A stretch of 64,000 nt of DNA from Myxococcota bacterium (GTDB taxonomy: Bacteria > Myxococcota_C > UBA6777), in the NCBI GenBank assembly GCA_023150835.1, contig JAKLKB010000004.1, positions 1 through 64,000 on the forward strand, read 5' to 3'. Below, piece by piece: positions 1 to 64,000 of this stretch. Within the stretch, counting starts at the first letter, position 1; every line of letters begins with the position of its first letter. The notes below the pieces were generated by a model, which ran no database searches, had not been told where the DNA came from, and saw only the letters and a list, made by a program, of their open reading frames with translations. The position numbers and the translations under genes are program-made.

Positions 1-1
1 G

Positions 2-648
2 AAGGCTTATGTACTGGACCGAGATGGGTATCGCTGCCAATCAGGGCGAAAAGTCGAACACGACAAGGTATTACAAGTGCATCACAAGGTGTATCGCTCA
101 CAGGGCGGGACAGATACGCCCGACAATCTTGTGACAATATGCCGAAAGTGTCACGAGGACTTGCATGCTGGAATGTTTGAACTGAAAGCGAGAAAAAGCA
201 AAACGAAACACGCGACAGAGATGGGGATCGTGAAATCGCAGTTAAAAAAACGTTGGAGGTTTGAAGAGACGTATGGCTACGAGACGAAGTACAAGCGAGA
301 ACAGTGTTTGGGCTTGTCGAAGAGCCATGCCAACGATGCGGTGGCGATCTGCTGCGAAGAAGGAGAAACGGTGAAGTTGGACGAAGTGTTGTACTTGAAG
401 CGGCATGTTTCGGCAGGGGATTACCAACAAACGATGGGCAGACATTCACAAACACGTCTTCCCACAGGAAAACTGTTTGGGCTACGCAAACACGACTTGG
501 TGAGAACAGAAACATACACAGGATGGGTACTTCCGTCAATGTCAAGAAGGCCACCACTCGGCTGGCCGCACGAACCACCACCCTCACAACACAAAGAAAG
601 GGCGGCGCTTCCTCCCCCCTCGCCCATAAGGGGGTCTCCGCGCCTTAA
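2..648 (+). pseudogene. iscB: IscB-like RNA-guided nuclease, 3' part, frameshifted
   Basis: The gene enters from the left edge. The visible protein carries an HNH domain: a VHH core near 77-85, the downstream DNLV motif, and the paired CRKC and HEDLH metal-site residues. It is followed by the RuvC-III-type stretch SKSHANDAVAICC near 313-355, then the KLFGLRK segment. This order (HNH, RuvC-III, C-terminal domain) is that of IscB proteins of IS200/IS605-type elements. The expected C-terminal end (SVNVKK...RLAARTTTL, stop at 646-648) is present, but in a different frame. Roughly 20 codons normally found between the two parts appear to be missing near 515-530, so a small deletion with frameshift has joined the frames. 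The family comparison is from memory, not an alignment. The catalytic HNH and RuvC-III residues in view look intact. The 5' half and any omega-RNA lie outside the window. Confidence 0.75.
604..644 (+). repeat. IS200/IS605-type right-end hairpin
   Basis: GGCGC at 604-608 pairs with GCGCC at 640-644, and a C-run at 614-619 pairs with the G-run at 630-634 around an AT-containing loop. The unpaired TTCCT / TCTCC sides are typical of right ends of IscB/TnpB-carrying IS200/IS605 elements. The expected iscB stop codon falls just after it (646-648). I infer that the element ends close to 645-650. Confidence 0.6.
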
Positions 649-649
649 A

Positions 650-1042
650 AACGATGACGATGCCCTGCGTTTGTTGACCGCTCGCTATCTCGAACACCAC
701 GGCATCGACGTTTGCGCCTGTACGAACGGACTGGAAGCCTACCGTTGTTTTGTAGACCACGGGCGCTTCGATCTGCTGTTGACGGATATCCTGATGCCTG
801 AGATGGATGGTCTCGATCTCACGCGCTCGGTTCGACAGGTCCGCCCTGCCTTGCCCGTATTGTTTGTTTCAGGATTCACCCCACAACCCCTCCGACTCGA
901 AGACTTTCTTAGCGGCCCAACGATCTTTCTTCCGAAGCCTTACCCGCTCCCCCAACTGCTCGAAAACCTCCACCGTTTGTGGTCGCTCTCTCTCCCAACA
1001 AACACAAGCTGCGACGTAATACGATCTCCGAGTCATCTGTGA
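650..1042 (+). pseudogene. Response-regulator receiver domain, 5' end lost
   Basis: The reading frame that leaves the iscB remnant continues into a near-complete receiver domain. It has the DDD acidic cluster at the start, the phospho-acceptor Asp in the LLLTDILMP segment (codon about 785), the Ser of PVLFVSGF, and the conserved Lys-Pro of FLPKPYP. The first beta strand (normally three or four hydrophobic residues before DDD) and any start codon are missing. This suggests the insertion landed at the very 5' end of a receiver gene. The last 7 or so codons and the stop lie inside repeat A1. It could be expressed only as an IscB-receiver fusion or from a start inside the frame; no good ribosome binding site is visible. 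No output domain follows. Confidence 0.65.
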
Positions 1043-1123
1043 TCGAAGGAGAGTGCGTAGACGCCCTGTGCTTGGGCAGCCACAGGGGGCCCCGACATCT
1101 GATCATACAACGAGCGGATTTTT
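1021..1123 (+). repeat. Family A short interspersed repeat, copy A1
   Basis: Starts ACGATCTCCG and ends near the sequence CGGATTTT. It contains the family core GTAGACGCCC...TTGGGCAGCCACAGGGGG. Compared with A2 and A3, the right end is degenerate. It overlaps the 3' end of the receiver frame. Confidence 0.65.
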
Positions 1124-1512
1124 ACACGCTTGGTGGGTTTCGTATTCATCCGCAAACCTTGGTTTTTACGTCATTTTTCGGAAAAGAAACGACATTCTCG
1201 CATTGGTTGTGGCAGGTATCTCTCTGCACGAAGCAAGCACATCATGTGAGCCGTTCCCTTCCGCGTTTGCACCCACTTCAAGCCGACGCAGCGGTGGCAA
1301 AGACTGCTCGGAAAAAGCGATGGCGTCTGCTCGTTGCCTGTCGGATCCTTCTGCTCAAACAACGCGCTGTCTTTTTCAGATGGAGGTTCGATCAAAGCGG
1401 TACTTTGTTGTGTTTTGTTGTCTCGTGTTTTTTCCAAAAGACATTCTTCCTGTCGACAAGTCTTTTCTGTAGAAGGGCCTCTGCTTCGGAAACCCCGTAT
1501 GTTCGTGCGATG
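1124..1512. other. Intergenic, no recognised gene
   Basis: This stretch lies between repeat A1 and the 3' end of a minus-strand kinase gene. Several open frames cross it, but none has a ribosome binding site or protein-like composition. No hairpin followed by a T-run was found. Confidence 0.5.
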
Positions 1513-4029
1513 TCAACGGCGTTTTCGACGCCAAGGGCGCTTTTTGTGTTTGGTCGGATGGCGGGGTTTTTTTGCATTGGAGGAGCCAAGCCCAGATGAA
1601 GGGCGTTTGCCTTTGATCCAAACGCGCTGCTTTTGCCAACGCATCATCGGCCTGCCTTGGGCGCTTTCCCAGACCCAAACAGGCCGCTCTTGTTCGTCCC
1701 AGAAACCTCCAGTACGCGGAGGCTTGGGGATTTTTGCAAGAGAGGCTTGCGGCCCCTTCGGTGGGGTATCATGGATCTCTGTTTCGCGTTCTGCCAAACC
1801 GAACCACACCAAGGCCAACCCCAACCACACCACAAAAATCCCTCCCGCACTCACCCAAAACAGCACCGATGCGGGGGATGTAGGAGTTTTGGGTGCTTTG
1901 GGTGTTTTGGGCGAAGAGAGGGGGGCACGCACAGAACGCGAAGCAGAAGAGGGCGGAGCCTCTGGGCTGATGCGTTCGTGCGATCCAAACGCTGTGGTTC
2001 CGGAACTGGCCGACTGTTGGGCAGAAAGAGATGGCGGCGTGCTTTTTGTGGTGATGACAGGGATTTGTTGATCTCCTTGGCGAGACAAGGGGCGGCGTTC
2101 TGGTTTGCGAAACAACGCCTCCAAAGCCGCCTTTCCATCGAGTCGATCGTGTGCTTCGGCTTGTTCGGGAGATTGTGGGAGAAACAACGGTGGACGTGAA
2201 TCGACGGCCTGCGAAGTGCGAACTTCCCACTCATCCTGCGTTGGCTGAACGTCGAAAACAGCGGTGGGTTGGGCAGCAGCAGAACGATCAACCTCGGATG
2301 CTACGACAGAGGAAGAATGGTTCGCAGGAGTCGCGTCAAAGACTTCGCTTGATGGGGCATAGTTCGCAGAAGTCGCGTCAAAGACTTCGCTCGACGGGGC
2401 GGTGGCTGCGCTATCTTTGGCTGTGGTGGTCCACTCAGAAGGTGTGATCACGACATCGGGAGCGGCGAGCGTCGGCGCAAAAGCCAGCGATTCGGTTCCT
2501 TGTGCAGCGTGCGCAGCAGAATTTCCCCACGCAGCGCGTTGTTCTTTGCGCATCGGCGTATCAAGCGGTGGGTCGGTCTCCGAAGAAAGCGCATCCGCAA
2601 AAGGAGAAACAAAGCCTTGCACCACTGTTTTTTGAGAAAGAGGCAGAGCGGTACCTTGTGCAGAAGTCAAGTCTTCCTTGTTGGCATCCGCGTGTTGCGC
2701 ATCAAAAAAGTCTTGTGGATCGACAGGCGGGCGAAAGGCCGCCATCAAGCTGCGTGTGGGGAGTGGGCGCGTTGGGTCTTGGAAAGACAAGTCCTCGGGA
2801 GGAAAGGCGGATTCATCCACCAACGCCGAGAGCACAGGACTCCCCTTCGGTCGGCCCGTCCCAACAAAGCCGCTCCGAGAGGAGGACAAGCGCTCTCCGC
2901 TTTCGGAGGAGTTTTCGCTGCGTTCAGAGGACGCATCAACAGAGGATAACGCTCCTCCTGAACCGCCCTCATGTTCTTGATGTAGGCCATCCGGGCTTTC
3001 TTTGTGTCGAGGGCGCTCCACAAACGACTGATACAACATCGTCCCCACTGCAAAGCCCTCGCGATCCCCGACAGCCGTTGCATCGCCCATCTCGACAAGG
3101 TGCGCGTGGACTTCTTCGCGCAACGCCTCCAACGGATACGACTCAAACCCCGCAGGATCGACACCAAACTCTAGTAACATCGCCAGCGCCAGCGCACGCG
3201 CAAGCTCATCACAACTCGCGTACCGCTGTTCGGGCATCGTCGACAAACAACGCAACAGCACATACTCTAAAAACTCGGATATATCGGGATTTAAAGAGCG
3301 CGGCGAAGGCGGACCCTCGTGCATTTGTTTGTAAAGCACCACTTGACTATCGCCCCGAAAAGGCAGTCTCCCCGTCAACAACAGAAACAGCAACACCCCC
3401 AAGCTGTAGATATCGGCACGTTGATCAACGTGCTTGCTATCCAAAAACTGCTCTGGAGCCATGTACTTGAGCGTCCCAAGCGAGGCCCCTGTGCGCGTCA
3501 ATCCGTCGTCTTGTTCGTCGATCGCTTTGGCGATCCCAAAGTCCGCAACTTTCGGGATCATCCGCAATCCTTCTTCATGCAGCAAGATATTCGACGGCTT
3601 CAGATCGCGGTGGATCAACGAACAGGCGTGCGCGTGCGACATCGCGTCCAAGATCGCCGACATCAAGTGCCAGATCTCCGTCAGTGGGATGCTTTGGCGC
3701 AAGCGCTTCAATAAGTCCCGCAGATCCTCTCCCACGATCCATTCCATCACGATCGCACAAACGGTCCCATCCGAAAATACATCGTAGACTTGGACGATAT
3801 TGGCGTGGTGTAGCCTCCCTTGATAACGGCCCTCATCCTCAAAACGCGCCCGTACTCGGGCCTCTTCCACAAGGTGAGGCAACAAGACCTTGATCGCCAC
3901 CGTTAAGCCTGTCTGCGTATCGTACCCCCGAAACACCCAAGACATCCCGCCTTTGCCCACAAATGCGTCAAGGCGATAACGGCCCCGTAACACCTTTCCG
4001 ACCAGCGCACGCCCTGACAAGATATCCAT
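1513..4029 (-). CDS. Membrane-anchored Ser/Thr protein kinase
   Basis: This 838-residue protein has an N-terminal Hanks-type kinase domain (about 15-275): glycine loop GKGGMS at 25-30, VAIK with catalytic Lys 47, HRDLKPSN at 140-147, DFG at 163-165, APE at 191-193. A long acidic, Ser/Pro-rich low-complexity linker (about 330-730) follows. One hydrophobic segment of about 25 residues near 740-765 would anchor the protein, and a short basic, Trp-rich tail lies beyond it. The catalytic domain is predicted to be cytoplasmic. The start is preceded by GGAGAAGAGGG. The linker carries near-identical SSEVFDATSANY-type repeats. No sensor domain is recognised, so the signal is unknown. The kinase assignment is firm; substrates cannot be read from the sequence. 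Confidence 0.92.
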   Translation of the reverse strand: MDILSGRALVGKVLRGRYRLDAFVGKGGMSWVFRGYDTQTGLTVAIKVLLPHLVEEARVRARFEDEGRYQGRLHHANIVQVYDVFSDGTVCAIVMEWIVGEDLRDLLKRLRQSIPLTEIWHLMSAILDAMSHAHACSLIHRDLKPSNILLHEEGLRMIPKVADFGIAKAIDEQDDGLTRTGASLGTLKYMAPEQFLDSKHVDQRADIYSLGVLLFLLLTGRLPFRGDSQVVLYKQMHEGPPSPRSLNPDISEFLEYVLLRCLSTMPEQRYASCDELARALALAMLLEFGVDPAGFESYPLEALREEVHAHLVEMGDATAVGDREGFAVGTMLYQSFVERPRHKESPDGLHQEHEGGSGGALSSVDASSERSENSSESGERLSSSRSGFVGTGRPKGSPVLSALVDESAFPPEDLSFQDPTRPLPTRSLMAAFRPPVDPQDFFDAQHADANKEDLTSAQGTALPLSQKTVVQGFVSPFADALSSETDPPLDTPMRKEQRAAWGNSAAHAAQGTESLAFAPTLAAPDVVITPSEWTTTAKDSAATAPSSEVFDATSANYAPSSEVFDATPANHSSSVVASEVDRSAAAQPTAVFDVQPTQDEWEVRTSQAVDSRPPLFLPQSPEQAEAHDRLDGKAALEALFRKPERRPLSRQGDQQIPVITTKSTPPSLSAQQSASSGTTAFGSHERISPEAPPSSASRSVRAPLSSPKTPKAPKTPTSPASVLFWVSAGGIFVVWLGLALVWFGLAERETEIHDTPPKGPQASLAKIPKPPRTGGFWDEQERPVWVWESAQGRPMMRWQKQRVWIKGKRPSSGLGSSNAKKPRHPTKHKKRPWRRKRR

Positions 4030-4151
4030 CCCTCTTCTCCAACCACCGCAGATGCTTTCTCGCGATCCTCGGCCTTCGACGCATTCTTGGCCGCAAGACG
4101 CCCCACATCACGCCGCATAGCAGAGATCTGCCCGTTGGACAAGAGACCGCC

Positions 4152-4481
4152 CTACGACAACAGCGCTGGCAACGAAGGGTCTGATGTTCCGCGCAGATCG
4201 TACTCACCCGATAAAACACGCCGCATCACCGACTCATGCTGCATCTTCAAAAAAATCCGCTTCCCTGCCTCAGAACCCTCTCTCGAAGCTTGCGCGCTTG
4301 GGATACTTTGCAGAAAAGACGCCACCACTTTTTCTTTGGAAGAGATCGTCGACACACAACAGCCCACCTCTAGGCGCGTTCGCACTTCCAAATGACGCCC
4401 TTGGTGCGCCAACGTCGACATCAAGTACGGGCGCCCCCCCTCCTCGATCCTCCACTCTGTACGCTCTCTGTTCTCTGTCAT
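4152..4481 (-). CDS. Small hypothetical protein
   Basis: A 109-residue frame starting MTENRERTEWRIEEGG, with an AGAG-containing purine stretch about 10 bases upstream. It has balanced protein-like composition with a predicted beta-rich N-terminal half (RPYLMSTLAHQGRHLEVRTR) and a helical C-terminal half. No family is recognised. It sits between two kinase genes on the same strand, and an imperfect 16-bp direct repeat lies about 140-215 bases upstream. It may be a regulator-sized protein. The frame could extend upstream to 4562, but that region lacks protein-like character. Moderate confidence that it is real. Confidence 0.5.
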   Translation of the reverse strand: MTENRERTEWRIEEGGRPYLMSTLAHQGRHLEVRTRLEVGCCVSTISSKEKVVASFLQSIPSAQASREGSEAGKRIFLKMQHESVMRRVLSGEYDLRGTSDPSLPALLS

Positions 4482-4900
4482 GTCGCACGCTCTCTTTTTT
4501 TCCCTGCGTTGCCAAACATCAGACCGACGCAGTTTGCCTCTCGTCGACAAAAAGCGCTTCATTCAAAAGATATGCCATGCCCAATTATCGGGCATCTCGA
4601 CAAACGCAACGCCCATTCTGCCAACGCAATGGTACAGAAGCGTTAAGCTGAGTATACATTTTCAAGAAGTGACGCTCGATCAACGCAATGGAACAGTTGC
4701 GTGTCGTTGAAGCAAGAACTCCGAGCAAGATGTTTGAAGAAGCCCTCCCCCTTTGTGCCTGTCCTCTCCCGCCCGCTCGAAAGTATGCTTCGCGATAGAA
4801 CGCGGACCCTCTCGCTGATATCCCCTTCCCTCCGAATCTTCAGACATCCGCAAAAGCCATTTGCCCGCTCCACAGTGCATTTTGCTCGTTCGCTCTTTGA
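4482..4900. other. Intergenic region between two minus-strand genes
   Basis: About 420 bases hold the 16-bp direct repeat pair described separately and no convincing gene. The open frames here overlap one another on both strands and lack ribosome binding sites. Confidence 0.45.
4622..4696 (-). promoter_or_regulatory. Direct repeat pair, possible operator
   Basis: CAACGCAATGGTACAG at 4622-4637 and CAACGCAATGGAACAG at 4681-4696 differ by one base and are 59 bp apart, start to start. Between them on the minus strand lies TATACT, a possible -10 box, without a good -35. The pair lies upstream of the small gene at 4152-4481. The regulatory role is inferred. Confidence 0.35.
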
Positions 4901-7297
4901 TCAATCAAAGACATCGGGCGCAAGGTACACCATCTGTTCTTCCGAACGCTGGGCCTTCCAAGAGATATTGCGGGTGATATGGCCCTTTTTCACGAGGCGG
5001 ATCTGCACCACTTTTCCTTCAGGAACAAGCAGCGGATAGGGCGTCGTCCCCACCAGCTTTTCGTCCAAAAAAACCGACGCTTCCGACGGGTTTGTCTTGA
5101 TCGATAGCCGGTAGAGTTTGCGCAAGACGACGTGCTGTATCTCGGACTTTTTTGCAATCCACGTATAACTGCGCTCCACAAAGCCATCCCGTTTGAGCAC
5201 CACCGCGATCTCTTGGCCTTGCTTGGCTTGCAAGCGCAGCGGTGTCCGCCCTTTTGAGACGCTACCTTCCAACACCTCGGCACCTTGGGGATTGCTGTTT
5301 AAGAGCAGAGAAAACACAAGCTCTTTGGGGGGTTGAGTCGTTCGCCCAAACAGCCACAGGCCAACCAAAACCAACAGCACAAAAGCCCCAGCCAACGCTC
5401 CAAACATCCGCCATTTGCGCCAATCTGAGGCACGGTCACGCGGCGGTGAGGGATCGCCCAGCAGGGCCTCTAAGCGGTCATTGGATTCGCTTGTGGCGTG
5501 TGGGATCTCAGGGCTTGCAAGCTTCAAAAAAGGCGAAGGAGTCGGTGGATCTTCTGGATGCGAGACCTGCCCCAGATTTGTGTGTGATGGGCTGTTCTTT
5601 GCGTGCGATGGGCCTTTTGGGGCAGAAACAGGCGGCTGATTGCGTGATTGCCACGGAGGCATGGGGGTATTGGAGCCATCTTCGGAATAAGCCAACGCAG
5701 GAGAAGAAGCCGCAGGAAACACACCGCTACCCCGACTTAAAGGAGCATTTGGAGAAGATAACGACGGAAAAGGCGGAAGATTCGTAAGAGAAGGCGAAGA
5801 CATCGCCCCCATCGGCGGTAAAGCCCCAATTGCGGGCATCCCCGTTGAAGAGGGCGAGATCCCGCCCGTCGAGGGATTTGCGATCCGAACGGATGGATCG
5901 CTAAACGGGGCAACCACCGAAACGCGAGCCGCAGCAGAAGGCGACGGCAGAGTCACACGCTGCGGCCCCTCTGATGCGGCAGGTGGCGTCGGCGATGGCG
6001 GCGCAAGCACCGATGGAACCCCCGCTTGCTTTTCACCTGCAAAGAAGGGGCTTTTTTCCGAAGATGGCGGAGCCACCGCAGAGGCCGAAGAAGACGGAGC
6101 CACCGCAGAGGCCGAAGAAGACGGAGCCACCGCAGAGGTCGAAGAAGACGGAGCCGTGGTGTTGGAAGGGGGGCTTCCTGCTGCGATGCCGAAAGACAGC
6201 GTGCTTGGTTCAGAAAGCAAAGAAGAAGACGGGAGAGCGGAGGCAGATGACGGAGAAGCGCGTGGGGTTGTGGAAGATGCAGGAAAGGAGGAAGAAAGAT
6301 CGGCAGCAGGGCGACTTTTTTCTGATGCAAATTCGCCGTCTTGTATGGCATTTTGGAGTGCGGCCAAAAAGCTTTGGCCGTCGGGATAGCGATCTTCTCG
6401 ATTTTTGGAAAGCGCCTTCTCAAGGACAGGTTGGAAACGGACGTCTGCGCCCGAGCAGACGATATCGATACGCGGCACACGTTCTTCGAGGTGCGCCATC
6501 GCGGTCGCCATCGGCGATTCTTTCTTAAAGGGCGGAGAGCCCGTGATCATCTGAAACAAGATCACAGCCAGAGAATACAGATCGCAACGGTGATCGATCT
6601 CTTTGCTGCTGCGGATCTGTTCGGGAGACATATACGTCGGTGTACCGAGCGAATGTCCTGTGACAGTGTGACCTTCGTTGACGTTGTCCATCACTTTGGC
6701 GATCCCAAAGTCCACGACTTTTGGGACGATGCCGCGCTCTGTCTCGGCAAGCAGCAAGTTTCCGGGCTTGAGATCGCGGTGGATCACGCGTTGGCTGTGG
6801 GCGTAGTGCATCCCTTCGAGCAACGGCCCGATAATCGGCATAAACAGATCGGGCGTGGTGGGAAAGGTCTGATTGCGCAGCCATTGCGACAACGTCAAGC
6901 CTTCGACCCAATCCATGACAAAGCCCAAAAGGCCCTGCTCTTCGACGAAATCCAACACGCGCACGATATTCGGATGCTGCAAGCTAAACTGGATCTGCGC
7001 TTCCATCCGAAAGCGATATTGCATCACTTCTTCTTTGACAAGATGGCGAAAGATCAGTTTGATGGCGACGGGCCGGTTGAATTGGACGTGCTTGGCTCGA
7101 TACACATAAGCCATTCCCCCCTTCCCAACAGGGTATTCAAGCTGGTACTTGCCGCACAAGATGATCCCGTGAAGCTGTTCGTCATCAAGGTGCGCCAATG
7201 GCGACTCACCCAAAGAAACAGGACGCCCGCAATGGGGACAAGCCTTTGCTGCATCAGAGTGTTCATTGCCACAATCAGGGCAGCGAATCAGCGCCAT
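4901..7297 (-). CDS. Zinc-ribbon Ser/Thr protein kinase with PEGA domains
   Basis: This 798-residue protein opens with a zinc ribbon (CPDC at 6-9, CPHC at 20-23) followed directly by a Hanks-type kinase domain: GKGGMA at 58-63, Lys 80, HRDLKPGN at 163-170, DFG at 186-188. A long Ala/Pro/Ser linker (about 330-610) contains a 27-bp tandem repeat. One transmembrane helix (about 630-650) is followed by two PEGA domains (about 660-795), whose NPQGAEV and NPSEASVFLDEKLVGTTP motifs are visible. The kinase domain should be cytoplasmic and the PEGA repeats periplasmic. The start at 7297 is chosen because GAGGAG lies six bases before it and the zinc ribbon begins there; the frame is open 43 codons further upstream without support. 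It is divergent from the exported protein gene at 7541. Confidence 0.92.
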   Translation of the reverse strand: MALIRCPDCGNEHSDAAKACPHCGRPVSLGESPLAHLDDEQLHGIILCGKYQLEYPVGKGGMAYVYRAKHVQFNRPVAIKLIFRHLVKEEVMQYRFRMEAQIQFSLQHPNIVRVLDFVEEQGLLGFVMDWVEGLTLSQWLRNQTFPTTPDLFMPIIGPLLEGMHYAHSQRVIHRDLKPGNLLLAETERGIVPKVVDFGIAKVMDNVNEGHTVTGHSLGTPTYMSPEQIRSSKEIDHRCDLYSLAVILFQMITGSPPFKKESPMATAMAHLEERVPRIDIVCSGADVRFQPVLEKALSKNREDRYPDGQSFLAALQNAIQDGEFASEKSRPAADLSSSFPASSTTPRASPSSASALPSSSLLSEPSTLSFGIAAGSPPSNTTAPSSSTSAVAPSSSASAVAPSSSASAVAPPSSEKSPFFAGEKQAGVPSVLAPPSPTPPAASEGPQRVTLPSPSAAARVSVVAPFSDPSVRIANPSTGGISPSSTGMPAIGALPPMGAMSSPSLTNLPPFPSLSSPNAPLSRGSGVFPAASSPALAYSEDGSNTPMPPWQSRNQPPVSAPKGPSHAKNSPSHTNLGQVSHPEDPPTPSPFLKLASPEIPHATSESNDRLEALLGDPSPPRDRASDWRKWRMFGALAGAFVLLVLVGLWLFGRTTQPPKELVFSLLLNSNPQGAEVLEGSVSKGRTPLRLQAKQGQEIAVVLKRDGFVERSYTWIAKKSEIQHVVLRKLYRLSIKTNPSEASVFLDEKLVGTTPYPLLVPEGKVVQIRLVKKGHITRNISWKAQRSEEQMVYLAPDVFD
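6062..6152. repeat. 27-bp in-frame minisatellite
   Basis: At least three copies of a 27-bp unit (GAAGACGGAGCCACCGCAGA and flanks) encode Ser/Ala/Val/Pro nonamers in the linker of the PEGA kinase. Copy number variation would only lengthen the linker. Confidence 0.8.
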
Positions 7298-7540
7298 ACT
7301 CGCTCCTCGAAACAGCTTCTCAAGACATCTCTCCGCTCTGGTTTGGCACCTGCGCGCCCACATTTGGCACTCGGACGGGTCTCTCACCCAACAGCTTGAC
7401 CCCATGCCACCAAGATCATCGCCCAACTCGTTGCTCTAGCAAGAAGCCCCCCCCTTGTCAAGCAACCCGCCCTCCCCCTACGATGGGAAGCCTGATCGCC
7501 TTTCCTTGAGAACCTCGGCCCAAACCACGAGAAGACCTCG

Positions 7541-8518
7541 ATGCAAACATACCCCACTCTGCGCCCGCTCGTCTTTTGGCTGGCCTGTTGCTTGACCCCG
7601 CTGCTCGGCTCTGTTGTCCACGCAGACGACGCACGCATCAAGGAGATGAAATACGCTTACAGCGAGGGTTACAATCTCTATCAGCGAAACTCCTTTAAAA
7701 AAGCCATCGCTTATTTCACCCAAGCCCACCGCCTCGCCCCCAACGACGACCGCTATCAACGCTTTCGTGCAGCAGTCGCTTTTTTTCTCGCCCAATGTTA
7801 CGACAAGATCCAACAGCCTCGCATCGCCCGTCGATGGCTGCTGCTCTACCGCAAAAGCAAAGCCGCCGACCCGCGCTTTCGCCAAGAAGCGGATGCCCTC
7901 TGGGAGCGCATCCGCCCTCGCCCCTCCACTCCCCTACGCCCACCCCCTCGCCGCGATATCGCTCTACGCCCACCCCCTCCTGCTCCCAAAGACATCGGCG
8001 AAGAACGCCTCTACGATCTCCCCCCCGGACGCCCTGTGGGCAACTCCCCAAGCCGCGAAGAACTCGAACGCCGCCTCAACAACCCCCTCTACTACAACAC
8101 CACACCGCCCACACCACCGATGCGGATCGCTGCCTACGTCTTCCTCGGCCTCGGTAGTGTCGCTCTTCTTGTGGGTGCCTCCACGCACATCGCCGCTGCC
8201 GCCCAAGACGCCCAAGCCCGAGAACTCTTTGCCAAAGGCTCCCAAGCCTCTGTCTCCGCCGCCGATATCACCGAGCGCCTCCGATCGGCAAGTACCCTCC
8301 AAACCGCAAGCCTTTCCATCTACGGAGCCGCTGTCCTTTTTGCTGCCACAGGTGTCTTGCTGTTTTTTCTCTCCCCAACCGCCCAAACCACCCCATCCAC
8401 CGCCTCTCCTACGCCACCCTCGACCCCAACCACCGTTCCACCTGCCCCAACCACCGCTCCTTCCGTTCCTGCCGCTCCGACAGCCCCCACCAAGGGGTCC
8501 GCTCTCTTTGTTTACTGA
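7541..8518 (+). CDS. Exported TPR-like membrane protein
   Basis: This 325-residue protein has an N-terminal signal peptide (about 1-28, ending VVHADD). A helical TPR-like region (about 35-125) contains the pattern EGYNLYQRNSFKKAIAYF. A proline-rich linker and two hydrophobic segments (about 200-222 and 260-282) near the C-terminus follow, then a Pro/Thr/Ala-rich tail. GAGAAGA lies about eight bases before the ATG. The architecture (TPR plus C-terminal membrane pair) recurs in myxobacterial envelope proteins and resembles the protein at 42688-43758. The function is unknown; it is probably a periplasmic scaffold. It is transcribed away from the kinase upstream with 243 bp between the starts. 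Confidence 0.75.
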   Translation: MQTYPTLRPLVFWLACCLTPLLGSVVHADDARIKEMKYAYSEGYNLYQRNSFKKAIAYFTQAHRLAPNDDRYQRFRAAVAFFLAQCYDKIQQPRIARRWLLLYRKSKAADPRFRQEADALWERIRPRPSTPLRPPPRRDIALRPPPPAPKDIGEERLYDLPPGRPVGNSPSREELERRLNNPLYYNTTPPTPPMRIAAYVFLGLGSVALLVGASTHIAAAAQDAQARELFAKGSQASVSAADITERLRSASTLQTASLSIYGAAVLFAATGVLLFFLSPTAQTTPSTASPTPPSTPTTVPPAPTTAPSVPAAPTAPTKGSALFVY

Positions 8519-8599
8519 TGCCTACGCAAGACTCCAGTCTCGTGGTGCATGTGTACGCCAACGCCCCCTCTCCTGCGTTCTTTTTCTTTCCGCAGAAGT

Positions 8600-8754
8600 G
8601 ACGCTGTTGAAGAATATTTGTGTGGAGCGCTACCCCACGCCCCGCAAGGGCCTCGGCCCCCTTGGCCCCGATCGGCAGTCGATCCATCGTCCTTCAAATG
8701 AACTGCGCTGCCGCGTGAAAGGCCGCAAACACCGCTTTTTTTGTCAATTGCGCC
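8600..8754 (+). repeat. Family B repeat, copy B7 (divergent)
   Basis: Begins GACGCTGTTG and ends TTTTTTTGTCAATTGCGCC, with the family landmarks CCCCACGCCCCGCAAGGG and AACACCGCTTTTTTT-like end. It is oriented toward the gene at 8939. It is the most divergent of the full-length copies. Confidence 0.55.
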
Positions 8755-8938
8755 GTTCCTATGCCCATAAACTCTTGCTTACACCAACTCATTTCTTGTG
8801 TTTTCGCTTCGTGGCACATATCCTGAATCATGCGCCCACAACACCTTGCAACCTAGAATCTCCTCTCTATTCAATGAGTTGCACATCAAGTCCTTTCACG
8901 CGGCGAAACCAACGCCTCTCTGACCCTAGGAGCCGATC

Positions 8939-9685
8939 ATGCTTACCAAACGCCTTCTGATCCCACTCGCGGCGCTTTGTCTTTTGACCACCCTCCCGTC
9001 CTTTTCCTTCGCACAACAAAACAACGGAAACGGGGGCTTCCGCGACGATGACTCCCAAAAACAACCCCCTCCACCTCCTGCGGGTTCTCCTCCCCCGCCT
9101 CCCGTAGGCGAGCCACCTCCACCTCCTGCGGGTTCTCCTCCCCCGCCCTCTCACGGCCAACCGCCCGCAGCCTATCCACCGCCCCCACCTCACGGGGGCC
9201 ATGCACCGGTGCCTCGTCGCATTCGTCTTCCGCGACCGATCTTGAACCTCCGCATCGCAGGATACACCGGCCTAAGCGACAACGAATTTTTGAACTTCTA
9301 TGGATTTTCTGCTGAACTCCGCGCTCTTCACCCTCTTGTGGGCGAGATCGGCTTTGAAGCCAATTCGTTTGCGATCTCCGCGTTTGCTCGTCTTGGCGTC
9401 AGCTTTTTCCTCTCTCGCGTCCGCTCCCTTGAAACAGGCGCAGGCCAAGAGATCACCATCAGCGCCTACGGTGGCTACCGCTTTATGCGCATGGAGAGCC
9501 TTGGCATCGATCTCTACCAAGGTATCTCGCTCTATGCAGGCGCTGATTATTACTTCTGGCTCACACGCCACTTTGGTTTCAACTTTCACATCGGCGGAGG
9601 CGGTGGGATGTGGATCTCAAGCACCAACTCCAATCATCCGCTCTTTTTCCCAGAAGTCCGCGTAGCTTTCGGTCTCGCCTTCTAA
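8939..9685 (+). CDS. Outer-membrane beta-barrel-like protein with Pro-rich linker
   Basis: This 248-residue protein has a signal peptide (about 1-25, FSFA cleavage region). A linker of PPPPPAGSPPPPPVGE-type repeats (about 40-90) is followed by a C-terminal domain of alternating hydrophobic strands with Gly/aromatic turns, ending in a phenylalanine (GLAF). This fits a small outer-membrane beta-barrel of eight or so strands. TAGGAG lies eight bases before the ATG. Barrel type and function are not identified. It is likely transcribed alone, since it is flanked by a repeat upstream and a 225-bp gap downstream. Confidence 0.7.
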   Translation: MLTKRLLIPLAALCLLTTLPSFSFAQQNNGNGGFRDDDSQKQPPPPPAGSPPPPPVGEPPPPPAGSPPPPSHGQPPAAYPPPPPHGGHAPVPRRIRLPRPILNLRIAGYTGLSDNEFLNFYGFSAELRALHPLVGEIGFEANSFAISAFARLGVSFFLSRVRSLETGAGQEITISAYGGYRFMRMESLGIDLYQGISLYAGADYYFWLTRHFGFNFHIGGGGGMWISSTNSNHPLFFPEVRVAFGLAF

Positions 9686-9910
9686 ATATCCAAACTCCCA
9701 TCAATCGAGGCGAATCACCGTATCACGATCGATCTTTCCCACGTATCGACCTCGCCTTCGATCACCCCAAACGCCCTTGACATCCGCCCCCACGATCCCT
9801 CAAATCAAGACCCACGCTGCCCCTACCCGCGACCCGATGCACCTACAGCATCCGCCTCTTTATCCATCGCTCTGTAGGGCGCTCACAAGCACACACGGAG
9901 AACCATCCGC

Positions 9911-11506
9911 ATGGATTGGAGTCGAGATATCGTTTTGGTGGTGGTCTTTTCCCTTGGACTACAGATCCTTGTTTGGTTGCGACACATCCGACAACGTGCG
10001 ATCTGGTCGTGGTTGGGCAAGGGTGGGTTGTTGTTGATCGCGATTGGTGGGTGCGTATGGAAAGCCCCCTCATGGACCCCGTGGGTCGCAGGTTTGGGAT
10101 GGGGGATCGGGATCGTCCTTCCGCTGCTGATCTTTCGATGGCTCCAAGCGACTGGAACAGCCCACCCACGGCGCGCCCAGATCGTTTCTCATGCAGTACG
10201 CTGGCTTCATCCCTTCGAACCGTGGTGGACCACGCCTTTGATGTGGAAAGCCTACGCGCTCCAAGGCCAAGGCCGCGTCGAAGAAGCCATCCAGATGTGG
10301 TCACAAGTCCCCGCCATGCGCGACGAAGTCGCCGTCTTTGCCGAGATCTTGCGGATGCGCCAAGCCATGCGCTGGCACGAACTCGCCGAGACCCTCCTAC
10401 AAGAGATCTCCTCCTCCGAAAATCCTCCTTTTCCCGTCAAGTTGGCCTACCTCTTGCGCTCTCTCGGTGAAAGTGGCCGATTGACCGAGATGGAACAGAT
10501 CGCCCTACGCTATCAGCCGATGCTACCGAGCCTTGGCGAACAAGTCGATCTCTTTTTGCTCGCGTTTTTCGGACAATTCGAGGCCATCGAAGAACTCATG
10601 CGTGGACAACGCTCTCTCCCGCCCGCTTCACAGGATTACTGGCTTGCGATCGCACTCGCTGCCCAAGGACTCCCCGCAGAAGCCCTCCACTCCTTGGACA
10701 AAGCCGCATCCCACCGCGATATCGAAGAACTTGTCAAGCAGCAGATCGCTTGGCGACGTGAACACATCCACGCCATCCAAATCCCCGCTCCATCCGAACC
10801 CATGAAAGAGCTTCTCCAAGCGATCCATCGCCGACACAGCGAGCGACAACGTTTGAATATCTTTGCCTCGCCTGAAAAAAAGCGCCATCCCCTCATCACA
10901 TACAGTCTTGCGTTTCTTCTCACCCTGATCTTTCTCATGCAAATCGGCATCCTCCCCTCTCCGCGACAAGGCATGCAGCTTCTGCACTGGGGGGCCTTTT
11001 CTCCGCCCTTGTTTTGGGGCGGTGAATACTGGCGGCTGTTGACCTCCAACCTGCTCCACGCCGATGGTGTGCATCTTTCCGTCAATCTCTTTTCGTTGCT
11101 GTTGTTTGGCCCTTTTGCCGAAGGATGGTTGGGTCGATCACGTTATGCCCTCTTGTTCGTTTTTTCGGGCGTGATCGCCAACTTGCTCTTGCTTGCAGCG
11201 ACCGGCTTGGGCTGGATGCCGCCGTATTATCTGCTTGTCGGCGCAAGCAGCGCCATCATGGGGATCTTGGGTGCTGCAACCGCGATCCTTTTGCGAGCAC
11301 ACCGTCGCATCGGCTCCTTGATGGCGCGGCGCAATCTGTTTTTCCTCGCCTCTTTGCTTCTCTTGCAGGCTGTATTCGATTACTTCTCTCCACATACCAG
11401 CGGAGCCGCCCATCTATCGGGCGCTTTCGCTGGATTCTTGCTCGCCACGCTGCTTTTCCCCAACCACCGCCTACAACAGATCCCCCAAACGTCTGTCCCT
11501 TCCTGA
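9911..11506 (+). CDS. Rhomboid intramembrane serine protease with TPR N-terminus
   Basis: This 531-residue protein has two or three N-terminal membrane helices (about 5-80). A helical repeat region (about 95-290) contains the VEEAIQMWSQVP and GLPAEALHSLDKA patterns typical of TPRs. A six-helix rhomboid domain (about 320-520) carries the nucleophile Ser 446 in VGASSAIMG and the catalytic His 501 in AHLSGAFAG. The HADGVHLSVNLF segment matches the conserved HxxxN region of the family. Rhomboids cleave transmembrane segments of other membrane proteins; the TPRs could select substrates. The 3' end overlaps the convergent hydroxylase gene by 36 bp. Confidence 0.9.
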   Translation: MDWSRDIVLVVVFSLGLQILVWLRHIRQRAIWSWLGKGGLLLIAIGGCVWKAPSWTPWVAGLGWGIGIVLPLLIFRWLQATGTAHPRRAQIVSHAVRWLHPFEPWWTTPLMWKAYALQGQGRVEEAIQMWSQVPAMRDEVAVFAEILRMRQAMRWHELAETLLQEISSSENPPFPVKLAYLLRSLGESGRLTEMEQIALRYQPMLPSLGEQVDLFLLAFFGQFEAIEELMRGQRSLPPASQDYWLAIALAAQGLPAEALHSLDKAASHRDIEELVKQQIAWRREHIHAIQIPAPSEPMKELLQAIHRRHSERQRLNIFASPEKKRHPLITYSLAFLLTLIFLMQIGILPSPRQGMQLLHWGAFSPPLFWGGEYWRLLTSNLLHADGVHLSVNLFSLLLFGPFAEGWLGRSRYALLFVFSGVIANLLLLAATGLGWMPPYYLLVGASSAIMGILGAATAILLRAHRRIGSLMARRNLFFLASLLLLQAVFDYFSPHTSGAAHLSGAFAGFLLATLLFPNHRLQQIPQTSVPS

Positions 11507-12400
11507 AACCTCCAAATCCCCTCGCGCTTCTCCCGAAACGACGGGCTTGGGCCGCGAAGTCACTTCATCAAAAGCTTCGTGGTATCCTTCTTGGTTCGTC
11601 CCCATCCAACGATCCCACCAGTTGAAATACAAACTGTAATTCAATTTGCCTTTGTGGTGATGCAAGTTATGGTGCGTCGACGTGTTGAACCATTGGCCGA
11701 TCGGATGGCGTGTAAAGCCTTTGGGATACAGCTCATAACCAAGATGACCAAGCACGTTCATCACCGTCATAAAGATCAAAAAGCCCAATAATGCAAGCGC
11801 ATGGTGTGGTATCAAAAAGGCGATCACGAAGATAATGCCTGCCTCAACGACCGCTTCAAGCGGATGGAAAGAAAAAGCGGCCCACGGCGAAGGGTTGTGC
11901 GACAGATGATGCACCCGATGAAAGTAACGAAACAGCGCCTTGTGATGGATCGCTCGATGGGTCCAATAAAAATAGGTGTCGTGAACCAAGATCATTAGCA
12001 CCATACTCAGCAAAAAATAGCCCCAGCCATAATCACTGATGCGTTCATAACGCAAGGTGTATCCGTACTTTCCAAGCCAAAACACCGCCGCCCCGATCAT
12101 CGAAAAGATCGCAAACGTCGACATCGACCAAAAAAACTCTTGCCTTAACAAGGAGGCTTTTGGAAAACGCTGCTGGATCCGCCGAAAATGCAAGCGTTCC
12201 GCCCACCGCTTCCAAAACAGCCAATACGCCGCCCCCGAAAACACCACATAACGCAAAAAGGTGGCCGCAAAGACCGTCAACATCACGATCCCCGTCAATC
12301 TCCACGAAAAGACGGGCGTTTCAGCAGCCATCCAAGAAAAAGCCAACAGCCTCTCGCCCCCTCCCAATACACCCGTAAAAACGACGTTCTCGCCCAACAT
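11471..12400 (-). CDS. Fatty acid hydroxylase / sterol desaturase family protein
   Basis: This 309-residue integral membrane protein has the family's di-iron histidine boxes: HDTYFYWTH at 130-138 with IHH at 141-143, HRVHHLSHNP at 151-160, and THHNLHHHK near 232-240 followed by the conserved NYSLYFNWWD. Members hydroxylate or desaturate lipids or carotenoids with O2; the substrate here is unknown. The start at 12400 is preferred because AGGAGG lies six bases upstream. The frame is open 13 codons further up without support. It converges on the rhomboid gene with a 36-bp overlap. Confidence 0.9.
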   Translation of the reverse strand: MLGENVVFTGVLGGGERLLAFSWMAAETPVFSWRLTGIVMLTVFAATFLRYVVFSGAAYWLFWKRWAERLHFRRIQQRFPKASLLRQEFFWSMSTFAIFSMIGAAVFWLGKYGYTLRYERISDYGWGYFLLSMVLMILVHDTYFYWTHRAIHHKALFRYFHRVHHLSHNPSPWAAFSFHPLEAVVEAGIIFVIAFLIPHHALALLGFLIFMTVMNVLGHLGYELYPKGFTRHPIGQWFNTSTHHNLHHHKGKLNYSLYFNWWDRWMGTNQEGYHEAFDEVTSRPKPVVSGEARGDLEVSGRDRRLGDLL

Positions 12401-12438
12401 CACAACCTCCTGCGCTCTACGCGCTTCGTTGCATACCA

Positions 12439-12497
12439 CCGATCCACACGCAACAACGCACTTCGTCTTGCGTATCGCCGATCCACACGCAACAACG
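12439..12497 (-). promoter_or_regulatory. Direct repeat pair upstream of hydroxylase gene
   Basis: CCGATCCACACGCAACAACG occurs at 12439-12458 and again, exactly, at 12478-12497 (period 39 bp). The pair ends 38 bp upstream of the hydroxylase start. Position and spacing suggest an operator; the binding protein is unknown. Confidence 0.4.
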
Positions 12498-12718
12498 TGC
12501 GTCTTCTTGCTCCGCCATTTGGATCTAAAACAAGGTTGTGCAGAAAGTGTTGAACGAAAAGCGAGCGCAGTCCCGCTTCTTTAGGGGCGGGTAAGTGAAC
12601 GACACATCTTCCAAGGCCGCTCTTGTTGGGGCATGCCTTTTCCCTAATCCAAGAGTCCACGGAAAACACGGAAAACACGGCGACGGGGTTTCTCTGTGCG
12701 CTCAGACTTTCTGCCTGC

Positions 12719-12915
12719 CTCCCCCTCGCGGCAGCAGCGAGGCTTTGCGAGCGTCGCAGGGAGAGTGGGTGAGGGTGATGACGACCTCTGCCCCTGTCAG
12801 ATTCCCCAGCCCTTTGGGCTTTACAGAGGATGTGTCCGAGTGTTAGTCCCCCATAGCTGCCCAAGAATAGGTCACTTACGCACTCTCCTACGATCACAGA
12901 TCACTCGGATATCGC
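12719..12915 (-). repeat. Composite repeat CA, copy 1
   Basis: This copy starts CCTCCCCCTCGCGGCAGCAG, passes through GGGCTTTACAGAGGATGTGTCCGAG, and ends TCACTCGGATATCGC, which is the left end of family A in reverse. The same order recurs at 51740-51948. It overlaps the 3' end of the histidine kinase gene, so the last codons and stop of that gene lie in repeat sequence. Confidence 0.75.
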
Positions 12916-14376
12916 ATCACATCTCCCAGAGATAGACACATGAAGCCCTTGCGGAGAGATCGCGTCGAAACGAAGCGTCAAGCGCAAAAGAAGACAGATC
13001 TCGGAGGTGATCGCAAGACCGAGTCCTTGGCCTGTGGGGTCGCGTTGACGGGCGTCTTCCGCACGCCAATGACGGTCTTGAAGGCTCGGAAGATCCGTGG
13101 GCGGAACCCCCGGCCCATCATCAAGGACTTGGAGCGAAAAATGGTGCGCGTCAGACTCCAACAAGATGGCGATGTGGCCGTGTGATGGGACATAACGGAT
13201 CGCGTTGTGGACGAGATTGGAAAGAGCGCGCTCGTAAAGAAGCGGCTGCCCGAGGACGATCGGACTGCGATCAGGGCAAGCAAACTCCAACGAGATCGCG
13301 TGCTCTTGGGCAAGCGGTCGAAAGCGACCCGCCACACGCGCCACCACCTCGTTGAGTTCACAGCTTCCTTGCGTAAACGGCTGCATCAGTTCGCTTTGAA
13401 GGCGCGCTGCAAAACCAAGATTGTGGGTCAGGTTTTCAAGGTACACCACATCCGCAAGCGCAGCAGGCGTTTCTTCCCGATGCCCTTGCGCCATCCGCTC
13501 AAGATGCAGTTGCAAAGAAGCGATCGGCGTACGCAGATCGTGGGCGATATCCGCGATGTGACGGGAAAGCGCAAGACTTTGTGCTTCGAGCCGCTCCTTG
13601 TCCTCAAGAATCCGCCGATGGGCCGCTTCTAAGCTCTCATGGATCAAGCCTAACTCGTCCAGCGGCGGGCCGCTAAAAGACCACACAGCCTTTGGCTCCC
13701 CCACCTTGCGCGCCAACGCTGCAACCTCTTCGATACGCTGCAACAGCGGACGCACCATCAGAAAATAACCCAACAACAAAGCCAACAACAACCCGCCCAA
13801 AAACACCCACGCGATGCGGATCATCCCCCACATCTGGCGGTTCGGCTCGGGGAGCCAACGCACCATCAACAAGCTGCACGGGCCTTTTTCTGCAAGTCGG
13901 TAAAAGTAGACTCCGCCCCGATGCAACAACAACGAACGACGCCGCAACAGCGTCGGCGACGCAAACGACAAAATCTGCCCGTGCGTGCGCTCGCGCAGCC
14001 AAGCGAGTTCTTTCCTGAATGACGACGCCAACGGTGGCGCTTGCGGATTCACCGAACGAAGCGTCCCGATATCGTACGCATAGATCCGCGCCCCTAGCGG
14101 CGTCGTTAACCCCCAATGCTGCGGCGTTCGCAAGCATCCCAAACCTTCGTGGCGTTCGAGGGCCGTCTGCGCGATGCTCCCAACAATCGAAGCGACTTGT
14201 GCGCTGATCCCTTCGGTGATGAACAAAAAGATCAAACTCACCGAAGCCGCCATGCTGATCGCGATCACAAAAGCGATCCGCCACGCCGCGATCGGACTGC
14301 GCAAAAACGCCCTCCTCAAGCCCGAAAAATCCACCACCGACACCTCACGCACCATCCCGATCGCTTCCTTCTCCAT
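12901..14376 (-). CDS. Sensor histidine kinase
   Basis: This 491-residue protein has a first transmembrane helix (about 33-55), a periplasmic sensor region of about 125 residues, and a second helix (about 184-207). A HAMP linker precedes the HisKA dimerisation helix, with the phospho-accepting His 289 in DIAHDLRTP. The HATPase domain shows NLVHNAIRY, DDGPGVPP and GQGLGLAI. The start overlaps the regulator gene by 32 bp (AGAGGA precedes the ATG); an alternative ATG seven codons later is also possible. It partners the OmpR-type regulator encoded immediately upstream. The stop codon and last few codons fall in a CA repeat, so the C-terminus may have been altered by insertion. The signal is unknown. 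Confidence 0.93.
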   Translation of the reverse strand: MEKEAIGMVREVSVVDFSGLRRAFLRSPIAAWRIAFVIAISMAASVSLIFLFITEGISAQVASIVGSIAQTALERHEGLGCLRTPQHWGLTTPLGARIYAYDIGTLRSVNPQAPPLASSFRKELAWLRERTHGQILSFASPTLLRRRSLLLHRGGVYFYRLAEKGPCSLLMVRWLPEPNRQMWGMIRIAWVFLGGLLLALLLGYFLMVRPLLQRIEEVAALARKVGEPKAVWSFSGPPLDELGLIHESLEAAHRRILEDKERLEAQSLALSRHIADIAHDLRTPIASLQLHLERMAQGHREETPAALADVVYLENLTHNLGFAARLQSELMQPFTQGSCELNEVVARVAGRFRPLAQEHAISLEFACPDRSPIVLGQPLLYERALSNLVHNAIRYVPSHGHIAILLESDAHHFSLQVLDDGPGVPPTDLPSLQDRHWRAEDARQRDPTGQGLGLAITSEICLLLRLTLRFDAISPQGLHVSISGRCDAISE

Positions 14377-15055
14377 CGCTCAATTCCTCTCGCCGAAAAC
14401 GATAACCGATCCCCCACACCGTCTCGATCGCCGAACCCGCCTCCTCGCCAAGCCGCACTCGCAAACGTGCGATGTATCCGTCCACCGTGCGCGGATTCAG
14501 TTCTTCCCCCGGCGTCAACGCACCCTCCGCGATCTGCGATCGAGACACCGCTCGCCCCGAACGTTCGAGCAGATACGCCAACACATTGAACTCATTTCGC
14601 GTCACCACGAGTTCTTCCTCCCCTCGACGCAACGTGCGCGCATCCAGATCCACACAAACTCCTCTCCATCGCAGCAAACGCGCCGGAGCTTCCCTCACGA
14701 TCCGCAGTCGCGCACTCACTCGCGCCAACAACTCCTCCATCCAAAACGGCTTCGCCAAATAATCCGCCGCACCCAACGCAAAACACCGCAACCGTTCATG
14801 CAGTTCCGTCCGCGCCGTCAACACGATCACTGGCACACTTCGCCGCGCTTGCCATTCTTCGAGCAACTCCTCCCCCGAACGCCCCGGCAACATCAAATCC
14901 AACACAATCAAATCAAACTCTTCGCGCTGTACGATCTGCGACGCCCTCTCGCCTTCTTGAACCAGCACCACCTCAAAACCTTCTTCCCGCAATCCTTTGT
15001 AGATACCCTGAGCCAAAGCAGGATCATCCTCAACCAACAAGATCCGATGACGCAT
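14345..15055 (-). CDS. OmpR-family response regulator
   Basis: This 236-residue protein has an N-terminal receiver domain: acidic E9-D10-D11, phospho-acceptor Asp 53, Thr 80 and Lys 102. It is followed by a winged-helix DNA-binding domain (about 130-228) with NEFNVLAYLLERSGRAVSR, RTVDGYIARLRVRLG and WGIGYRF. A GTG codon directly precedes the ATG; the ATG is chosen because AGGAG sits six bases upstream of it. It is co-transcribed with the overlapping histidine kinase. It acts as a phosphorylation-dependent transcription factor; targets are unknown. It is divergent from the membrane protein gene at 15232. Confidence 0.94.
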   Translation of the reverse strand: MRHRILLVEDDPALAQGIYKGLREEGFEVVLVQEGERASQIVQREEFDLIVLDLMLPGRSGEELLEEWQARRSVPVIVLTARTELHERLRCFALGAADYLAKPFWMEELLARVSARLRIVREAPARLLRWRGVCVDLDARTLRRGEEELVVTRNEFNVLAYLLERSGRAVSRSQIAEGALTPGEELNPRTVDGYIARLRVRLGEEAGSAIETVWGIGYRFRREELSDGEGSDRDGA

Positions 15056-15231
15056 CACACGCTCCTGTGGGCAACAAAGCTGCCGATCGCTTACTTACCA
15101 ACTCGCCCGTAAAACCCAAGAGCCTCCGCCTTGGGTCGTTTGCTCCTGTCAAGGTTGTTCACAAGCAAACCGTCTTCCGTTATAACCGAAACGCACCTTG
15201 GTTTCTCATCTTTTGGCAAAGGGAGACGGCT

Positions 15232-15771
15232 TTGTTGTCATCGACCCACCCATCGCAACAACACCCCGCCACAACAGAAACCTCTTCTGTTGCGCAACAC
15301 GACCCAAACACCACCCCTCCGCCCCACGAGGACACACAAGAACCCCAACTGTCCGCACCCCAAAGTGGCTGGAACTCCGCCGAACCTGTCTCGCCCTTGA
15401 TATCCTCAGGCGCGCTCCACACTCACACCACCCCCCCCAAAGTCATCCCCCTCACAGAACCCTTGCCCGCCTCACGCCGCGCTTTAATTCGCCACTACGC
15501 CCCCGATCTCATCGGATGGTTCACAGTTGTCGTGTTTTTTTTGCTCCCTTGGCTGCTGCTGTGTGGGATCTCTCTGTGGTCCCTTGGCTCTTGGCGAAGC
15601 GCCATGATCGCCGCACCTCCCCCCTTGCTCGGATGGATCGGCTTTGAATTGTGGTTCCGCTTGATCGGCAACGATCCCCAAGGCTCCCCTCCCGATTTCT
15701 TTGTGACGGTCACTTCTTTAGTCGGACTTTTTCTCTCTTTTCTGCTTTTTTCATTCTTGATGCCCTCTTGA
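15232..15771 (+). CDS. Small membrane protein with Pro/Thr-rich N-terminus
   Basis: The frame encodes about 179 residues from a TTG at 15232, preceded by GGGAG; the frame is open further upstream to 15067 but loses protein-like character. The N-terminal half is rich in Pro, Thr, His and Gln. The C-terminal half has three hydrophobic segments (about 100-120, 130-147 and 160-177). No family is recognised. It lies 38 bp upstream of a GT-C glycosyltransferase gene on the same strand and may be co-transcribed. The start is uncertain. Confidence 0.55.
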   Translation: MLSSTHPSQQHPATTETSSVAQHDPNTTPPPHEDTQEPQLSAPQSGWNSAEPVSPLISSGALHTHTTPPKVIPLTEPLPASRRALIRHYAPDLIGWFTVVVFFLLPWLLLCGISLWSLGSWRSAMIAAPPPLLGWIGFELWFRLIGNDPQGSPPDFFVTVTSLVGLFLSFLLFSFLMPS

Positions 15772-15809
15772 CATGAACCCATGATCACACCCGAAACAAG
15801 GCCAACTCC

Positions 15810-17588
15810 TTGAACAATTTTCTGAAAAAAAATGAATACCGCTTCCTCGGTTTACTGCTTTTCTTCGGGATGCTGGTGCGCATCGCTGCATTGTGGGCTG
15901 CAAGTGCTCTACCTTTTTGGACACACCACCGACTCGACGCGCAGATCTACCACGAAGCGGGATTGCGTATCGCTGCGGGCGATTGGACTCTCGGTCGCGA
16001 AGTCTTCCACATGAGCCCACTCTACAGCTATCTTGTGGGGCTGCTTTATTCGCTATTTGGCAACAACCCTTGGGCCGTCCCACTTTTCCAAACCGCCCTC
16101 GGCGTCTTGATGATCGCGCTGATCTGGGCCACAGCAAGGCTAATTTGGAACAGTTCCGCATGGTCACTGCTCTGTGCTGCGCTATTGGCCTTTTATGGTC
16201 CCGCGATCTTTTATGAAAGCCACACCCTTTCCACGACGTTGGATGGCTTCTTGTGGACGTTGTTGATCTGGCGTCTGTGTTGCGCTGTCGAGACAGGCCC
16301 TCAACCCGAAAATTGGGCGCTCGTTGGCCTATGTTTGGGGCTTTGCGTGCTTTCACGACCCAACGCCTTGTTGTTGCTTCCTTTGTTGTCTATCGGATTA
16401 TTCGCTGAATTTCGCCAGAAAGCATGGAAGCCTTTCTTCGCGTTTGGTCTTGTTGGCCTAATCGTTTTCTCTCCTGCAACATTGCGCAACCGTCTTCTCG
16501 CAGGAGAATGGGTCTGGGTGACAGATAGCGGGGGAATCAATTTTTATATCGGCAACGCAAAGGGCGCAACAGGTACATTCCGACGCCCTCCCGGACTTGA
16601 AGCCGCCGGCCACCCCTCTCAACAATTCACACTATTTCGCCGTGTCGCCGAACAAGCCAGCGGTCGCCAACTCACCGCACGCCAAGTCGACTCCTTTTGG
16701 TATCAAATGACATGGATCGATATCCGCCAAGAACCCTACAGATGGTTGCGACTTCTGCTTAACAAACTTTGGCTGTTTTGGTCCGCAACAGAGCTCTCCA
16801 ATAACCAAGACTACGAATTCACAAGAACCTTTTTAAATCCTGTCTTGGCGGGTCCGTTGGTTCAGTTTGGTTGGTTGTCGCCTTGGTCGATCTTGGGATT
16901 GTTGTTGTTTCTGTGGTGGGGAATGGGCGGAGACATCACCGCTGCAACACAACGCACCCCAAAACAGCGTGTATTTGGGCGATGGCTCGCGCTCGCCACC
17001 CTGACGCTGATCGGATCGATCCTCTTGTTCTTTGTTCTGGCGCGCTACCGACTCGCTGTCTTTTCCTCGTTGCTTTTGTGTGCTGTGGCCGCCTTGCGAG
17101 AAGTCGTCCATCGGCTGCGCGCTGCCTCTTGGAGCCGCGCTGTCGTCCTCGTCGTCGCTGCGCTTTCGCTCTACCCGCTTGTTTACACCGTGTGGCTGGA
17201 ACGCTCTTTTGCGGAAGAATACTTTAAACTAGGCTTTGCTTATCACATCCAAAAGCGCTTTGTCCAAGCTGAACAGAGCTATCTTCGGGCCATACGCTAC
17301 GATGCAAATCATCTTTCTTCGTATAAAAATCTTGCTTACCTCTACGAACATCTCGGACGTAAAGAACAGGCGATCTTCCAATGGAAACAGATCCTCCACC
17401 TCCCCGAAATCCACCACAGCCTCCAACAGCTCGCCCAACAACGCATCCAAGCCCTTCTCGCAGTTCCCCAGCCTCCCCCCTCACCATCGACGACCTTGCG
17501 TCAAACCGCCCCCACACAAACGCACCACACCACACAACCACCGACAACACAACGCCTTCCCTCCTCGCTGCCTACCCGTTCCCCTTGA
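15810..17588 (+). CDS. GT-C type membrane glycosyltransferase with C-terminal TPRs
   Basis: This 592-residue protein has about ten transmembrane helices (about 10-450) and an acidic first loop (HRLDAQIYHEAGLRIAAGDW). This is typical of dolichyl- or polyprenyl-phosphate-sugar dependent mannosyltransferases of the PMT/ArnT (PF13231-like) group. A TPR pair (about 475-545, with LGFAYHIQKRFVQAEQSYLRA) follows, then a Pro/Thr/Gln tail. It should transfer a sugar from a lipid carrier on the periplasmic face; acceptor and sugar are unknown. The only start in place is TTG at 15810. A ten-codon open frame (15781-15813) ends in a TGA overlapping this TTG, which may couple translation. Confidence 0.8.
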   Translation: MNNFLKKNEYRFLGLLLFFGMLVRIAALWAASALPFWTHHRLDAQIYHEAGLRIAAGDWTLGREVFHMSPLYSYLVGLLYSLFGNNPWAVPLFQTALGVLMIALIWATARLIWNSSAWSLLCAALLAFYGPAIFYESHTLSTTLDGFLWTLLIWRLCCAVETGPQPENWALVGLCLGLCVLSRPNALLLLPLLSIGLFAEFRQKAWKPFFAFGLVGLIVFSPATLRNRLLAGEWVWVTDSGGINFYIGNAKGATGTFRRPPGLEAAGHPSQQFTLFRRVAEQASGRQLTARQVDSFWYQMTWIDIRQEPYRWLRLLLNKLWLFWSATELSNNQDYEFTRTFLNPVLAGPLVQFGWLSPWSILGLLLFLWWGMGGDITAATQRTPKQRVFGRWLALATLTLIGSILLFFVLARYRLAVFSSLLLCAVAALREVVHRLRAASWSRAVVLVVAALSLYPLVYTVWLERSFAEEYFKLGFAYHIQKRFVQAEQSYLRAIRYDANHLSSYKNLAYLYEHLGRKEQAIFQWKQILHLPEIHHSLQQLAQQRIQALLAVPQPPPSPSTTLRQTAPTQTHHTTQPPTTQRLPSSLPTRSP

Positions 17589-17710
17589 TCTCTCCCGTCT
17601 AAAAGTTCTGTAACACGCGGCTGCACGCCACGTCCTCTTTGTGTTGCCCAAACAGCAAAGCAACCGACGGTTCGAGCTTTGATGCAAAAAAGTATGCTGT
17701 TTCTTTTCAA

Positions 17711-17869
17711 ATAGGACTTACGCGGCTGAATCGTTTTTGTGGGGTTTCACCCCTAGACTGTCGCCCCTTGACCCCGTGTTGACGAAGCGATCACTGTTTT
17801 TCAAATCAACGACGCTCTCGCTTGAAGTCTCGCGAACACGGCTTTTTTTGGCAACCGCGTAAGTCCTAT
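17711..17869 (+). repeat. Family B repeat, copy B1, with 15-bp terminal inverted repeats
   Basis: ATAGGACTTACGCGG (17711-17725) is the exact reverse complement of CCGCGTAAGTCCTAT (17855-17869). Internally it has the family B landmarks: GTGGGGTTTCACCCC, CCCCTTGACCCCGTGTT, GCTTGAAGTC and CGCGAACACGGCTTTTTTTGG. CAA flanks both sides (17708-17710 and 17870-17872), a possible short target duplication. No open frame of transposase size is present, so it is non-autonomous. Confidence 0.8.
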
Positions 17870-17887
17870 CAAATTTAAGGAGGCAAG

Positions 17888-18775
17888 ATGATTTTATTCT
17901 TTCTCTTTTTTCGATTTCGTGTTTGGAATTTTTTGTGGATCTTGTTTTTCTTCTTGCAGATCCAAGCAGCCCAAGCAGGGCCTTGGTCTCAAGCTTCGGG
18001 CCACTTTTACGTCAAAGCAAGCCAAAACTTTTTGTTTGGCCGCGAAAGCATCGGTCCCACCGGCCAAATCAGCGGCGGCGATTTTTTTGGTGCATCGACA
18101 CAATTGTACGGAGAAATCGGGCTTTTTTATGGCCTACAGGCTCATTTTTTTGTCCCTTACTCCGTTTTTCGTGTGACGCGCAGCCCCCAAGAGTTCTACC
18201 AACTCGATAGCTTTGTAGACGCGATGGCGGGTTTACAGTGGACTCCGCCCTTCTTGCACCAAGCTCTCGGATTCCCCGTCGCTTTGCGTTTGGATACCAA
18301 GATCCCACTCTACGACCAGAAGCCCTTCACCCAAGATCCCGCAACCAAGGACACCTTCACACGTTTTCCGATCCTCGGCGAAGGCCAACTCGACTTCACC
18401 TTGTGGTTAAGCGCGGGTGGCTCGATCCCACGAACGGATCTCTATCTGTTTGCGGAGATCGGTTATCGCTTTCGCAGCGAAGTCTTCGTCGATCAACGGA
18501 TCGCCGCTCTTGGGTTGGACTTTTTAGATAGCTTCGTCTTCCAATTTCAAGCAGGCTACAACCTGTTTCGCCGTGTGCTTTTCATGCTCAACTCCAGCGG
18601 CGTGATCCCTCTCGGCGAAAGCCCCGTCACCAAAGGCTTCGTCGGGATCGGCCTTGGGATCTATATCCCCGTGTGGCGGGGATTGGCTGTCGAACTCAAC
18701 GTCGATCAGATGCTCTGGTTCAAAGCAGCCCCCCCCGTCACCAGCGCCGGGATCGGTATCTCTTACAAGTACTGA
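17888..18775 (+). CDS. Exported outer-membrane beta-barrel-like protein
   Basis: This 295-residue protein has a very hydrophobic signal peptide (about 1-30, ending AAQAGPW). The rest is amphipathic beta strands with Gly/Asp turns, ending in Tyr-Lys-Tyr, as in outer-membrane barrels. A perfect AAGGAGG lies seven bases before the ATG. The element B1 ends only 18 bases before the ATG, so the native promoter must lie beyond or within that repeat. No specific family is recognised; transporter- or porin-like proteins of this size occur in myxobacteria. It is probably monocistronic. Confidence 0.72.
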   Translation: MILFFLFFRFRVWNFLWILFFFLQIQAAQAGPWSQASGHFYVKASQNFLFGRESIGPTGQISGGDFFGASTQLYGEIGLFYGLQAHFFVPYSVFRVTRSPQEFYQLDSFVDAMAGLQWTPPFLHQALGFPVALRLDTKIPLYDQKPFTQDPATKDTFTRFPILGEGQLDFTLWLSAGGSIPRTDLYLFAEIGYRFRSEVFVDQRIAALGLDFLDSFVFQFQAGYNLFRRVLFMLNSSGVIPLGESPVTKGFVGIGLGIYIPVWRGLAVELNVDQMLWFKAAPPVTSAGIGISYKY

Positions 18776-18804
18776 AAAGACTGATGCGCAAAGACCAACA
18801 GAAC

Positions 18805-18955
18805 GAACGCATCTGGATGGTGTGGTGGGGTTTCACCCCACGCCCCACAAGGGACCGAGGGCCCCTTGACCCCGTGTTCGGCGAAGACGTCATCGTTTTT
18901 CAAACCAACGGCTCTGTCGCTTGAAGTCTCGCGAACACGGCTTTTTTTGGGGCTG
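18805..18955 (+). repeat. Family B repeat, copy B2
   Basis: It carries GGTGGGGTTTCACCCCACGC, CCCCTTGACCCCGTGTTCGG, GCTTGAAGTC and CGCGAACACGGCTTTTTTTGG. The terminal inverted repeats are degraded. It points toward the DM13 gene starting at 19063. Within it, CCGTGTTCG and CGAACACGG can pair. Confidence 0.7.
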
Positions 18956-19062
18956 ATCGTCTCTGCCCGAGATCCGAGCATCGAGATTTTTTGATTAGGC
19001 TTCCGTGTGTATTTTTATTTATGGCATCCGTCTTATATGGGCGAAAAAGGAAAAAGTGTACC

Positions 19063-19869
19063 ATGAAACAGAACTTTTTTATGATAAAAAATAGGCGATT
19101 CTTCAAACGACGACGAGGACTCGCGGTTTTGGTCCTTGGCATGGGGATATCGGTGCTGATGGGAGCCAGCGGGGGGCGCTCAGGATGTGTCGGCTACAGC
19201 TTCTCCGAAGGCTGCAAAGAAGGCGAAAGCCGCGCTTGTTTTTCAGGACCTGCCGACAAAAAAGAAGTCGGAGCCTGCAAAAGCGGCCAACAAAAGTGCT
19301 CCGCGAACCAAGTCTGGGGGCCTTGCGAAGGCGAGATCCTGCCGAAGGACAAAGACGCCTGCAACGGAGCCGACGACAACTGCGATGGGATCGTTGCTTC
19401 TCTTCAACAAAAAGAAGTCTGCAATGGTGCCGATGACAACTGCGATGGAAAGATCGACGAAGGCGACACACTTTGTCCATCAGGTCAAGTGTGCCGTGGA
19501 ACACTCGGATGCAAGGGCGAGATCAGCGGCCCAAGCATACTCAAAAAAGGCTCCTTTCAAAGCAGCGCTCATCCCACCCAAGGCGAGGCACAGATCGTCC
19601 AAGAAGGCGACAAGCTTTGGCTGGAATTCAGCGAACGTTTCAAGACCGATCAAGGCCCCGATCTCAAGGTGTATTTGACCACCGACGCGCTTGGTGACGC
19701 CAACAAAGGCAGTTTCTTGTCACTCGGCCCCCTCACCAGCGTCAACGGCAAACAACGCTATGCCCTCACTCTCCCCACAGGCCAATCCATCGACACCTAC
19801 AACGCGATCTCCGTCTGGTGCGAAGCCTTCCGCGTCATCTTTGGTTATGCCCCCCTGCTCAAGCCGTAA
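19063..19869 (+). CDS. Exported MopE-motif protein with DM13 domain
   Basis: This 268-residue protein has a basic N-terminus and one hydrophobic export segment (about 20-36). Two putative metal-binding motifs follow, CNGADDNCDG at 100-109 and 120-129; this is the MopE-type repeat known from secreted myxobacterial proteins. The C-terminal DM13 domain (about 162-265) has the conserved pattern GPDLKVYLTTD and SVWCEAF with Cys 253. DM13 domains are proposed to serve redox or electron-transfer roles. The ATG at 19063 is chosen because AAGGAAAAAG precedes it; 24 more upstream codons are open. It is likely extracellular or periplasmic. The metal (Ca or Cu) cannot be told from sequence. Confidence 0.8.
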   Translation: MKQNFFMIKNRRFFKRRRGLAVLVLGMGISVLMGASGGRSGCVGYSFSEGCKEGESRACFSGPADKKEVGACKSGQQKCSANQVWGPCEGEILPKDKDACNGADDNCDGIVASLQQKEVCNGADDNCDGKIDEGDTLCPSGQVCRGTLGCKGEISGPSILKKGSFQSSAHPTQGEAQIVQEGDKLWLEFSERFKTDQGPDLKVYLTTDALGDANKGSFLSLGPLTSVNGKQRYALTLPTGQSIDTYNAISVWCEAFRVIFGYAPLLKP

Positions 19870-19934
19870 ATCACCTCCACCTGACATCGACGTCCCCGTC
19901 AGGCGGACTCGCGCCACCCCTCCCGCAAATGACT

Positions 19935-22043
19935 TCAACGCCTTGCCCTTCTCCAAGGCGTGAACGCATCCTTCTGATCTCGCGGATACACCGAACGTTG
20001 TGTACGCGAACGCCGCAAAGCATCTGCTTCTTGGGAAGAAGAAGTCTGCGGGTTGTGTGGAATACCGCCTCCTCCGATCACAGGGCCATCGATCACCGCG
20101 ATGTTATCTTTCACCATCCAATCGGGCTGCGGCGGTGGTTCTTGAGAATACTCCTCAGGCCACACGGGATCGGGGTTCGGCTCGGGTTCGGGAGTGTACT
20201 CCTCAGGCCACACGGGATCGGGGTTCGGCTCGGGTTCGGGAGCGTACTCGTCTGGCCACACCGGATCGGGGTTCGGCTCGGGTTCGGGAGCGTACTCGTC
20301 TGGCCACACCGGATCGGGGTTCGGCTCGGGTTCGGGAGCATACTCGTCTGGCAACACTGGGTCAGGGATGTGCTTGTCTGGCAACACTGGCTCAGGGTCG
20401 ATCTCTGGGGCGTACTCGTCTGGCAACACTGGTTCAGGATCGGGTCCCGCTTCGGCGGGGGTCGCGCTCTCTTCGGGGCGATTCTCGGTTTTCGGTTCCG
20501 CAACCGGTTCTGGCAGCAGCTCTTTCAGCGGCTCCGTTGATGGTTCTTTCAGCGGCTCTTTCAGCGGCTCCGGGGATGGGTCAGGCTCCGATCCATCCAC
20601 GGGGTTCTCTTCAGGTGGGTGTTCTACAGTCGGTGTTTCGCCGGCATCTTGGACGGGTTCGGATGATTCTTGTGCGACTTCTTCAGGAACACGTTCAGGC
20701 GATATCTCTTTTGGCTTCTCTCGCTCAGGCACGCAGGGATACGGCTGTTTGTTTCTGTCTTCGCAAATAGTGCCGCCCTCGGCTTCGATACATCGATCCC
20801 CTTCTAGGCAACGGCAAGAACAGCCCCCACAATGCGATGGATCGAACCTCTCAACGCACAACTCCTTGCCATCGGGGTCTTTGCAGATCCGTTTGGGTTC
20901 GTTGCAGTTTTGTGTGCATGTTCCACCGGCACAGCCGCTTTTCCCTCCGTCACAAGAAACACCGCAGTTTCCGCAATGAAGAGCGTCTGTGGTGATGTCC
21001 ACGCACGTTCCCCCGCAACATCGCAACGCTTCAAGACCACACTCTCCTGTAGGATTCAAAGGAGAGCAAGGGCACACGACTTTGCCGCTCAACCCAAGGA
21101 CCGTTTCCATACAGCGACCACTGCAACACTTGAGCAGGCCGTTGTTCGGGACTTTTGGATCGTTGGTCGGGCAATCTGCATCACTCACACAATTGCATCC
21201 CTCGTCTGTTTTTCCGTCGCAATCTTCGTCTTTTCCGTTGGGTTTTCCGTCAGGCAGACAGCTTTCCTCCGAAGGCAACACAGATCCCGCGCACTCCTCT
21301 TGCCACGCCCCTCCCTTGCAAACCTGCGTGCCTTCTTGACAATTGCCGATCCCGCGCAAAGCGATCGGGCCTGCGTAACATTTTCTTGTCTCGCCATCCG
21401 AACATGGAGGACAAACGGAGCCTTCGTCGACTTTTCCATCACAGTCGTTGTCGTTGCTGTCACAGATCTCAGGCTGAGGAAGTCGTTGCTCAAAACAGCG
21501 ACTCCATCGATTGTTGGTGTCACAGAACTGCACGCCACTGCGACAGTTTCCAAAGTTTTTCGTCACAGAAGGCCCCGAATAACAAGACCGACTCGCTCCT
21601 TTTTCGAGACATTGGCAGTTATCGGGCTGCTCGACGCCGCTGGGATCGACATAACGGGCTTTGTTGTCGACTTGGCCGTCGCAATCGTTATCGATCCCAT
21701 CGCAGATCTCGACGCTTGGTGTCACTTCGCCAAGGCAAGGCCCCCAGCGACCGTGTTGTTCGCATGTCCGCTGTCCAGCCTTGCAAGGCGTTTGTTTGGC
21801 CGTCTGCGCGGGGGTTCCCGTATAACAAATTTCTGTTGCCCCGCTCTTGCATTCTTGAGCGCTACAAACGCCTTCAAAGCAAAACCGATCGACGCCGCTT
21901 CCCTTGCAATCTTCGGCGGTTTCACAGGCACGACCCGCCCGACCGCATTGGCAATGCGGAACAAAAAGCATGGCCCACACACAAAGACCGATCAACCACC
22001 CTCTTTGACCTTGTATCCGATGTATTCGTTTTTTCTGCATCAC
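19935..22043 (-). CDS. Large secreted Cys-rich MopE-motif protein with acidic Pro-rich repeats
   Basis: This 702-residue protein starts with a basic/hydrophobic export signal ending in a Cys-rich stretch (FVPHCQCG). The Cys-rich region (about 35-425) has four DxDxDG-type motifs (CDGIDNDCDG, CDSNDNDCDG, KDEDCDG and variants) and many further Cys pairs. The C-terminal third is Glu/Pro-rich and contains 16-residue tandem units of the form PDPVWPDEYAPEPEPN. No membrane anchor or MYXO-CTERM tail is seen. Family knowledge suggests surface or secreted metal binding. It is the second gene of a likely operon with the phosphodiester glycosidase gene, whose stop lies 57 bp upstream. Confidence 0.82.
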   Translation of the reverse strand: MMQKKRIHRIQGQRGWLIGLCVWAMLFVPHCQCGRAGRACETAEDCKGSGVDRFCFEGVCSAQECKSGATEICYTGTPAQTAKQTPCKAGQRTCEQHGRWGPCLGEVTPSVEICDGIDNDCDGQVDNKARYVDPSGVEQPDNCQCLEKGASRSCYSGPSVTKNFGNCRSGVQFCDTNNRWSRCFEQRLPQPEICDSNDNDCDGKVDEGSVCPPCSDGETRKCYAGPIALRGIGNCQEGTQVCKGGAWQEECAGSVLPSEESCLPDGKPNGKDEDCDGKTDEGCNCVSDADCPTNDPKVPNNGLLKCCSGRCMETVLGLSGKVVCPCSPLNPTGECGLEALRCCGGTCVDITTDALHCGNCGVSCDGGKSGCAGGTCTQNCNEPKRICKDPDGKELCVERFDPSHCGGCSCRCLEGDRCIEAEGGTICEDRNKQPYPCVPEREKPKEISPERVPEEVAQESSEPVQDAGETPTVEHPPEENPVDGSEPDPSPEPLKEPLKEPSTEPLKELLPEPVAEPKTENRPEESATPAEAGPDPEPVLPDEYAPEIDPEPVLPDKHIPDPVLPDEYAPEPEPNPDPVWPDEYAPEPEPNPDPVWPDEYAPEPEPNPDPVWPEEYTPEPEPNPDPVWPEEYSQEPPPQPDWMVKDNIAVIDGPVIGGGGIPHNPQTSSSQEADALRRSRTQRSVYPRDQKDAFTPWRRARR
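20150..20345. repeat. 48-bp in-frame minisatellite
   Basis: Four near-perfect copies of a 48-bp unit (GGATCGGGGTTCGGCTCGGG and flanks) encode the PDPVWPDEYAPEPEPN repeats of the minus-strand Cys-rich protein. A few degenerate copies follow to about 20440. Confidence 0.85.
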
Positions 22044-22100
22044 TCACCCTCAAGATCACTCAAACAACACAACCTATCGCGGACAGAAAAACAACACCTT

Positions 22101-23819
22101 TCAAAAAAGCATCCGCGCAGATGGATATCGCTTCTTTGCCAGAAAGCGCCACCCAAACACCCACAGGCCCAACAAAAAGCACCACCATACTCCGCTGCGA
22201 TCCGAGAGGTCGGCTCCGCTACAACCGCAGCCCGAAGGCGAGATATCGCGCTCCAAGAACAAGACCCCGCCGTCGCCGCTTTGGTCACCCTCCAGAGACA
22301 CGATCTCCCCGCCATCGGCTGTTTGCTCTTTGGGCGGCTGTTCGGAAACAGGCTCCGAAGAGATATCTTGCACGGGATCTTCTTTTGCGGATTCTGCGGC
22401 ACTCGACTCTTCGTTGCATACGTCGTCCTCGTCGACTTGACCGTTACAGTCGTTGTCGATCTTGTCGCAGCGTTCGGGCTGAGGAGGTGTTTGAGGCTCA
22501 CAGCGCAGCCCTTGTGCATCGCATCGCCACGCCCCTTGTGCGCAAGGCCCCTTGAGCGCGGTCACACAGGCGATCGGCTGTGTGTCATCAGGGATCCGCA
22601 CCACAAACCGCAGCTTTGGGCCAAAGGGGCGTTTGCCATCTCCGACAAGCTGCCACACACTTTCGTACATCCCGGGCTGGACGGGGGCAGAAAAAATTAA
22701 CGAAAAAGTCGTGTCTTGCCCAACAGCCACTTGCGATAAGCTCGCTTGCTGTAAGCTGATCTGCGGATCCAACCCAAAGCGTTCTCCGCTTTGATGGGCC
22801 AAACGCAGCGCCAGACCGGGCCGCGTGACCCCCACGTCCTGCCAAGCGTACGTTCCTGTGTTTTGGACTTTCCAAGAAACACGGATCTGTTGAGCAGGGC
22901 AAGCCAAGAAATTGTCGGGCTGTTCGGATTTTTGCGCATCACTTTGCAAAGACATCGCCGACGCATCGAGCTTTTGCGTCAGATCCAACAAGATCCCGAT
23001 GTGGTTGGCGACTTTACGCTCGCTCGGTTCGTTCGAGGGGCGTTGATTGGCCAGTTTTCCATTGAGGATCATGCCCGAACTTCCGCCCCCATCGAGATTA
23101 AGTGCGTTGTGTGCGCCCAACTCCTGCATCAGCCGAGAAAGTGCCACCAACGTCATCCCCAACACAGGCGTTCGCCGCCCCTCGACCATCACAAGATAAA
23201 GCGCGTTTCCATCAGCGCTCAAACCAGCGGCTGTTCGGGGATGTGCTGTGGTACAAAAAGATCCGCATTGTTGATCTTCTGCGGTGGTGCGGAGCTTTCC
23301 TTGGTTTAAGATCACTAGATTTCCCCCCACAACTTCCGTCCATTCGGCTTTTTTGGCGATGGTTTTTCCCGACAGATCGATCTCACAAACTGCCGTCTTC
23401 CCACACGCAAGAAACGACCAACTGTCGGTATCCGCGCTGCCACTCCATGCGATGCCATCGCCCACAGCAAGTCCGATCGGCTTGAGCGTCCCATCGAAAA
23501 AATCGCCATTGACCGCCGCGACCGCTCCCACGCGCTGCGCAAACGCCCCGGGAGTCAAGCCTTTTTCATCGGGCTTGGTCGCACGCACACGCAACCCCGG
23601 CCATGTCAGATCGACGACCAGCGCGTGGATCTCTTTGGGTTCGCTGGTACTGCGGTGAAGATAGCGGATACCGGGAGCTGCTTGCGTCCACACATCTCCC
23701 GCCCAACCGAACGCTGGACCCATCAGCCATCCTGCCAACAACACCACCACAGCCACACCTCGCTGATGACGCAACAACACGGTGTGCTTTAGAAACCAAG
23801 AGCGGATGTTTTTCTTCAT
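22101..23819 (-). CDS. Surface-anchored phosphodiester glycosidase (NAGPA-like) with MopE motif and MYXO-CTERM-like tail
   Basis: This 572-residue protein has a signal peptide (about 17-42, GPAFGWAG). A NAGPA-type domain (about 50-285) carries VNGDFFDG and NLDGGGSSGM, the family's core motifs for cleaving phosphodiester-linked sugars. An Ig-like domain with the KVQNTGTYAW pattern of NBR1/next-to-BRCA1 repeats (about 310-420) follows. Then come one MopE-type CDKIDNDCNGQVDE motif, an acidic linker, and a tail GCGCSGAD plus hydrophobic helix plus basic end (about 530-572) resembling MYXO-CTERM. Surface anchoring is inferred from that tail. GAGG precedes the ATG at 23819. It is divergently arranged from the gene at 23872 with only 52 bp between the starts. 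Confidence 0.87.
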   Translation of the reverse strand: MKKNIRSWFLKHTVLLRHQRGVAVVVLLAGWLMGPAFGWAGDVWTQAAPGIRYLHRSTSEPKEIHALVVDLTWPGLRVRATKPDEKGLTPGAFAQRVGAVAAVNGDFFDGTLKPIGLAVGDGIAWSGSADTDSWSFLACGKTAVCEIDLSGKTIAKKAEWTEVVGGNLVILNQGKLRTTAEDQQCGSFCTTAHPRTAAGLSADGNALYLVMVEGRRTPVLGMTLVALSRLMQELGAHNALNLDGGGSSGMILNGKLANQRPSNEPSERKVANHIGILLDLTQKLDASAMSLQSDAQKSEQPDNFLACPAQQIRVSWKVQNTGTYAWQDVGVTRPGLALRLAHQSGERFGLDPQISLQQASLSQVAVGQDTTFSLIFSAPVQPGMYESVWQLVGDGKRPFGPKLRFVVRIPDDTQPIACVTALKGPCAQGAWRCDAQGLRCEPQTPPQPERCDKIDNDCNGQVDEDDVCNEESSAAESAKEDPVQDISSEPVSEQPPKEQTADGGEIVSLEGDQSGDGGVLFLERDISPSGCGCSGADLSDRSGVWWCFLLGLWVFGWRFLAKKRYPSARMLF

Positions 23820-23871
23820 GCGTAGCCTCGTTCGGAGTATGCTGCGTTTCTTTTGCCAAGGATCGGAGTGT
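23820..23871. promoter_or_regulatory. Compact divergent intergenic region
   Basis: Only 52 bp separate two divergent start codons and must hold both ribosome binding sites (GAGG on the minus strand, GGAG on the plus strand). Promoters must therefore overlap the opposite coding region. No clear -35/-10 pair is recognised. Confidence 0.4.
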
Positions 23872-26232
23872 ATGCAAGACACCCAAAAAGACAAGGACGA
23901 TGCGGAGATGCAACAAAACGGAAGTGCGATGCGCGGATGGTTTGCCATGACGCTTACTTTGAGCGCTTGGTTGGTGTTTTGGTCGCAACCGATGCTTGCG
24001 CGAGCCTATCTTCCGTCGCTTGGGGGGGCCGCTTCGGTGTGGGCCACCAGCCTCTGTTTGTTTCAAGGGCTGTTGTGTGCGGGATATGTCTATGCTCACG
24101 CCTTACGGGTATGGTTGCCTTTGCGGGTGCAAGCCGCCATCCACCTCGGATTATGGGGCCTCGTGATGGTCGGCGCTGGGCCGCTACACATCCCTGCGGC
24201 TCCTCCCGATGCTGCGTGGTTATGGCTTGCAAGCAGCTTGCTCCAAAGCATCGGACCTGCCTTCTTTTGGCTGAGTGCGACCGCTCCTTTGTTGCAACAT
24301 TGGTTTGCGCATCTTTCGCCTGACACAACGCACCGCGATCCTTATCGCTTGTATGTCGCAAGCAACCTCGGATCGTTTCTCGCGCTGCTGGCTTATCCTT
24401 TGTTGATCGAGCTGTTGTGGACGCTTCAAACGCAATGGCTGGTCTGGCGTGCGACCTTTGCTGCGATGGGGATCTTGATCCTGCGCTGCGCGCTCGCTCT
24501 GCCTGCTTTGCGTATTCTTCCGCAGGCTTCGGGCGAAAAACACCATCCCCTCGGTTGGATCTTCTATGCCGCTGTCCCTTCGGCCCTGTTGGTGAGTATT
24601 ACACAATACATCACAACGGATATCGCGCCTGCGCCGATGTTGTGGGTGCTGCCTCTTGCGATGTTTTTGGCGACCTTCGTGTGGGTCTTTTCCACGCGCC
24701 CGATCCCTTGGGAAGGATGCGAGCGCTGGCAAGCGTGGCTTTTGCTGCCTGTGTTGCTGCTCTGGTTGAGTGAAACACGGATGCCTTGGTGGTTTGAGAT
24801 CCCCTTACACGGTGCGTTGTTTTGGGTCAGCGTGTTGCTGTGCCACGCCACGCTCGCCGCAAAACGACCGTCCGAAGGGCAGTTGACACGCTTTTATAGC
24901 TGGATGGCCTTCGGTGGGATGCTCGGTGGGTTGTTTGCGTCCTTGTTGGCTCCGCTGCTGTTTTCCCAAACATGGGAGATGCCGTTGCTGCTATTGCTTG
25001 CATCCTTCGGTCGCAAAGAGGCGATCCCTGAAAAGACCTCCGAAGAACAAGAAGGACTCGCATCCTTCGGTCACAAAGGTGCCATCGCGCCCACCGCATC
25101 CATCGAAAAGCCGCGACATCGGCCTTTTTTGATCACTCCCTCTGCATCGAGAGCGCCCCGACCGTATCGTCGTTTTCTCTGGTGGTTTTTTGGATGCTTT
25201 GCGCTTTCTCCTTTAGGGTTTTTCTTTGATGAACCGCGCATCGTGTTGCAATGGGCCATCGGCTGTATTTTGCTGTTCTTTGCGCCGCTTGGTGGGCTTT
25301 TGTTTCGTTGGATGGGACGCGCTACTGTCGTCGTGAGCATGGCCTTGTTCTTGGGGGTGGCCGCATGGGCGCTGCGCTCCCCCGGTCTGCTGCACCAAGA
25401 TCGCGGATTCTTCGGCCCGATGCGTGTCATCCAAACACCGACGGGCGATGCCCATCTTTTTCTTCATGGTCGAACGCTTCACGGACTCCAGCGCCGCCGA
25501 CCACAACACCCACCGCCACGCGCACTCCCCAACGCCCCAACGCAACACTTCCATCTCGATCCCTCTCCCACCGCTTACTTTTCACACCAAAGCCCACTCG
25601 GTCAGCTTTTTCAAGCACAACGCACCGCGCCACCGCGCCATCTCTGTATCTTTGGCCTTGGGATCGGAACGCTCGCAGCCTACGGCAGAACAGGCGAAAC
25701 GCTCACCTTTTTTGAGATCGATCCAAAAGTCGCGCAGATCGCCCAAGATACTCGCTTCTTTCGCTATCTCTCCCAAAGCCCCGCAAAGATCAACATCCAT
25801 CTGATCGATGCCCGCGCAGGTGCAAGCTCTCTTGCCGATCACAGCGTCGATATCTTGATCCAAGACGCCTTTAGTTCGGACGCTATCCCGTTCCATCTCC
25901 TCACAGCCGAGGCTTTCGCGCTCTACCTGCGCAAACTCAAACCACACGGCTTGTTGGTCTTCCACATCACCAATCAATTTGTCGACCTCGAACCGATCCT
26001 CGCTGAACACTTCGCAGCAACAGGACTCGACGCTCGCATCCAAGAACACAACCCCCCTCGTCGCGAGCGTTTTTCTTTCCCCTCCCGTTGGGTTGTCGCC
26101 ACTGCCCAACCCGCTCTGCTGCAAACACTATGGAAAGACCTGAGATGGCGGAGGCTGCGCCACTTGCATCGACACCACCGATGGACAGATCAACGCAGTA
26201 GCCTGCTTCCTGCCCTCAAGCGACCGTGGTAA
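23872..26232 (+). CDS. Membrane protein fused to aminopropyltransferase (spermidine synthase)-like domain
   Basis: This 786-residue protein has an N-terminal region of about 12 hydrophobic helices (about 25-540), split by a charged loop with a short internal repeat (ASFGRK / ASFGHK). A Rossmann-type domain (about 585-745) follows, with IFGLGIGTLAAYG, an acidic FFEIDPKV strand end, and QDAFSSDAIPFHLLTAEAF. The latter motif is characteristic of the spermidine synthase superfamily. Such fused proteins are common, but their activity is not established and aminopropyl transfer should not be assumed. The start at 23872 has GGAG five bases upstream. The last 38 bp of the gene region are duplicated just downstream. 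Confidence 0.82.
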   Translation: MQDTQKDKDDAEMQQNGSAMRGWFAMTLTLSAWLVFWSQPMLARAYLPSLGGAASVWATSLCLFQGLLCAGYVYAHALRVWLPLRVQAAIHLGLWGLVMVGAGPLHIPAAPPDAAWLWLASSLLQSIGPAFFWLSATAPLLQHWFAHLSPDTTHRDPYRLYVASNLGSFLALLAYPLLIELLWTLQTQWLVWRATFAAMGILILRCALALPALRILPQASGEKHHPLGWIFYAAVPSALLVSITQYITTDIAPAPMLWVLPLAMFLATFVWVFSTRPIPWEGCERWQAWLLLPVLLLWLSETRMPWWFEIPLHGALFWVSVLLCHATLAAKRPSEGQLTRFYSWMAFGGMLGGLFASLLAPLLFSQTWEMPLLLLLASFGRKEAIPEKTSEEQEGLASFGHKGAIAPTASIEKPRHRPFLITPSASRAPRPYRRFLWWFFGCFALSPLGFFFDEPRIVLQWAIGCILLFFAPLGGLLFRWMGRATVVVSMALFLGVAAWALRSPGLLHQDRGFFGPMRVIQTPTGDAHLFLHGRTLHGLQRRRPQHPPPRALPNAPTQHFHLDPSPTAYFSHQSPLGQLFQAQRTAPPRHLCIFGLGIGTLAAYGRTGETLTFFEIDPKVAQIAQDTRFFRYLSQSPAKINIHLIDARAGASSLADHSVDILIQDAFSSDAIPFHLLTAEAFALYLRKLKPHGLLVFHITNQFVDLEPILAEHFAATGLDARIQEHNPPRRERFSFPSRWVVATAQPALLQTLWKDLRWRRLRHLHRHHRWTDQRSSLLPALKRPW

Positions 26233-26308
26233 ACGGTGGTATCTATCATGCACCAAAAGTCTATAAACTAGCAGTAGCCTGCTTCCTGCCCTCAAGCGAC
26301 CTTGGTAA
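26195..26308 (+). repeat. 38-bp direct repeat across the 3' end of the aminopropyltransferase-like gene
   Basis: GCAGTAGCCTGCTTCCTGCC with the next 18 bases occurs at 26195-26232 and again at 26271-26308, with one mismatch and a 76-bp offset. The first copy contains the stop codon of the gene, so the second copy is a pseudo-3' end lying in the convergent gap. Confidence 0.85.
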
Positions 26309-26338
26309 GCCGAAATTCAAATATGGATAGCTATTTTC

Positions 26339-27508
26339 TTAGGCTTTCTGTGACGAGACAGCGGCGTGGGCATAATGAAGCAAGGCTGCGACATAAAAAC
26401 GGGCCGCAGCGAAAAGTTCGGCTGTATCGACGTATTCGTGGATGGTGTGCGCTGTTCCCAAGGCTCCGGGACCGACGATCACACAGCGAGCGCCGCGAGC
26501 AACAAGGATGTTGGCGTCCGAATGACTGCGAAAGATATCGCGTGAAGACGACATACCGACAGAACCAAAGGCCCGCTCGGTTAGCTGCATCAGCGGCTCT
26601 TCGGGAGAAAGCGCGAACCCTGCAAAGCGCATCTTCCATTCGCCCCGCACGCCGAGTTTGGGATGACTCGCCTCAAACGCCGCCAACGTGCGATCTACCC
26701 GCGCACAAAAGGCGTCGACATCGACCTTTGGATGAAGATGAAAGTCCACTTCGGCCCGACAAGTCTCAGGGACCGTAAAGTCGGCATTTTCTCCGACAAG
26801 CTCGCGCAACGTAAAAACCATCCATCGAGCGCTCTCTTCCCATCCATCGGGCGCATCCAACTGATCTAGCTCGCGCACCAGATCCATCATCGTCCAGATC
26901 GCATTGTGCCCATACTCCGGGATCGCCGAATGGACGCGCTCGCCGTTGGTATGCAGCGCAAGCTCGCAGTACCCGTAATGTTGCCACGCCATGCGCATAT
27001 CCGTAGGCTCGCCGATCATCACCATCTCAGGCGATGGTCCCGCGTCGACAAAGGTTTGCGATCCTGTGCCGCCTTCTTCTTCGTCCACCAACATCGCCAA
27101 CAAAAGCCCCGGCCCATCGTCGGGATAACCCGCTTGCTTGAGCACAAGAAAGGCTTCCAACATCGCCGCGACACCGCTTTTCATATCCGCAGAACCCAAA
27201 CCCGCGATCCGATCGGCTGTTTGATGCGCTCGATGATCGTCCATGTGCCGCAAAAAGATCGTATCCACATGGCCCATCAAGCAAAACGCTGGCTCACCCT
27301 TGCCTAGACGCACCAGCAGATTGTAATGCCCGCCCTCCACCGCCTGTCGCCGATACGCCAGTCCATGCGCCTCCAACCACCGCTCCAGATACGCCAAGAT
27401 GCCTTCTTCGCCCCTTGGCGGCGAATAGATATCCACCATCTCCACAAGACGGCGCTCCAAACGCACCCGATCCACCAATGACAACGCCCTTTCTAGCAAA
27501 TCCAACAA
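26339..27508 (-). CDS. M20-family metallopeptidase (ArgE/DapE-like)
   Basis: This protein of about 389 residues has the full set of M20 zinc-site motifs: GHVDTIF with His 80 and Asp 82, GSADMKSG with Asp 108, VDEEEGG with Glu 143/144, MIGEPTD, and the late His in AHTIHEYV. A dimerisation/lid domain lies between about 185 and 290. Members remove N-acyl groups or cleave dipeptides; the substrate here is unknown. The start is placed at TTG 27508, five bases after the stop of the acetyltransferase gene and just downstream of AAAGGG. This suggests translational coupling. The frame is open to 27619 inside the upstream gene. Confidence 0.88.
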   Translation of the reverse strand: MLDLLERALSLVDRVRLERRLVEMVDIYSPPRGEEGILAYLERWLEAHGLAYRRQAVEGGHYNLLVRLGKGEPAFCLMGHVDTIFLRHMDDHRAHQTADRIAGLGSADMKSGVAAMLEAFLVLKQAGYPDDGPGLLLAMLVDEEEGGTGSQTFVDAGPSPEMVMIGEPTDMRMAWQHYGYCELALHTNGERVHSAIPEYGHNAIWTMMDLVRELDQLDAPDGWEESARWMVFTLRELVGENADFTVPETCRAEVDFHLHPKVDVDAFCARVDRTLAAFEASHPKLGVRGEWKMRFAGFALSPEEPLMQLTERAFGSVGMSSSRDIFRSHSDANILVARGARCVIVGPGALGTAHTIHEYVDTAELFAAARFYVAALLHYAHAAVSSQKA

Positions 27509-27513
27509 CCGCT

Positions 27514-28770
27514 CTACCCTTTCTTTTTCTCTTCGCGTGTTTGATCCAAACGACGCGCACGACGCCTTTTTCGCACAGAACGCACTCGCGCTTTGGCGTC
27601 TCCCTTCAACGTCTTCCACAAATACACATGCTTTTGCATCTGTTCAAAGCCCTGACGTTGAAAAAACCGAATACCTCGCACGTTGTGGGCGCTGGTGTCC
27701 ACAATAAACATCCGCACATCTTCTTCTTCCAACATCCGATCTTCGATCGCATCCATCAACTGCTGCCCCACCCCTGCCCGCTGCCAGCCGGGAGCCACCC
27801 CCAACCATGTGACATAGCCGTACGTCCACGCCGTCCCTTTGTCGATCGTCGTCCCCATCACAAAGCCCAACAACTGTTCGTTCGGTCCTTCGGCCACCAA
27901 ACAATAATCTGAGTCCGCATGAAACAATCCCGTCACTTCGTACTCATCCCAAGTCCGGTATAACATCGGATAATTCTCTGAAGTAAACAGTTCTTCCCCA
28001 AGGTGAAACACCGCCGCAAGATCATCGATCTCCATATCACGCACCACCACACGAACGCGCTTTCCTTGGATCTCGTTCGTCGTGACCGAGATAATCGACC
28101 TCTCCAGACTCTCCTCTTCCAATTCACGCACCTGTTGCGGTGTGTGCGATCCGTTCGTCTGTTCGCGGTATTCGAGAGCGTCCTCTAGCGGCTTGCGTTC
28201 TTCCCCCTCTCTTTGATCTTCGTATTGCCCCATAAACGCAGCACCGTGGATCGGAGAGTGCGCGGTGGTATGTGCGCTTTCATGCACACGCGCTTCCAAC
28301 CGATGTTCGGGCAAAAACAATGGATTTCTCGAAGAGCGTTCGCCGCTTGCTCTCTCTGCCTCCTCTTGCTCCATCTCAACGAAAGCATCATACGATTCGT
28401 GTCGTAAAGCAGCCGATTCCGTCAGCCCATCAGGCTCTCCCATCGGCTCGATCGGTGATTCCGAAACAATCAATCGCTTTTTACGCGCCCGAGGCTTCAC
28501 TTCTTTGGTTTCTGCCTTTTTCGAGCCTTCTTCAAGGCTACTTTTTTTGACTTTTTTTACAGTCTTCTCTTCGGATTTTTTTTCCGTTTTTTTCTCGATT
28601 TTTTTTCTGGGCTTTTTTTCGACTTTTTTCTCGGTTTCTTTTTTTGGCTTTTTTTCAGGCTTTTTGTCAACTTTTTTCTCCACCTTTTTTGCTGGACTTT
28701 TTGGGGTGGCTTTCTTTCGTTTTTTCGGCGCATTGTTCGCGTTGCGCGTCGTGCGCTTGCGACCAACCAT
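27514..28770 (-). CDS. GNAT acetyltransferase with histone H1-like Lys-rich N-terminal tail
   Basis: This 418-residue protein begins with about 95 residues made largely of KKPEKK, KKVEKK and SPAKK motifs, resembling histone H1 or AlgP-type DNA-binding tails. An acidic, poorly conserved linker follows (about 100-235). A GNAT domain (about 243-392) carries the acetyl-CoA-binding signature VAPGWQRAGVGQQLM, the VTWLGV strand, and the C-terminal NVRGIRFFQRQGF motif. The end is again basic. It lies 39 bp downstream of a Ser/Thr kinase gene and five bases upstream of the M20 peptidase start, so these three are probably one operon. Protein, tail or small-molecule acetylation are all possible. Confidence 0.85.
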   Translation of the reverse strand: MVGRKRTTRNANNAPKKRKKATPKSPAKKVEKKVDKKPEKKPKKETEKKVEKKPRKKIEKKTEKKSEEKTVKKVKKSSLEEGSKKAETKEVKPRARKKRLIVSESPIEPMGEPDGLTESAALRHESYDAFVEMEQEEAERASGERSSRNPLFLPEHRLEARVHESAHTTAHSPIHGAAFMGQYEDQREGEERKPLEDALEYREQTNGSHTPQQVRELEEESLERSIISVTTNEIQGKRVRVVVRDMEIDDLAAVFHLGEELFTSENYPMLYRTWDEYEVTGLFHADSDYCLVAEGPNEQLLGFVMGTTIDKGTAWTYGYVTWLGVAPGWQRAGVGQQLMDAIEDRMLEEEDVRMFIVDTSAHNVRGIRFFQRQGFEQMQKHVYLWKTLKGDAKARVRSVRKRRRARRLDQTREEKKKG

Positions 28771-28809
28771 GTTCGTTTCTCCTTGTTTTTGGGGGGGGTC
28801 GATACGGCC

Positions 28810-31416
28810 TCAACCTTTGGCAGGAGCAGAGGCGGCTTTGGGATGGCGAGGACGCCAGAGATAGGCGATATAAGATAACGCCAAAAGATCGGTTAGCAAC
28901 TTCCACTCAAAGATCCAACGCACCCACAGCGCCGAACCAAAGAAGTTCAGCAAGAACAGCAGCGCAGGCCACACCAAGCGTCGATCCAGATGCCCCGCAT
29001 AACCGCCGATGGTCAGCGCATACAACAGCGAAGTGATCGCAAATCCCTCGCGTGCAGGAATCCCCAACAGCAGACACCCCCACGGCAACACAAACAAAGC
29101 GGTCCCTAACCCCCACAGCGACACGATGATCGAACGATTTGCTCGATTTTGTAGCATCGCTTTGCGCGAAGACAACGTCGCAACCGCCGTCCACCCAAAA
29201 AAGAGCCCTCCAAAAAGCACAAACGCCCGCGTATCAAACAAAAACAACGGCCCTTGTCGTCCAAACAAACGCCCTCCGCTCTCGCTAAACAAGAACAAAA
29301 AAGGCGAATAGATCGCTGTCAACAACAGAACCAAAAAACTGCGTAAACGCTGCCCGATCTGGATATCGTGGTCCTGCGCAAAACGCTCCAGATGTTCCCA
29401 TCGTTCGGCCTTTTCTTTGCGCTTTTGACGCAGTCTCAACAGTTCCGTCCGTAAAGCCACCGAAGGACTCTCAAGCTGCGCCATCCACATCGCCGCTGCT
29501 TGTTCGTTTTCTCGCCCGATCTCATAGCGCGCCATTGTTTCCCGAAGATCCGCCAAACCAGATTGTGCTTGTAAGTTTTTGTCCCATGCTTTCAACGCTT
29601 GTTGAAAGCCAAACTGCGCCTCCAAAAACAAGCCGTGTACCCTCATCTCATCGGGCTGTTCTTCGCTTGGCAGTGCAACGATCTCTTGCAACAACGCAAG
29701 CCCGATCTGCGCTTCATCGCACAGCACCAAAGAATGACGGTGTTGCAAAAAGTAGGATAGCGCACGGCGCAATTCTTCGACATTAAGATAGCGTTGTTTG
29801 GGATCTTTTTGTGTCGATTTTTTGCAGATCTCGATCAGTTCGCGGGGAATCTCTTTGGAAAAAGCCAACGGCTCGCAGTCATAAGCGCTCAACAACGCTG
29901 CCTCTACGCTGCCTCTTTTGTGCGGTGGCTCGCCCATCACGATCTCGTACAAGATCGCACCCAATAAAAAGATATCTGTGGCTTGGCTTAATTCGTTTGA
30001 GCGCCCCATCACCATCTCAGGAGCCATGTAAAACGGTGTCCCTACGATATCGTTTTCGGGATCTTCTCCATCAGGCAACAGCACCTTCCCCTCTTTCCAC
30101 TCGATCGCAAGTCCCCAGTCCAAGACATACACTTCACCAAAAGGACCGATCATCACATTCGCGGGCTTGAGATCGCGGTGCAAGATCCCCTTGTTGTGGG
30201 CAAAAGCCACCGCATTACACACCTGCACCAATATCCGCAGGTTCCATTCAAGATGATCGCGCCCGTCCTCCCGACGCAATGGATGCTCAGCATCATTCAT
30301 CAACTGGCTCCATGGAACGCCTTCGATCCGCTTCATCACAAAAAACGGAGACGACCGTTGATCGCAACCCAACACGTGGATCGGCACGATATTCGGATGC
30401 TCCAAACGCCCTGTTATTCGAGCTTCGCGCAACAAAGCAAGCTGGTTCTGTGTGGTCGAGCGTTCGGGCCGCAGCCGCTTGAGCGCCACTTCTCGCTGAA
30501 GCGGTACTTGCAACGCGGCTTCGACGATCGCCATCCCACCGAGCCCGATCTGTGTGCCGATCTGTAGATCGGGCGGCTCCACCCTTGGCAACGTATCATC
30601 GCGCTGCGCGATCACTACACGCGGCAAACTATCGAGCGAAACCGCTGCCTCGTCCGCTTCGGACAACCGACGCTGCAACGCACCACGCGCATTGAAACGC
30701 GCCGTTTCGACATCAAAACCGATCTCCTGCCAATGCGCCCTCAACAAACGTACGGTCTCTTCTGGCACTTTCCGCTTTCGGGCCTCGACCGTTTCAACCC
30801 TCGATACCCGCGTCTTCTCCTCACCGCTCTCAGGCCAATCCCCCACCTCATCGGTCTTTTCGGCTGTTGGTACGTCCGTATCCTTGCGCTCACTGTCCAC
30901 CCAGTCGATCACCTCGTCCGTCTTTTCGGGCGGTGACAACATCGTCTCGTCCCCTTCTTTCTCGGACTCATCCTCCAACTCATCTGCCGAGATATCCGCC
31001 GATACATCTGAGGACATATCCGCCGATACATCCGCCTTTTTAGATGGAGACAACATCGTATCGTCCACATCCTTTTCTAACCAATCCTTCGGCACATCAA
31101 CCTGTTCTATCTCAGATAACATCGTCTTATTCAGATCGTCCTCCGCCCCATCCTTCGGCACATCCGCTTTTTCTGGCGGAGACAACATCGTCTTGTTCAA
31201 GCGATTCTCTAACCAAGCCTCTGACGCATCAGCCTTTTCTGACGGAGACAACATCGTCTTGTTCAAGCTATTCTCCGACCAAACCTCTGACGTATCGGCC
31301 TTTCCTAACGGAGACAACATCGTGTCGTCGAGATCTTTCTCTGACCAAGCCTTTGTCTCGTCGGTGTCTTTCACCACTCGCGCATCTTTTTCTTGCAAAC
31401 CCCTCGTCTTATGCAC
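28810..31416 (-). CDS. Ser/Thr protein kinase with 22-residue TMLS repeats and polytopic C-terminus
   Basis: This 868-residue protein has an N-terminal acidic region (1-240) holding TMLS motifs at 32, 54, 76, 98 and 120, exactly 22 residues apart, plus a sixth at 158. The kinase domain (about 275-560) has GLGGMA at 281-286, Lys 303, HRDLKPAN at 403-410 and DWG at 423-425 in place of DFG, as in several bacterial Pkn kinases. A helical stretch and about six transmembrane helices (about 690-855) follow. The start is GTG with AAGGAG seven bases upstream. The repeats look like tandem phospho-acceptor sites, possibly for an FHA partner. It is the first gene of the kinase/GNAT/M20 operon. Confidence 0.92.
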   Translation of the reverse strand: MHKTRGLQEKDARVVKDTDETKAWSEKDLDDTMLSPLGKADTSEVWSENSLNKTMLSPSEKADASEAWLENRLNKTMLSPPEKADVPKDGAEDDLNKTMLSEIEQVDVPKDWLEKDVDDTMLSPSKKADVSADMSSDVSADISADELEDESEKEGDETMLSPPEKTDEVIDWVDSERKDTDVPTAEKTDEVGDWPESGEEKTRVSRVETVEARKRKVPEETVRLLRAHWQEIGFDVETARFNARGALQRRLSEADEAAVSLDSLPRVVIAQRDDTLPRVEPPDLQIGTQIGLGGMAIVEAALQVPLQREVALKRLRPERSTTQNQLALLREARITGRLEHPNIVPIHVLGCDQRSSPFFVMKRIEGVPWSQLMNDAEHPLRREDGRDHLEWNLRILVQVCNAVAFAHNKGILHRDLKPANVMIGPFGEVYVLDWGLAIEWKEGKVLLPDGEDPENDIVGTPFYMAPEMVMGRSNELSQATDIFLLGAILYEIVMGEPPHKRGSVEAALLSAYDCEPLAFSKEIPRELIEICKKSTQKDPKQRYLNVEELRRALSYFLQHRHSLVLCDEAQIGLALLQEIVALPSEEQPDEMRVHGLFLEAQFGFQQALKAWDKNLQAQSGLADLRETMARYEIGRENEQAAAMWMAQLESPSVALRTELLRLRQKRKEKAERWEHLERFAQDHDIQIGQRLRSFLVLLLTAIYSPFLFLFSESGGRLFGRQGPLFLFDTRAFVLFGGLFFGWTAVATLSSRKAMLQNRANRSIIVSLWGLGTALFVLPWGCLLLGIPAREGFAITSLLYALTIGGYAGHLDRRLVWPALLFLLNFFGSALWVRWIFEWKLLTDLLALSYIAYLWRPRHPKAASAPAKG

Positions 31417-31545
31417 CGAAGACTCCTTCCTTCTGTTCGTTCTTCATAACCCCCATAACGCTGCACCCTCAGAGAGATCAACGCTTCCTCTCTCCGCGCC
31501 TCCGCATCGGCGAAACGCCCGTCTTTCAACGCGCTTCCCCCGCGC

Positions 31546-31752
31546 TCAACGGCACAGATCGTAGCAGCGCTGTACGCACGCATATTCCATATTCCGCCAG
31601 TCTCCTTCTCCCATCTGCCGCTGCGCTTGGCATTGTTCTACACAGCGGTTGACTTGTGCCCGACACGTCGGACTCTGGTGTGTCCGTGTCGAGACGCAAC
31701 CCACCCCACTCCATGCGCACACCCAAAGAATCCACGCCCAACGTCTGCTCAT
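31546..31752 (-). CDS. Small Cys-rich lipoprotein
   Basis: The 68 residues comprise a short signal peptide with a lipobox (GVGC), then a domain with regularly spaced cysteines (CRAQVNRCVEQCQ and CVQRCYDLC). It looks like a helical hairpin held by two disulfides, as in small CxxxC lipoproteins of myxobacteria. AAGGAG lies nine bases before the ATG, which supports it strongly despite its size. It lies 129 bp upstream of the TMLS kinase gene on the same strand. The function is unknown. Confidence 0.7.
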   Translation of the reverse strand: MSRRWAWILWVCAWSGVGCVSTRTHQSPTCRAQVNRCVEQCQAQRQMGEGDWRNMEYACVQRCYDLCR

Positions 31753-32103
31753 CCAACGGTCTCCTTCTTACTCCAACGGCGGTATCACCGTGCAAATAAT
31801 TGCACTTGCCCTGCGGCCAAGGTCTTCCCTGCACTTCCCTGTTTTGCTGCGCAGCCTTTCCTTTCTAAACAACGACAGCCTCCTGAGCAAGCGGCGCGTT
31901 TTTGCTCTTGCCTCGCCTTCTCCTCCGATCCGCCTTTTTCTTAAGCACTTTCTCTCTCCAGCATCGTTCGATGAAAACCACACGACCGTTCTAAAAAACA
32001 GCCCCCACAGCTTGACAGCCCAAAACAGATCCCCTAGAAAGCGCTCACGGGTGGATATCTTCCACCCAAGACGGCAGCAAGAAGCAAGCAACGAGAGGGC
32101 GCA
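31753..32103. other. Divergent intergenic region
   Basis: About 350 bases between the minus-strand Cys-rich lipoprotein and the plus-strand amidohydrolase. It must hold promoters for both. I see no recognisable gene, repeat or riboswitch. Confidence 0.5.
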
Positions 32104-33162
32104 ATGAGCCAACAGAAACGAGAGCGAAGCGTATGGATCGCCTATGTATCGGCACTGATCATATCGGGAGCGTGGTCAGCGTGGAGTTGTGGCGGCAAGG
32201 TCGAGCTGGGGGCCGAAGTACAGGGACAACGCCTTGATGTGGTGGATATGCACCTGCATCCCGGGGAATGGGACAATATCCCGCCCTCGACACAGACATT
32301 TCTCTCCAGCCGATTTCCTTGGCCGTTGAGTCTTATGTCGCGCCAAGTTGGAGAAAGTACCCTCAGCGCAGAAGGGATCTTGTCGCAAATGGATGCCGCA
32401 GGAGTGCGCGCTGCGATCTTGTTTGCGGTGTATGCGCCCCGAACGGTGGGGATTACCACCAACGAGTATGTGATCCAAGAGATGCGCAAGTCACCACAGC
32501 GGCTGTACGGATTGGCCAGTTTGCGCGTGGATCGCTGGAAAACCGAGAGAGAAACACAGCTCAAAGCCCTTGAAGCGGCGCTCAAAGAACCCGGCATGAT
32601 CGGCATCAAACTGGCCCACGCCCACATGCACTTTCGGATGGATGATCCCCAATACTACGGGATCTACGAGATCGCAGCCCGCTTTGAAAAACCTGTGTAT
32701 CTGCACACAGGCACCAGTCCATTTCCCGGAACCTCCCAAGAACCCGCCTACACCCACCCCGCCTATCTCGAAGACGCCATCAAAAAACATCCGAAAGCGA
32801 TCTTTATTCTCGGACATCTTGGCTACGACTTTGTGAACACAAAGACCGGTGCGTTGGACGAATGTATTCGACTCGCCAAAGCCTACCCCAACGTCTACCT
32901 TGAACCAAGCGCCTTTGGCAGCGCAGGTTCCGATCCAACAGGGGCCAATCTCCCCGACGCCATGAAGAAGATGCGCGACGCAGGGGTTGTCGATCGGATT
33001 ATCTACGGCAGCGATGGACCCCAAAGCCCGGGATTTGTACGCAACTATCTCCAACGCACCCTCAAGGCCATGCAAACCAACAACTACACGCTCGAAGAGA
33101 TACGACAAGTTCTCTCCGAAAACTTCGCACGTGTGTTCAAACTGCCTGCGAGTCAGCCATGA
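32104..33162 (+). CDS. Exported amidohydrolase-family lipoprotein
   Basis: This 352-residue protein has a signal peptide whose hydrophobic core ends at SAWSC (Cys 29), a likely lipidation site. A TIM-barrel amidohydrolase domain (PF04909 type) follows: DMHLH with His 50 and His 52, KLAHAHMHF, a central His in YLHTGTSP, LGHLG, and YGSDGP with the C-terminal Asp. Members are metal-dependent hydrolases or decarboxylases; the substrate is unknown and export is unusual for the family. GAGAGGG precedes the ATG. The stop overlaps the next ATG (ATGA), so it heads a three-gene operon with a barrel protein and a lipoprotein. Confidence 0.85.
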   Translation: MSQQKRERSVWIAYVSALIISGAWSAWSCGGKVELGAEVQGQRLDVVDMHLHPGEWDNIPPSTQTFLSSRFPWPLSLMSRQVGESTLSAEGILSQMDAAGVRAAILFAVYAPRTVGITTNEYVIQEMRKSPQRLYGLASLRVDRWKTERETQLKALEAALKEPGMIGIKLAHAHMHFRMDDPQYYGIYEIAARFEKPVYLHTGTSPFPGTSQEPAYTHPAYLEDAIKKHPKAIFILGHLGYDFVNTKTGALDECIRLAKAYPNVYLEPSAFGSAGSDPTGANLPDAMKKMRDAGVVDRIIYGSDGPQSPGFVRNYLQRTLKAMQTNNYTLEEIRQVLSENFARVFKLPASQP

Positions 33163-34181
33163 CGCGGATATTTTTAGGGCTTGTTGATTTGGGAATGTTT
33201 CGTGGGGCTTTGCCCCACACCCCACAAGGGACCAAAGGCCCCTTGACCCCGTGTCGGCGGGACGAACACAGGTTTTTCAAACAAACGTCTGCTCCGCTTG
33301 AGTGGACCCGAACATGGGGGGGTTTCGTCGCAAGTGTTGCTTCTGTGTGTTTTTACGTTTTCTCTGCGCTGTCTTGGGCAGGGATCTTTTGGTTGTGCTC
33401 GCCCATCGGGTCGCTCTCGGCAGAGTCGCGAAACCCGCCCGCCTTGCGTCCCCATGCTTCGTCTGCTCCGATGCTTCCCCCTACACGGGCCGAACGGACG
33501 GCATCCACCTCATCCACCTCATCCACCTCATCCACCGCTTCCACCGCTTCCACCACACGAACGGCCCCCACCGCGTCGAACGTCTCCGAAGATCTTCGAT
33601 GGGCCGAAAGTGCTGTGTTGGATATCCAAGGAGGGGGCGCAAGGCCGGGTGCATTCGCTTTTTCGCTGCAAGGCGGCTTTCCTTGGCAAGCGCTTCAAGC
33701 CCAAGTGGGTATGGTGGGTCGCCTGAGCGGGATCTTGCTGTATGAAAGTGCGCTGCTTGCGCGCCACCAGATCAGCGCAGGTTTGGGTCTGCGTTATGTC
33801 GATCTTCCCGGCTTTCGGCTTAGTGGGGAGGTGTTTTTGGGGGCGATCGTGCAGACGGGTTCGATCGCTTACAACGCGCCAAGCGGAGAGTTGCGCTTGC
33901 GGATGTCTTGGCGATGGGGACGATTTTTCCCCTATCTTTGGGTCGGGAGTCGCCACGCATTGTTGTTTCAAAGCCGCTCGATCGACAGCAGCCAAGGGCC
34001 AAGACAAGAGATCAGCGTCTCGCATCGATGGAGTCCGATGGCCTCTTTGGGGGTTGCTTATGCGTGGAGTCCTCGGTGGGCGCTGCGGATCGGCGTGGAT
34101 TGGGGATGGGTGGATATGCAATCGATCCCGATCCCGGGGGCGCATCTGGCCTTGATCTATGGATTCGGAGGTGCGCGTTGA
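33159..34181 (+). CDS. Outer-membrane beta-barrel-like protein with repeat-derived N-terminus
   Basis: The 340-residue frame starts at an ATG overlapping the upstream stop (ATGA). Its first 55 or so codons are family B repeat sequence (GALPHTPQGTKGPLTP...). A hydrophobic export-like segment (about 60-85), a Ser/Thr/Ala tandem linker encoded by 9-bp repeats (about 112-140), and a barrel-like domain of amphipathic strands (about 150-340) follow. The native start may have been further in, for example the GTG near 33345, with the repeat inserted between. If so, the repeat now forms the N-terminus. It is coupled at its 3' end to the lipoprotein gene by a TTGA overlap. Function unknown. Confidence 0.65.
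   Translation: MTRIFLGLVDLGMFRGALPHTPQGTKGPLTPCRRDEHRFFKQTSAPLEWTRTWGGFVASVASVCFYVFSALSWAGIFWLCSPIGSLSAESRNPPALRPHASSAPMLPPTRAERTASTSSTSSTSSTASTASTTRTAPTASNVSEDLRWAESAVLDIQGGGARPGAFAFSLQGGFPWQALQAQVGMVGRLSGILLYESALLARHQISAGLGLRYVDLPGFRLSGEVFLGAIVQTGSIAYNAPSGELRLRMSWRWGRFFPYLWVGSRHALLFQSRSIDSSQGPRQEISVSHRWSPMASLGVAYAWSPRWALRIGVDWGWVDMQSIPIPGAHLALIYGFGGAR
33161..33325 (+). repeat. Family B repeat, copy B3, within a coding frame
   Basis: It starts with GACGCGG, has GGGGCTTTGCCCCACACCCC, CCCCTTGACCCCGTGTCGG and CGCTTGAGTG, and its right end is degraded (CGAACATGGGG). Most of it is translated as the N-terminus of the barrel protein. The left end coincides with the stop codon region of the amidohydrolase gene. 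Confidence 0.65.
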
Positions 34182-34636
34182 AACGCTCGTATCTGTCGGG
34201 ATGGTGGTTGTGTTGGGCGGTTTGGTGTTTTGGATGGTTGGGCGCTTGCGAAAATGTCCCTGTGTACGAAGTCGAACTCTCGGGCGAGATCACCACACCA
34301 CAAGGCCCGATCACAAAAGGCACCCTCCATGTCCGTGTGTATCATGCCGAAAGCGGCCAAGGTATCCTCGCTCACCCGCTCGGTGGGCCGATCACCACGT
34401 GGACGTTTCAAAACAAAGGCTCCTTTACCGAGCGCGTGGGCGTCCCCACCCAACAAGGCCGAGGACTCGTCGTCTACGCTTGGCTCGATCAAGACGAAGA
34501 CAACACCCTTTGCGCAACAGGAAGATCCTCCGAACCTTCCGGCATCTTCGAACTCAAAGACTTCCCCAAACACCAGATATCCTTCAAACTCCTGCTCTCC
34601 GCGCTCTGCGCCGGCCCCGAAGCCCTCTATCCCTAA
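34178..34636 (+). CDS. Hypothetical lipoprotein
   Basis: The 152 residues run from a TTG that overlaps the upstream stop (TTGA), with GGAGG seven bases before it. A signal peptide of about 24 residues ends in the lipobox LGAC. The mature part has an Ig-like beta-sandwich look (VELSGEITTPQGPITKG, GRGLVVYAWLDQDEDN) and contains an Asp/Glu-rich loop. It is the third gene of the amidohydrolase/barrel operon. No family is recognised; a periplasmic partner of the amidohydrolase is a reasonable guess only. Confidence 0.75.
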   Translation: MKRSYLSGWWLCWAVWCFGWLGACENVPVYEVELSGEITTPQGPITKGTLHVRVYHAESGQGILAHPLGGPITTWTFQNKGSFTERVGVPTQQGRGLVVYAWLDQDEDNTLCATGRSSEPSGIFELKDFPKHQISFKLLLSALCAGPEALYP

Positions 34637-34655
34637 CCCCCAAACACCGGTACCG

Positions 34656-34810
34656 CTTGCGGGATGGTTTTTGGGGGGTGCCACACCACACCCCGCGAGG
34701 GAACGTTGTCCCCTTGACCCCGACTTGGCGGAACGATCAGAGGTTTTTCAAACAAGCGACTCTGCCGCTTGAAGGGCTGCGAACACGGCTTTTTTTGTCA
34801 ACCGCGTCAT
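34656..34810 (+). repeat. Family B repeat, copy B4
   Basis: It has GGGATGGTTTTTGGGGGGTG, CCCCTTGACCCCGACTTGGCGG, GCTTGAAGGG and GCGAACACGGCTTTTTTTGTC, then CAACCGCGTC at its right end. It abuts family A copy A2, and the pair leads into the HEAT-repeat gene. Confidence 0.7.
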
Positions 34811-34927
34811 ACGATATCCAAGAGAAGTGTGCGAAGGGTAGATGTGATCCGCTGTAGACGCCCTATAATTGGGCAGCCACAGGGGGCTGCCCCTACATCG
34901 TTCGATCATAGAACAGGTGGATTTCGT
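34811..34927 (+). repeat. Family A repeat, copy A2
   Basis: It is 117 bp, beginning ACGATATCC and ending GGATTTCGT, so its ends are imperfect inverted repeats. The centre holds the hairpin GGGCAGCC...GGCTGCCC. It is the best-preserved family member here. Confidence 0.75.
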
Positions 34928-34957
34928 ATCATTCTTACAAACATTCGAGGATATCCG

Positions 34958-36433
34958 ATGTACCGTTTCCAAGTGTTTGTCTTTTCCTTGGTTGCTTGTC
35001 TTGCTTTTTGTACGCGATTGTCCGCTGAATCCGAACCTTCCGCATCTGCACGAGCGGCCTATCTTCGCTGGCAACGGCTGCTCCAACAAGCCGCGAACTC
35101 CCCGAGCGGCACACCCACTCCATCCAATGATACCGCCCGAACCATCGCCGTCTCGGAGATGCAAGCTGCATCCGATATCCCTGCACGTTGGTGGCTGGCG
35201 ATCTTTCGCGACCCGTCCTACCCTTTGCGCCAGATCGCACAACAAACACTCCGTATCTACGGCCTTCGCGCTCTTCCTGCCTTGCAAAGCGCCCTACAAG
35301 ATCCACATCCTCGCGTCCGCCTCGAAGCAGCCAAGCGGCTCGGAGAGATCGGCCTCCAAGCCCGCGCAGCCATCAGCTCTTTCTCGTTGCACAAAGAGCG
35401 CGAACCCGGTGTGCGCGTTGCCATCCTCGAATCCATCGGCAAGATCGCTCCGCAAGATGCCGTTGAGACCCTTGCGCAAGGCTTGGCCGATCCCTATCCA
35501 CGCGCTCGCCTCGCGGCTGCCGCCTCTTTCGGCAAGATCACGCCGGCCTCTCACGCGCTTCCCCACCTTGAAGCATTGTTGCGAGCCTGTCGCGATCCAC
35601 ACCCCGATACGCGCTTTGCTGCCGCCCAAAGCATCGGACTGTTGCGCCTCTCTCCCTCACAAAGTCTGCCGCACCTGCTCGCTTTGCTTCGCGATCCACA
35701 ATGGCGTATCCAAGCCCAAGCCATCGAAGCCATCGGTGCGTATGGCTCTTTCGCAACATCCGCGATCCGCCCCCTGCTCGACCGACTCCGCAACAAAACA
35801 AGTCCATTGCGCTCCCATGCCGCCCTTGCACTCGCTCAGATCGGCCATCCCGCACGCCAAGCCCTCCCGCTGCTTGTCGAAGAACTCACCCAAGACACCA
35901 GCCTCTCCGTCGTGGTCGATCATCTGATCCAGCCGATGATGCGGCCTTTTTTGATCTTCCGCATCGGAAGCCTCGAACAGCCCTTGTTGTTGATGTTCTC
36001 CTTCACCCGCGCCGTCGCCACCTACCAACACACCGCTCTCCCACCATTGCGCAAAAGCTTCCAACGCTCCACAACACCGCCCTTGTGGCTGCTGTTTGCT
36101 GCGGGTCGCCTTGGCCCCCATGCAGCGGCCCTTTTGCCTTACCTCTTGCGCCTCCCCCACAAATCTCCCCTCGCACACCGTTATCTTCGTCTGTTGGTGA
36201 TCTCCCGCATCGCCCCCAAAGACCGAAAAACCCGCAGCCTTTTACAGCGCTCTCTGCGTGCCAACGAACCGCCCTTGCGCATGGCCGCTGCGGTTGCCCT
36301 CCGATCCATCGGATACACCGACGGCCTCGACACCATCCTCCAAGAAGACACCACCATCCGCAATGCCACCGAACGCACCCTGCGGATGATGCGCGAGCTC
36401 CACACCACCCCCTACCTTTGGCGCGATCTCTGA
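34958..36433 (+). CDS. Exported HEAT-repeat protein
   Basis: This 491-residue protein has a signal peptide (about 1-23, LSAESE). At least nine HEAT/PBS-lyase-type helical repeats follow, with the pattern LQDPHPRVRLEAAKRLGEIG and DPYPRARLAAAASFG (about 75-310), and a further helical region to the end (LRMAAAVALRSIG). Such proteins are protein-binding scaffolds. GAGG lies eight bases before the ATG. The start sits 30 bp after repeat A2. It converges on the M3 peptidase gene with 28 bp between the stops. The partner is unknown. Confidence 0.8.
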   Translation: MYRFQVFVFSLVACLAFCTRLSAESEPSASARAAYLRWQRLLQQAANSPSGTPTPSNDTARTIAVSEMQAASDIPARWWLAIFRDPSYPLRQIAQQTLRIYGLRALPALQSALQDPHPRVRLEAAKRLGEIGLQARAAISSFSLHKEREPGVRVAILESIGKIAPQDAVETLAQGLADPYPRARLAAAASFGKITPASHALPHLEALLRACRDPHPDTRFAAAQSIGLLRLSPSQSLPHLLALLRDPQWRIQAQAIEAIGAYGSFATSAIRPLLDRLRNKTSPLRSHAALALAQIGHPARQALPLLVEELTQDTSLSVVVDHLIQPMMRPFLIFRIGSLEQPLLLMFSFTRAVATYQHTALPPLRKSFQRSTTPPLWLLFAAGRLGPHAAALLPYLLRLPHKSPLAHRYLRLLVISRIAPKDRKTRSLLQRSLRANEPPLRMAAAVALRSIGYTDGLDTILQEDTTIRNATERTLRMMRELHTTPYLWRDL

Positions 36434-36461
36434 GCCTGTTTCGAAAAGCCTTTTTCTGGAT

Positions 36462-38723
36462 CTATTTCAATCCAAGTTCACGATAAAAGGCATCAAAATT
36501 GGGAGCCCGCCCAAGAAAGTTTTGGATCAGCGTGAGGGGTTCGTAGGTGCTTCCGGGTTCGAGGATCCATGTGCGATAGCGGCGTCCCGCGACAGGGTCG
36601 AGGTTTCCGGCCTTTTCAAAGACGGTGTACATATCTTGGGCATAGACCTTGGACCAAAGATAGCCGTAATATCCGGCAGCGTAGCCTGTGAGATGGCCAA
36701 AGCCTGCTGCGGGTCGGATGTTGGGGATGGACTTGACGGGCATAATCGACTGGATGGTTTGATGCCAAAGCGCCGCAGTATCGACGGGTGCAGGTCGTGT
36801 GTGATAAAGCATATCGATGGTGGCAAAGAATAGCTGGCGCGTCCAAAAAAGCCCGCTGATGGCGCGTTTGGAACGGATCATTTGCTCGATGGTGGAATCA
36901 GGGAGGGGCCGTCCTGTGTCGACATGCTTCGAGAGTTTCTTGAGGATGGCGGGTTCCCACACCCAGTTTTCGAGCATCTGAGAGGGGGCTTCCACAAAGT
37001 CGCGTTTGACGCTGGTCCCTGCGATGCTGTTGTAAGGGGCGCGGGTGAGCGTTTGGTGCATGATGTGGCCGAACTCATGAAAGAATGTTTCGACTTCATC
37101 GTGGCTCAACAGAGATTGCTTGCCGGGCAGAGGCTTTTGCCAGTTTCCGACCACGCTCGACACAGGAGTTTGATAGCCACCATCGGGAAGCCGACGCCCG
37201 CCCAAAAAGCCAAAGGCCGCAAAGTGCGTGTATTTTCCGGGGCGAGGGAATAGATCAAGATAAAAGTGAGAGACCAACTGACCTTTTTCGTTGTCATAGA
37301 CGGCGTATAGTCGGACATCAGGATGCCATGCACGAGCAGGTTTGATCTCGGCAAAACGGACGCCGAGCAAGGTTTCGTAGATCGAAAACACCGTCTGGAT
37401 CACATGATCCATCGGGAAATAACGGCGGATGGCTTCATGATCAACCGAATATCGGATCTTTTTGAGCTGATTTGAATAATACCGCCAATCCCAAGGCTCG
37501 ATGCGCTGGGCGGTGGGGATATCTTTTTGTTTGAGCGCAAGCAAAAGCGCGAGTTCCGCGTCCATTTTTTTGCGAAGCTGTGGGCGTAGTTGCTCAAGAA
37601 AATCGAAGACTTGCTTGGGGGTTTTGGCCATGCGTTCTTCGAGGACGTAATGAGCAAAAGTCTTGTAGCCCAAGAGACGGGCAAAACGCTGACGCAGCGC
37701 AAGCATCTGTTCAAGGATCTTGGTGTTGGCTTCGGCTTGGAGATCGAGGCGAGCGATCATGGCGCGTTGACGGGCCGCAGGGACTTGCCCGTTTTGCATC
37801 AAGGCGAGGTAATGGGCGGTCACACGCATGGACATCTGATAACGCCCGTCTTTGCCGCGTTTCATCGTCGCAAGCAAAGCATCCGGCATGCCCTTGAGCT
37901 CGTCGCGTGTAAAAGCCACTTGGGTCTTGTCTTCGCTGAGATTGGACAGAAAGCGCATACTAAGGCGCGAAAGCTGCGCGTTGATCTGAGCGGCCTGTTT
38001 ACTTTTTTCGGGAGGTAGAGCCGCGCCGTTTCGCACAAAAGCCCGTAGATGCTTGCGCATCAGCTGTCGATCGGCTTGCGAAAGCAAGGCAGGATGGGCA
38101 TACAGCGCATCGGCAGCGCGCTTGAGGACTTGGTAGAGATCTGTACGGGCAAAAAGTCGCGATTGAAAAGCGAAGTACTGTTGCAGGCAGCTTTGACAAG
38201 CCTTTCGCTGCGCAGCATCGGGCGAAGCAGATTTCAGGAGGTAGATCGGGCCGATGGCGTCTTCCATCTGGGCAAGGGCCTGTTCAAAGACCAGAAACGT
38301 GGTGTGAAAACTTTCGGTGGTTTGACGGAGGCCACGCGCAGCGAGGCGTTGCATGGCGTCTTGTGTGCGTGCGAGGGTGCGCTGGCAGAGCTCGGCGATC
38401 TGCGCAGGAGCCTGATCGTAGCGCACCGCAGGGTACGGGATCTGGGTGGGGAGAGCCGCAGGAGACTGGGCGATCTGTGCGATAGGATGGGCGGTAGGAG
38501 AGATCGTGCGTGGTTTTTCAGGAGAGGCGGTAGGAGAGGTCGTGCGTGGTTTTTCAGGAGAGGCGGTAGGAGAGGTCGTGCGTGGTTTTTCAGGAGAGGC
38601 GGTCGGCGTCGTGGGCCGTGTGGTGGGTGGATTCGCCACGACAGCAAGCGGAGAAAGCAACAGGGCTGTAATCAACAAGCCGATACAGCGAGAAAAAGAG
38701 CGGGGGTTGTCAAAACGGTGCAT
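36462..38723 (-). CDS. Exported M3-family metallo-oligopeptidase
   Basis: This 753-residue protein has a signal peptide (about 10-32). A Pro/Thr/Ser linker (about 33-75) of 12-residue repeats of the type TTSPTASPEKPR precedes an M3 peptidase domain with the zinc motif HEFGH at about 549-553 and the surrounding FFHEFGHIMHQTLT sequence. Family members (oligopeptidase A, thimet oligopeptidase) cleave short peptides inside a closed channel. Most bacterial ones are cytoplasmic, so the export signal is notable. GAGG lies seven bases before the ATG. It is 89 bp downstream of the beta-propeller-like lipoprotein gene and may be co-transcribed. Confidence 0.9.
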   Translation of the reverse strand: MHRFDNPRSFSRCIGLLITALLLSPLAVVANPPTTRPTTPTASPEKPRTTSPTASPEKPRTTSPTASPEKPRTISPTAHPIAQIAQSPAALPTQIPYPAVRYDQAPAQIAELCQRTLARTQDAMQRLAARGLRQTTESFHTTFLVFEQALAQMEDAIGPIYLLKSASPDAAQRKACQSCLQQYFAFQSRLFARTDLYQVLKRAADALYAHPALLSQADRQLMRKHLRAFVRNGAALPPEKSKQAAQINAQLSRLSMRFLSNLSEDKTQVAFTRDELKGMPDALLATMKRGKDGRYQMSMRVTAHYLALMQNGQVPAARQRAMIARLDLQAEANTKILEQMLALRQRFARLLGYKTFAHYVLEERMAKTPKQVFDFLEQLRPQLRKKMDAELALLLALKQKDIPTAQRIEPWDWRYYSNQLKKIRYSVDHEAIRRYFPMDHVIQTVFSIYETLLGVRFAEIKPARAWHPDVRLYAVYDNEKGQLVSHFYLDLFPRPGKYTHFAAFGFLGGRRLPDGGYQTPVSSVVGNWQKPLPGKQSLLSHDEVETFFHEFGHIMHQTLTRAPYNSIAGTSVKRDFVEAPSQMLENWVWEPAILKKLSKHVDTGRPLPDSTIEQMIRSKRAISGLFWTRQLFFATIDMLYHTRPAPVDTAALWHQTIQSIMPVKSIPNIRPAAGFGHLTGYAAGYYGYLWSKVYAQDMYTVFEKAGNLDPVAGRRYRTWILEPGSTYEPLTLIQNFLGRAPNFDAFYRELGLK
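38505..38612. repeat. 36-bp in-frame minisatellite
   Basis: Three near-identical 36-bp units (GGTTTTTCAGGAGAGGCGGT and flanks) encode the linker repeats of the exported M3 peptidase. Confidence 0.85.
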
Positions 38724-38812
38724 CGTCGATCCTCGATAGGGTTAGGGGGGGCAACAAGCGGCCCGAGCATAACCAAGCAAGGGATCGAGAGCAACAGGGG
38801 CAGAGCTTTTTT

Positions 38813-40237
38813 TCACCAAGCCGGCATACAAGTTTTGCCGTCTTGGGTGAGCATCTTGAGAGCGTCTTGTGGGGTTTGGGCCGTAAAATCGGCAAGAACA
38901 AGATTGTACGCGCCTTGGTTGCTGGCGACGCAAGCAGCCATGCGCTTTGCGTCGGGTGCAAGGGCAAAACTATCGTAAGAGAGTCCTTGCCCGGGCGGAG
39001 GGAGAAGGGGTACAAACTTGCCGTCTTGAAGCGTGACACCGACGATACCTTCGCCGCGAGTATCGGGCTGTCCGTCGTTGTTGGTGTCCCAGCCCGTGGT
39101 GGCTTTGAACAAGATCGCCGAGCCATCGACCGCAAAGATCGGCGTGGCGAGGGCGATCTCGATATCTTGGCTGTTGGCGATCAACTCGTCGCCGTTGCCT
39201 TGTGGGGGAGCGTTGTAACCAAAAAGGCCGCCGTTTCCGCTGGTACAGACGCTATGGACCGCTGCGAGGCGACCTGATACGGGGTGGATGCCGGTGTAGC
39301 CGACGATCTGGCAAGGGGCGGAGGTGGTGTGGATTTGCAGCATACCGCCGTCTGCTGAAACACTCGCGGGGCGGGTCCCTCCGCCGATCTGCCCTTGGTT
39401 TGTAAAGAATTGACCAAAGCTGGTCCAGATCATCTTTCCATCGCCCGACCATTGGGGTTGCGTGAGTTGGAAGCGCAGTCCTTCGAGTTGGCATTGGCCG
39501 ATCGCGGTATTGCAAGCCCGAGGCAACACGCAATCTTTGTTGACGACGCAAGGACCGCCCGTATTGGAGACAGGGATCGGCTGGCTGAGGCGGATCACTT
39601 GGTTGCCGTCGACGCTGATCTTCCAGACGCTTGGGATCTTGACGCCTTGGGTGATCTCGTCGGTTTGTGGCTTATAAAACGCCACCATCGCGATCCACTT
39701 GCGGTCTGGAGACAGCGCAAGCAAGGGGTTTTCTGCTCCACTACCTTCCAAAGCGGGCAATAGGCGCTCTTGCTTGGTTTGGGTGTCGTAGATATATAGC
39801 TTTCCAACGAAACGCTCGCTGTATCGGACAAAAACAAAGCTCGTCGCTGGCAAGGGTATGATCGGCGGGGGATTGTTGTCGGGCTGTGTTTCGGGCTGCT
39901 TTTCGGGATTTGTCGTACCATCGGGATTTGTCGTACCATCGGGATTTGTCGTACCATCGGGATTTGTCGTACCATCGGGATTTGTCGTACCATCTGGGTT
40001 TGTCGTACCGTCTGGGTTTGTCGTACCATCGGGATTTGTGTTTTCTTGGGGGGCTGCGTCTGCGGTGGTTTCAGCGACGGTCTCATTTGCGGCAGGTGGT
40101 GTCCCGCAAGCCGCAAACATCGCCGAGGCAAAGGCGATCAGAGAAACAACCAAAACAGCGCGAGCCATCTTCGACAAGCACAAAGGAAAAGAGAAAAACA
40201 TCGCAGGTCGTTTTGAATGAGGCGGATTCGTCAACAT
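38813..40237 (-). CDS. Lipoprotein with TolB-like beta-propeller features
   Basis: This 474-residue protein has a signal peptide with a long n-region and a lipobox (MFAAC near 50). Seven NPDGTT hexapeptides (18-bp DNA repeats) and a Pro-rich linker follow. The main domain has repeated blade-like motifs such as ALSPDRKWIAMVAF, QPQWSGDGKMIW and ALAPDAKRMAACV, as in TolB/WD40-like propellers. AAGGAG lies eight bases before the ATG at 40237; the frame is open 98 codons further upstream without support. A periplasmic scaffold role is plausible. It lies upstream of the M3 peptidase gene on the same strand. Confidence 0.75.
   Translation of the reverse strand: MLTNPPHSKRPAMFFSFPLCLSKMARAVLVVSLIAFASAMFAACGTPPAANETVAETTADAAPQENTNPDGTTNPDGTTNPDGTTNPDGTTNPDGTTNPDGTTNPDGTTNPEKQPETQPDNNPPPIIPLPATSFVFVRYSERFVGKLYIYDTQTKQERLLPALEGSGAENPLLALSPDRKWIAMVAFYKPQTDEITQGVKIPSVWKISVDGNQVIRLSQPIPVSNTGGPCVVNKDCVLPRACNTAIGQCQLEGLRFQLTQPQWSGDGKMIWTSFGQFFTNQGQIGGGTRPASVSADGGMLQIHTTSAPCQIVGYTGIHPVSGRLAAVHSVCTSGNGGLFGYNAPPQGNGDELIANSQDIEIALATPIFAVDGSAILFKATTGWDTNNDGQPDTRGEGIVGVTLQDGKFVPLLPPPGQGLSYDSFALAPDAKRMAACVASNQGAYNLVLADFTAQTPQDALKMLTQDGKTCMPAW
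39904..40038. repeat. 18-bp in-frame minisatellite
   Basis: Seven copies of the unit GGGATTTGTCGTACCATC (two with TGGG variants) encode NPDGTT repeats on the minus strand. Copies are nearly identical at the DNA level, implying recent expansion. Confidence 0.9.
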
Positions 40238-40837
40238 GACAAAGACTCCTTGGGGTGGAAGAAGTAGAAGCCCGATGCGCAGAGGATGTTGTGATCTTTT
40301 GGAGAGGGCCACGCCAACATAGCGCAAACGGTTCGCAAAAAGCAAGGCGGATGGCCGCGACAGCAAAGAACAGGCCACCGCTTCCCCAAACACCCACCGC
40401 TCCGATCTCGCAAAGCAAACCACGCCCCCAACAGTCGCCCACACACGCAAGATGTCCAAAAGACAGACAGAGCGGTGCCCAACGATTGGACAGTCGGATG
40501 TGGGATGCTCGAACAAAACAACCCGCAACAAGGCATCCTTGTTTCTAACCTATCAGCCCAAAATTGTCCTCGATATATTTCAGCTTGTTATGTATGTTCT
40601 TGTAATCTATCGCGTTCCAATCTGCTGGATCTTTCTTAGGATGCGCTCCGCTCCAAGTCACCCCAAAAGCGGTGTGTTCTAGAACACGGCATACAAGGCC
40701 CCATCGAGGTCAAATCCCGCCTATTCGTGAACGTCCAAGCGAGAGCTTCGTTTGTGGAAAACACCGATTCGCCTCGCCAAGAAAAGAAATGGCGTTCAGG
40801 CTGGGCGATCCGAGGTTTCCACCTTAACCTTGCGCCT

Positions 40838-40866
40838 ATACCCCACAAAACCATCCAACTGCGTCG
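40838..40866 (-). repeat. Family B repeat, left-end fragment B6
   Basis: Read on the minus strand it gives GACGCAGTTGGATGGTTTTG then TGGGGT, identical to the conserved left end of family B. The rest of the element is absent. It directly adjoins A4, mirroring the B4-A2 adjacency. Confidence 0.6.
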
Positions 40867-40867
40867 T

Positions 40868-40979
40868 ACGAAATCCGCTCGTTGTGTGATCGTAAAAATG
40901 TAGGGGCAGACAGGTGTGGCTGCCCAAGAATCGGGCGTCTACGAATGATGCTTTGTGTACACATCACCCGGACATCGTA
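40868..40979 (-). repeat. Family A repeat, copy A4
   Basis: It is 112 bp. On the minus strand it begins ACGATGTCCG and ends CGGATTTCGT. It contains GTAGACGCCCGATTCTTGGG and the hairpin GGGCAG...CTGCCC, and is very similar to A3. Confidence 0.75.
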
Positions 40980-40991
40980 TAAGTCCTACGA

Positions 40992-42629
40992 TTATTTCAA
41001 AAACAGGCAGGGTTGTTCGTCGGTGGTTCCGTTGTTGTTATCATCTTTTTGGTTATTGCAGATCTCGACGGCTTTGCAAGAGGCGGAAGGTTGGCCGTTT
41101 TCGCAAGTATAAGAGCCAAGGATCTTTCCGTTCGGAGAATCCAGCAAGCAAAAGGCATCGACTTTGCCGTCGGGGACGACGTTATCGATCAATCCGTCGC
41201 AGTCGTCGTCTTTGCCGTTGCAGATCTCGGTAAAGGCTTCACAAGTTTCTAGGCCGGTGCCTTTGCAGGCGATCTCTCCGCAGAAGCGGCGAAGACCAAA
41301 AGAGGTGCCATCGACTTCGACACGTTTTTCGCTGTCTTTGTCGCTGCATCCGATGCGAAGGGAGTAATCGGCCTGTGTTCCGGGGAAGTTGTCGATGAAT
41401 CCGTCACAGTCATCATCTTTTCGATTGCATCCTGCGATGGATTCGGCGCGTTGGATATCCCATTGGTCTTTGGCGAAGTCTTCGCCCTTTTCGTTGTACT
41501 TACACGAAGACCACACCAAGACAGCGTCTCGTTTCTCGCAGCGCTGGTAGATCTTGGAACAGCCTTGGTTTGGTTTTTTGGGGATCACACGCAGCGCACA
41601 TTCGCGGATTTGATTTTCCACGCAATCTCCGCATGGATGGGAAGAAGAATCCAGCCCTCCTTCGGCGGTGCATCGGGAGTCGCCTTTGTCGTTGGCGGGT
41701 GTGGTGTCCGTGATGGGTTCTTTCGAGAAGGCTCCGGCCTTTTGCCGAATACAATTTCTCTCGATAGCCACATCGTCGATCTGGCCGTCGCAATCGCCAT
41801 CAAGGCCGCTGCATGGGTTATTTGTCGGCAGGCGAAAGCCTTTGCAAGCGCCCCAAACTCCTTTTTGCGCGGTGTTGCTTTCGGGATCGGGCTCGCAGGC
41901 TTGGATGCCTTGCATACAAAAGGTATAAGGATTTTTCTCATCCAATGGCGTGGTGCTTGGGGTCGCGTCGTTTCGTGACCCGGGATAACAGTAACGAACG
42001 GTCCCGACAGGCCCACAAGGACATTCTTTTGCGGGAGGATCGGGGAGACCGTCGCAATCTTCGTCGGTGCGGGCGCAGCGTTTGAGTTCGTCTTTGATGG
42101 CGCGGACGGTATCGAGAGCAACGGGCGTGATGGCTCCTGTACACGGACTCAGCCCTGCGCCGTTTAAGATGGAGCGGCGTTGCCCAAGGCGACAGTTTCC
42201 TTTGAGGGGCTCTTTGGGCGGATCGGTTGGGTAGCAGGCATGAAGATCTCGAAAAGGATAAGGCTTTCCCGCGCCATCGAGCAGGACCTGCACACAACGC
42301 TTCACAAGACAAGAGTACGGTCCTTTGCGTTGTTCGGCGCGCTCACAACGCGAAGGTTCAAGGCAAAAAACATTTTCTGGATCGACGTTCTCAGGCGTAC
42401 AACTCGGACTGAAGGGGAGATTCGAGGCTTGTGGATGGTTTGCTTTGGCGTCGATCTCGCAAACACGCGGCTGAGCGGCCAGACAGTGCAGCGTGGAGAC
42501 GCCAAGAAGTGCAGAGAAAAACAAGAACAGCCGTCCACGAAGTCGTTGATTCGGGTGGTGGGGGCTGTTCTGCGTTGCAAAAGGGTTCGTGTGTGTTTGT
42601 TTGGACGGGGTGTTGGTGTGGGCGGGCAT
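40992..42629 (-). CDS. Secreted Cys-rich MopE-motif protein
   Basis: This 545-residue protein has an N-terminal Thr/Asn/His-rich stretch and a hydrophobic export segment (about 32-48, ending CLAAQP). A long Cys-rich region carries five DxDxDG metal-binding-type motifs: RTDEDCDG, CSGLDGDCDG, CNRKDDDCDG, CNGKDDDCDG and the C-terminal KDDNNNG. It resembles the large protein at 19935-22043 but lacks its acidic repeats. It has no anchor or sorting tail, so it is probably secreted or periplasmic. The start at 42629 is chosen as the last ATG before the export signal; its ribosome binding site is weak, and the frame is open to 42770. Confidence 0.75.
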   Translation of the reverse strand: MPAHTNTPSKQTHTNPFATQNSPHHPNQRLRGRLFLFFSALLGVSTLHCLAAQPRVCEIDAKANHPQASNLPFSPSCTPENVDPENVFCLEPSRCERAEQRKGPYSCLVKRCVQVLLDGAGKPYPFRDLHACYPTDPPKEPLKGNCRLGQRRSILNGAGLSPCTGAITPVALDTVRAIKDELKRCARTDEDCDGLPDPPAKECPCGPVGTVRYCYPGSRNDATPSTTPLDEKNPYTFCMQGIQACEPDPESNTAQKGVWGACKGFRLPTNNPCSGLDGDCDGQIDDVAIERNCIRQKAGAFSKEPITDTTPANDKGDSRCTAEGGLDSSSHPCGDCVENQIRECALRVIPKKPNQGCSKIYQRCEKRDAVLVWSSCKYNEKGEDFAKDQWDIQRAESIAGCNRKDDDCDGFIDNFPGTQADYSLRIGCSDKDSEKRVEVDGTSFGLRRFCGEIACKGTGLETCEAFTEICNGKDDDCDGLIDNVVPDGKVDAFCLLDSPNGKILGSYTCENGQPSASCKAVEICNNQKDDNNNGTTDEQPCLFLK

Positions 42630-42687
42630 GGTCTCGTCGCTTATCCTAGCGTTGCGGTGCGTTTGGCGAGTATTTCGGACAAAGAGA

Positions 42688-43758
42688 TTAGGGCGAAGTG
42701 ACGGGAGAAAGCAACAGCGTGGGCGCGTTTGGGCCGATGCGACCGAGCGGAAAAGAATCGGTGGGTGCAAGAGTCGACAAGCCGGGCAGAGGCCGCAAGG
42801 TTTCGGATCGGGAACTTTGGGAGAGCGCGTGTCCGATGGCGGCAGCGCCGAGGACGACGACTCCCACAGCGGCTGCGATCACACCCACCGTCAAGAGGGT
42901 CGAAGCCGTATTGAATTCGTTGTTGTATTGTTCGTCTGTGATCGTCTTTGCGGTTTTGGGATCGGAAAGGATGCCGTTGAGTCGGCCTTGTTCGAGCGGG
43001 GCATAGATGATCATGGGGATCGCCGCAGCAAGCACGATCCCACCGACCACATAACCCGCGATCACGAACGGAGGGGTTTGATTCGCGATCACCACATTTT
43101 TTTCAAGGATATTGATCTTGTCTGCGCTGACGTTGACGGTTTTTCCGAGGTCGGGCTTGATCTCGACAGATTGGACTTTTTTGTTGTTGGGAGGAAACAA
43201 CACCTCAACCGTATAGAGTCCCGGGCGTACGGACTCGCTGAACTGTCCAAGAGCTTGGCGGCTGTACTCAACGCCTGTGACAGTGATACGGGCCTCTTCG
43301 TTGCCTGTCAAAACAGCAAGTGGAGCCGCTTTGATCTTGCGCAAAAGCTGATCGGCGAGATTGCGGTTGCTTTCGCAGCGCCCCGAAGCTTTGCACGTAC
43401 CCGAGCGAAAAGACTCCATCAAGAGATCGGCTGCACGGTTTTGAAGGGCTGCTTTGGAGGCTTGATGGGCCGGTTGTTCGGCGGCTTTGGCATAACAGAT
43501 GGCCCCGTTTCGCAGATAGCGATCTTCGAGCAAGTCGCGGAAGTCGTCGCGTTTGCGGGTGCGCAACGTCCCAAGGAGTTTTTTATAACAATCACCCGCT
43601 TGAAGGAAATCGCTCGATTTGTAGTGTTTTTGACAAGCCGCTTCTTCGCCTTGTGCGTGTGCAGAAAAAGGCCCGCACAACCAACACAGCCACAACACCA
43701 GCACAAGATAAGCCCGAAACATCGGCAAAAAGCGAACGAACAACGTAGGTAAAACCAT
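42688..43758 (-). CDS. Exported membrane protein with PEGA-like domain
   Basis: This protein of about 356 residues has a signal peptide (about 12-35, FSAHAQG). A Cys-containing helical region (about 38-150) with TPR-like spacing (SSDFLQAGDCYKKL) is followed by a PEGA-like beta domain (about 155-215: VTGVEYSRQALGQF, VRPGLYTVEVLFPPNNKK). Two transmembrane helices (about 228-250 and 285-308) and a Ser/Pro tail come last. The architecture parallels the protein at 7541-8518. Neither ATG option (43758 or 43722) has a good ribosome binding site; the region just upstream is repeat B5, so the native 5' end may have been displaced. Confidence 0.7.
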   Translation of the reverse strand: MVLPTLFVRFLPMFRAYLVLVLWLCWLCGPFSAHAQGEEAACQKHYKSSDFLQAGDCYKKLLGTLRTRKRDDFRDLLEDRYLRNGAICYAKAAEQPAHQASKAALQNRAADLLMESFRSGTCKASGRCESNRNLADQLLRKIKAAPLAVLTGNEEARITVTGVEYSRQALGQFSESVRPGLYTVEVLFPPNNKKVQSVEIKPDLGKTVNVSADKINILEKNVVIANQTPPFVIAGYVVGGIVLAAAIPMIIYAPLEQGRLNGILSDPKTAKTITDEQYNNEFNTASTLLTVGVIAAAVGVVVLGAAAIGHALSQSSRSETLRPLPGLSTLAPTDSFPLGRIGPNAPTLLLSPVTSP

Positions 43759-43772
43759 CAACAAATCGGAGC

Positions 43773-43926
43773 GACGCAGTAGCCCAAAAAAGCCGTGTTC
43801 GCGCTGTTTCAAGCAAGAGAGTCGTCTGTGTAAAAAACGATGATCTCTTTGCCGATACGGGGTCAAGAGGGCTTCGCCCTCTCGTGGGGTGTTGGGCAAT
43901 GCCCCGCAAAACCTTCCAACTGCGTC
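43773..43926 (-). repeat. Family B repeat, copy B5
   Basis: It is 154 bp with inverted ends GACGCAGT (43773-43780) and ACTGCGTC (43919-43926). On the minus strand it shows GGGGCATTGCCC, CTCTTGACCCCGTATCGG, GCTTGAAACA and CGCGAACACGGCTTTTTTGG. It ends 14 bases upstream of the first ATG of the gene it points into. Confidence 0.8.
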
Positions 43927-44120
43927 ACTCCCAAAGAAAGAAGAAAAAGTAGTGTTGGCAAACGAACGGTAATCCATGATGCGATCCGTCAGAGATGTGA
44001 GGGTTGGCTGCCGTGTGAGTGATGATGGCGACAAGAGATGCGGCGTATAGAGGGAAGTGTAGAGCACAGAAGAAAAAACGCAAGAGGCGTTGGATGCGAG
44101 AGATGGACTCGAAAAAGGCG

Positions 44121-45200
44121 CTAGGCGTGAGGGATTTGATAGAAGCGAGCGGCATTTTGAAAGAAGAGTGCGTGTAAAGTCTCGGCAGGGAGGTTCATCG
44201 CGAGGAGGTGGCGGATCTCGCGATCCCATGCGTAGGGGATATTGGGAAAATCGGTGCCGTAAAGGAGGCGATCAGGCCGTCGATTCAACATCGAAATAGG
44301 CGGAGCGACAGGGAAGTAATCGGCGAGAACCATCGTCGTATCGAGCCACAGGTGATCGAATCGTTCGAGTAGATCGGCGTACCCATCGAACTCGTCCACG
44401 CCAAGATGTGGGACGCAAAGCTGAAGTGTCGGATAATCGAGAAGAACACGCTCGATACGGCTGACATGGCAAAGAAGATGTGGATCACACGGATACGCGG
44501 GACTTTTGGGTTCTCGGCCCGCGTGCATAATCAACGGTTGGTTGTGTTTAACACACGTTTCATAAATCACGTGCATCTCGGGTGCATCGGGAGAAAAGCA
44601 CTGCACATGGCAATGCAGCTTCACCCCGCGCAACCCCAGCGCAAAGGCTTCTTCAAGGATCAGACTTGCGTTCGGTTCGCCCGGCAACACCGTTGCAACG
44701 CAAGTCAAGCGAGGTTCCTGTTGGCAAAGGCTCGCCATATATTGATTCATCCACGCCGCAAGGCCGGGCTTATGGGCATAATGGAGCGCAACGAGATGAT
44801 GCACCCCCCGCGACAACAAAAACTCGATGACTTGGGGGCTATGAAGCGGATAGCGGATCGGCCAACCGTGACGCCCAAACCACCGCCATAGCGCCTCAAA
44901 GATCCGATCAGGAAACAAGTGGACGTGCGCATCGATCACAGGCGGCAGATCGGAGGGTAGCGCACGACCTTCGGGATCTTCAAGGCCGAGCATTGGATGT
45001 GTCAACAGGTCACGAGCAGAAGACGCCATACAGCGCACACAAGCCGCGATATCCCGATGCCCTAGTCCGCTCGCTTCCTCGGCCTCCAAAAAGGCTTGGA
45101 TGATGTCGTTGAGGTCTTTCGTTGCAGGAAGCCGCTTTGGAGAAGGCAACAGAAGCGGCGTGGAAGGTTCGATCAATGGGGTCAATTGAGCGTGCATCAT
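44121..45200 (-). CDS. Amidohydrolase-family protein (cytoplasmic)
   Basis: This 359-residue protein is of the same PF04909 type as the lipoprotein at 32104, but without a signal peptide. It shows IDAHVHLFP with His 92 and His 94, KLHCHVQCF, IMHAGREP, CVPHLGVDEFDGY and YGTDFPN, the expected metal ligands and catalytic Asp. An extra N-terminal helical extension (1-88) is present. The substrate is unknown; relatives include decarboxylases and lactone or amide hydrolases. The ATG at 45200 is taken; an in-frame TTG precedes it. The ribosome binding site (GAAGAG) is weak. Confidence 0.85.
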   Translation of the reverse strand: MMHAQLTPLIEPSTPLLLPSPKRLPATKDLNDIIQAFLEAEEASGLGHRDIAACVRCMASSARDLLTHPMLGLEDPEGRALPSDLPPVIDAHVHLFPDRIFEALWRWFGRHGWPIRYPLHSPQVIEFLLSRGVHHLVALHYAHKPGLAAWMNQYMASLCQQEPRLTCVATVLPGEPNASLILEEAFALGLRGVKLHCHVQCFSPDAPEMHVIYETCVKHNQPLIMHAGREPKSPAYPCDPHLLCHVSRIERVLLDYPTLQLCVPHLGVDEFDGYADLLERFDHLWLDTTMVLADYFPVAPPISMLNRRPDRLLYGTDFPNIPYAWDREIRHLLAMNLPAETLHALFFQNAARFYQIPHA

Positions 45201-45503
45201 CAAAAAAACTCTTCGAATTGGATAGAATAGAACCTATACAAAATCTGCCCATTCGTTCGAGACCCCCGTGTATCGGGACATCGAGCAGCGAACGGATACG
45301 CTCACACAACAACAGATGTTTGCCTTTTTACGTACAAACGTGTTGTCTTTCCGACAGCACAGACGAAGTGTCCAAGTGTTCGCCACAGGGGGCTGCCCAG
45401 AAACAGGACCGCAACAGCAAACCGTACCGACAACATGGCTGCTTGAAACAGCGAGTACACGGGTTTTTTTGCCGACGGCGTTGGCTTGGTTGAAGTGCTT
45501 TGC
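45201..45503. other. Intergenic with decayed repeat fragments
   Basis: A stretch near 45366-45410 resembles the family A/CA middle (GTGTCCAAGTGTTCGCCACAGG, cf. CA), and 45440-45480 resembles the right end of family B (GCTTGAAACAGCGAG...ACACGGGTTTTTTT). No gene is recognised. Confidence 0.45.
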
Positions 45504-46409
45504 TTATTTTGGGGTGACGCGACGGTGGTTTTTGCTGCGGATGAGGGTCTTTGTTGCGAGTTTTCCGCGTTGAAATCGTGCGACGCCCTCAAAATGAATG
45601 GTGCTTGTGGCGATGTTATCGAGAAAAGGCGAGCGCCCGTCGACAGCGCCGCTACCTTTGCTGCTGAGGATGATCTGACCTTTGACTTGTTCGTAGCGTG
45701 GGAAAGCGATCAACGGAATCAGCAGATCCATCTGCAACGTTGCGCGCAAAGGCGCAGAGTCGGCCTGTATCGCCAGCAATTTGCCTTCTGCACGAATGCC
45801 CTTGATGTCGATGGTTTGGCGGGGAAAGGGTACTTGCTGCAACAAAGCATCTGTGGGGATCTTCCAGATCCCTCCGATGGGAAGGGGCATTTGCGGAAAA
45901 AGCCGACGCTGCGAACGCCGCGAAAGACTGCGACGGACGTAGTTGCGATCCCGAGCCGAAAGAGGCCGTTGATCTTGCGTTGCGATGGTGACATCACGGC
46001 CTCGCACTCCTTTGAGGATCAGCGTGCGCCCGACCAATCCGCAACTCCAAGGAAGCGCACGTTGGCGGTTGCCTCGCACGATCAAGTAATGCGCTGCACA
46101 ACGACGATACACCCGCATCCGTTCGCTGATCCGACCTTCTTGGACAGCAAGGACTTTTTCTTCGTAGACGGCCTCGTTTTGCATTTGACGCCGCTGGATC
46201 ACCTTTCCTTCGGCGGTACTCGTGATCATGCTTTGGTCCTCTTTCACACGCACGACGTAGGCGTCGCCCTTGCGGGGTTGATAGTGATAGAGGCGATAGT
46301 TTGTGGCCGAAAATGCGGCGGTTGAGGCAGGTCGGGAAGCAGGAGGCTCCGCCCACGCCACCGCAACAGAACAAAAAACAATCGGGAACAAGAAAAGCGA
46401 TCTCGTCAT
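45504..46409 (-). CDS. Exported protein of unknown function
   Basis: This 301-residue protein has a signal peptide (about 1-20, VAWAEPP). The mature region is beta-rich with no recognised domain; segments such as YEEKVLAVQEGRISERMRVY and ATSTIHFEGVARFQRGKL suggest a lipid- or ligand-binding barrel like those of periplasmic LolA-type or DUF6263-type proteins, but this is only structural impression. The ribosome binding site is weak. It is divergent from the anchored-protein pair at 46625 with 215 bp between the starts. Confidence 0.6.
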   Translation of the reverse strand: MTRSLFLFPIVFCSVAVAWAEPPASRPASTAAFSATNYRLYHYQPRKGDAYVVRVKEDQSMITSTAEGKVIQRRQMQNEAVYEEKVLAVQEGRISERMRVYRRCAAHYLIVRGNRQRALPWSCGLVGRTLILKGVRGRDVTIATQDQRPLSARDRNYVRRSLSRRSQRRLFPQMPLPIGGIWKIPTDALLQQVPFPRQTIDIKGIRAEGKLLAIQADSAPLRATLQMDLLIPLIAFPRYEQVKGQIILSSKGSGAVDGRSPFLDNIATSTIHFEGVARFQRGKLATKTLIRSKNHRRVTPK

Positions 46410-46624
46410 AAAAAACCATCAATGATTTGGGGTGGATGACTGGCGCATCAAAGATGCGGCGGCGTCAACGTACGCGCAGATCTTGCGCTGCGTCAAGGGT
46501 GCGAGTGATGCTGTGGACTCGTTGCCTTGATCTAGGACAACCGCACAGGCTTGCTATCTTCGCGAAGTGGGTTAGGTTCTTTGTACTGTCTGATGACTGA
46601 AAAAGAAGAAAAAAGGAGCGCACG

Positions 46625-47200
46625 ATGAAAACGTTGTTACCCAAAATCCTCATCCTGATCGGGATTTTAATTCTTGTGTTGTTGGGTCGTTCGTGTATGG
46701 TGGGTTATTTCCCGGGTCGCTCAGAAGTCAAACCGCCCGAGACGCAAACCACCGCAGGCAAAACAGCAGAAGAAGCGCCCACAGTACTGCCGCGCCCTCT
46801 GTTGCACTTGACCCAGATCAGCATCGAAGAAGTCGAGATCTTGATCAACGCGGATCCCGAGTACCGCAAAAAATTAAAAGAAGAACTTACCGCTTTCTTC
46901 GGTCAAGTCGGTGTTTTGGAGCTCAAAACCACCGAAGAAAAAATGAAAGATCAATCCGTTGTCATCGTGTTGCGCGTCGAAGTTCAGCAAGAAGGCAAGG
47001 TCTTGAAAACGCCCCAGATCGAAAAAAAGACCGATGGAGCGCTTGAAGCCGCCATCCGACTGCGTGATGTGATGACCAAGTTCCGCGCAAGCACCGTCCC
47101 CAAGACCTACGTCGAGGCCCGCATCACCTATCGCGCCAAGATATTGCCCCCGACGCATCAAAAACCCGCGAACACAGGCACTTACCAAGTAGCTCCCTGA
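46625..47200 (+). CDS. Membrane-anchored protein, first of a tandem paralogous pair
   Basis: This 191-residue protein has an N-terminal hydrophobic anchor (about 5-24) followed by a Cys (LGRSCMVGYF), possibly a signal anchor or an atypical lipoprotein. The conserved domain (about 55-175) includes LHLTQISIEEVEILINADPE and YRKKLKEELTAFFGQ. It is about 80 percent identical to the next gene's product over the domain by eye. AAGGAG lies seven bases before the ATG. No family is recognised. The domain mixes helices and strands and ends in VEARITYRAKI. Confidence 0.72.
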   Translation: MKTLLPKILILIGILILVLLGRSCMVGYFPGRSEVKPPETQTTAGKTAEEAPTVLPRPLLHLTQISIEEVEILINADPEYRKKLKEELTAFFGQVGVLELKTTEEKMKDQSVVIVLRVEVQQEGKVLKTPQIEKKTDGALEAAIRLRDVMTKFRASTVPKTYVEARITYRAKILPPTHQKPANTGTYQVAP

Positions 47201-47226
47201 ACCTCGCTTCGACAGATAAACCTTAG

Positions 47227-47337
47227 ACGATATCCGAGTGATGTATCCACAAAGGAGAGTACGTAGACGCCCGATTGTTGGGCAGCCACACCTGTCTGCC
47301 CCGACCTCTTTACGATAACGCTACGGGCGGATTTCGT
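47227..47337 (+). repeat. Family A repeat, copy A3
   Basis: It is 111 bp with ends ACGATATCCG and CGGATTTCGT, the clearest inverted-end pair of the family (nine of ten bases). It lies between the two paralogous genes and so probably inserted after or during their duplication. Confidence 0.78.
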
Positions 47338-47422
47338 GTGGCTCCTTCGCGTTTAAACACCAGACTTCAACAAATATGCAAGGCACTTCGCCCAAAGCAT
47401 CCAATACATTGGAGATTTGAAA

Positions 47423-48004
47423 GTGAAAACATGGATTCCAAGACTCTTGATCTTCGTTGGCGCGGTGGGCCTCGCCTTGGCAGGCCGTGCTTGTATGGTC
47501 GGCTACTTCCCAGAAGGCCCCCAAAACCAAACCCCACAGATCACGCCCCAAGCAGGCAAAACGGCGGAAGAAGCGCCCACAGAACTGCCGCGTCCTTTGT
47601 TACATCTGAGCCAGATCAGCATCGAAGAAGTCGAGATATTGATCAACGCAGATCCCGAATACCGCAAGAAATTAAAAGAAGAACTCACCGCTTTCTTCGG
47701 TCAAATCGGCGTTTTGGAGCTCAAAACTACCGAAGAAAAAATGAAAGATCAACCCGTCGCCATCGTGTTGCGCGTCGAAGTCCAACAAGAAGGCAAAGTC
47801 CTCAAACTCCCACAGATCGAGAAAAAGACCGACGGAGCGCTTGAAGCCGCCATCCGACTGCGCGACACCACCCTGAAGTTTCGCGCAAGCACCGTCCCCA
47901 AAACCTACGTCGAAGCCCGCGTCACCTACCGCGCCAAGATCATCTCTCCCCTCCTGCAAAAACCCACCCGCACAGGTGGCTTCCAAGTGGTCCCCCTGAA
48001 ATAA
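47423..48004 (+). CDS. Membrane-anchored protein, second of the paralogous pair
   Basis: This 193-residue protein parallels the product at 46625: anchor (about 6-24), AGRACMVGYFPEG, and the same domain with ISIEEVEILINADPEYRK. The GTG at 47423 is chosen because it aligns with the first paralog's Met and has GGAG eight bases upstream; the TTG at 47417 is too close to that site. The two proteins differ mainly in the anchor and the linker after it. This suggests the soluble domain is under constraint while the anchor drifts. A 10-bp minisatellite starts at the stop codon. Confidence 0.72.
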   Translation: MKTWIPRLLIFVGAVGLALAGRACMVGYFPEGPQNQTPQITPQAGKTAEEAPTELPRPLLHLSQISIEEVEILINADPEYRKKLKEELTAFFGQIGVLELKTTEEKMKDQPVAIVLRVEVQQEGKVLKLPQIEKKTDGALEAAIRLRDTTLKFRASTVPKTYVEARVTYRAKIISPLLQKPTRTGGFQVVPLK

Positions 48005-48180
48005 TCTTCCGCCATCTTCCGCCATCTTCCGCCATCTTCCGCCATCTTCCGCCATCTTCCGCCATCTTCCGCCATCTTCCGCTATCTTCCGCTATCTTCC
48101 GCCATCTTCCGCCATCTTCCGCCATCTTCCGCCATCTTCCGCCATCTTCCGCCATCTTCCGCTATCTTCCGCTATCTTCT
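48004..48180. repeat. 10-bp tandem repeat array, about 18 units
   Basis: Units of GCCATCTTCC (some GCTATCTTCC) repeat with an exact 10-bp period. The GCT variants occur as pairs 80 bp apart (48081-48100 and 48161-48180), which points to duplication of an eight-unit block. The array begins at the stop codon of the paralog and ends about 135 bp before glnS. Confidence 0.95.
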
Positions 48181-48315
48181 GTCGGTGGTGAACTTTTCTT
48201 TTGAGAACATCGTTGCACGAACAGATCGATTGTGTTAGAGAATGCAGCCTTGTCGCGCCCGTGGACGGGGATCGATGGGTGCATGAGGCGACGAAAAAGA
48301 CCGAAGGAGAAGAGC

Positions 48316-50004
48316 ATGAGCCACCACGAAGCCGCCGAAAGCGATGTTTCACATTTTATTCGGGATATCATCCGAGAAGATCTCGCCACAGGAAAACACA
48401 CGCGCATCGCGACGCGTTTTCCGCCAGAACCCAACGGCTATCTGCACATCGGTCACGCCAAGTCGATCTGCTTAAACTTTGGGATGGCGCTCGAATTTGG
48501 TGGGACTTGCAACTTGCGGATGGATGACACCAATCCAACCAAAGAAAATGTCGAATACGTCGAATCGATCCAACGTGATGTGCGTTGGTTGGGCTTTGAT
48601 TGGGGAGATCGTCTATTTTTTGCTTCGGATTATTTCGGTAAGCTGTACAACTACGCCGAAGATCTGATCCGTATGGGCAAGGCTTATGTTTGCAGTTTGA
48701 GCGCAGAAGAGATCCGAGAGTATCGCGGAACCCTGACAGAGCCGGGAAAAAACAGCCCTTATCGCGACCGCTCTGTCGAAGAAAACTTGGATCTGTTTCG
48801 TCGGATGCGTGCGGGAGAATTTGAAGACGGTTCGATGGTATTGCGGGCCAAGATCGATATGGCTTCTTCCAACATCACGATGCGCGATCCGACGCTTTAT
48901 CGCATCCGTCGCGCCCACCACCACCGCACAGGGGATGCGTGGTGTATGTATCCGATGTATGACTTTGCGCACGGTTTGTCCGATGCGTTGGAGGGGATCA
49001 CGCATTCGCTTTGCACGCTGGAGTTTGAAAACAACCGCCCGCTCTATGATTGGTTTGTGAGCCAAGTCGAGGTTCCTTCTCGCCCACGCCAAATCGAATT
49101 TGCACGACTGGAGCTAACGTACACGGTGATGAGCAAGCGCAAGCTGTTGCGTTTGGTCGAAGAAGGCTTGGTCTCGGGATGGGATGATCCGCGTATGCCG
49201 ACGATCGCAGGGATGCGTCGACGTGGCTTTACGCCCGCTTCGCTGCGCAACTTTAGCGAACGCATCGGTGTCGCCAAGCGCAACAGCACCGTCGATGTCG
49301 CGATGCTTGAACACGCTTTGCGCGAAGACTTGAACGCCACAACTCCCCGTGTGATGGCTGTTTTGGATCCGATCCGTGTGGTGATCGAAAACTACCCCGA
49401 AGGTCAATTCGAAGAACTGGAGGCCCCGTATCACCCCGAAGATCCCGCGATGGGTTCGCGCAAAGTCCCCTTTTCCCGAGAACTCTATATCGAGCGTGAA
49501 GACTTCATGGAAGACCCACCAAAGAAGTTTTTCCGCCTCGCACCCGGGCGCGAAGTCCGCTTGCGTTATGCCTACTACATCACCTGCAAAGAAGTGGTCA
49601 AAGATGCAGAGGGCCGAATCATCGAGCTGATCTGCACCTATGATCCCGCCTCACGCGGTGGAACAGCGGACGGTCGAAAAGTCAAGGCCACCTTGCATTG
49701 GGTTTCTGCGCCTCACGCCATCCCCGCAGAAGTTCGCCTGTACGACCGCCTCTTTACAGTTCCTGATCCCGAAGGCGACAAAGACAAAGATTTCACCGCC
49801 TTCTTGAATCCCGAATCCTTGAAGACCATCGTCGGCTACGTTGAACCCGCCCTGTCCAACGCTGCCCCCGAATATCGCGTCCAGTTCGAACGGATCGGCT
49901 ATTTTGTGGCAGACCAACTCGACACGCGCCCGAACAAACCTGTCTTTAACCGCATCATCGGTTTGCGCGATACGTGGGCCAAAGTCGCCTCCAAAGAAGA
50001 ATAG
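48316..50004 (+). CDS. glnS: Glutaminyl-tRNA synthetase
   Basis: This 562-residue class I synthetase charges tRNA-Gln with glutamine. It has HIGH at 44-47 in [14 protein letters not shown], the GlnRS signature LRMDDTNP, the acceptor-binding region with [22 protein letters not shown], and the KMSKS-equivalent MSKRKL at about 271-276. A C-terminal anticodon-binding double beta-barrel region (about 345-550) has [13 protein letters not shown] and [20 protein letters not shown] precedes the ATG at 48316. Length matches bacterial GlnRS. It is likely monocistronic. Confidence 0.97.
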
Positions 50005-50213
50005 CCCGCCCTGCCCCATCGATCCTCTTTCCATCTACATCGAAAAAAGCCTAAACTACCGAACCCATCAAGCGAGTTTGCTTTTCGTTCAAGGTGGGGG
50101 GTTGCCAACAGGCCGACGTTCGGCGATATCCTTGAACCCGTCCATCGAGAGAAAAAACAGCATCCACGACCATACATCGTACTCAAACAAAGAACATTTG
50201 GGAGGCTTTTCTG

Positions 50214-51605
50214 ATGAAGTTGCAAGTCTATAAGCAAGGAAAGCTGGTGTCTTTTCAAGGAACCAACACACTCGTTGTCAAAAGCTCCAAAGGCTTTGGT
50301 TGGGGTTGCGCGGGGTGGGTCGCCGCTTGGTTTGTGCCCAGTTTTCTTCAATTCCCTCCTTGGTTGGGAGGGCTTTTTTTCGTTGGGTTGGTCTTTTTTG
50401 CGGTTCGACATCTCATCTCTACAGGCAACCAAGCCTCGCTGCCGATCGTCGAGCACTTGGAACTCGACACCACCGAGCATTTGTTGAGCATCGAAGCGGC
50501 AGTCGGCGAAGACAAACAAGTCTGGGATCTGCCGACGTCTTCTCTTCGCAACGTCCAAATACGCACCTTGGGCTTGGCCACAGGACTGTATGTGGAGTTG
50601 TCGCCAAGCCTCGATCTTGCGTTCGAGATGACTCTTGGGTTTGAAGATTTTGCGGGCATCGAGCCGCTTTCCGTGTACTGCCACATCCAAGGGATCCGAG
50701 AGACCTCCGATCTCGAACACTTCGCCAGTTCGTTGAGCGCGATGCTCGGTTTGAAGATCTTGTTGCTGATGGAGCGTGGGCAAAAAGAAGCCCGATTCTT
50801 TATGGCCAAAGAATATCCCGGAGATCTCGATCCCCTCGAACGGCTCGATAGCATCGAATATCCAAAATGGATCACCGATCGCCTCCTCGGCCTCGAAGAA
50901 ACCCCCTCCTCGATCCAAGAAAACGCCGAATCCGAAGAAGCTTCTTTCTTTGAATCCATCGACGAAAAAGAACAGAAAGAACTCCTTTCCGAAACCAAAA
51001 CCAGAAAACCTCGCAGACTCAGCCCCGCCCAAGACTCGACCCTGCCCTTCCCCGCTCCTCTTGTCCAAGCCGCACCACCTGCGGCCCCCACCCTCTCTTA
51101 CCAACTCCCACCCAAACAAACACCGCCCAGTCCCACAGCCGACACGCCACACCACCTACAAACATCGCCGCCTTCGCCACAAACATCACAATCTTCGCCA
51201 CAAACATCGCAGTCTTCGCCACAAACACCGCACCCTCGCGCCAAACAGTCAAAGCCTACGACCCAAGCAGCACAGCCTTCGACCAAGCCAGCACGAACTT
51301 TGAGCAGACCAGCGCAACCTTCGGCCCTTCCGCAGTCACCCTCAATGGCTCCGCAAGAAGAAGCCTTCCGCCCACCCGCTCCACAGGCATCTCCGATGGC
51401 TCCGCAAGAAGAAGCCTTCCATCCGTCTTCGCCACCCGCTGAGACGTTCTCCCCCACCGCTGCATACGACACTTCGATCAAGGAGTTGCCTTGGTTGACA
51501 GGCGAAAGCAAAGGTCATTGGCCCGAATGGTCGAGTTTTTCATCGTCTCAACAATCCAAACCTGCCCTCTCTTGGCCCACATGGGAAAGTCAAGATCCGA
51601 AATAG
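50214..51605 (+). CDS. Membrane protein with Pro/Gln/Ser-rich C-terminal half
   Basis: The 463-residue protein has a short N-terminal beta stretch and a transmembrane hairpin (about 28-65). A folded domain (about 70-230) resembles bacterial PH-like membrane-tethered domains (SLPIVEHLELDTTEHLLSIE, SSLRNVQIRTLGL), though this is only an impression. The rest (about 240-463) is low complexity with repeated SPQTSQSSPQTSQ and SPMAPQEEAFHP motifs. GGGAGG lies about nine bases before the ATG. It has no recognised family and stands alone between glnS and a CA repeat. Confidence 0.65.
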   Translation: MKLQVYKQGKLVSFQGTNTLVVKSSKGFGWGCAGWVAAWFVPSFLQFPPWLGGLFFVGLVFFAVRHLISTGNQASLPIVEHLELDTTEHLLSIEAAVGEDKQVWDLPTSSLRNVQIRTLGLATGLYVELSPSLDLAFEMTLGFEDFAGIEPLSVYCHIQGIRETSDLEHFASSLSAMLGLKILLLMERGQKEARFFMAKEYPGDLDPLERLDSIEYPKWITDRLLGLEETPSSIQENAESEEASFFESIDEKEQKELLSETKTRKPRRLSPAQDSTLPFPAPLVQAAPPAAPTLSYQLPPKQTPPSPTADTPHHLQTSPPSPQTSQSSPQTSQSSPQTPHPRAKQSKPTTQAAQPSTKPARTLSRPAQPSALPQSPSMAPQEEAFRPPAPQASPMAPQEEAFHPSSPPAETFSPTAAYDTSIKELPWLTGESKGHWPEWSSFSSSQQSKPALSWPTWESQDPK

Positions 51606-51636
51606 CCGAAACCACGACCTCCATCCAAAACAAAGG

Positions 51637-51693
51637 CCACAAGCTACAACGAAATCCACAAGCTACAACGAGATCCGCAAGTGATACGAAATC
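51637..51693. repeat. Three 19-bp direct repeats
   Basis: CCACAAGCTACAACGAAAT at 51637, CCACAAGCTACAACGAGAT at 51656 and the divergent CCGCAAGTGATACGAAATC at 51675 repeat with a 19-bp period, in the non-coding gap after the membrane protein gene. Confidence 0.6.
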
Positions 51694-51739
51694 TGCCCGT
51701 AGTGTGCGCCAACATAGGTGCAGCCCCCCATAGTGCCTT

Positions 51740-51948
51740 CCTCCCCCTCGCGGCAGCAGCGAGGCTTTGCGAGCGTCGCAGGGGGCTGGGGGGTGAGGGT
51801 GATACGACAAGACCCCCCTGTCAGATTCCCCCGCTGGATGGGCTTTACAGAGGATGTGTCCGAGTGTTAGCCCCCCCTTTCTGCCCAAGAACAGGGCGTC
51901 TACAGCAGATCTCATCCTCCCTTCGTGTATACTTCTCTCGGATATCGC
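51740..51948 (-). repeat. Composite repeat CA, copy 2
   Basis: It has the same order of blocks as the copy at 12719-12915: CCTCCCCCTCGCGGCAGCAG, GGGCTTTACAGAGGATGTGT, then a family A left end in reverse (CTCTCGGATATCGC). Its GGGCAG-containing part keeps CAGGGCGTCTAC, which is closer to family A than copy 1. Confidence 0.75.
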
Positions 51949-51998
51949 ATCGCAACGAAGCCCACATGCCAAAACAAAAGCAACAAGCCGCGTTGCCT

Positions 51999-52331
51999 TT
52001 AACGAAGTTGCTCCGCTTTCGGATAAGACTCTCCGAGAAAGTCTGCGATCTGACAAGCCAAAGAGAAAGCCACCAACGGACGTTGCGCGATGGGAACGAG
52101 ATAATGGACACGGATCTGGATGCGCCCTGTGCGCGGGACCAAGACCACTTGGTGATGCGAACGAGGGTCTTCGTACACCAACAGCCACGTCTCACGGGTT
52201 TGATCCACAAACCCCGCGTGCAGCAAGCAACGACCGATCCACGAGCAGCTTTCTTCGGACTCACGGGGATGTTCGGGGACACAGCGCCACAATAAAAACT
52301 GCACGCAGCTTGGGTCGCGTTGGATCTGCAT
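51999..52331 (-). CDS. Small protein at the end of the ParA/Roadblock/V4R cluster
   Basis: The 110 residues start MQIQRDPSCVQFLLWRC. A mixed beta/helix fold is suggested by ETWLLVYEDPRSHHQVVLV and LVAFSLACQIADFLGES. The C-terminal helix could be a docking helix. No family is recognised. It lies 89 bp downstream of the V4R gene on the same strand and has no other neighbour in that direction, so it is likely the last gene of the cluster. The ribosome binding site (GAGG at about 14 bases) is weak. Confidence 0.55.
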   Translation of the reverse strand: MQIQRDPSCVQFLLWRCVPEHPRESEESCSWIGRCLLHAGFVDQTRETWLLVYEDPRSHHQVVLVPRTGRIQIRVHYLVPIAQRPLVAFSLACQIADFLGESYPKAEQLR

Positions 52332-52420
52332 GGTGAGTACACAACCTCGATATCTCGTCGGGCACCATGTACAAAAAACCCGTGATTGCGGTATTTCAAG
52401 CGACAAAGTCGTTGGCAACG

Positions 52421-53695
52421 CTACTTTCGGATGCGCTCGACGGCGACTTCGCAGTAGTCGTCGCCTTTGGAGACACAATGCGTTTCTTGGAAGCGCCATT
52501 GTGGGTCGCTGTGGAAAAGCGAGCGATAAAAGGCTTGATCAAACGTTGGTTTTTCGCGCCAAGGAACGCGGTGTGCGAGTTGGACGGCTGCGAGTGTGCC
52601 GCCTTGGTGGAGATAGCAACGGCCCGAAGAAGCGAGGCCATGGCGTGTGACGTGGTAGGTGCTTTCGTAGGTTCCGGGGGTGCGGAGGACAAAGTGTTTG
52701 TCTGGCGCAAAGTCTTGGATGGTCCATTGACCAAACCCAAGAGCTCGACCGATCGCACAGCAGCCGATCAAGATCTCCAACGGATCACCTGTCGGCGCAC
52801 CGACCAAGCCCTCCCATTCGGGTGAACGCAAGATCCCGCCAAAGGTATTGAAGCCGCATTGATGGCCCGCTTCGACAAGAAGCCCCTGCATCACATCAAA
52901 GGATTGGGGAGCGGTGCGTTCGATGTTGTAGAGTGCGTTGTAAGAGATCCCGTTGTAATAAGACGCCAGATGAAGGGTCACGAAAACACCGAAACCTTGG
53001 ACCAATCCGCGTTCGTCGCTGTTGATGGTACCAAGAAAGCTCCGTAGCCCCGTTGTGATGGCGCGGATCTGCTCTTCGTGCTTTCCCGAAAAGCTATCCC
53101 CGAGAAGACGCTGCGTTTCGCGCTTTCCGACAGGCCGAGACGGAGGCATCGGTTGTTTGGCCCCTTCGATCTGAAAGCGGCATTGCGGCGCGCCAAGGCT
53201 GACGCATGTTTCTTCCGCAACATCCAGCGTTCCCATCGGCAGATCAAAGGCGATCTCAGTTGCAGCCACCGCGCACCCCGCCGCAACCGCATCCGCCGTA
53301 TGGCGACGACGGACTTTTTCGCCATATTTTTCTTTCCACGTATAACCGTAATGGAGAAAGTCGCCCGTCGCTAAACCGCCCTGCGCTTGGGTATGCAAGC
53401 GAAGGTTTCCGTGCCCCATCGCGGCAAAGATCAGTTCAGCGACTTTGAGTTTTTCGGCGGGCGTATCTGCCCCTGAGCGCGGGACAAGTTGAGCGAGATA
53501 ATGGTAAAAAGCCTCGTGGGCTGTGCGCGTGCGAAGTGCCATCCCTTCGCGTGTGCCAAGCGCGTCGTCGATGGTTTGATCGAGCCACAAGTTGTAATGG
53601 TGGCAGTGATAGACAACAGGCGTGTCGGCAAAAAAAGCGAACGCATGTTCGGGGAGAACAGAGAAGAGTTCTTCTTTCTTAATTTGTACGGTCAT
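52421..53695 (-). CDS. Double V4R-domain protein
   Basis: The 424-residue protein has two halves, each ending in the V4R-type signature: VSLGAPQCRFQIEG (about 168-181) and CVSKGDDYCEVAVERI (about 407-422). Each half carries a conserved Cys before and after a Gly-containing turn. An HHYNLWLDQTID stretch near 30-45 and a GYTWKEKYGEK stretch lie in the first half. V4R (4-vinyl reductase) domains bind small molecules in XylR/DmpR and BchJ and are homologous to TRAPP subunit Bet3. There is no DNA-binding output here. AAAGG precedes the ATG at 53695. It lies 40 bp downstream of a Roadblock-like gene. Confidence 0.8.
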   Translation of the reverse strand: MTVQIKKEELFSVLPEHAFAFFADTPVVYHCHHYNLWLDQTIDDALGTREGMALRTRTAHEAFYHYLAQLVPRSGADTPAEKLKVAELIFAAMGHGNLRLHTQAQGGLATGDFLHYGYTWKEKYGEKVRRRHTADAVAAGCAVAATEIAFDLPMGTLDVAEETCVSLGAPQCRFQIEGAKQPMPPSRPVGKRETQRLLGDSFSGKHEEQIRAITTGLRSFLGTINSDERGLVQGFGVFVTLHLASYYNGISYNALYNIERTAPQSFDVMQGLLVEAGHQCGFNTFGGILRSPEWEGLVGAPTGDPLEILIGCCAIGRALGFGQWTIQDFAPDKHFVLRTPGTYESTYHVTRHGLASSGRCYLHQGGTLAAVQLAHRVPWREKPTFDQAFYRSLFHSDPQWRFQETHCVSKGDDYCEVAVERIRK

Positions 53696-53735
53696 GAGCT
53701 TACCTTTGTCAGTCCAGTCTGGGCATCGTGTAAGA

Positions 53736-54335
53736 TTAAACGTTGAGTTGATCAATACCGAGGATGTCACAGACCGCTTCTTCGACCTTGGCAAGCGCCT
53801 GTGGGCTGAGCGAAGCGGGAGCTTCGAGATGTTCCATGGGGATGCCTGTGCGCAAAGCAAGACGCATCATCGAGGCATGTGGATCGGGGGCATAACGCTG
53901 TAAGAATTCGAGGATGCGTGCGGCCCGAGGGCTTTGCTCTGCCTCGCCGTCTACACTCGTTTCTTGGAAGCCTTCGAGTTGAAGTTGAAGTGTTTCGCCG
54001 ATGCGCCGCCCAAACAGACGCGCCATCCCGATCGGAAGGCTGGACTCAAAAGCAAAAACAAGCAAGAAATCTTCGCGTAGTTCGCGCAAAAGCAACAGGC
54101 GATCGCTGGATTCAACGGTGATCTGGAGTTCCGAAGACCACGACCCCATCAGACGGAGCGCATCACGGTGGTTGCGCACAAGCTCGCCAAACATCGCGGC
54201 AAGTTCTTCGGAGGCTTCTTGGAGGACAGGAAGGACATAAGAATCAAAGAGCAAGCAGTCAGGCATCGTGATCACAAAAAGGCCTTGGAGCGCGGGGACG
54301 CCTTCGGCTGCTGCGGGAAGATTGAGGATCTGCAT
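53736..54335 (-). CDS. Roadblock/LC7-like protein
   Basis: This 199-residue protein has an N-terminal domain (about 10-125) with the Roadblock/LC7 pattern: GVPALQGLFVITMPDCLLFDSY, a central helix EELAAMFGELVRNHRDAL, then SSELQITVESSDRLLLLREL and DFLLVFAFESSLPIGMARL. A C-terminal helical extension (about 140-199) ends with EAVCDILGIDQ. Bacterial Roadblock proteins regulate small GTPases (MglB) or act as dimeric scaffolds. No Ras-like GTPase gene is nearby. AAGGAG lies about ten bases before the ATG. It is separated by 16 bp from the upstream Roadblock-like gene. Confidence 0.75.
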   Translation of the reverse strand: MQILNLPAAAEGVPALQGLFVITMPDCLLFDSYVLPVLQEASEELAAMFGELVRNHRDALRLMGSWSSELQITVESSDRLLLLRELREDFLLVFAFESSLPIGMARLFGRRIGETLQLQLEGFQETSVDGEAEQSPRAARILEFLQRYAPDPHASMMRLALRTGIPMEHLEAPASLSPQALAKVEEAVCDILGIDQLNV

Positions 54336-54351
54336 CCGTACACTCTCCTTG

Positions 54352-55437
54352 TTAAGCGAAACGGGCGATGGTGTCTTGCAAAGCACCGAGAAAAGGGCAA
54401 AGCGTGATATCTTCGATGGGATCGGGCCGAACAACGCCAAGAGTCATCGGCCCAAGCGGTGTAGTCAACCAAAACAGGCTCAGCGCAAAGTTCGGATCAA
54501 TTTGTAAGCACAGCGAACGCACCGCGAGATGTGCTTGATGTTGTATCGGAAAAGCGGCTGCGATCGATCGGATCTGTGCGTAAAGCATCGGAGCCCAAAG
54601 CAACGCTTCTTCGGGGGCATCGGCTTGTGCCAAAGGGAGTCCTTGTTCGTCGCACAAAAAGGCCATACAAGCCCCTGTGGAAGGCAGCAACCACTCGACA
54701 AAACGCAAGAGAGCCTTCGGCAGATCTTCACTTTCAAGGAATATCGGAGCGTTGCGCTGCGGTGCGGGAGGAGGCATCCAAAGCGGTGCGATCGGAGCAA
54801 GTGGCAAACGCCGAGACACAAAGATATCGTCCTCAACTTGGAGGTTCCAGCGGATCTCGTCAGGTTCGATCGCTTCGAGATCTTCGGCTAGATCGCTGAG
54901 ATAGCCAACAGGTTGGAGCGGTTTGGGTTGTAAGGCGTCAAGGGAGGCAGGTTGCACAACAGCATGGTGCGGTTGATAGGGGGGTGGGGTCTGCTTGATC
55001 TGGCGAAACGGCGCATAATGCGAAGCGATCGATTGCGCACGTTCGAGGGCTTCTTGTTGTTTGTGTTGTTGTATCTTGCTTGAGGAAACAGCCGAAACAG
55101 CGCGGGATGGGGTTTGTGTAGAGAGAGAAACCAAGGAAGCTGCTTGACTGTCGGAAGGCAAGGCAAACGAGAGATCTTCTTGCGAATCAAACGATTCAGC
55201 AGAAACGACCGAAGCGGGCGGAGAATCGGGGAAGCGAGAAGAAAAAGGCGGTGCATAAGACAACACAGGAGGGGCCTGTGTTGTGCGTGTGCGCGTGGGG
55301 GGGTCGGCCTCTTGGAGCAGTTCTTCTTGTACGGGGAGTTGATACAAAGCCTGTTGTGGTCGAGGAGGCGGGACGATCTGCTCAAAAAGAGCGTCAAGGC
55401 GGCTTTGTTCGATCCAGAGGAGTTGAGATTTGATCAT
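54352..55437 (-). CDS. Roadblock/LC7-like protein with long disordered N-terminus
   Basis: This 361-residue protein has an N-terminal 230 residues rich in Pro, Ser and Gln (EELLQEADPP, PSRAVSAVSSSKIQQHK) and a C-terminal domain (about 240-361). Its pattern (ALLRFVEWLLPSTGACMAFL, CDEQGLPLAQADA, AHLAVRSLCLQIDPNFALSL, GPMTLGVVRPD) fits a second Roadblock/LC7-like fold. The ATG at 55437 has GGAG eight bases upstream; an in-frame TTG at 55467 overlaps the ParA stop as TTGA and would give a 371-residue form. It is probably translationally coupled to parA. Confidence 0.65.
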   Translation of the reverse strand: MIKSQLLWIEQSRLDALFEQIVPPPRPQQALYQLPVQEELLQEADPPTRTRTTQAPPVLSYAPPFSSRFPDSPPASVVSAESFDSQEDLSFALPSDSQAASLVSLSTQTPSRAVSAVSSSKIQQHKQQEALERAQSIASHYAPFRQIKQTPPPYQPHHAVVQPASLDALQPKPLQPVGYLSDLAEDLEAIEPDEIRWNLQVEDDIFVSRRLPLAPIAPLWMPPPAPQRNAPIFLESEDLPKALLRFVEWLLPSTGACMAFLCDEQGLPLAQADAPEEALLWAPMLYAQIRSIAAAFPIQHQAHLAVRSLCLQIDPNFALSLFWLTTPLGPMTLGVVRPDPIEDITLCPFLGALQDTIARFA

Positions 55438-55463
55438 CGCGAGATCTCCGACACAAGAGCGTT

Positions 55464-56270
55464 TCAATCCACCAAAGGCATACGCTCGCCGTCATAAGCG
55501 TGTTCCAACAGCGAAAGGCGTTCTTCGAGTTCGATGGCGAGTTGCTCAAAAAGCAAAGCAAGCGGCTGAAAGCCCGAGGGCATCAAGCCAAGCGGCGATC
55601 CGACCGCGCTGGCTTCGAGAAAAGCCTGATCGCGTGGGATCAGCGTACGAAACAGAGATTGCGCGGGGAAGCGCTGACGGATCTCATACAGCGCCGCCGA
55701 AGAGATCGCGCTTTCAGCTTGCCACATTGTGACGATCAATCCGGTCAATGCGAGAGGATAATTTTCGGAGCGCAGCCATTGGATCTGTTCGAGCAGTTGA
55801 GGAAAACAACGCAACGCGAGCGGTTCCGCTTGGAGCGGGGCGACCACATGAGAGCTTACCCGCAACGCAGCGAGAGTCAGTTCGTTTAATCCGGCGGGTG
55901 TGTCGAGCAAACAGAGATCATACTCGTCGCGAGCTTGTTCGAGGACTTGTAGCAGCGCTTGTTGTTGGACGATCACACTACGCCAAAGCGCGGAGTTTTG
56001 CCTTGGCAACATCCCGACAGGCAACAGATGCAAACCCGCTTGGCGCGTGACGATACGTGCTCGATCAAGCGGATGGTTGTGCAAGGTCATGCCCACCAAC
56101 CCCGAAGCGCGCTGGAGCTTGGCAGAAAGCGACGCCCCCAACGAGCCTTGGGCATCCATTTCGATCAACAAAGTACGCCATCCTCGGCGTGCGAACGAAA
56201 AGGCGAGATTGAGGGCAAGAGTCGTTTTGCCATCACCACCTTTTGGACTTGCTACAGCCAACGCTCTCAA
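55464..56270 (-). CDS. ParA/MinD-type ATPase
   Basis: This 268-residue protein has a deviant Walker A KGGDGKTT at 10-17, preceded by RALAVASP. The switch Asp 39 lies in MDAQGSLG and the Walker B region is YDLCLLDTPAG. The start is placed at the TTG 56270 because the sequence then begins exactly like ParA proteins and AGGAAGG lies just upstream. The frame is open to 56312 without a ribosome binding site. Such ATPases position cargo (chromosomes, plasmids, chemoreceptor arrays, carboxysomes) by gradients on the nucleoid or membrane. No ParB gene or parS-like site is seen nearby, which argues against chromosome partitioning. It lies 69 bp downstream of the TPR gene. Confidence 0.88.
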   Translation of the reverse strand: MRALAVASPKGGDGKTTLALNLAFSFARRGWRTLLIEMDAQGSLGASLSAKLQRASGLVGMTLHNHPLDRARIVTRQAGLHLLPVGMLPRQNSALWRSVIVQQQALLQVLEQARDEYDLCLLDTPAGLNELTLAALRVSSHVVAPLQAEPLALRCFPQLLEQIQWLRSENYPLALTGLIVTMWQAESAISSAALYEIRQRFPAQSLFRTLIPRDQAFLEASAVGSPLGLMPSGFQPLALLFEQLAIELEERLSLLEHAYDGERMPLVD

Positions 56271-56339
56271 ATTTTCCTTCCTCTTCTGCTTGGCGAATGA
56301 AAGACCAACCAAAGATCACAAAACAGTGGTCAATCGGAC

Positions 56340-58775
56340 TTAATCGGTAGGGATGCGTTTTCGCAGCCGTTCGACGTTGTAGAGGGTGCGTGGATCGTCT
56401 GGGCGCAGGAGCAAACATTCTTGGAAGAGCTGTAAGGCTTCTTTGTATTGACGCCGCAGGTAGGTCGTCATCGCTTGTCGGAACATCTCTTCAAAGACGT
56501 CTTCTTCGGCGGCTTGAGAAGGTGGTGTTGCAAGGGGTCCACGAAGCTCAGTGGCTTGGCCGATCGAAGGATGGCTTTCGGAGGTCGAGTTTTGCGCGAC
56601 GGGAGGTTCGTGGACTTGGATCTGTACGCTGGAGGAATAGGCTTCGAGGCTGGCGGGGGTAAAGTTTTCTTGGATGGAAGAAGAAGCAGGAGAGGAGATG
56701 GCGGGAGCGGAATCACGGGAAGTGGAGCCTTGGAGATGATGGAGCGTTTGATCCAAGATCGCCGAGAGTGTTGCTTGGGAGATATCCTGTTGTTCGTTTC
56801 CTCCGATGATATCGAGGATCTCGTTGATCATGGAGGCGGGATCTTCTTGCGTGGTTTCGCGTTCGTCACCGTTGAAAAAAGCGAGGCTCGCACGAAGTTC
56901 TGCCGTTAATCGCTCAGCCGCTTGAGAGATGGTCTGATCAGAGATCAGCATCTTCTCAGGTTTTTTTTCGGAAGATAGAGCAAAAGGAGGGGGAGGCGGG
57001 GGAGGCGGCGCAGGAATGAACGGAGAGGACGAAGCAGGGTCAGATTCAGCGACAGAAAGGATCGGAAACTGGCCTGTGAGGGCTTCCGAAGCAAACGTAT
57101 CGTCTCTGGAGTCACTCACAGGCGGAGGCGGGAGTTTTCCTTTTTCGGACTCGTTTGAAGGAGGGAGATCCTTGCGCAAAGCCGAATCAAGGGCACGAAC
57201 GAGGGCTTCGAGCTTTTTTTGGTTTTCGTCTGAGAGAGGCTGTACTGTTTGGGCAGCGGCGAGTTTTGATTGAGAACGGCTTGCACGCCACGAAGCCGAA
57301 GATGGCGCACTTTCAAGAACAGGGGTGAGTCGTTGTTGAGAGTCGTGACGTGAAGGGGCCGCAGCAAGGCGTTGTTGGGAGTCGTGACGTGAAGGGGCCG
57401 CAGCAAGGCGTTGTTGGGAGTCGTGACGTGAAGGGGCCGCAGCAAGGCGTTGTTGGGAGTCGTGACGTGAAGACGAAGGAACAGCGATACCCCGAGAAGC
57501 AGAAGAAGCAGGACGAGCCAAAGGATTTGCTGCGCGAGAAAGCGGCGATGTCGGGAGATTGTTTTTGGCGCTAGAAGGTTTGGCTTGGTGAGCAAGAGCC
57601 ATCGCCAACGCACGCGCAAGCATCTCGTCGGCCTCTTCGGGGGAGGGCATCGTTGCAGCAGAGTTCGTCGGAGTGGTAGAGTTCGTCGTTGCAGCAGAGG
57701 GCATCGGTGCGGAAAAGGGCGTCGGTGCGGCAGAGGGCGTCGGTGCGGCAGAGGGCGTCGGTGCAGCAGGCGATGCAGGTGTAGGGAGTGAACTCGCGCT
57801 GTTTTCTGCGAGTGGATCTCGGGCAGCGGTGGGAAGAATGGCCGTTCGAGGCGAAGAAAGCGGCTCCGACAGAGGAACGAGAGGTTCAGGAGAAGGCACA
57901 GAGAGGACGTCGCGAGAAAAGGGGGGTTGTGTTGTAGGGCGAGAGGTCAAAGAGGGCGAAGGCTGGGTCACGGTCTGCAAGATGGAGGAAGAGGAAGAGA
58001 GAGGCGGCTGAGTAGGCGGTCTATAGGGGGATTCAGCGAGTGAGGATTCGGGTGATTGAGTAGACGAGGCGTCAGAAAATGGCTTAGGTGCGAAAGAAGG
58101 GCGAAGCTCGGCCTCGGAAAATGCGGGAGGAAGTTCGGAGAGAGGGGATATGTGCGTTTTTTTGGGCTGCAAAGCCTGCATGGATGGGAGTTCGGACGGA
58201 GCAAGACGAGTGGGTCCGATCACCGTGGCCCCTTCTTCGTCGAGAGGCGAGACACTCGCCAGCCACTCCGCAGCGGAACGAGAAAGATGAGAAGGAGCCT
58301 TATGTGGGCTCAAAAAGTCGCTGACTTGGCCTCCTTCGGGGGTATCATCGTACTCCATCGGGAGTTCGAGTTCAGAGGCTTGCCAAGAAGCCCCCACTTC
58401 ACGGAGTCCCTTGGTTCGGACGTCTTCAAGGGGCATTACAGGTGGAGGCGTACGCGGGTGAGGATAAGGTGAACGCGGCGCTCCGCCTCGGTAATCGAGA
58501 GGCGGTCGCCGAGCGGGTTCTTCTTCCTGCCAAGGGGGCGAGGACAACGGCTCCTGCCAACGCTCCTCGCTGAGGGGAGGCTTGGGCGGCAACGCATCGA
58601 TGTGTGCAGAAGAACCAAGCTGCTGAAAATAGGCGCGTGCGTGGGGGTTTTCAGGATCGAGTTGAATCACCATCCCCCAGTAATAGAGGGCCTTTTGTTG
58701 CTCTCCTCGGCTTGCAAAGAAGCGTGCTTGGTGGATGTAAGCATCGATTTGGAGTTCTCGCGTTGATCGGCTCAA
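56340..58775 (-). CDS. Large TPR protein with Ser/Pro-rich disordered middle
   Basis: This 811-residue protein has an N-terminal TPR (about 10-50: AYIHQARFFASRGEQQKALYYWGMVIQLDP) and a C-terminal TPR (about 760-805: AMTTYLRRQYKEALQLFQECLLLRPDDP). These are separated by about 650 disordered residues with tandem repeats, four of APSRHDSQQRLAA (39 bp units) and several of TPSAAP. A helical stretch near 610-680 may fold. The start is a TTG at 58775 with a weak ribosome binding site. It is the first gene of the ParA/Roadblock/V4R cluster. Its long, Ala/Ser/Pro-rich middle is the kind of region that could bind several partners at once. Confidence 0.75.
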   Translation of the reverse strand: MSRSTRELQIDAYIHQARFFASRGEQQKALYYWGMVIQLDPENPHARAYFQQLGSSAHIDALPPKPPLSEERWQEPLSSPPWQEEEPARRPPLDYRGGAPRSPYPHPRTPPPVMPLEDVRTKGLREVGASWQASELELPMEYDDTPEGGQVSDFLSPHKAPSHLSRSAAEWLASVSPLDEEGATVIGPTRLAPSELPSMQALQPKKTHISPLSELPPAFSEAELRPSFAPKPFSDASSTQSPESSLAESPYRPPTQPPLSSSSSILQTVTQPSPSLTSRPTTQPPFSRDVLSVPSPEPLVPLSEPLSSPRTAILPTAARDPLAENSASSLPTPASPAAPTPSAAPTPSAAPTPFSAPMPSAATTNSTTPTNSAATMPSPEEADEMLARALAMALAHQAKPSSAKNNLPTSPLSRAANPLARPASSASRGIAVPSSSRHDSQQRLAAAPSRHDSQQRLAAAPSRHDSQQRLAAAPSRHDSQQRLTPVLESAPSSASWRASRSQSKLAAAQTVQPLSDENQKKLEALVRALDSALRKDLPPSNESEKGKLPPPPVSDSRDDTFASEALTGQFPILSVAESDPASSSPFIPAPPPPPPPPFALSSEKKPEKMLISDQTISQAAERLTAELRASLAFFNGDERETTQEDPASMINEILDIIGGNEQQDISQATLSAILDQTLHHLQGSTSRDSAPAISSPASSSIQENFTPASLEAYSSSVQIQVHEPPVAQNSTSESHPSIGQATELRGPLATPPSQAAEEDVFEEMFRQAMTTYLRRQYKEALQLFQECLLLRPDDPRTLYNVERLRKRIPTD
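57330..57480. repeat. 39-bp in-frame minisatellite
   Basis: Three near-identical 39-bp units (GTTGTTGGGAGTCGTGACGT and flanks) and one variant encode the APSRHDSQQRLAA repeats of the TPR protein. Confidence 0.9.
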
Positions 58776-59030
58776 GACTGATACCCGCTAACAGCGTTGT
58801 GTGGCGACATGCGCGTTTGTGTTGTGACGACCGAAGTTGTGTAGCCCATCGAAGTATCGCGGCCAATGTCTCGGGGCATCCTACCCTGTCTTGCGCGGGC
58901 TTGCAAGCCTTCACAATTCCCTTACCGAAGGGCAAAACAAGCCGAACGACGCTGGCAGATCTACCCGCTCGATCTCAGAATGCGGTTCCATTTTTGAAAG
59001 GACGGCAGAAGAAAACAAGGAAAGAAAGCC
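58776..59030. other. Intergenic region upstream of the ParA cluster
   Basis: About 255 bases between the start of the TPR gene and the stop of a metallo-hydrolase-like gene on the same strand. It should hold the cluster's promoter. I see no repeat family member or clear consensus promoter here. Confidence 0.45.
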
Positions 59031-59717
59031 TCACAACCAACGCGCAAGAGCCTGTCGCAGGCGCTCTTCGGCTTGTTGATCGATGGGTTCCCCGTGTGCC
59101 ATGATCACCCGCGAAAACGCCCAGCCAAAGAGCTCTTTGCAGCTTTTCCCAAACGCTGCTTTGTCTTTGATCTGCATGGAAAACAAAGGACTCACCTTAA
59201 AGCGCTTGTAGGTTCCGAGCAAACGAAACATCAGATGACCCATCCATCCGTGGATCTCTTGGAGATGAAACACCAGATCGGTGGTGATCAACGATTCGGT
59301 CTTTGGATGATAAAACACCGTTTCATGGAATTGCGGCATCCCACCCATACACAGATGCTCGATCTGATCTCCCCAAGGGGTCTGCAAAGCGTTGTCCCAC
59401 ACACGATCGATGCGCAAGTCTGGGCGTTTTTTGGCGAGTCCTTGGGGCGCAAAGACGAGGGCTTGAGGATAGCGTTTTTGGGCGGTTCCCAAAAACAAGT
59501 GATGAAAAAGATTGGGCGAAACAAGGTACTTGACTTCGCCGATCGCGGCCAGTTCGGCAGCAAGCGCATCATCGATCTCGACGGGAGAATGGAGCCACAG
59601 TCCGCCGTCCGACAAGCGCAGCACAGTCATCCGCATCGGCAAGAACAGGCCGGGCATCATACGGATCTCACTTTCCACAAACCACAAACCGGGTATCCAT
59701 GAACGCAAACGCTTCAT
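59031..59717 (-). CDS. DUF4336-type metallo-hydrolase-like protein
   Basis: This 228-residue protein matches the layout of DUF4336, a metallo-beta-lactamase-like group. It shows MTVLRLSDGGLWLHSPVEID near the start, VKYLVSPNLFHHLFLG (the HH pair), the segment MPQFHETVFYHPKTESLITTDLVFHL, and a late IMAHGEPI. The full HxHxDH zinc motif of classical beta-lactamase-fold enzymes is not present, as expected for this group. AAGGAA precedes the ATG at 59717; the frame is open 16 codons further. It lies 70 bp downstream of the exported protein gene at 59788 and may be co-transcribed with it. Substrate unknown. Confidence 0.75.
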   Translation of the reverse strand: MKRLRSWIPGLWFVESEIRMMPGLFLPMRMTVLRLSDGGLWLHSPVEIDDALAAELAAIGEVKYLVSPNLFHHLFLGTAQKRYPQALVFAPQGLAKKRPDLRIDRVWDNALQTPWGDQIEHLCMGGMPQFHETVFYHPKTESLITTDLVFHLQEIHGWMGHLMFRLLGTYKRFKVSPLFSMQIKDKAAFGKSCKELFGWAFSRVIMAHGEPIDQQAEERLRQALARWL

Positions 59718-59787
59718 TTTCGGGGCTTCCTTTGTACAAAGGGCAACAATTCCATGCGCAAACAAGCGCAGGGATCGAGATATTCGG

Positions 59788-61065
59788 TCAATCCAAAAAA
59801 AGTGCAGGGGCTGTTTGAAGCAAGATCAAGGCATGACGGGCATGAGCGGCATCTGCGATCAGATCGATCACATAACGCCGACTTTGTGGATTCAGGTCTT
59901 TCATCCGCAAAAGCCGTTCTTTTTGAAAGAAGCCCAAGCGGTCAAGGATCAACACGCTGATGCAAAGCAGTTGCAAGGCTTGACGGATATCGCGCTTGTT
60001 CGAGGGCGTCAGCGGGATCTGCTTTCGGTGGTAGGCTTCCACGACCGTTTTGAGCCAATGTGAGGTAAAGCGGATCTGTTGCATCAAGATCAAAAAGCGC
60101 TGGCCGAGGTTTTGTTTGGATACCTCAAACAGACGCTGATACAACACGCTTTCACCACGCAATCGATAAAACATCAGTTCGATCTGGGCCTCTGTAAAAC
60201 GCTGTAGCTTTTTGCTTTTGCGCAACAAAGGATGATCGAGCCAAGCAAGCGCAGCCCGCATCAAATAAAATCCACCGTAGATCTCTTTGTAAATAAACTG
60301 ATTGCGTAGCTTGGTTTTGGGGATCTCTTTGGCCCCTTGGGTATGGAGGGTTCGCAAGAAAAGAGTCTGTTTGTCAAGGTACAAAAAAAGCCGCCACATC
60401 GTACGAAAGAGGTTGACTTGTTGCTCTTGGGCATTGTGCCAGTGCCACAAGTTTTCGGGAGTATGGCGGCGCATCGCGATCAACAGCCAAGACAGATGCG
60501 CCAACGCGGCTCCTTCGGCTTGGTGCGGAAACTGATACAACGCGCTGTTGAAGATATCGCGCAGCGTGATCGATTGACCTTGAAACGGAAACTTCCGATC
60601 CAACGGGACATTCAGTTGCGTGATCATCTGCAAAAACAGGTGGGGGTGGGCTTCGACGTACTGGCTTTTCGGGCCTTTCGGAAAACCGAGCAAGCTCAGC
60701 TTTCCCACCTGCTTGTGTTGCAGGTTCTGACTCACCAAAACATCCAACACAAGGCGATTGTCTGCAAGGCGCGCATCCGGTCCGAGCGCAAGCAGCGCAT
60801 GGGCCAACAACCACGGATGATTGGGGTCCAACGCAAAGTCTTGAACATGAATGCCGAGAAGTTGGCTGACTTGCAAAACAAGGCGCTGTATCGCCATGTT
60901 GCGCTGTTGGATGCGCACAGGGTCGGGGCTTTTGGAGGGTAATGTCGCCGCAGGTACAAGCAACACAGGGCGAGAACTGGGCGGCGCTGCATCGGCCCAT
61001 ACAGGATACATCAAACACAATCCAAGCCACCCACAACGGTACCGACCAAACCAACCAAACAACAT
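59788..61065 (-). CDS. Exported alpha-helical protein of unknown function
   Basis: This 425-residue protein has a signal peptide (about 1-25, PVWADAAPP). The mature part is rich in Leu, Arg, His and Gln with many predicted helices (VLYQRLFEVSKQNLGQRF, ALQLLCISVLILDRLGFF). No domain is recognised. The start at 61065 is chosen because GGAGAG lies six bases upstream and the signal peptide begins there. It is divergent from the frameshifted helical gene near 61180 and lies upstream of the DUF4336-like gene. Confidence 0.65.
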   Translation of the reverse strand: MLFGWFGRYRCGWLGLCLMYPVWADAAPPSSRPVLLVPAATLPSKSPDPVRIQQRNMAIQRLVLQVSQLLGIHVQDFALDPNHPWLLAHALLALGPDARLADNRLVLDVLVSQNLQHKQVGKLSLLGFPKGPKSQYVEAHPHLFLQMITQLNVPLDRKFPFQGQSITLRDIFNSALYQFPHQAEGAALAHLSWLLIAMRRHTPENLWHWHNAQEQQVNLFRTMWRLFLYLDKQTLFLRTLHTQGAKEIPKTKLRNQFIYKEIYGGFYLMRAALAWLDHPLLRKSKKLQRFTEAQIELMFYRLRGESVLYQRLFEVSKQNLGQRFLILMQQIRFTSHWLKTVVEAYHRKQIPLTPSNKRDIRQALQLLCISVLILDRLGFFQKERLLRMKDLNPQSRRYVIDLIADAAHARHALILLQTAPALFLD

Positions 61066-61179
61066 GGGTCTCTCCAACTTCTTGAGTACGCGGGCGTCTC
61101 GAAAAAAGCGCACACACCGCAGCGATGTAATCATGCGCAAGCAGGCGTGAACGCGACAACTTGCGCGCAGAGGTTACGC

Positions 61180-61912
61180 ATGAAAGCCATCTTCCGCAAG
61201 CATCCTCGTTTGGCAAACCGAACCGTACCTACGCACCCTCGTCCTTTGCCCAACACAAGACGCCTCTCACCAAGAACAACGCATTGTGTGGGCGTTGATC
61301 CATCTTTCCAAAACTCCGAACTGTTGGCCCGAAAGAAATAGGCTCTTGTGCGCGATGCAGCCCTACTTGGGCAAAGAGGCCAACGTATGGGAGGCAGCTC
61401 TCGCTCTGCTCGCCGAAACCAACGAAGCACCGCAAAAAGATCACGTTGCCGAGATCCTGCACCACAACCCGGTCGATCCGACCCAAGCATGGGTCTGTTT
61501 TGCGCTGTGGTTTGTAAGGCCCCAAAGCGCCGAAGCTTCGTGGTTTGTGGCCCTGCTTTTCCACAAAGACGCCGCGATCCAACGCCAAGCCGTAGATATC
61601 TTTTCCACTCATCCAAGGCACCTGTGGTTGCCTGTCCTCGAACAATGGATCATCTGGGCGCGTCACCACAGCGAAAAAAAAGCCCTTCACGATCGGACGA
61701 TAACCTCCGTTGTGCCGCTCAATGCGCAACAAAACGAGGCGTTCAAGCACGATCCGCCTACGTTGCTCCCGCCTACATCCTTCGATTTTTCCGTCGCAAC
61801 GATCCGACGCGTTGCACGGATCTTGCGCAGGATGCGCGTGCAATGCTCCCTGCTTGATATCCCCCTTCAACGCGCTCAAGACGAGATGGACCAAGCCCTC
61901 TTTTCCGACTGA
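61180..61912 (+). pseudogene. HEAT-like helical protein gene with probable 5' frameshift
   Basis: The main frame (GTG 61286 to 61912, 208 residues) has helical, HEAT-like sequence (ANVWEAALALLAETNEA, AAIQRQAVDIFSTH). The same frame is open and protein-like back to 61184 (ILVWQTEPYLRTLVLCPTQD) but offers no ATG, GTG or TTG there. An ATG with a good ribosome binding site (GAGG six bases before) sits at 61180 in the frame one base off. One inserted base within the first ten codons would explain both facts. It could instead be read from GTG 61286 as a shorter intact protein. The family is not identified. Confidence 0.55.
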
Positions 61913-62022
61913 TCCGCAACGAATACAGCATTTTTTTATTTCATCCTCTTGTCATTTCCTTGCAGCGTAGGCCATACATCAAGAATTTGCTTGGTTGCCG
62001 AAGCATGGAGAGAGAGGTAAGG

Positions 62023-64000
62023 ATGCTGTTTTCCCGTCGATCTTGGTTGCCCGTATTGCTATGGCTAGGGCCTGTGTTTGTCTTTGCGGGCGGACTCAAG
62101 GTGTGGAAGTTGCTGCGTGTGGATGATGCTGCTCATCTGTTGGTTCTTTTTGAAGGCTTGCGTTGGGATATCGTCTTCTTTCTTTTGCTTTCGCTGACTT
62201 TTCTTGTGTTGCTCGAAGAGATGGCTCGTTGGCGCGGCTACCTGCTGTTCTTGTTGGCCGTCTTGTCGCAGTGTTTGATGCTGCTTGCGGGTACAGAACA
62301 CGGCTTCTTTATGATCACAGGCACTCCGGGGGATTGGTTCTTGTTGCAGTACGGGATGCGCAGTCTGGCCGATCCTGCAACCGTTCAAGTCTTTATCAAC
62401 CAAGCCAAAGGGCCGCGTATCCTCTTGTTGCTCTTGCCACCGATGTTTCTGTTCTTGCCGATATGGTGGATGCGGCGACCCAAGATCGCAGCGTGGTTAC
62501 ACGCAACGGTTCACAAAGACACGCAACATCCAAGTTGGTTCTTTTGTCTGAGCCTCACTATCGGCCTTGCTTGTGCGACGTTGCCCGAACAACAGTTGCG
62601 CGGTGATCTTCAAACGCTCTCTCAAAATCTCTACGTCCGCATCGTTGGGGGGATGTTTGAGTATCTGTTCCAAGAAGAACCTGACATCGACCCTGTGGGT
62701 TCAAAAAGCCCGCTGTTCCAAGGCGAGCGCTTGCGCCTCTTTCCCACCGCCCGCACCCAAAAGAAAAATGTCGTCTTTGTCCTTCTCGAATCCCAACGCG
62801 CCCGCTCCCTCACCCCCTACAGATCCCTCGTTCCAAGGCATCCCTACGAACCCAAGCTCGAAACCACCCCTTTCCTCGCTTCCATCGCCAAAGAAAGCTG
62901 GCTCGCAGAACATCTTTCCGCCATCGTCCCCCACACCTCCAAAGCTCTTGTCCCGATCTTGTGCGGAATCTACCCAAAAATAAACGTCGATATCGATGAA
63001 GGAGAACGCAACGGCATCCCCTCACGCTGTCTCCCTACCCTTTTGAAACAAGTCGGCTATCGTAGCGCTTTTTTCCAATCTGCAACCAACCTTTTTGAAA
63101 ATCGCGCACAGATGGTCGCCAATATGGGCTTTGATATCTTGCGCGGCCACGAAGATCTCGACGAACGCGGCTTTGCCAAAACCAACTACTTTGGTTATGA
63201 AGATCGCATCATGCTTCAACCCAGCCTTCGTTGGATCGACCAAAACCGCCAGCGCCCTTTTCTGATGACCTATCTGCTGTTGGTTTCACACCACACTTAC
63301 ACGACTCCCCCCCGATTTCGTAAAAAACACTATACGAATAGCCGCGATCCTGAACTAAACGATTATTATAATTCACTTTTTTATGTCGATGAATTCTTGC
63401 GCGATTTATTCGATGGATTCAAAAAGCGCGGTATGCTCAAAGATACGGTCTTTGTTTTTGTGGGCGATCACGGCGAAGCCTTCGGCGAGCATGGCCGCCG
63501 TCAACACGACAACATCCTGTGGGAAGAGGGGATCCGCATCCCTGCGTGGATCTACGCGCCAAGCCTGATCACACGGCCCAAACAGATCCAAGGGCGCCGA
63601 AGTCAGATCGACCTTGTGCCGACTGTACTGGACTTGCTTGGGCTAGAAGTTCGCGACGGAAAGCTGCCCGGGTTTAGTCTCGCCAAGCCCGTCGAGGCAT
63701 CACGTCCGATCTTCCACAGTTGTTGGTATGAGCATCAGTGTATGGCCTTGCGCGAGGGGGATTACAAATACATCTACCACTACAAGCATCGGCCTTGGGA
63801 GGTGTACGATATCTCCAAAGATCCGCTCGAACAAAGAAATCTGTTTTTTCAAAAAGGCTTTGATCGCAATCCTTTAGAAGAGATCGAGAAACGCCTCTTG
63901 CGTTGGAAAGCCGAAGTCAACCGCATCTACCAAAAAGCCGACAAAGCACGCATCGTTCGTGTTGTTTCGCCGACCATGCCGCGTTTTCAAAAAGCCGTGG
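62023..64000 (+). CDS. Membrane sulfatase / LTA synthase-like protein, 3' end beyond window
   Basis: At least 659 residues are visible; the frame runs off the right edge. Four or five N-terminal transmembrane helices (about 8-190) are followed by a periplasmic alkaline-phosphatase-superfamily domain. The N-terminal metal site lies in VFVLLESQRARS, the likely Thr/Ser nucleophile in IVPHTSKALVPILCGIYP, and further metal ligands in VFVGDHGEAFGEHG. The last visible part has the WEVYDISKDPLEQRNL motif typical of sulfatases. Members transfer phosphoglycerol or phosphoethanolamine, or hydrolyse sulfate esters; which one is not clear. GAGAGAGG precedes the ATG at 62023. Confidence 0.87.
   Translation, partial: MLFSRRSWLPVLLWLGPVFVFAGGLKVWKLLRVDDAAHLLVLFEGLRWDIVFFLLLSLTFLVLLEEMARWRGYLLFLLAVLSQCLMLLAGTEHGFFMITGTPGDWFLLQYGMRSLADPATVQVFINQAKGPRILLLLLPPMFLFLPIWWMRRPKIAAWLHATVHKDTQHPSWFFCLSLTIGLACATLPEQQLRGDLQTLSQNLYVRIVGGMFEYLFQEEPDIDPVGSKSPLFQGERLRLFPTARTQKKNVVFVLLESQRARSLTPYRSLVPRHPYEPKLETTPFLASIAKESWLAEHLSAIVPHTSKALVPILCGIYPKINVDIDEGERNGIPSRCLPTLLKQVGYRSAFFQSATNLFENRAQMVANMGFDILRGHEDLDERGFAKTNYFGYEDRIMLQPSLRWIDQNRQRPFLMTYLLLVSHHTYTTPPRFRKKHYTNSRDPELNDYYNSLFYVDEFLRDLFDGFKKRGMLKDTVFVFVGDHGEAFGEHGRRQHDNILWEEGIRIPAWIYAPSLITRPKQIQGRRSQIDLVPTVLDLLGLEVRDGKLPGFSLAKPVEASRPIFHSCWYEHQCMALREGDYKYIYHYKHRPWEVYDISKDPLEQRNLFFQKGFDRNPLEEIEKRLLRWKAEVNRIYQKADKARIVRVVSPTMPRFQKAV

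Follow-up and report, generated by a model that had tools for sequence, protein, structure and literature searches.

A conserved gene cassette combining a ParA-class ATPase, two predicted Roadblock-fold proteins and a tandem V4R protein

Roadblock proteins were long ago proposed as general NTPase regulators, and the described bacterial examples all work, to our knowledge, with Ras-like GTPases. The MglA-MglB system (with MglC) is known from Myxococcus and Thermus; there MglB acts as a regulator of the GTPase MglA. The actinobacterial conservons (AGPS, CvnA-D) are multi-copy syntenic operons that bring together an MglB-type Roadblock, a nucleotide switch and a sensor. ParA-class ATPases work next to proteins with a short conserved N-terminus, a disordered linker and a dimerising domain in PomXYZ, McdAB, PpfA/TlpT and ParC; PpfA and ParC place chemoreceptor clusters, and McdA places carboxysomes. 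The V4R fold is found in MopR, DmpR and PoxR, of which MopR and DmpR are phenol sensors. It is also homologous to the TRAPP subunit Bet3 (PMC2253512), and mouse TRAPPC3 has lost the zinc site of ligand-sensing V4R domains (PMC10933270). The cassette described here joins a ParA-class ATPase to two Roadblocks and a tandem V4R protein. No description of this combination was found in the open full-text literature, a body of text that mostly leaves out subscription journals and preprints; an earlier sequence-only reading of the locus had likewise known of no system so composed.

The window, a stretch of 64,000 nucleotides, is part of a 7.56-Mb draft genome (contig C87), and five genomes of its GTDB phylum were in the collection. 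The ORF listing confirmed six co-directional ORFs running from 58775 to 51999 on the minus strand, in the order TPR/disordered protein, ParA, Roadblock-1, Roadblock-2, tandem V4R protein and small protein (Table 1). The gene identities first proposed from the letters alone are supported by Pfam, structure prediction, Foldseek and profile searches. With corrected starts (Roadblock-1, ATG 55437; Roadblock-2, 54335; V4R, ATG 53695; small protein, ATG 52331 rather than 52499), the intergenic gaps from gene 1 to gene 6 are 69, 26, 16, 40 and 89 bp. The ParA ORF opens at 56312, and its start is probably the TTG at 56270. A promoter and terminator scan gave no signal beyond chance.

Table 1. Genes, domains and motifs of the cassette, in window positions.
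Feature	Coordinates	Strand	Basis
Gene 1, TPR/disordered scaffold or adaptor, 811 aa	56340..58775	-	Pfam, composition, paralogue comparison
Gene 1 short motif SWQASELELPMEY	58350..58388	-	L008 SWEADESELPLEY, L011 SWEADEDELPLEY; read from translations
Gene 1 C-terminal TPR module, ~last 55-57 residues	56340..56513	-	Alignment, search, Pfam TPR_1
Gene 2, ParA-class ATPase, 268 aa (probable start)	55464..56270	-	Pfam, PDB search, alignment
Walker A of ParA, KGGDGKTT	56220-56243	-	Sequence
Gene 3, Roadblock-1 (predicted fold), 361 aa	54352..55437	-	Structure prediction, Foldseek
Roadblock-1 N-terminal peptide MIKSQLLWIEQSRLDALFEQI	55375..55437	-	Conserved in all copies
Predicted Roadblock domain of Roadblock-1	54352..54762	-	Model pLDDT 85, pTM 0.81; Foldseek best E 2.5e-5
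Gene 4, Roadblock-2, MglB-like (predicted fold), 199 aa	53736..54335	-	Profile search, structure prediction, Foldseek
C-terminal helical domain of Roadblock-2, ~residues 135-199	53736..53933	-	Well conserved; structure prediction
Gene 5, tandem V4R protein, 424 aa	52421..53695	-	Pfam, hhalign, PDB profile search
First V4R domain	53156..53638	-	hhalign, PDB profile search, alignment
Second V4R domain	52421..53023	-	hhalign, PDB profile search, alignment
Gene 6, small protein, 110 aa	51999..52331	-	Homologue in L009

Comparison across genomes showed that other genomes share the neighbourhood. Four further loci have genes 1-5 arranged as in the window: three paralogous cassettes of a single genome (L008, L009 and L011 in G003, genus g3) and one in G352 (L045). 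A solitary V4R gene also lies close to the end of a G003 contig (L010). In a genome of the same genus as the window's, that of Myxococcota bacterium isolate KLAP109, ParA, both Roadblocks and V4R lie in identical order on a 4.4-kb contig, with the end of gene 1 adjoining ParA; this genome was the sole match in a contig pattern scan with the V4R protein. A 4-bp overlap joins genes 1 and 2 in each of L008, L009, L011 and L045, and in the same loci ParA and Roadblock-1 overlap by 26-32 bp. Against the same-genus genome, differences at codon positions 1/2/3 number 9/2/83 for V4R, 7/2/54 for ParA and 1/3/27 for Roadblock-2. This concentration of substitutions at third codon positions indicates that selection acts on the proteins. 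The cassette is a conserved, co-inherited gene set, beyond what chance would give.

The distribution of the tandem V4R protein is wider than that of the full cassette. A tandem V4R profile run against 386 genomes reached six further genomes, and the whole cassette is present in one of them (G352). G000 and G352 belong to different phyla, since phylum-wide searches gave separate sets of five and eight genomes. The coverage amounts to ~400 distinct genomes, many from small phyla, and well-populated Myxococcota may be missing from it. Plasmids gave no tblastn match to the V4R protein, and no relative was found on viral contigs. Per-gene trees agree only partly and place the G352 copy among the G003 paralogues, so that ancient duplication and horizontal transfer are inseparable; in the pairwise identities, the ParA of L008 was entered as two pieces strung together, with the sequence not mended.

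The two Roadblock proteins provide the link to the MglA-MglB system. Roadblock-1 consists of a conserved N-terminal peptide, a long Pro-rich disordered linker and a C-terminal domain with the predicted order alpha-beta-beta-alpha-beta-beta-beta-alpha, for which the Foldseek matches listed are MglB, an Asgard Roadblock, Ragulator/Rag and other Roadblock domains. For Roadblock-2 (model pLDDT 79.5; best Foldseek E 7.5e-6), MglB and other Roadblocks stand on top. Pfam gave no match at all for Roadblock-1, and Robl_LC7 matched neither protein. The predicted structures nevertheless confirm a Roadblock fold for Roadblock-2 and the Roadblock-1 C-terminal domain. Sequence similarity to MglB is also detectable: the Roadblock-2 profile reaches PDB MglB at E 0.0075, and its matches in 27 other genomes are largely genes of mglB size; most of those examined adjoin mglA, and Robl_LC7 is present in the four of these mglB-type genes that were scanned. 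The cassette departs from the MglA-MglB system in lacking MglA, in the extra C-terminal helical domain of Roadblock-2, for which no known relative was found, and in its second, divergent Roadblock with the long disordered linker.

The likeness to MglB raises the possibility that the cassette Roadblocks act on a free-standing MglA and that ParA and V4R modulate this action. mglA was found in all six genomes searched for it, and its product could supply a GTPase to the cassette in trans. The window's genome, however, has a canonical mglA-mglB pair on another contig (C42), away from the cassette; the cassette Roadblocks therefore need not serve MglA, and the cassette is not simply a local MglA system. 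Inside the cassette there is no Ras-like GTPase gene, in agreement with the sequence-only reading. Genus g2 (G002 and G004) has mglA, but neither tandem V4R nor cassette Roadblocks were found there. A role as accessory regulator of the MglA/MglB polarity system appears improbable.

Profile comparisons support a tandem V4R architecture for gene 5. PF02830 matches the end of the protein at E 8.3e-7 with 29.4 bits, against a curated cut-off of 31 that the tandem V4R relatives in L046 and L047 exceed, and hhalign aligns one half of the protein with the other (probability 95%, E 1.8e-8). The whole tandem profile found no match in the PDB and single-domain profiles were needed: the best PDB match is MJ1460 for the first domain (E 0.03) and MopR for the second (E 9e-4). 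In the second domain, C360, E404, C407 and C415 align with the zinc ligands of MopR and DmpR (ligands of DmpR as given in PMC7264223), and the pattern C ... ExxC x7 C is complete in 7 of 8 sequences. Close to the start of the first domain is an HCHHY motif, and this domain retains E161-C164-C172, which correspond to three of the four zinc-ligand positions. Retention of all four positions in the second domain is as expected of a ligand-sensing V4R, and the possible small-ligand role suggested by the sequence-only reading is supported. The cassette protein differs from MopR, DmpR and PoxR in that its V4R domains stand in tandem and have no AAA+ or DNA-binding domain attached, and the Trp that contacts phenol in MopR/DmpR is apparently not conserved.

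These data also bear on the central proposal made from the letters alone, namely that the set resembles a TRAPP-like assembly driven or positioned by ParA; on this reading V4R and the Roadblocks would form a tether or exchange-factor core related to TRAPP. The homology of V4R to Bet3 is a real link, two V4R domains in tandem could stand in for a Bet3-family dimer, and the Roadblock and longin folds are distantly related (PMC10933270). What the proposal lacks is the remainder of the complex: the cassette has neither longin subunits nor a Rab-like GTPase, no longin is found among the best 50 Foldseek matches of either Roadblock, and the candidate folds match MglB-type and other Roadblock proteins. 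The V4R domains look more like zinc-containing sensors than like TRAPPC3, the second of them keeping zinc-site positions that the mouse protein has lost, and V4R also occurs without the other cassette parts (L046, L047). The Roadblocks and the V4R protein do have the folds first claimed for them and are not unrelated folds. The folds, the missing longin and GTPase and the zinc-site positions rule out TRAPP as the leading model, and we consider a TRAPP-like assembly very unlikely. A signalling switch that senses a ligand is the likeliest reading of the cassette, not a bacterial counterpart of the eukaryotic vesicle-tethering complex TRAPP.

Gene 2 encodes a ParA-class ATPase without ParB, as the sequence-only reading had stated of the cassette. 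The protein matches AAA_31 (E 3.9e-26) and CbiA (E 6.6e-16) in Pfam, and its nearest solved structure is Thermus Soj (1wcv, E 1.6e-27). It has a deviant Walker A with the signature Lys and the P-loop Lys and keeps the Walker A' Asp (D40) and Walker B. The other copies vary: the L009 protein has Arg at the P-loop Lys position, and the L008 gene is split across two frames, which may be an assembly error. Some copies may therefore not depend on ATP cycling. The DNA-binding arginines of Soj are R189 and R218 (PMC3778016). None of the five intact ParA proteins aligned keeps either arginine; the replacements are Glu and Ala in the window protein and read E/Q/A/Q and A/Q/A/A in the aligned copies. 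The Thermus Soj sequence has the same residues as that of B. subtilis at the arginine positions. At the C-terminus, the ParA proteins end in a conserved acidic tail that is not an amphipathic basic helix and is unlike the MinD membrane helix.

The N-terminus of Roadblock-1 offers a candidate point of contact with ParA. Known ParA activators typically combine an interaction domain with a short N-terminal stretch of positive charge (PMC7993993), and the similar layout of peptide, linker and domain makes the Roadblock-1 N-terminal peptide, by analogy, a candidate activator. All copies share a basic residue followed by LxW(I/D)(E/D), within a pattern M..(K/R)..LxW that continues into acidic and leucine positions. 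Positions 2-4 hold one basic residue and positions 12-15 usually a second; these roughly two conserved basic positions are fewer than in known ParA activators.

The main rival to a signalling switch builds on the same two proteins. ParA would place a large cytoplasmic cluster of V4R, Roadblocks and scaffold, with Roadblock-1 as the activating adaptor, and this would accord with the nearness of ParA to Soj, the activator-like layout of Roadblock-1, the long disordered scaffold encoded by gene 1 and the several protein cargos that ParA-type ATPases position. Compared with those cargo-positioning systems, however, the cassette ParA is without the Soj-type DNA-binding arginines and the partner domain is a Roadblock. 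The absence of both arginines from the ParA proteins makes nucleoid-based positioning doubtful, the acidic tail does not resemble the membrane helix of MinD, and the P-loop Arg of L009 adds to the evidence against this role. The positioning function that the sequence-only reading assigned to ParA is thereby weakened, while the identification of the protein as ParA holds; overall we judge positioning somewhat unlikely, though less so than an accessory role in MglA/MglB regulation.

The gene 1 product contains 13.8% Pro and 20% Ser+Thr and looks disordered outside the C-terminal TPR, the only Pfam domain detected (TPR_1, E 2.8e-5). This TPR module is common to gene 1 of most cassettes and rare elsewhere in the same genomes, and the remainder of the protein varies between cassettes; the short motif listed in Table 1 was not seen in the L009 or L045 translations. 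The L009 version joins the TPR module to a Ser/Thr protein kinase (Pkinase, E 3.5e-54), and Pfam identifies a receiver-Hpt-receiver gene directly after V4R. Kinase and receiver genes of this kind accompany only this one cassette. In a third phylum, the tandem V4R gene of L046 apparently shares an operon with the gene for an MCP signalling protein. Two further domains suspected by eye, an N-terminal receiver in the L009 kinase and a DUF4388-like domain at L045:4427-5155, were not confirmed by Pfam and carry no weight in the interpretation.

The kinase and receiver-Hpt-receiver genes of L009, the MCP operon of L046, the zinc-ligand positions, the MglB-like Roadblock-2 and the conserved gene order all point to signalling, as do the loss of the Soj DNA-binding arginines from every intact ParA copy aligned and the presence of a separate mglA-mglB pair. 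We assign a probability of about 0.5 to the reading of the cassette as a ligand-responsive signalling module whose nucleotide switch, coupled to the Roadblock pair, would be a ParA-class ATPase where MglAB and the conservons use a Ras-like GTPase. From these features we infer a possible signal flow. The tandem V4R protein would bind a small, probably hydrophobic ligand, with a zinc ion organising its second domain, and would pass its ligand state to the two Roadblocks, which may form a mixed pair or homodimers. The N-terminal peptide of Roadblock-1 would then dock on the ATP-bound ParA dimer and set ATP hydrolysis, so that ParA would report the ligand state. The gene 1 protein would join through its C-terminal TPR and carry the output, by a kinase in one copy and by a disordered scaffold in others.

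This arrangement has parallels in the conservons, which are likewise multi-copy syntenic operons with an MglB-type Roadblock, a nucleotide switch and a sensor. In contrast to the conservons, the switch of the cassette is a ParA-class ATPase and not a Ras-like GTPase, the sensor is a tandem V4R protein, and two different Roadblocks are present. Neither a CvnA-type histidine kinase nor a CvnC-type protein was recognised by Pfam in the window cassette; the L009 locus has its Ser/Thr kinase and receiver-Hpt-receiver protein instead. We tentatively suggest that the cassette may represent an undescribed class of prokaryotic signalling system, found in at least two phyla, in which Roadblocks govern a ParA-class ATPase under the control of a tandem V4R protein and the scaffold outputs are swappable; this broader proposal is less secure than the signalling reading itself. 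The coupling of MglB-type Roadblocks to a ParA-class ATPase in a conserved operon makes the idea of Roadblocks as general NTPase regulators directly testable. V4R, a bacterial relative of a TRAPP subunit, gains defined partners beyond transcription factors, and this is relevant to the way in which V4R and Roadblock modules met before eukaryotes.

Gene 6 is the weakest member of the cassette. Small ORFs near V4R in L046, L047 and L049 show no relationship to the gene 6 protein of the window that hhalign can detect, and a small protein was accordingly rejected as a general V4R partner. The only gene 6 homologue is in L009, where it lies 2.6 kb downstream of V4R and shares 38% identity over 100 aa (E 1.5e-18).

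In G003, a genome of another genus that carries three paralogous cassettes, two ParA copies deviate. The P-loop of the L009 copy reads KGGVGRTT, with the lysine replaced by arginine, a substitution suggesting that ATP binding of the usual kind may be absent. At L008, the only one of the three cassettes so affected, the ParA coding is shared between two overlapping frames, reflecting either a frameshift or an assembly error.

V4R domains also occur in other arrangements. In one genome of a third phylum, itself represented by two genomes, an MCP signalling protein, a small protein and a tandem V4R protein form an apparent operon, the first two genes overlapping by 4 bp. In two other genomes, the two V4R domains are encoded by separate adjoining genes.

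Approximately 20 kb from one G003 cassette, two MglA-like GTPases lie side by side with long C-terminal regions fused (592 and 584 aa). The genome of the window has its own canonical mglA-mglB pair on contig C42, and the window contains three Ser/Thr protein kinase genes.

Two tandem repeats were observed in the window. The 10-bp unit ATCTTCCGCC (17.6 copies, 98% matches) lies upstream of a glutaminyl-tRNA synthetase-like ORF, and an in-frame 39-bp unit (3.6 copies) within the TPR/disordered gene encodes repeated SRHDSQQRLAAAP.

Coordinates of the features described
Locus	Position	Feature
L009	11771-12577	ParA
L008	7837-8639	ParA frames
L046	7618-10522	apparent MCP-V4R operon
L048	6049-7175	split V4R
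L049	9459-10627	split V4R
L111	3718-7373	MglA-like pair
L112	1311-2552	mglA-mglB
Window	1513-4029	kinase
Window	4901-7426	kinase
Window	28810-31416	kinase
Window	48004-48179	10-bp repeat
Window	57331-57472	39-bp repeat
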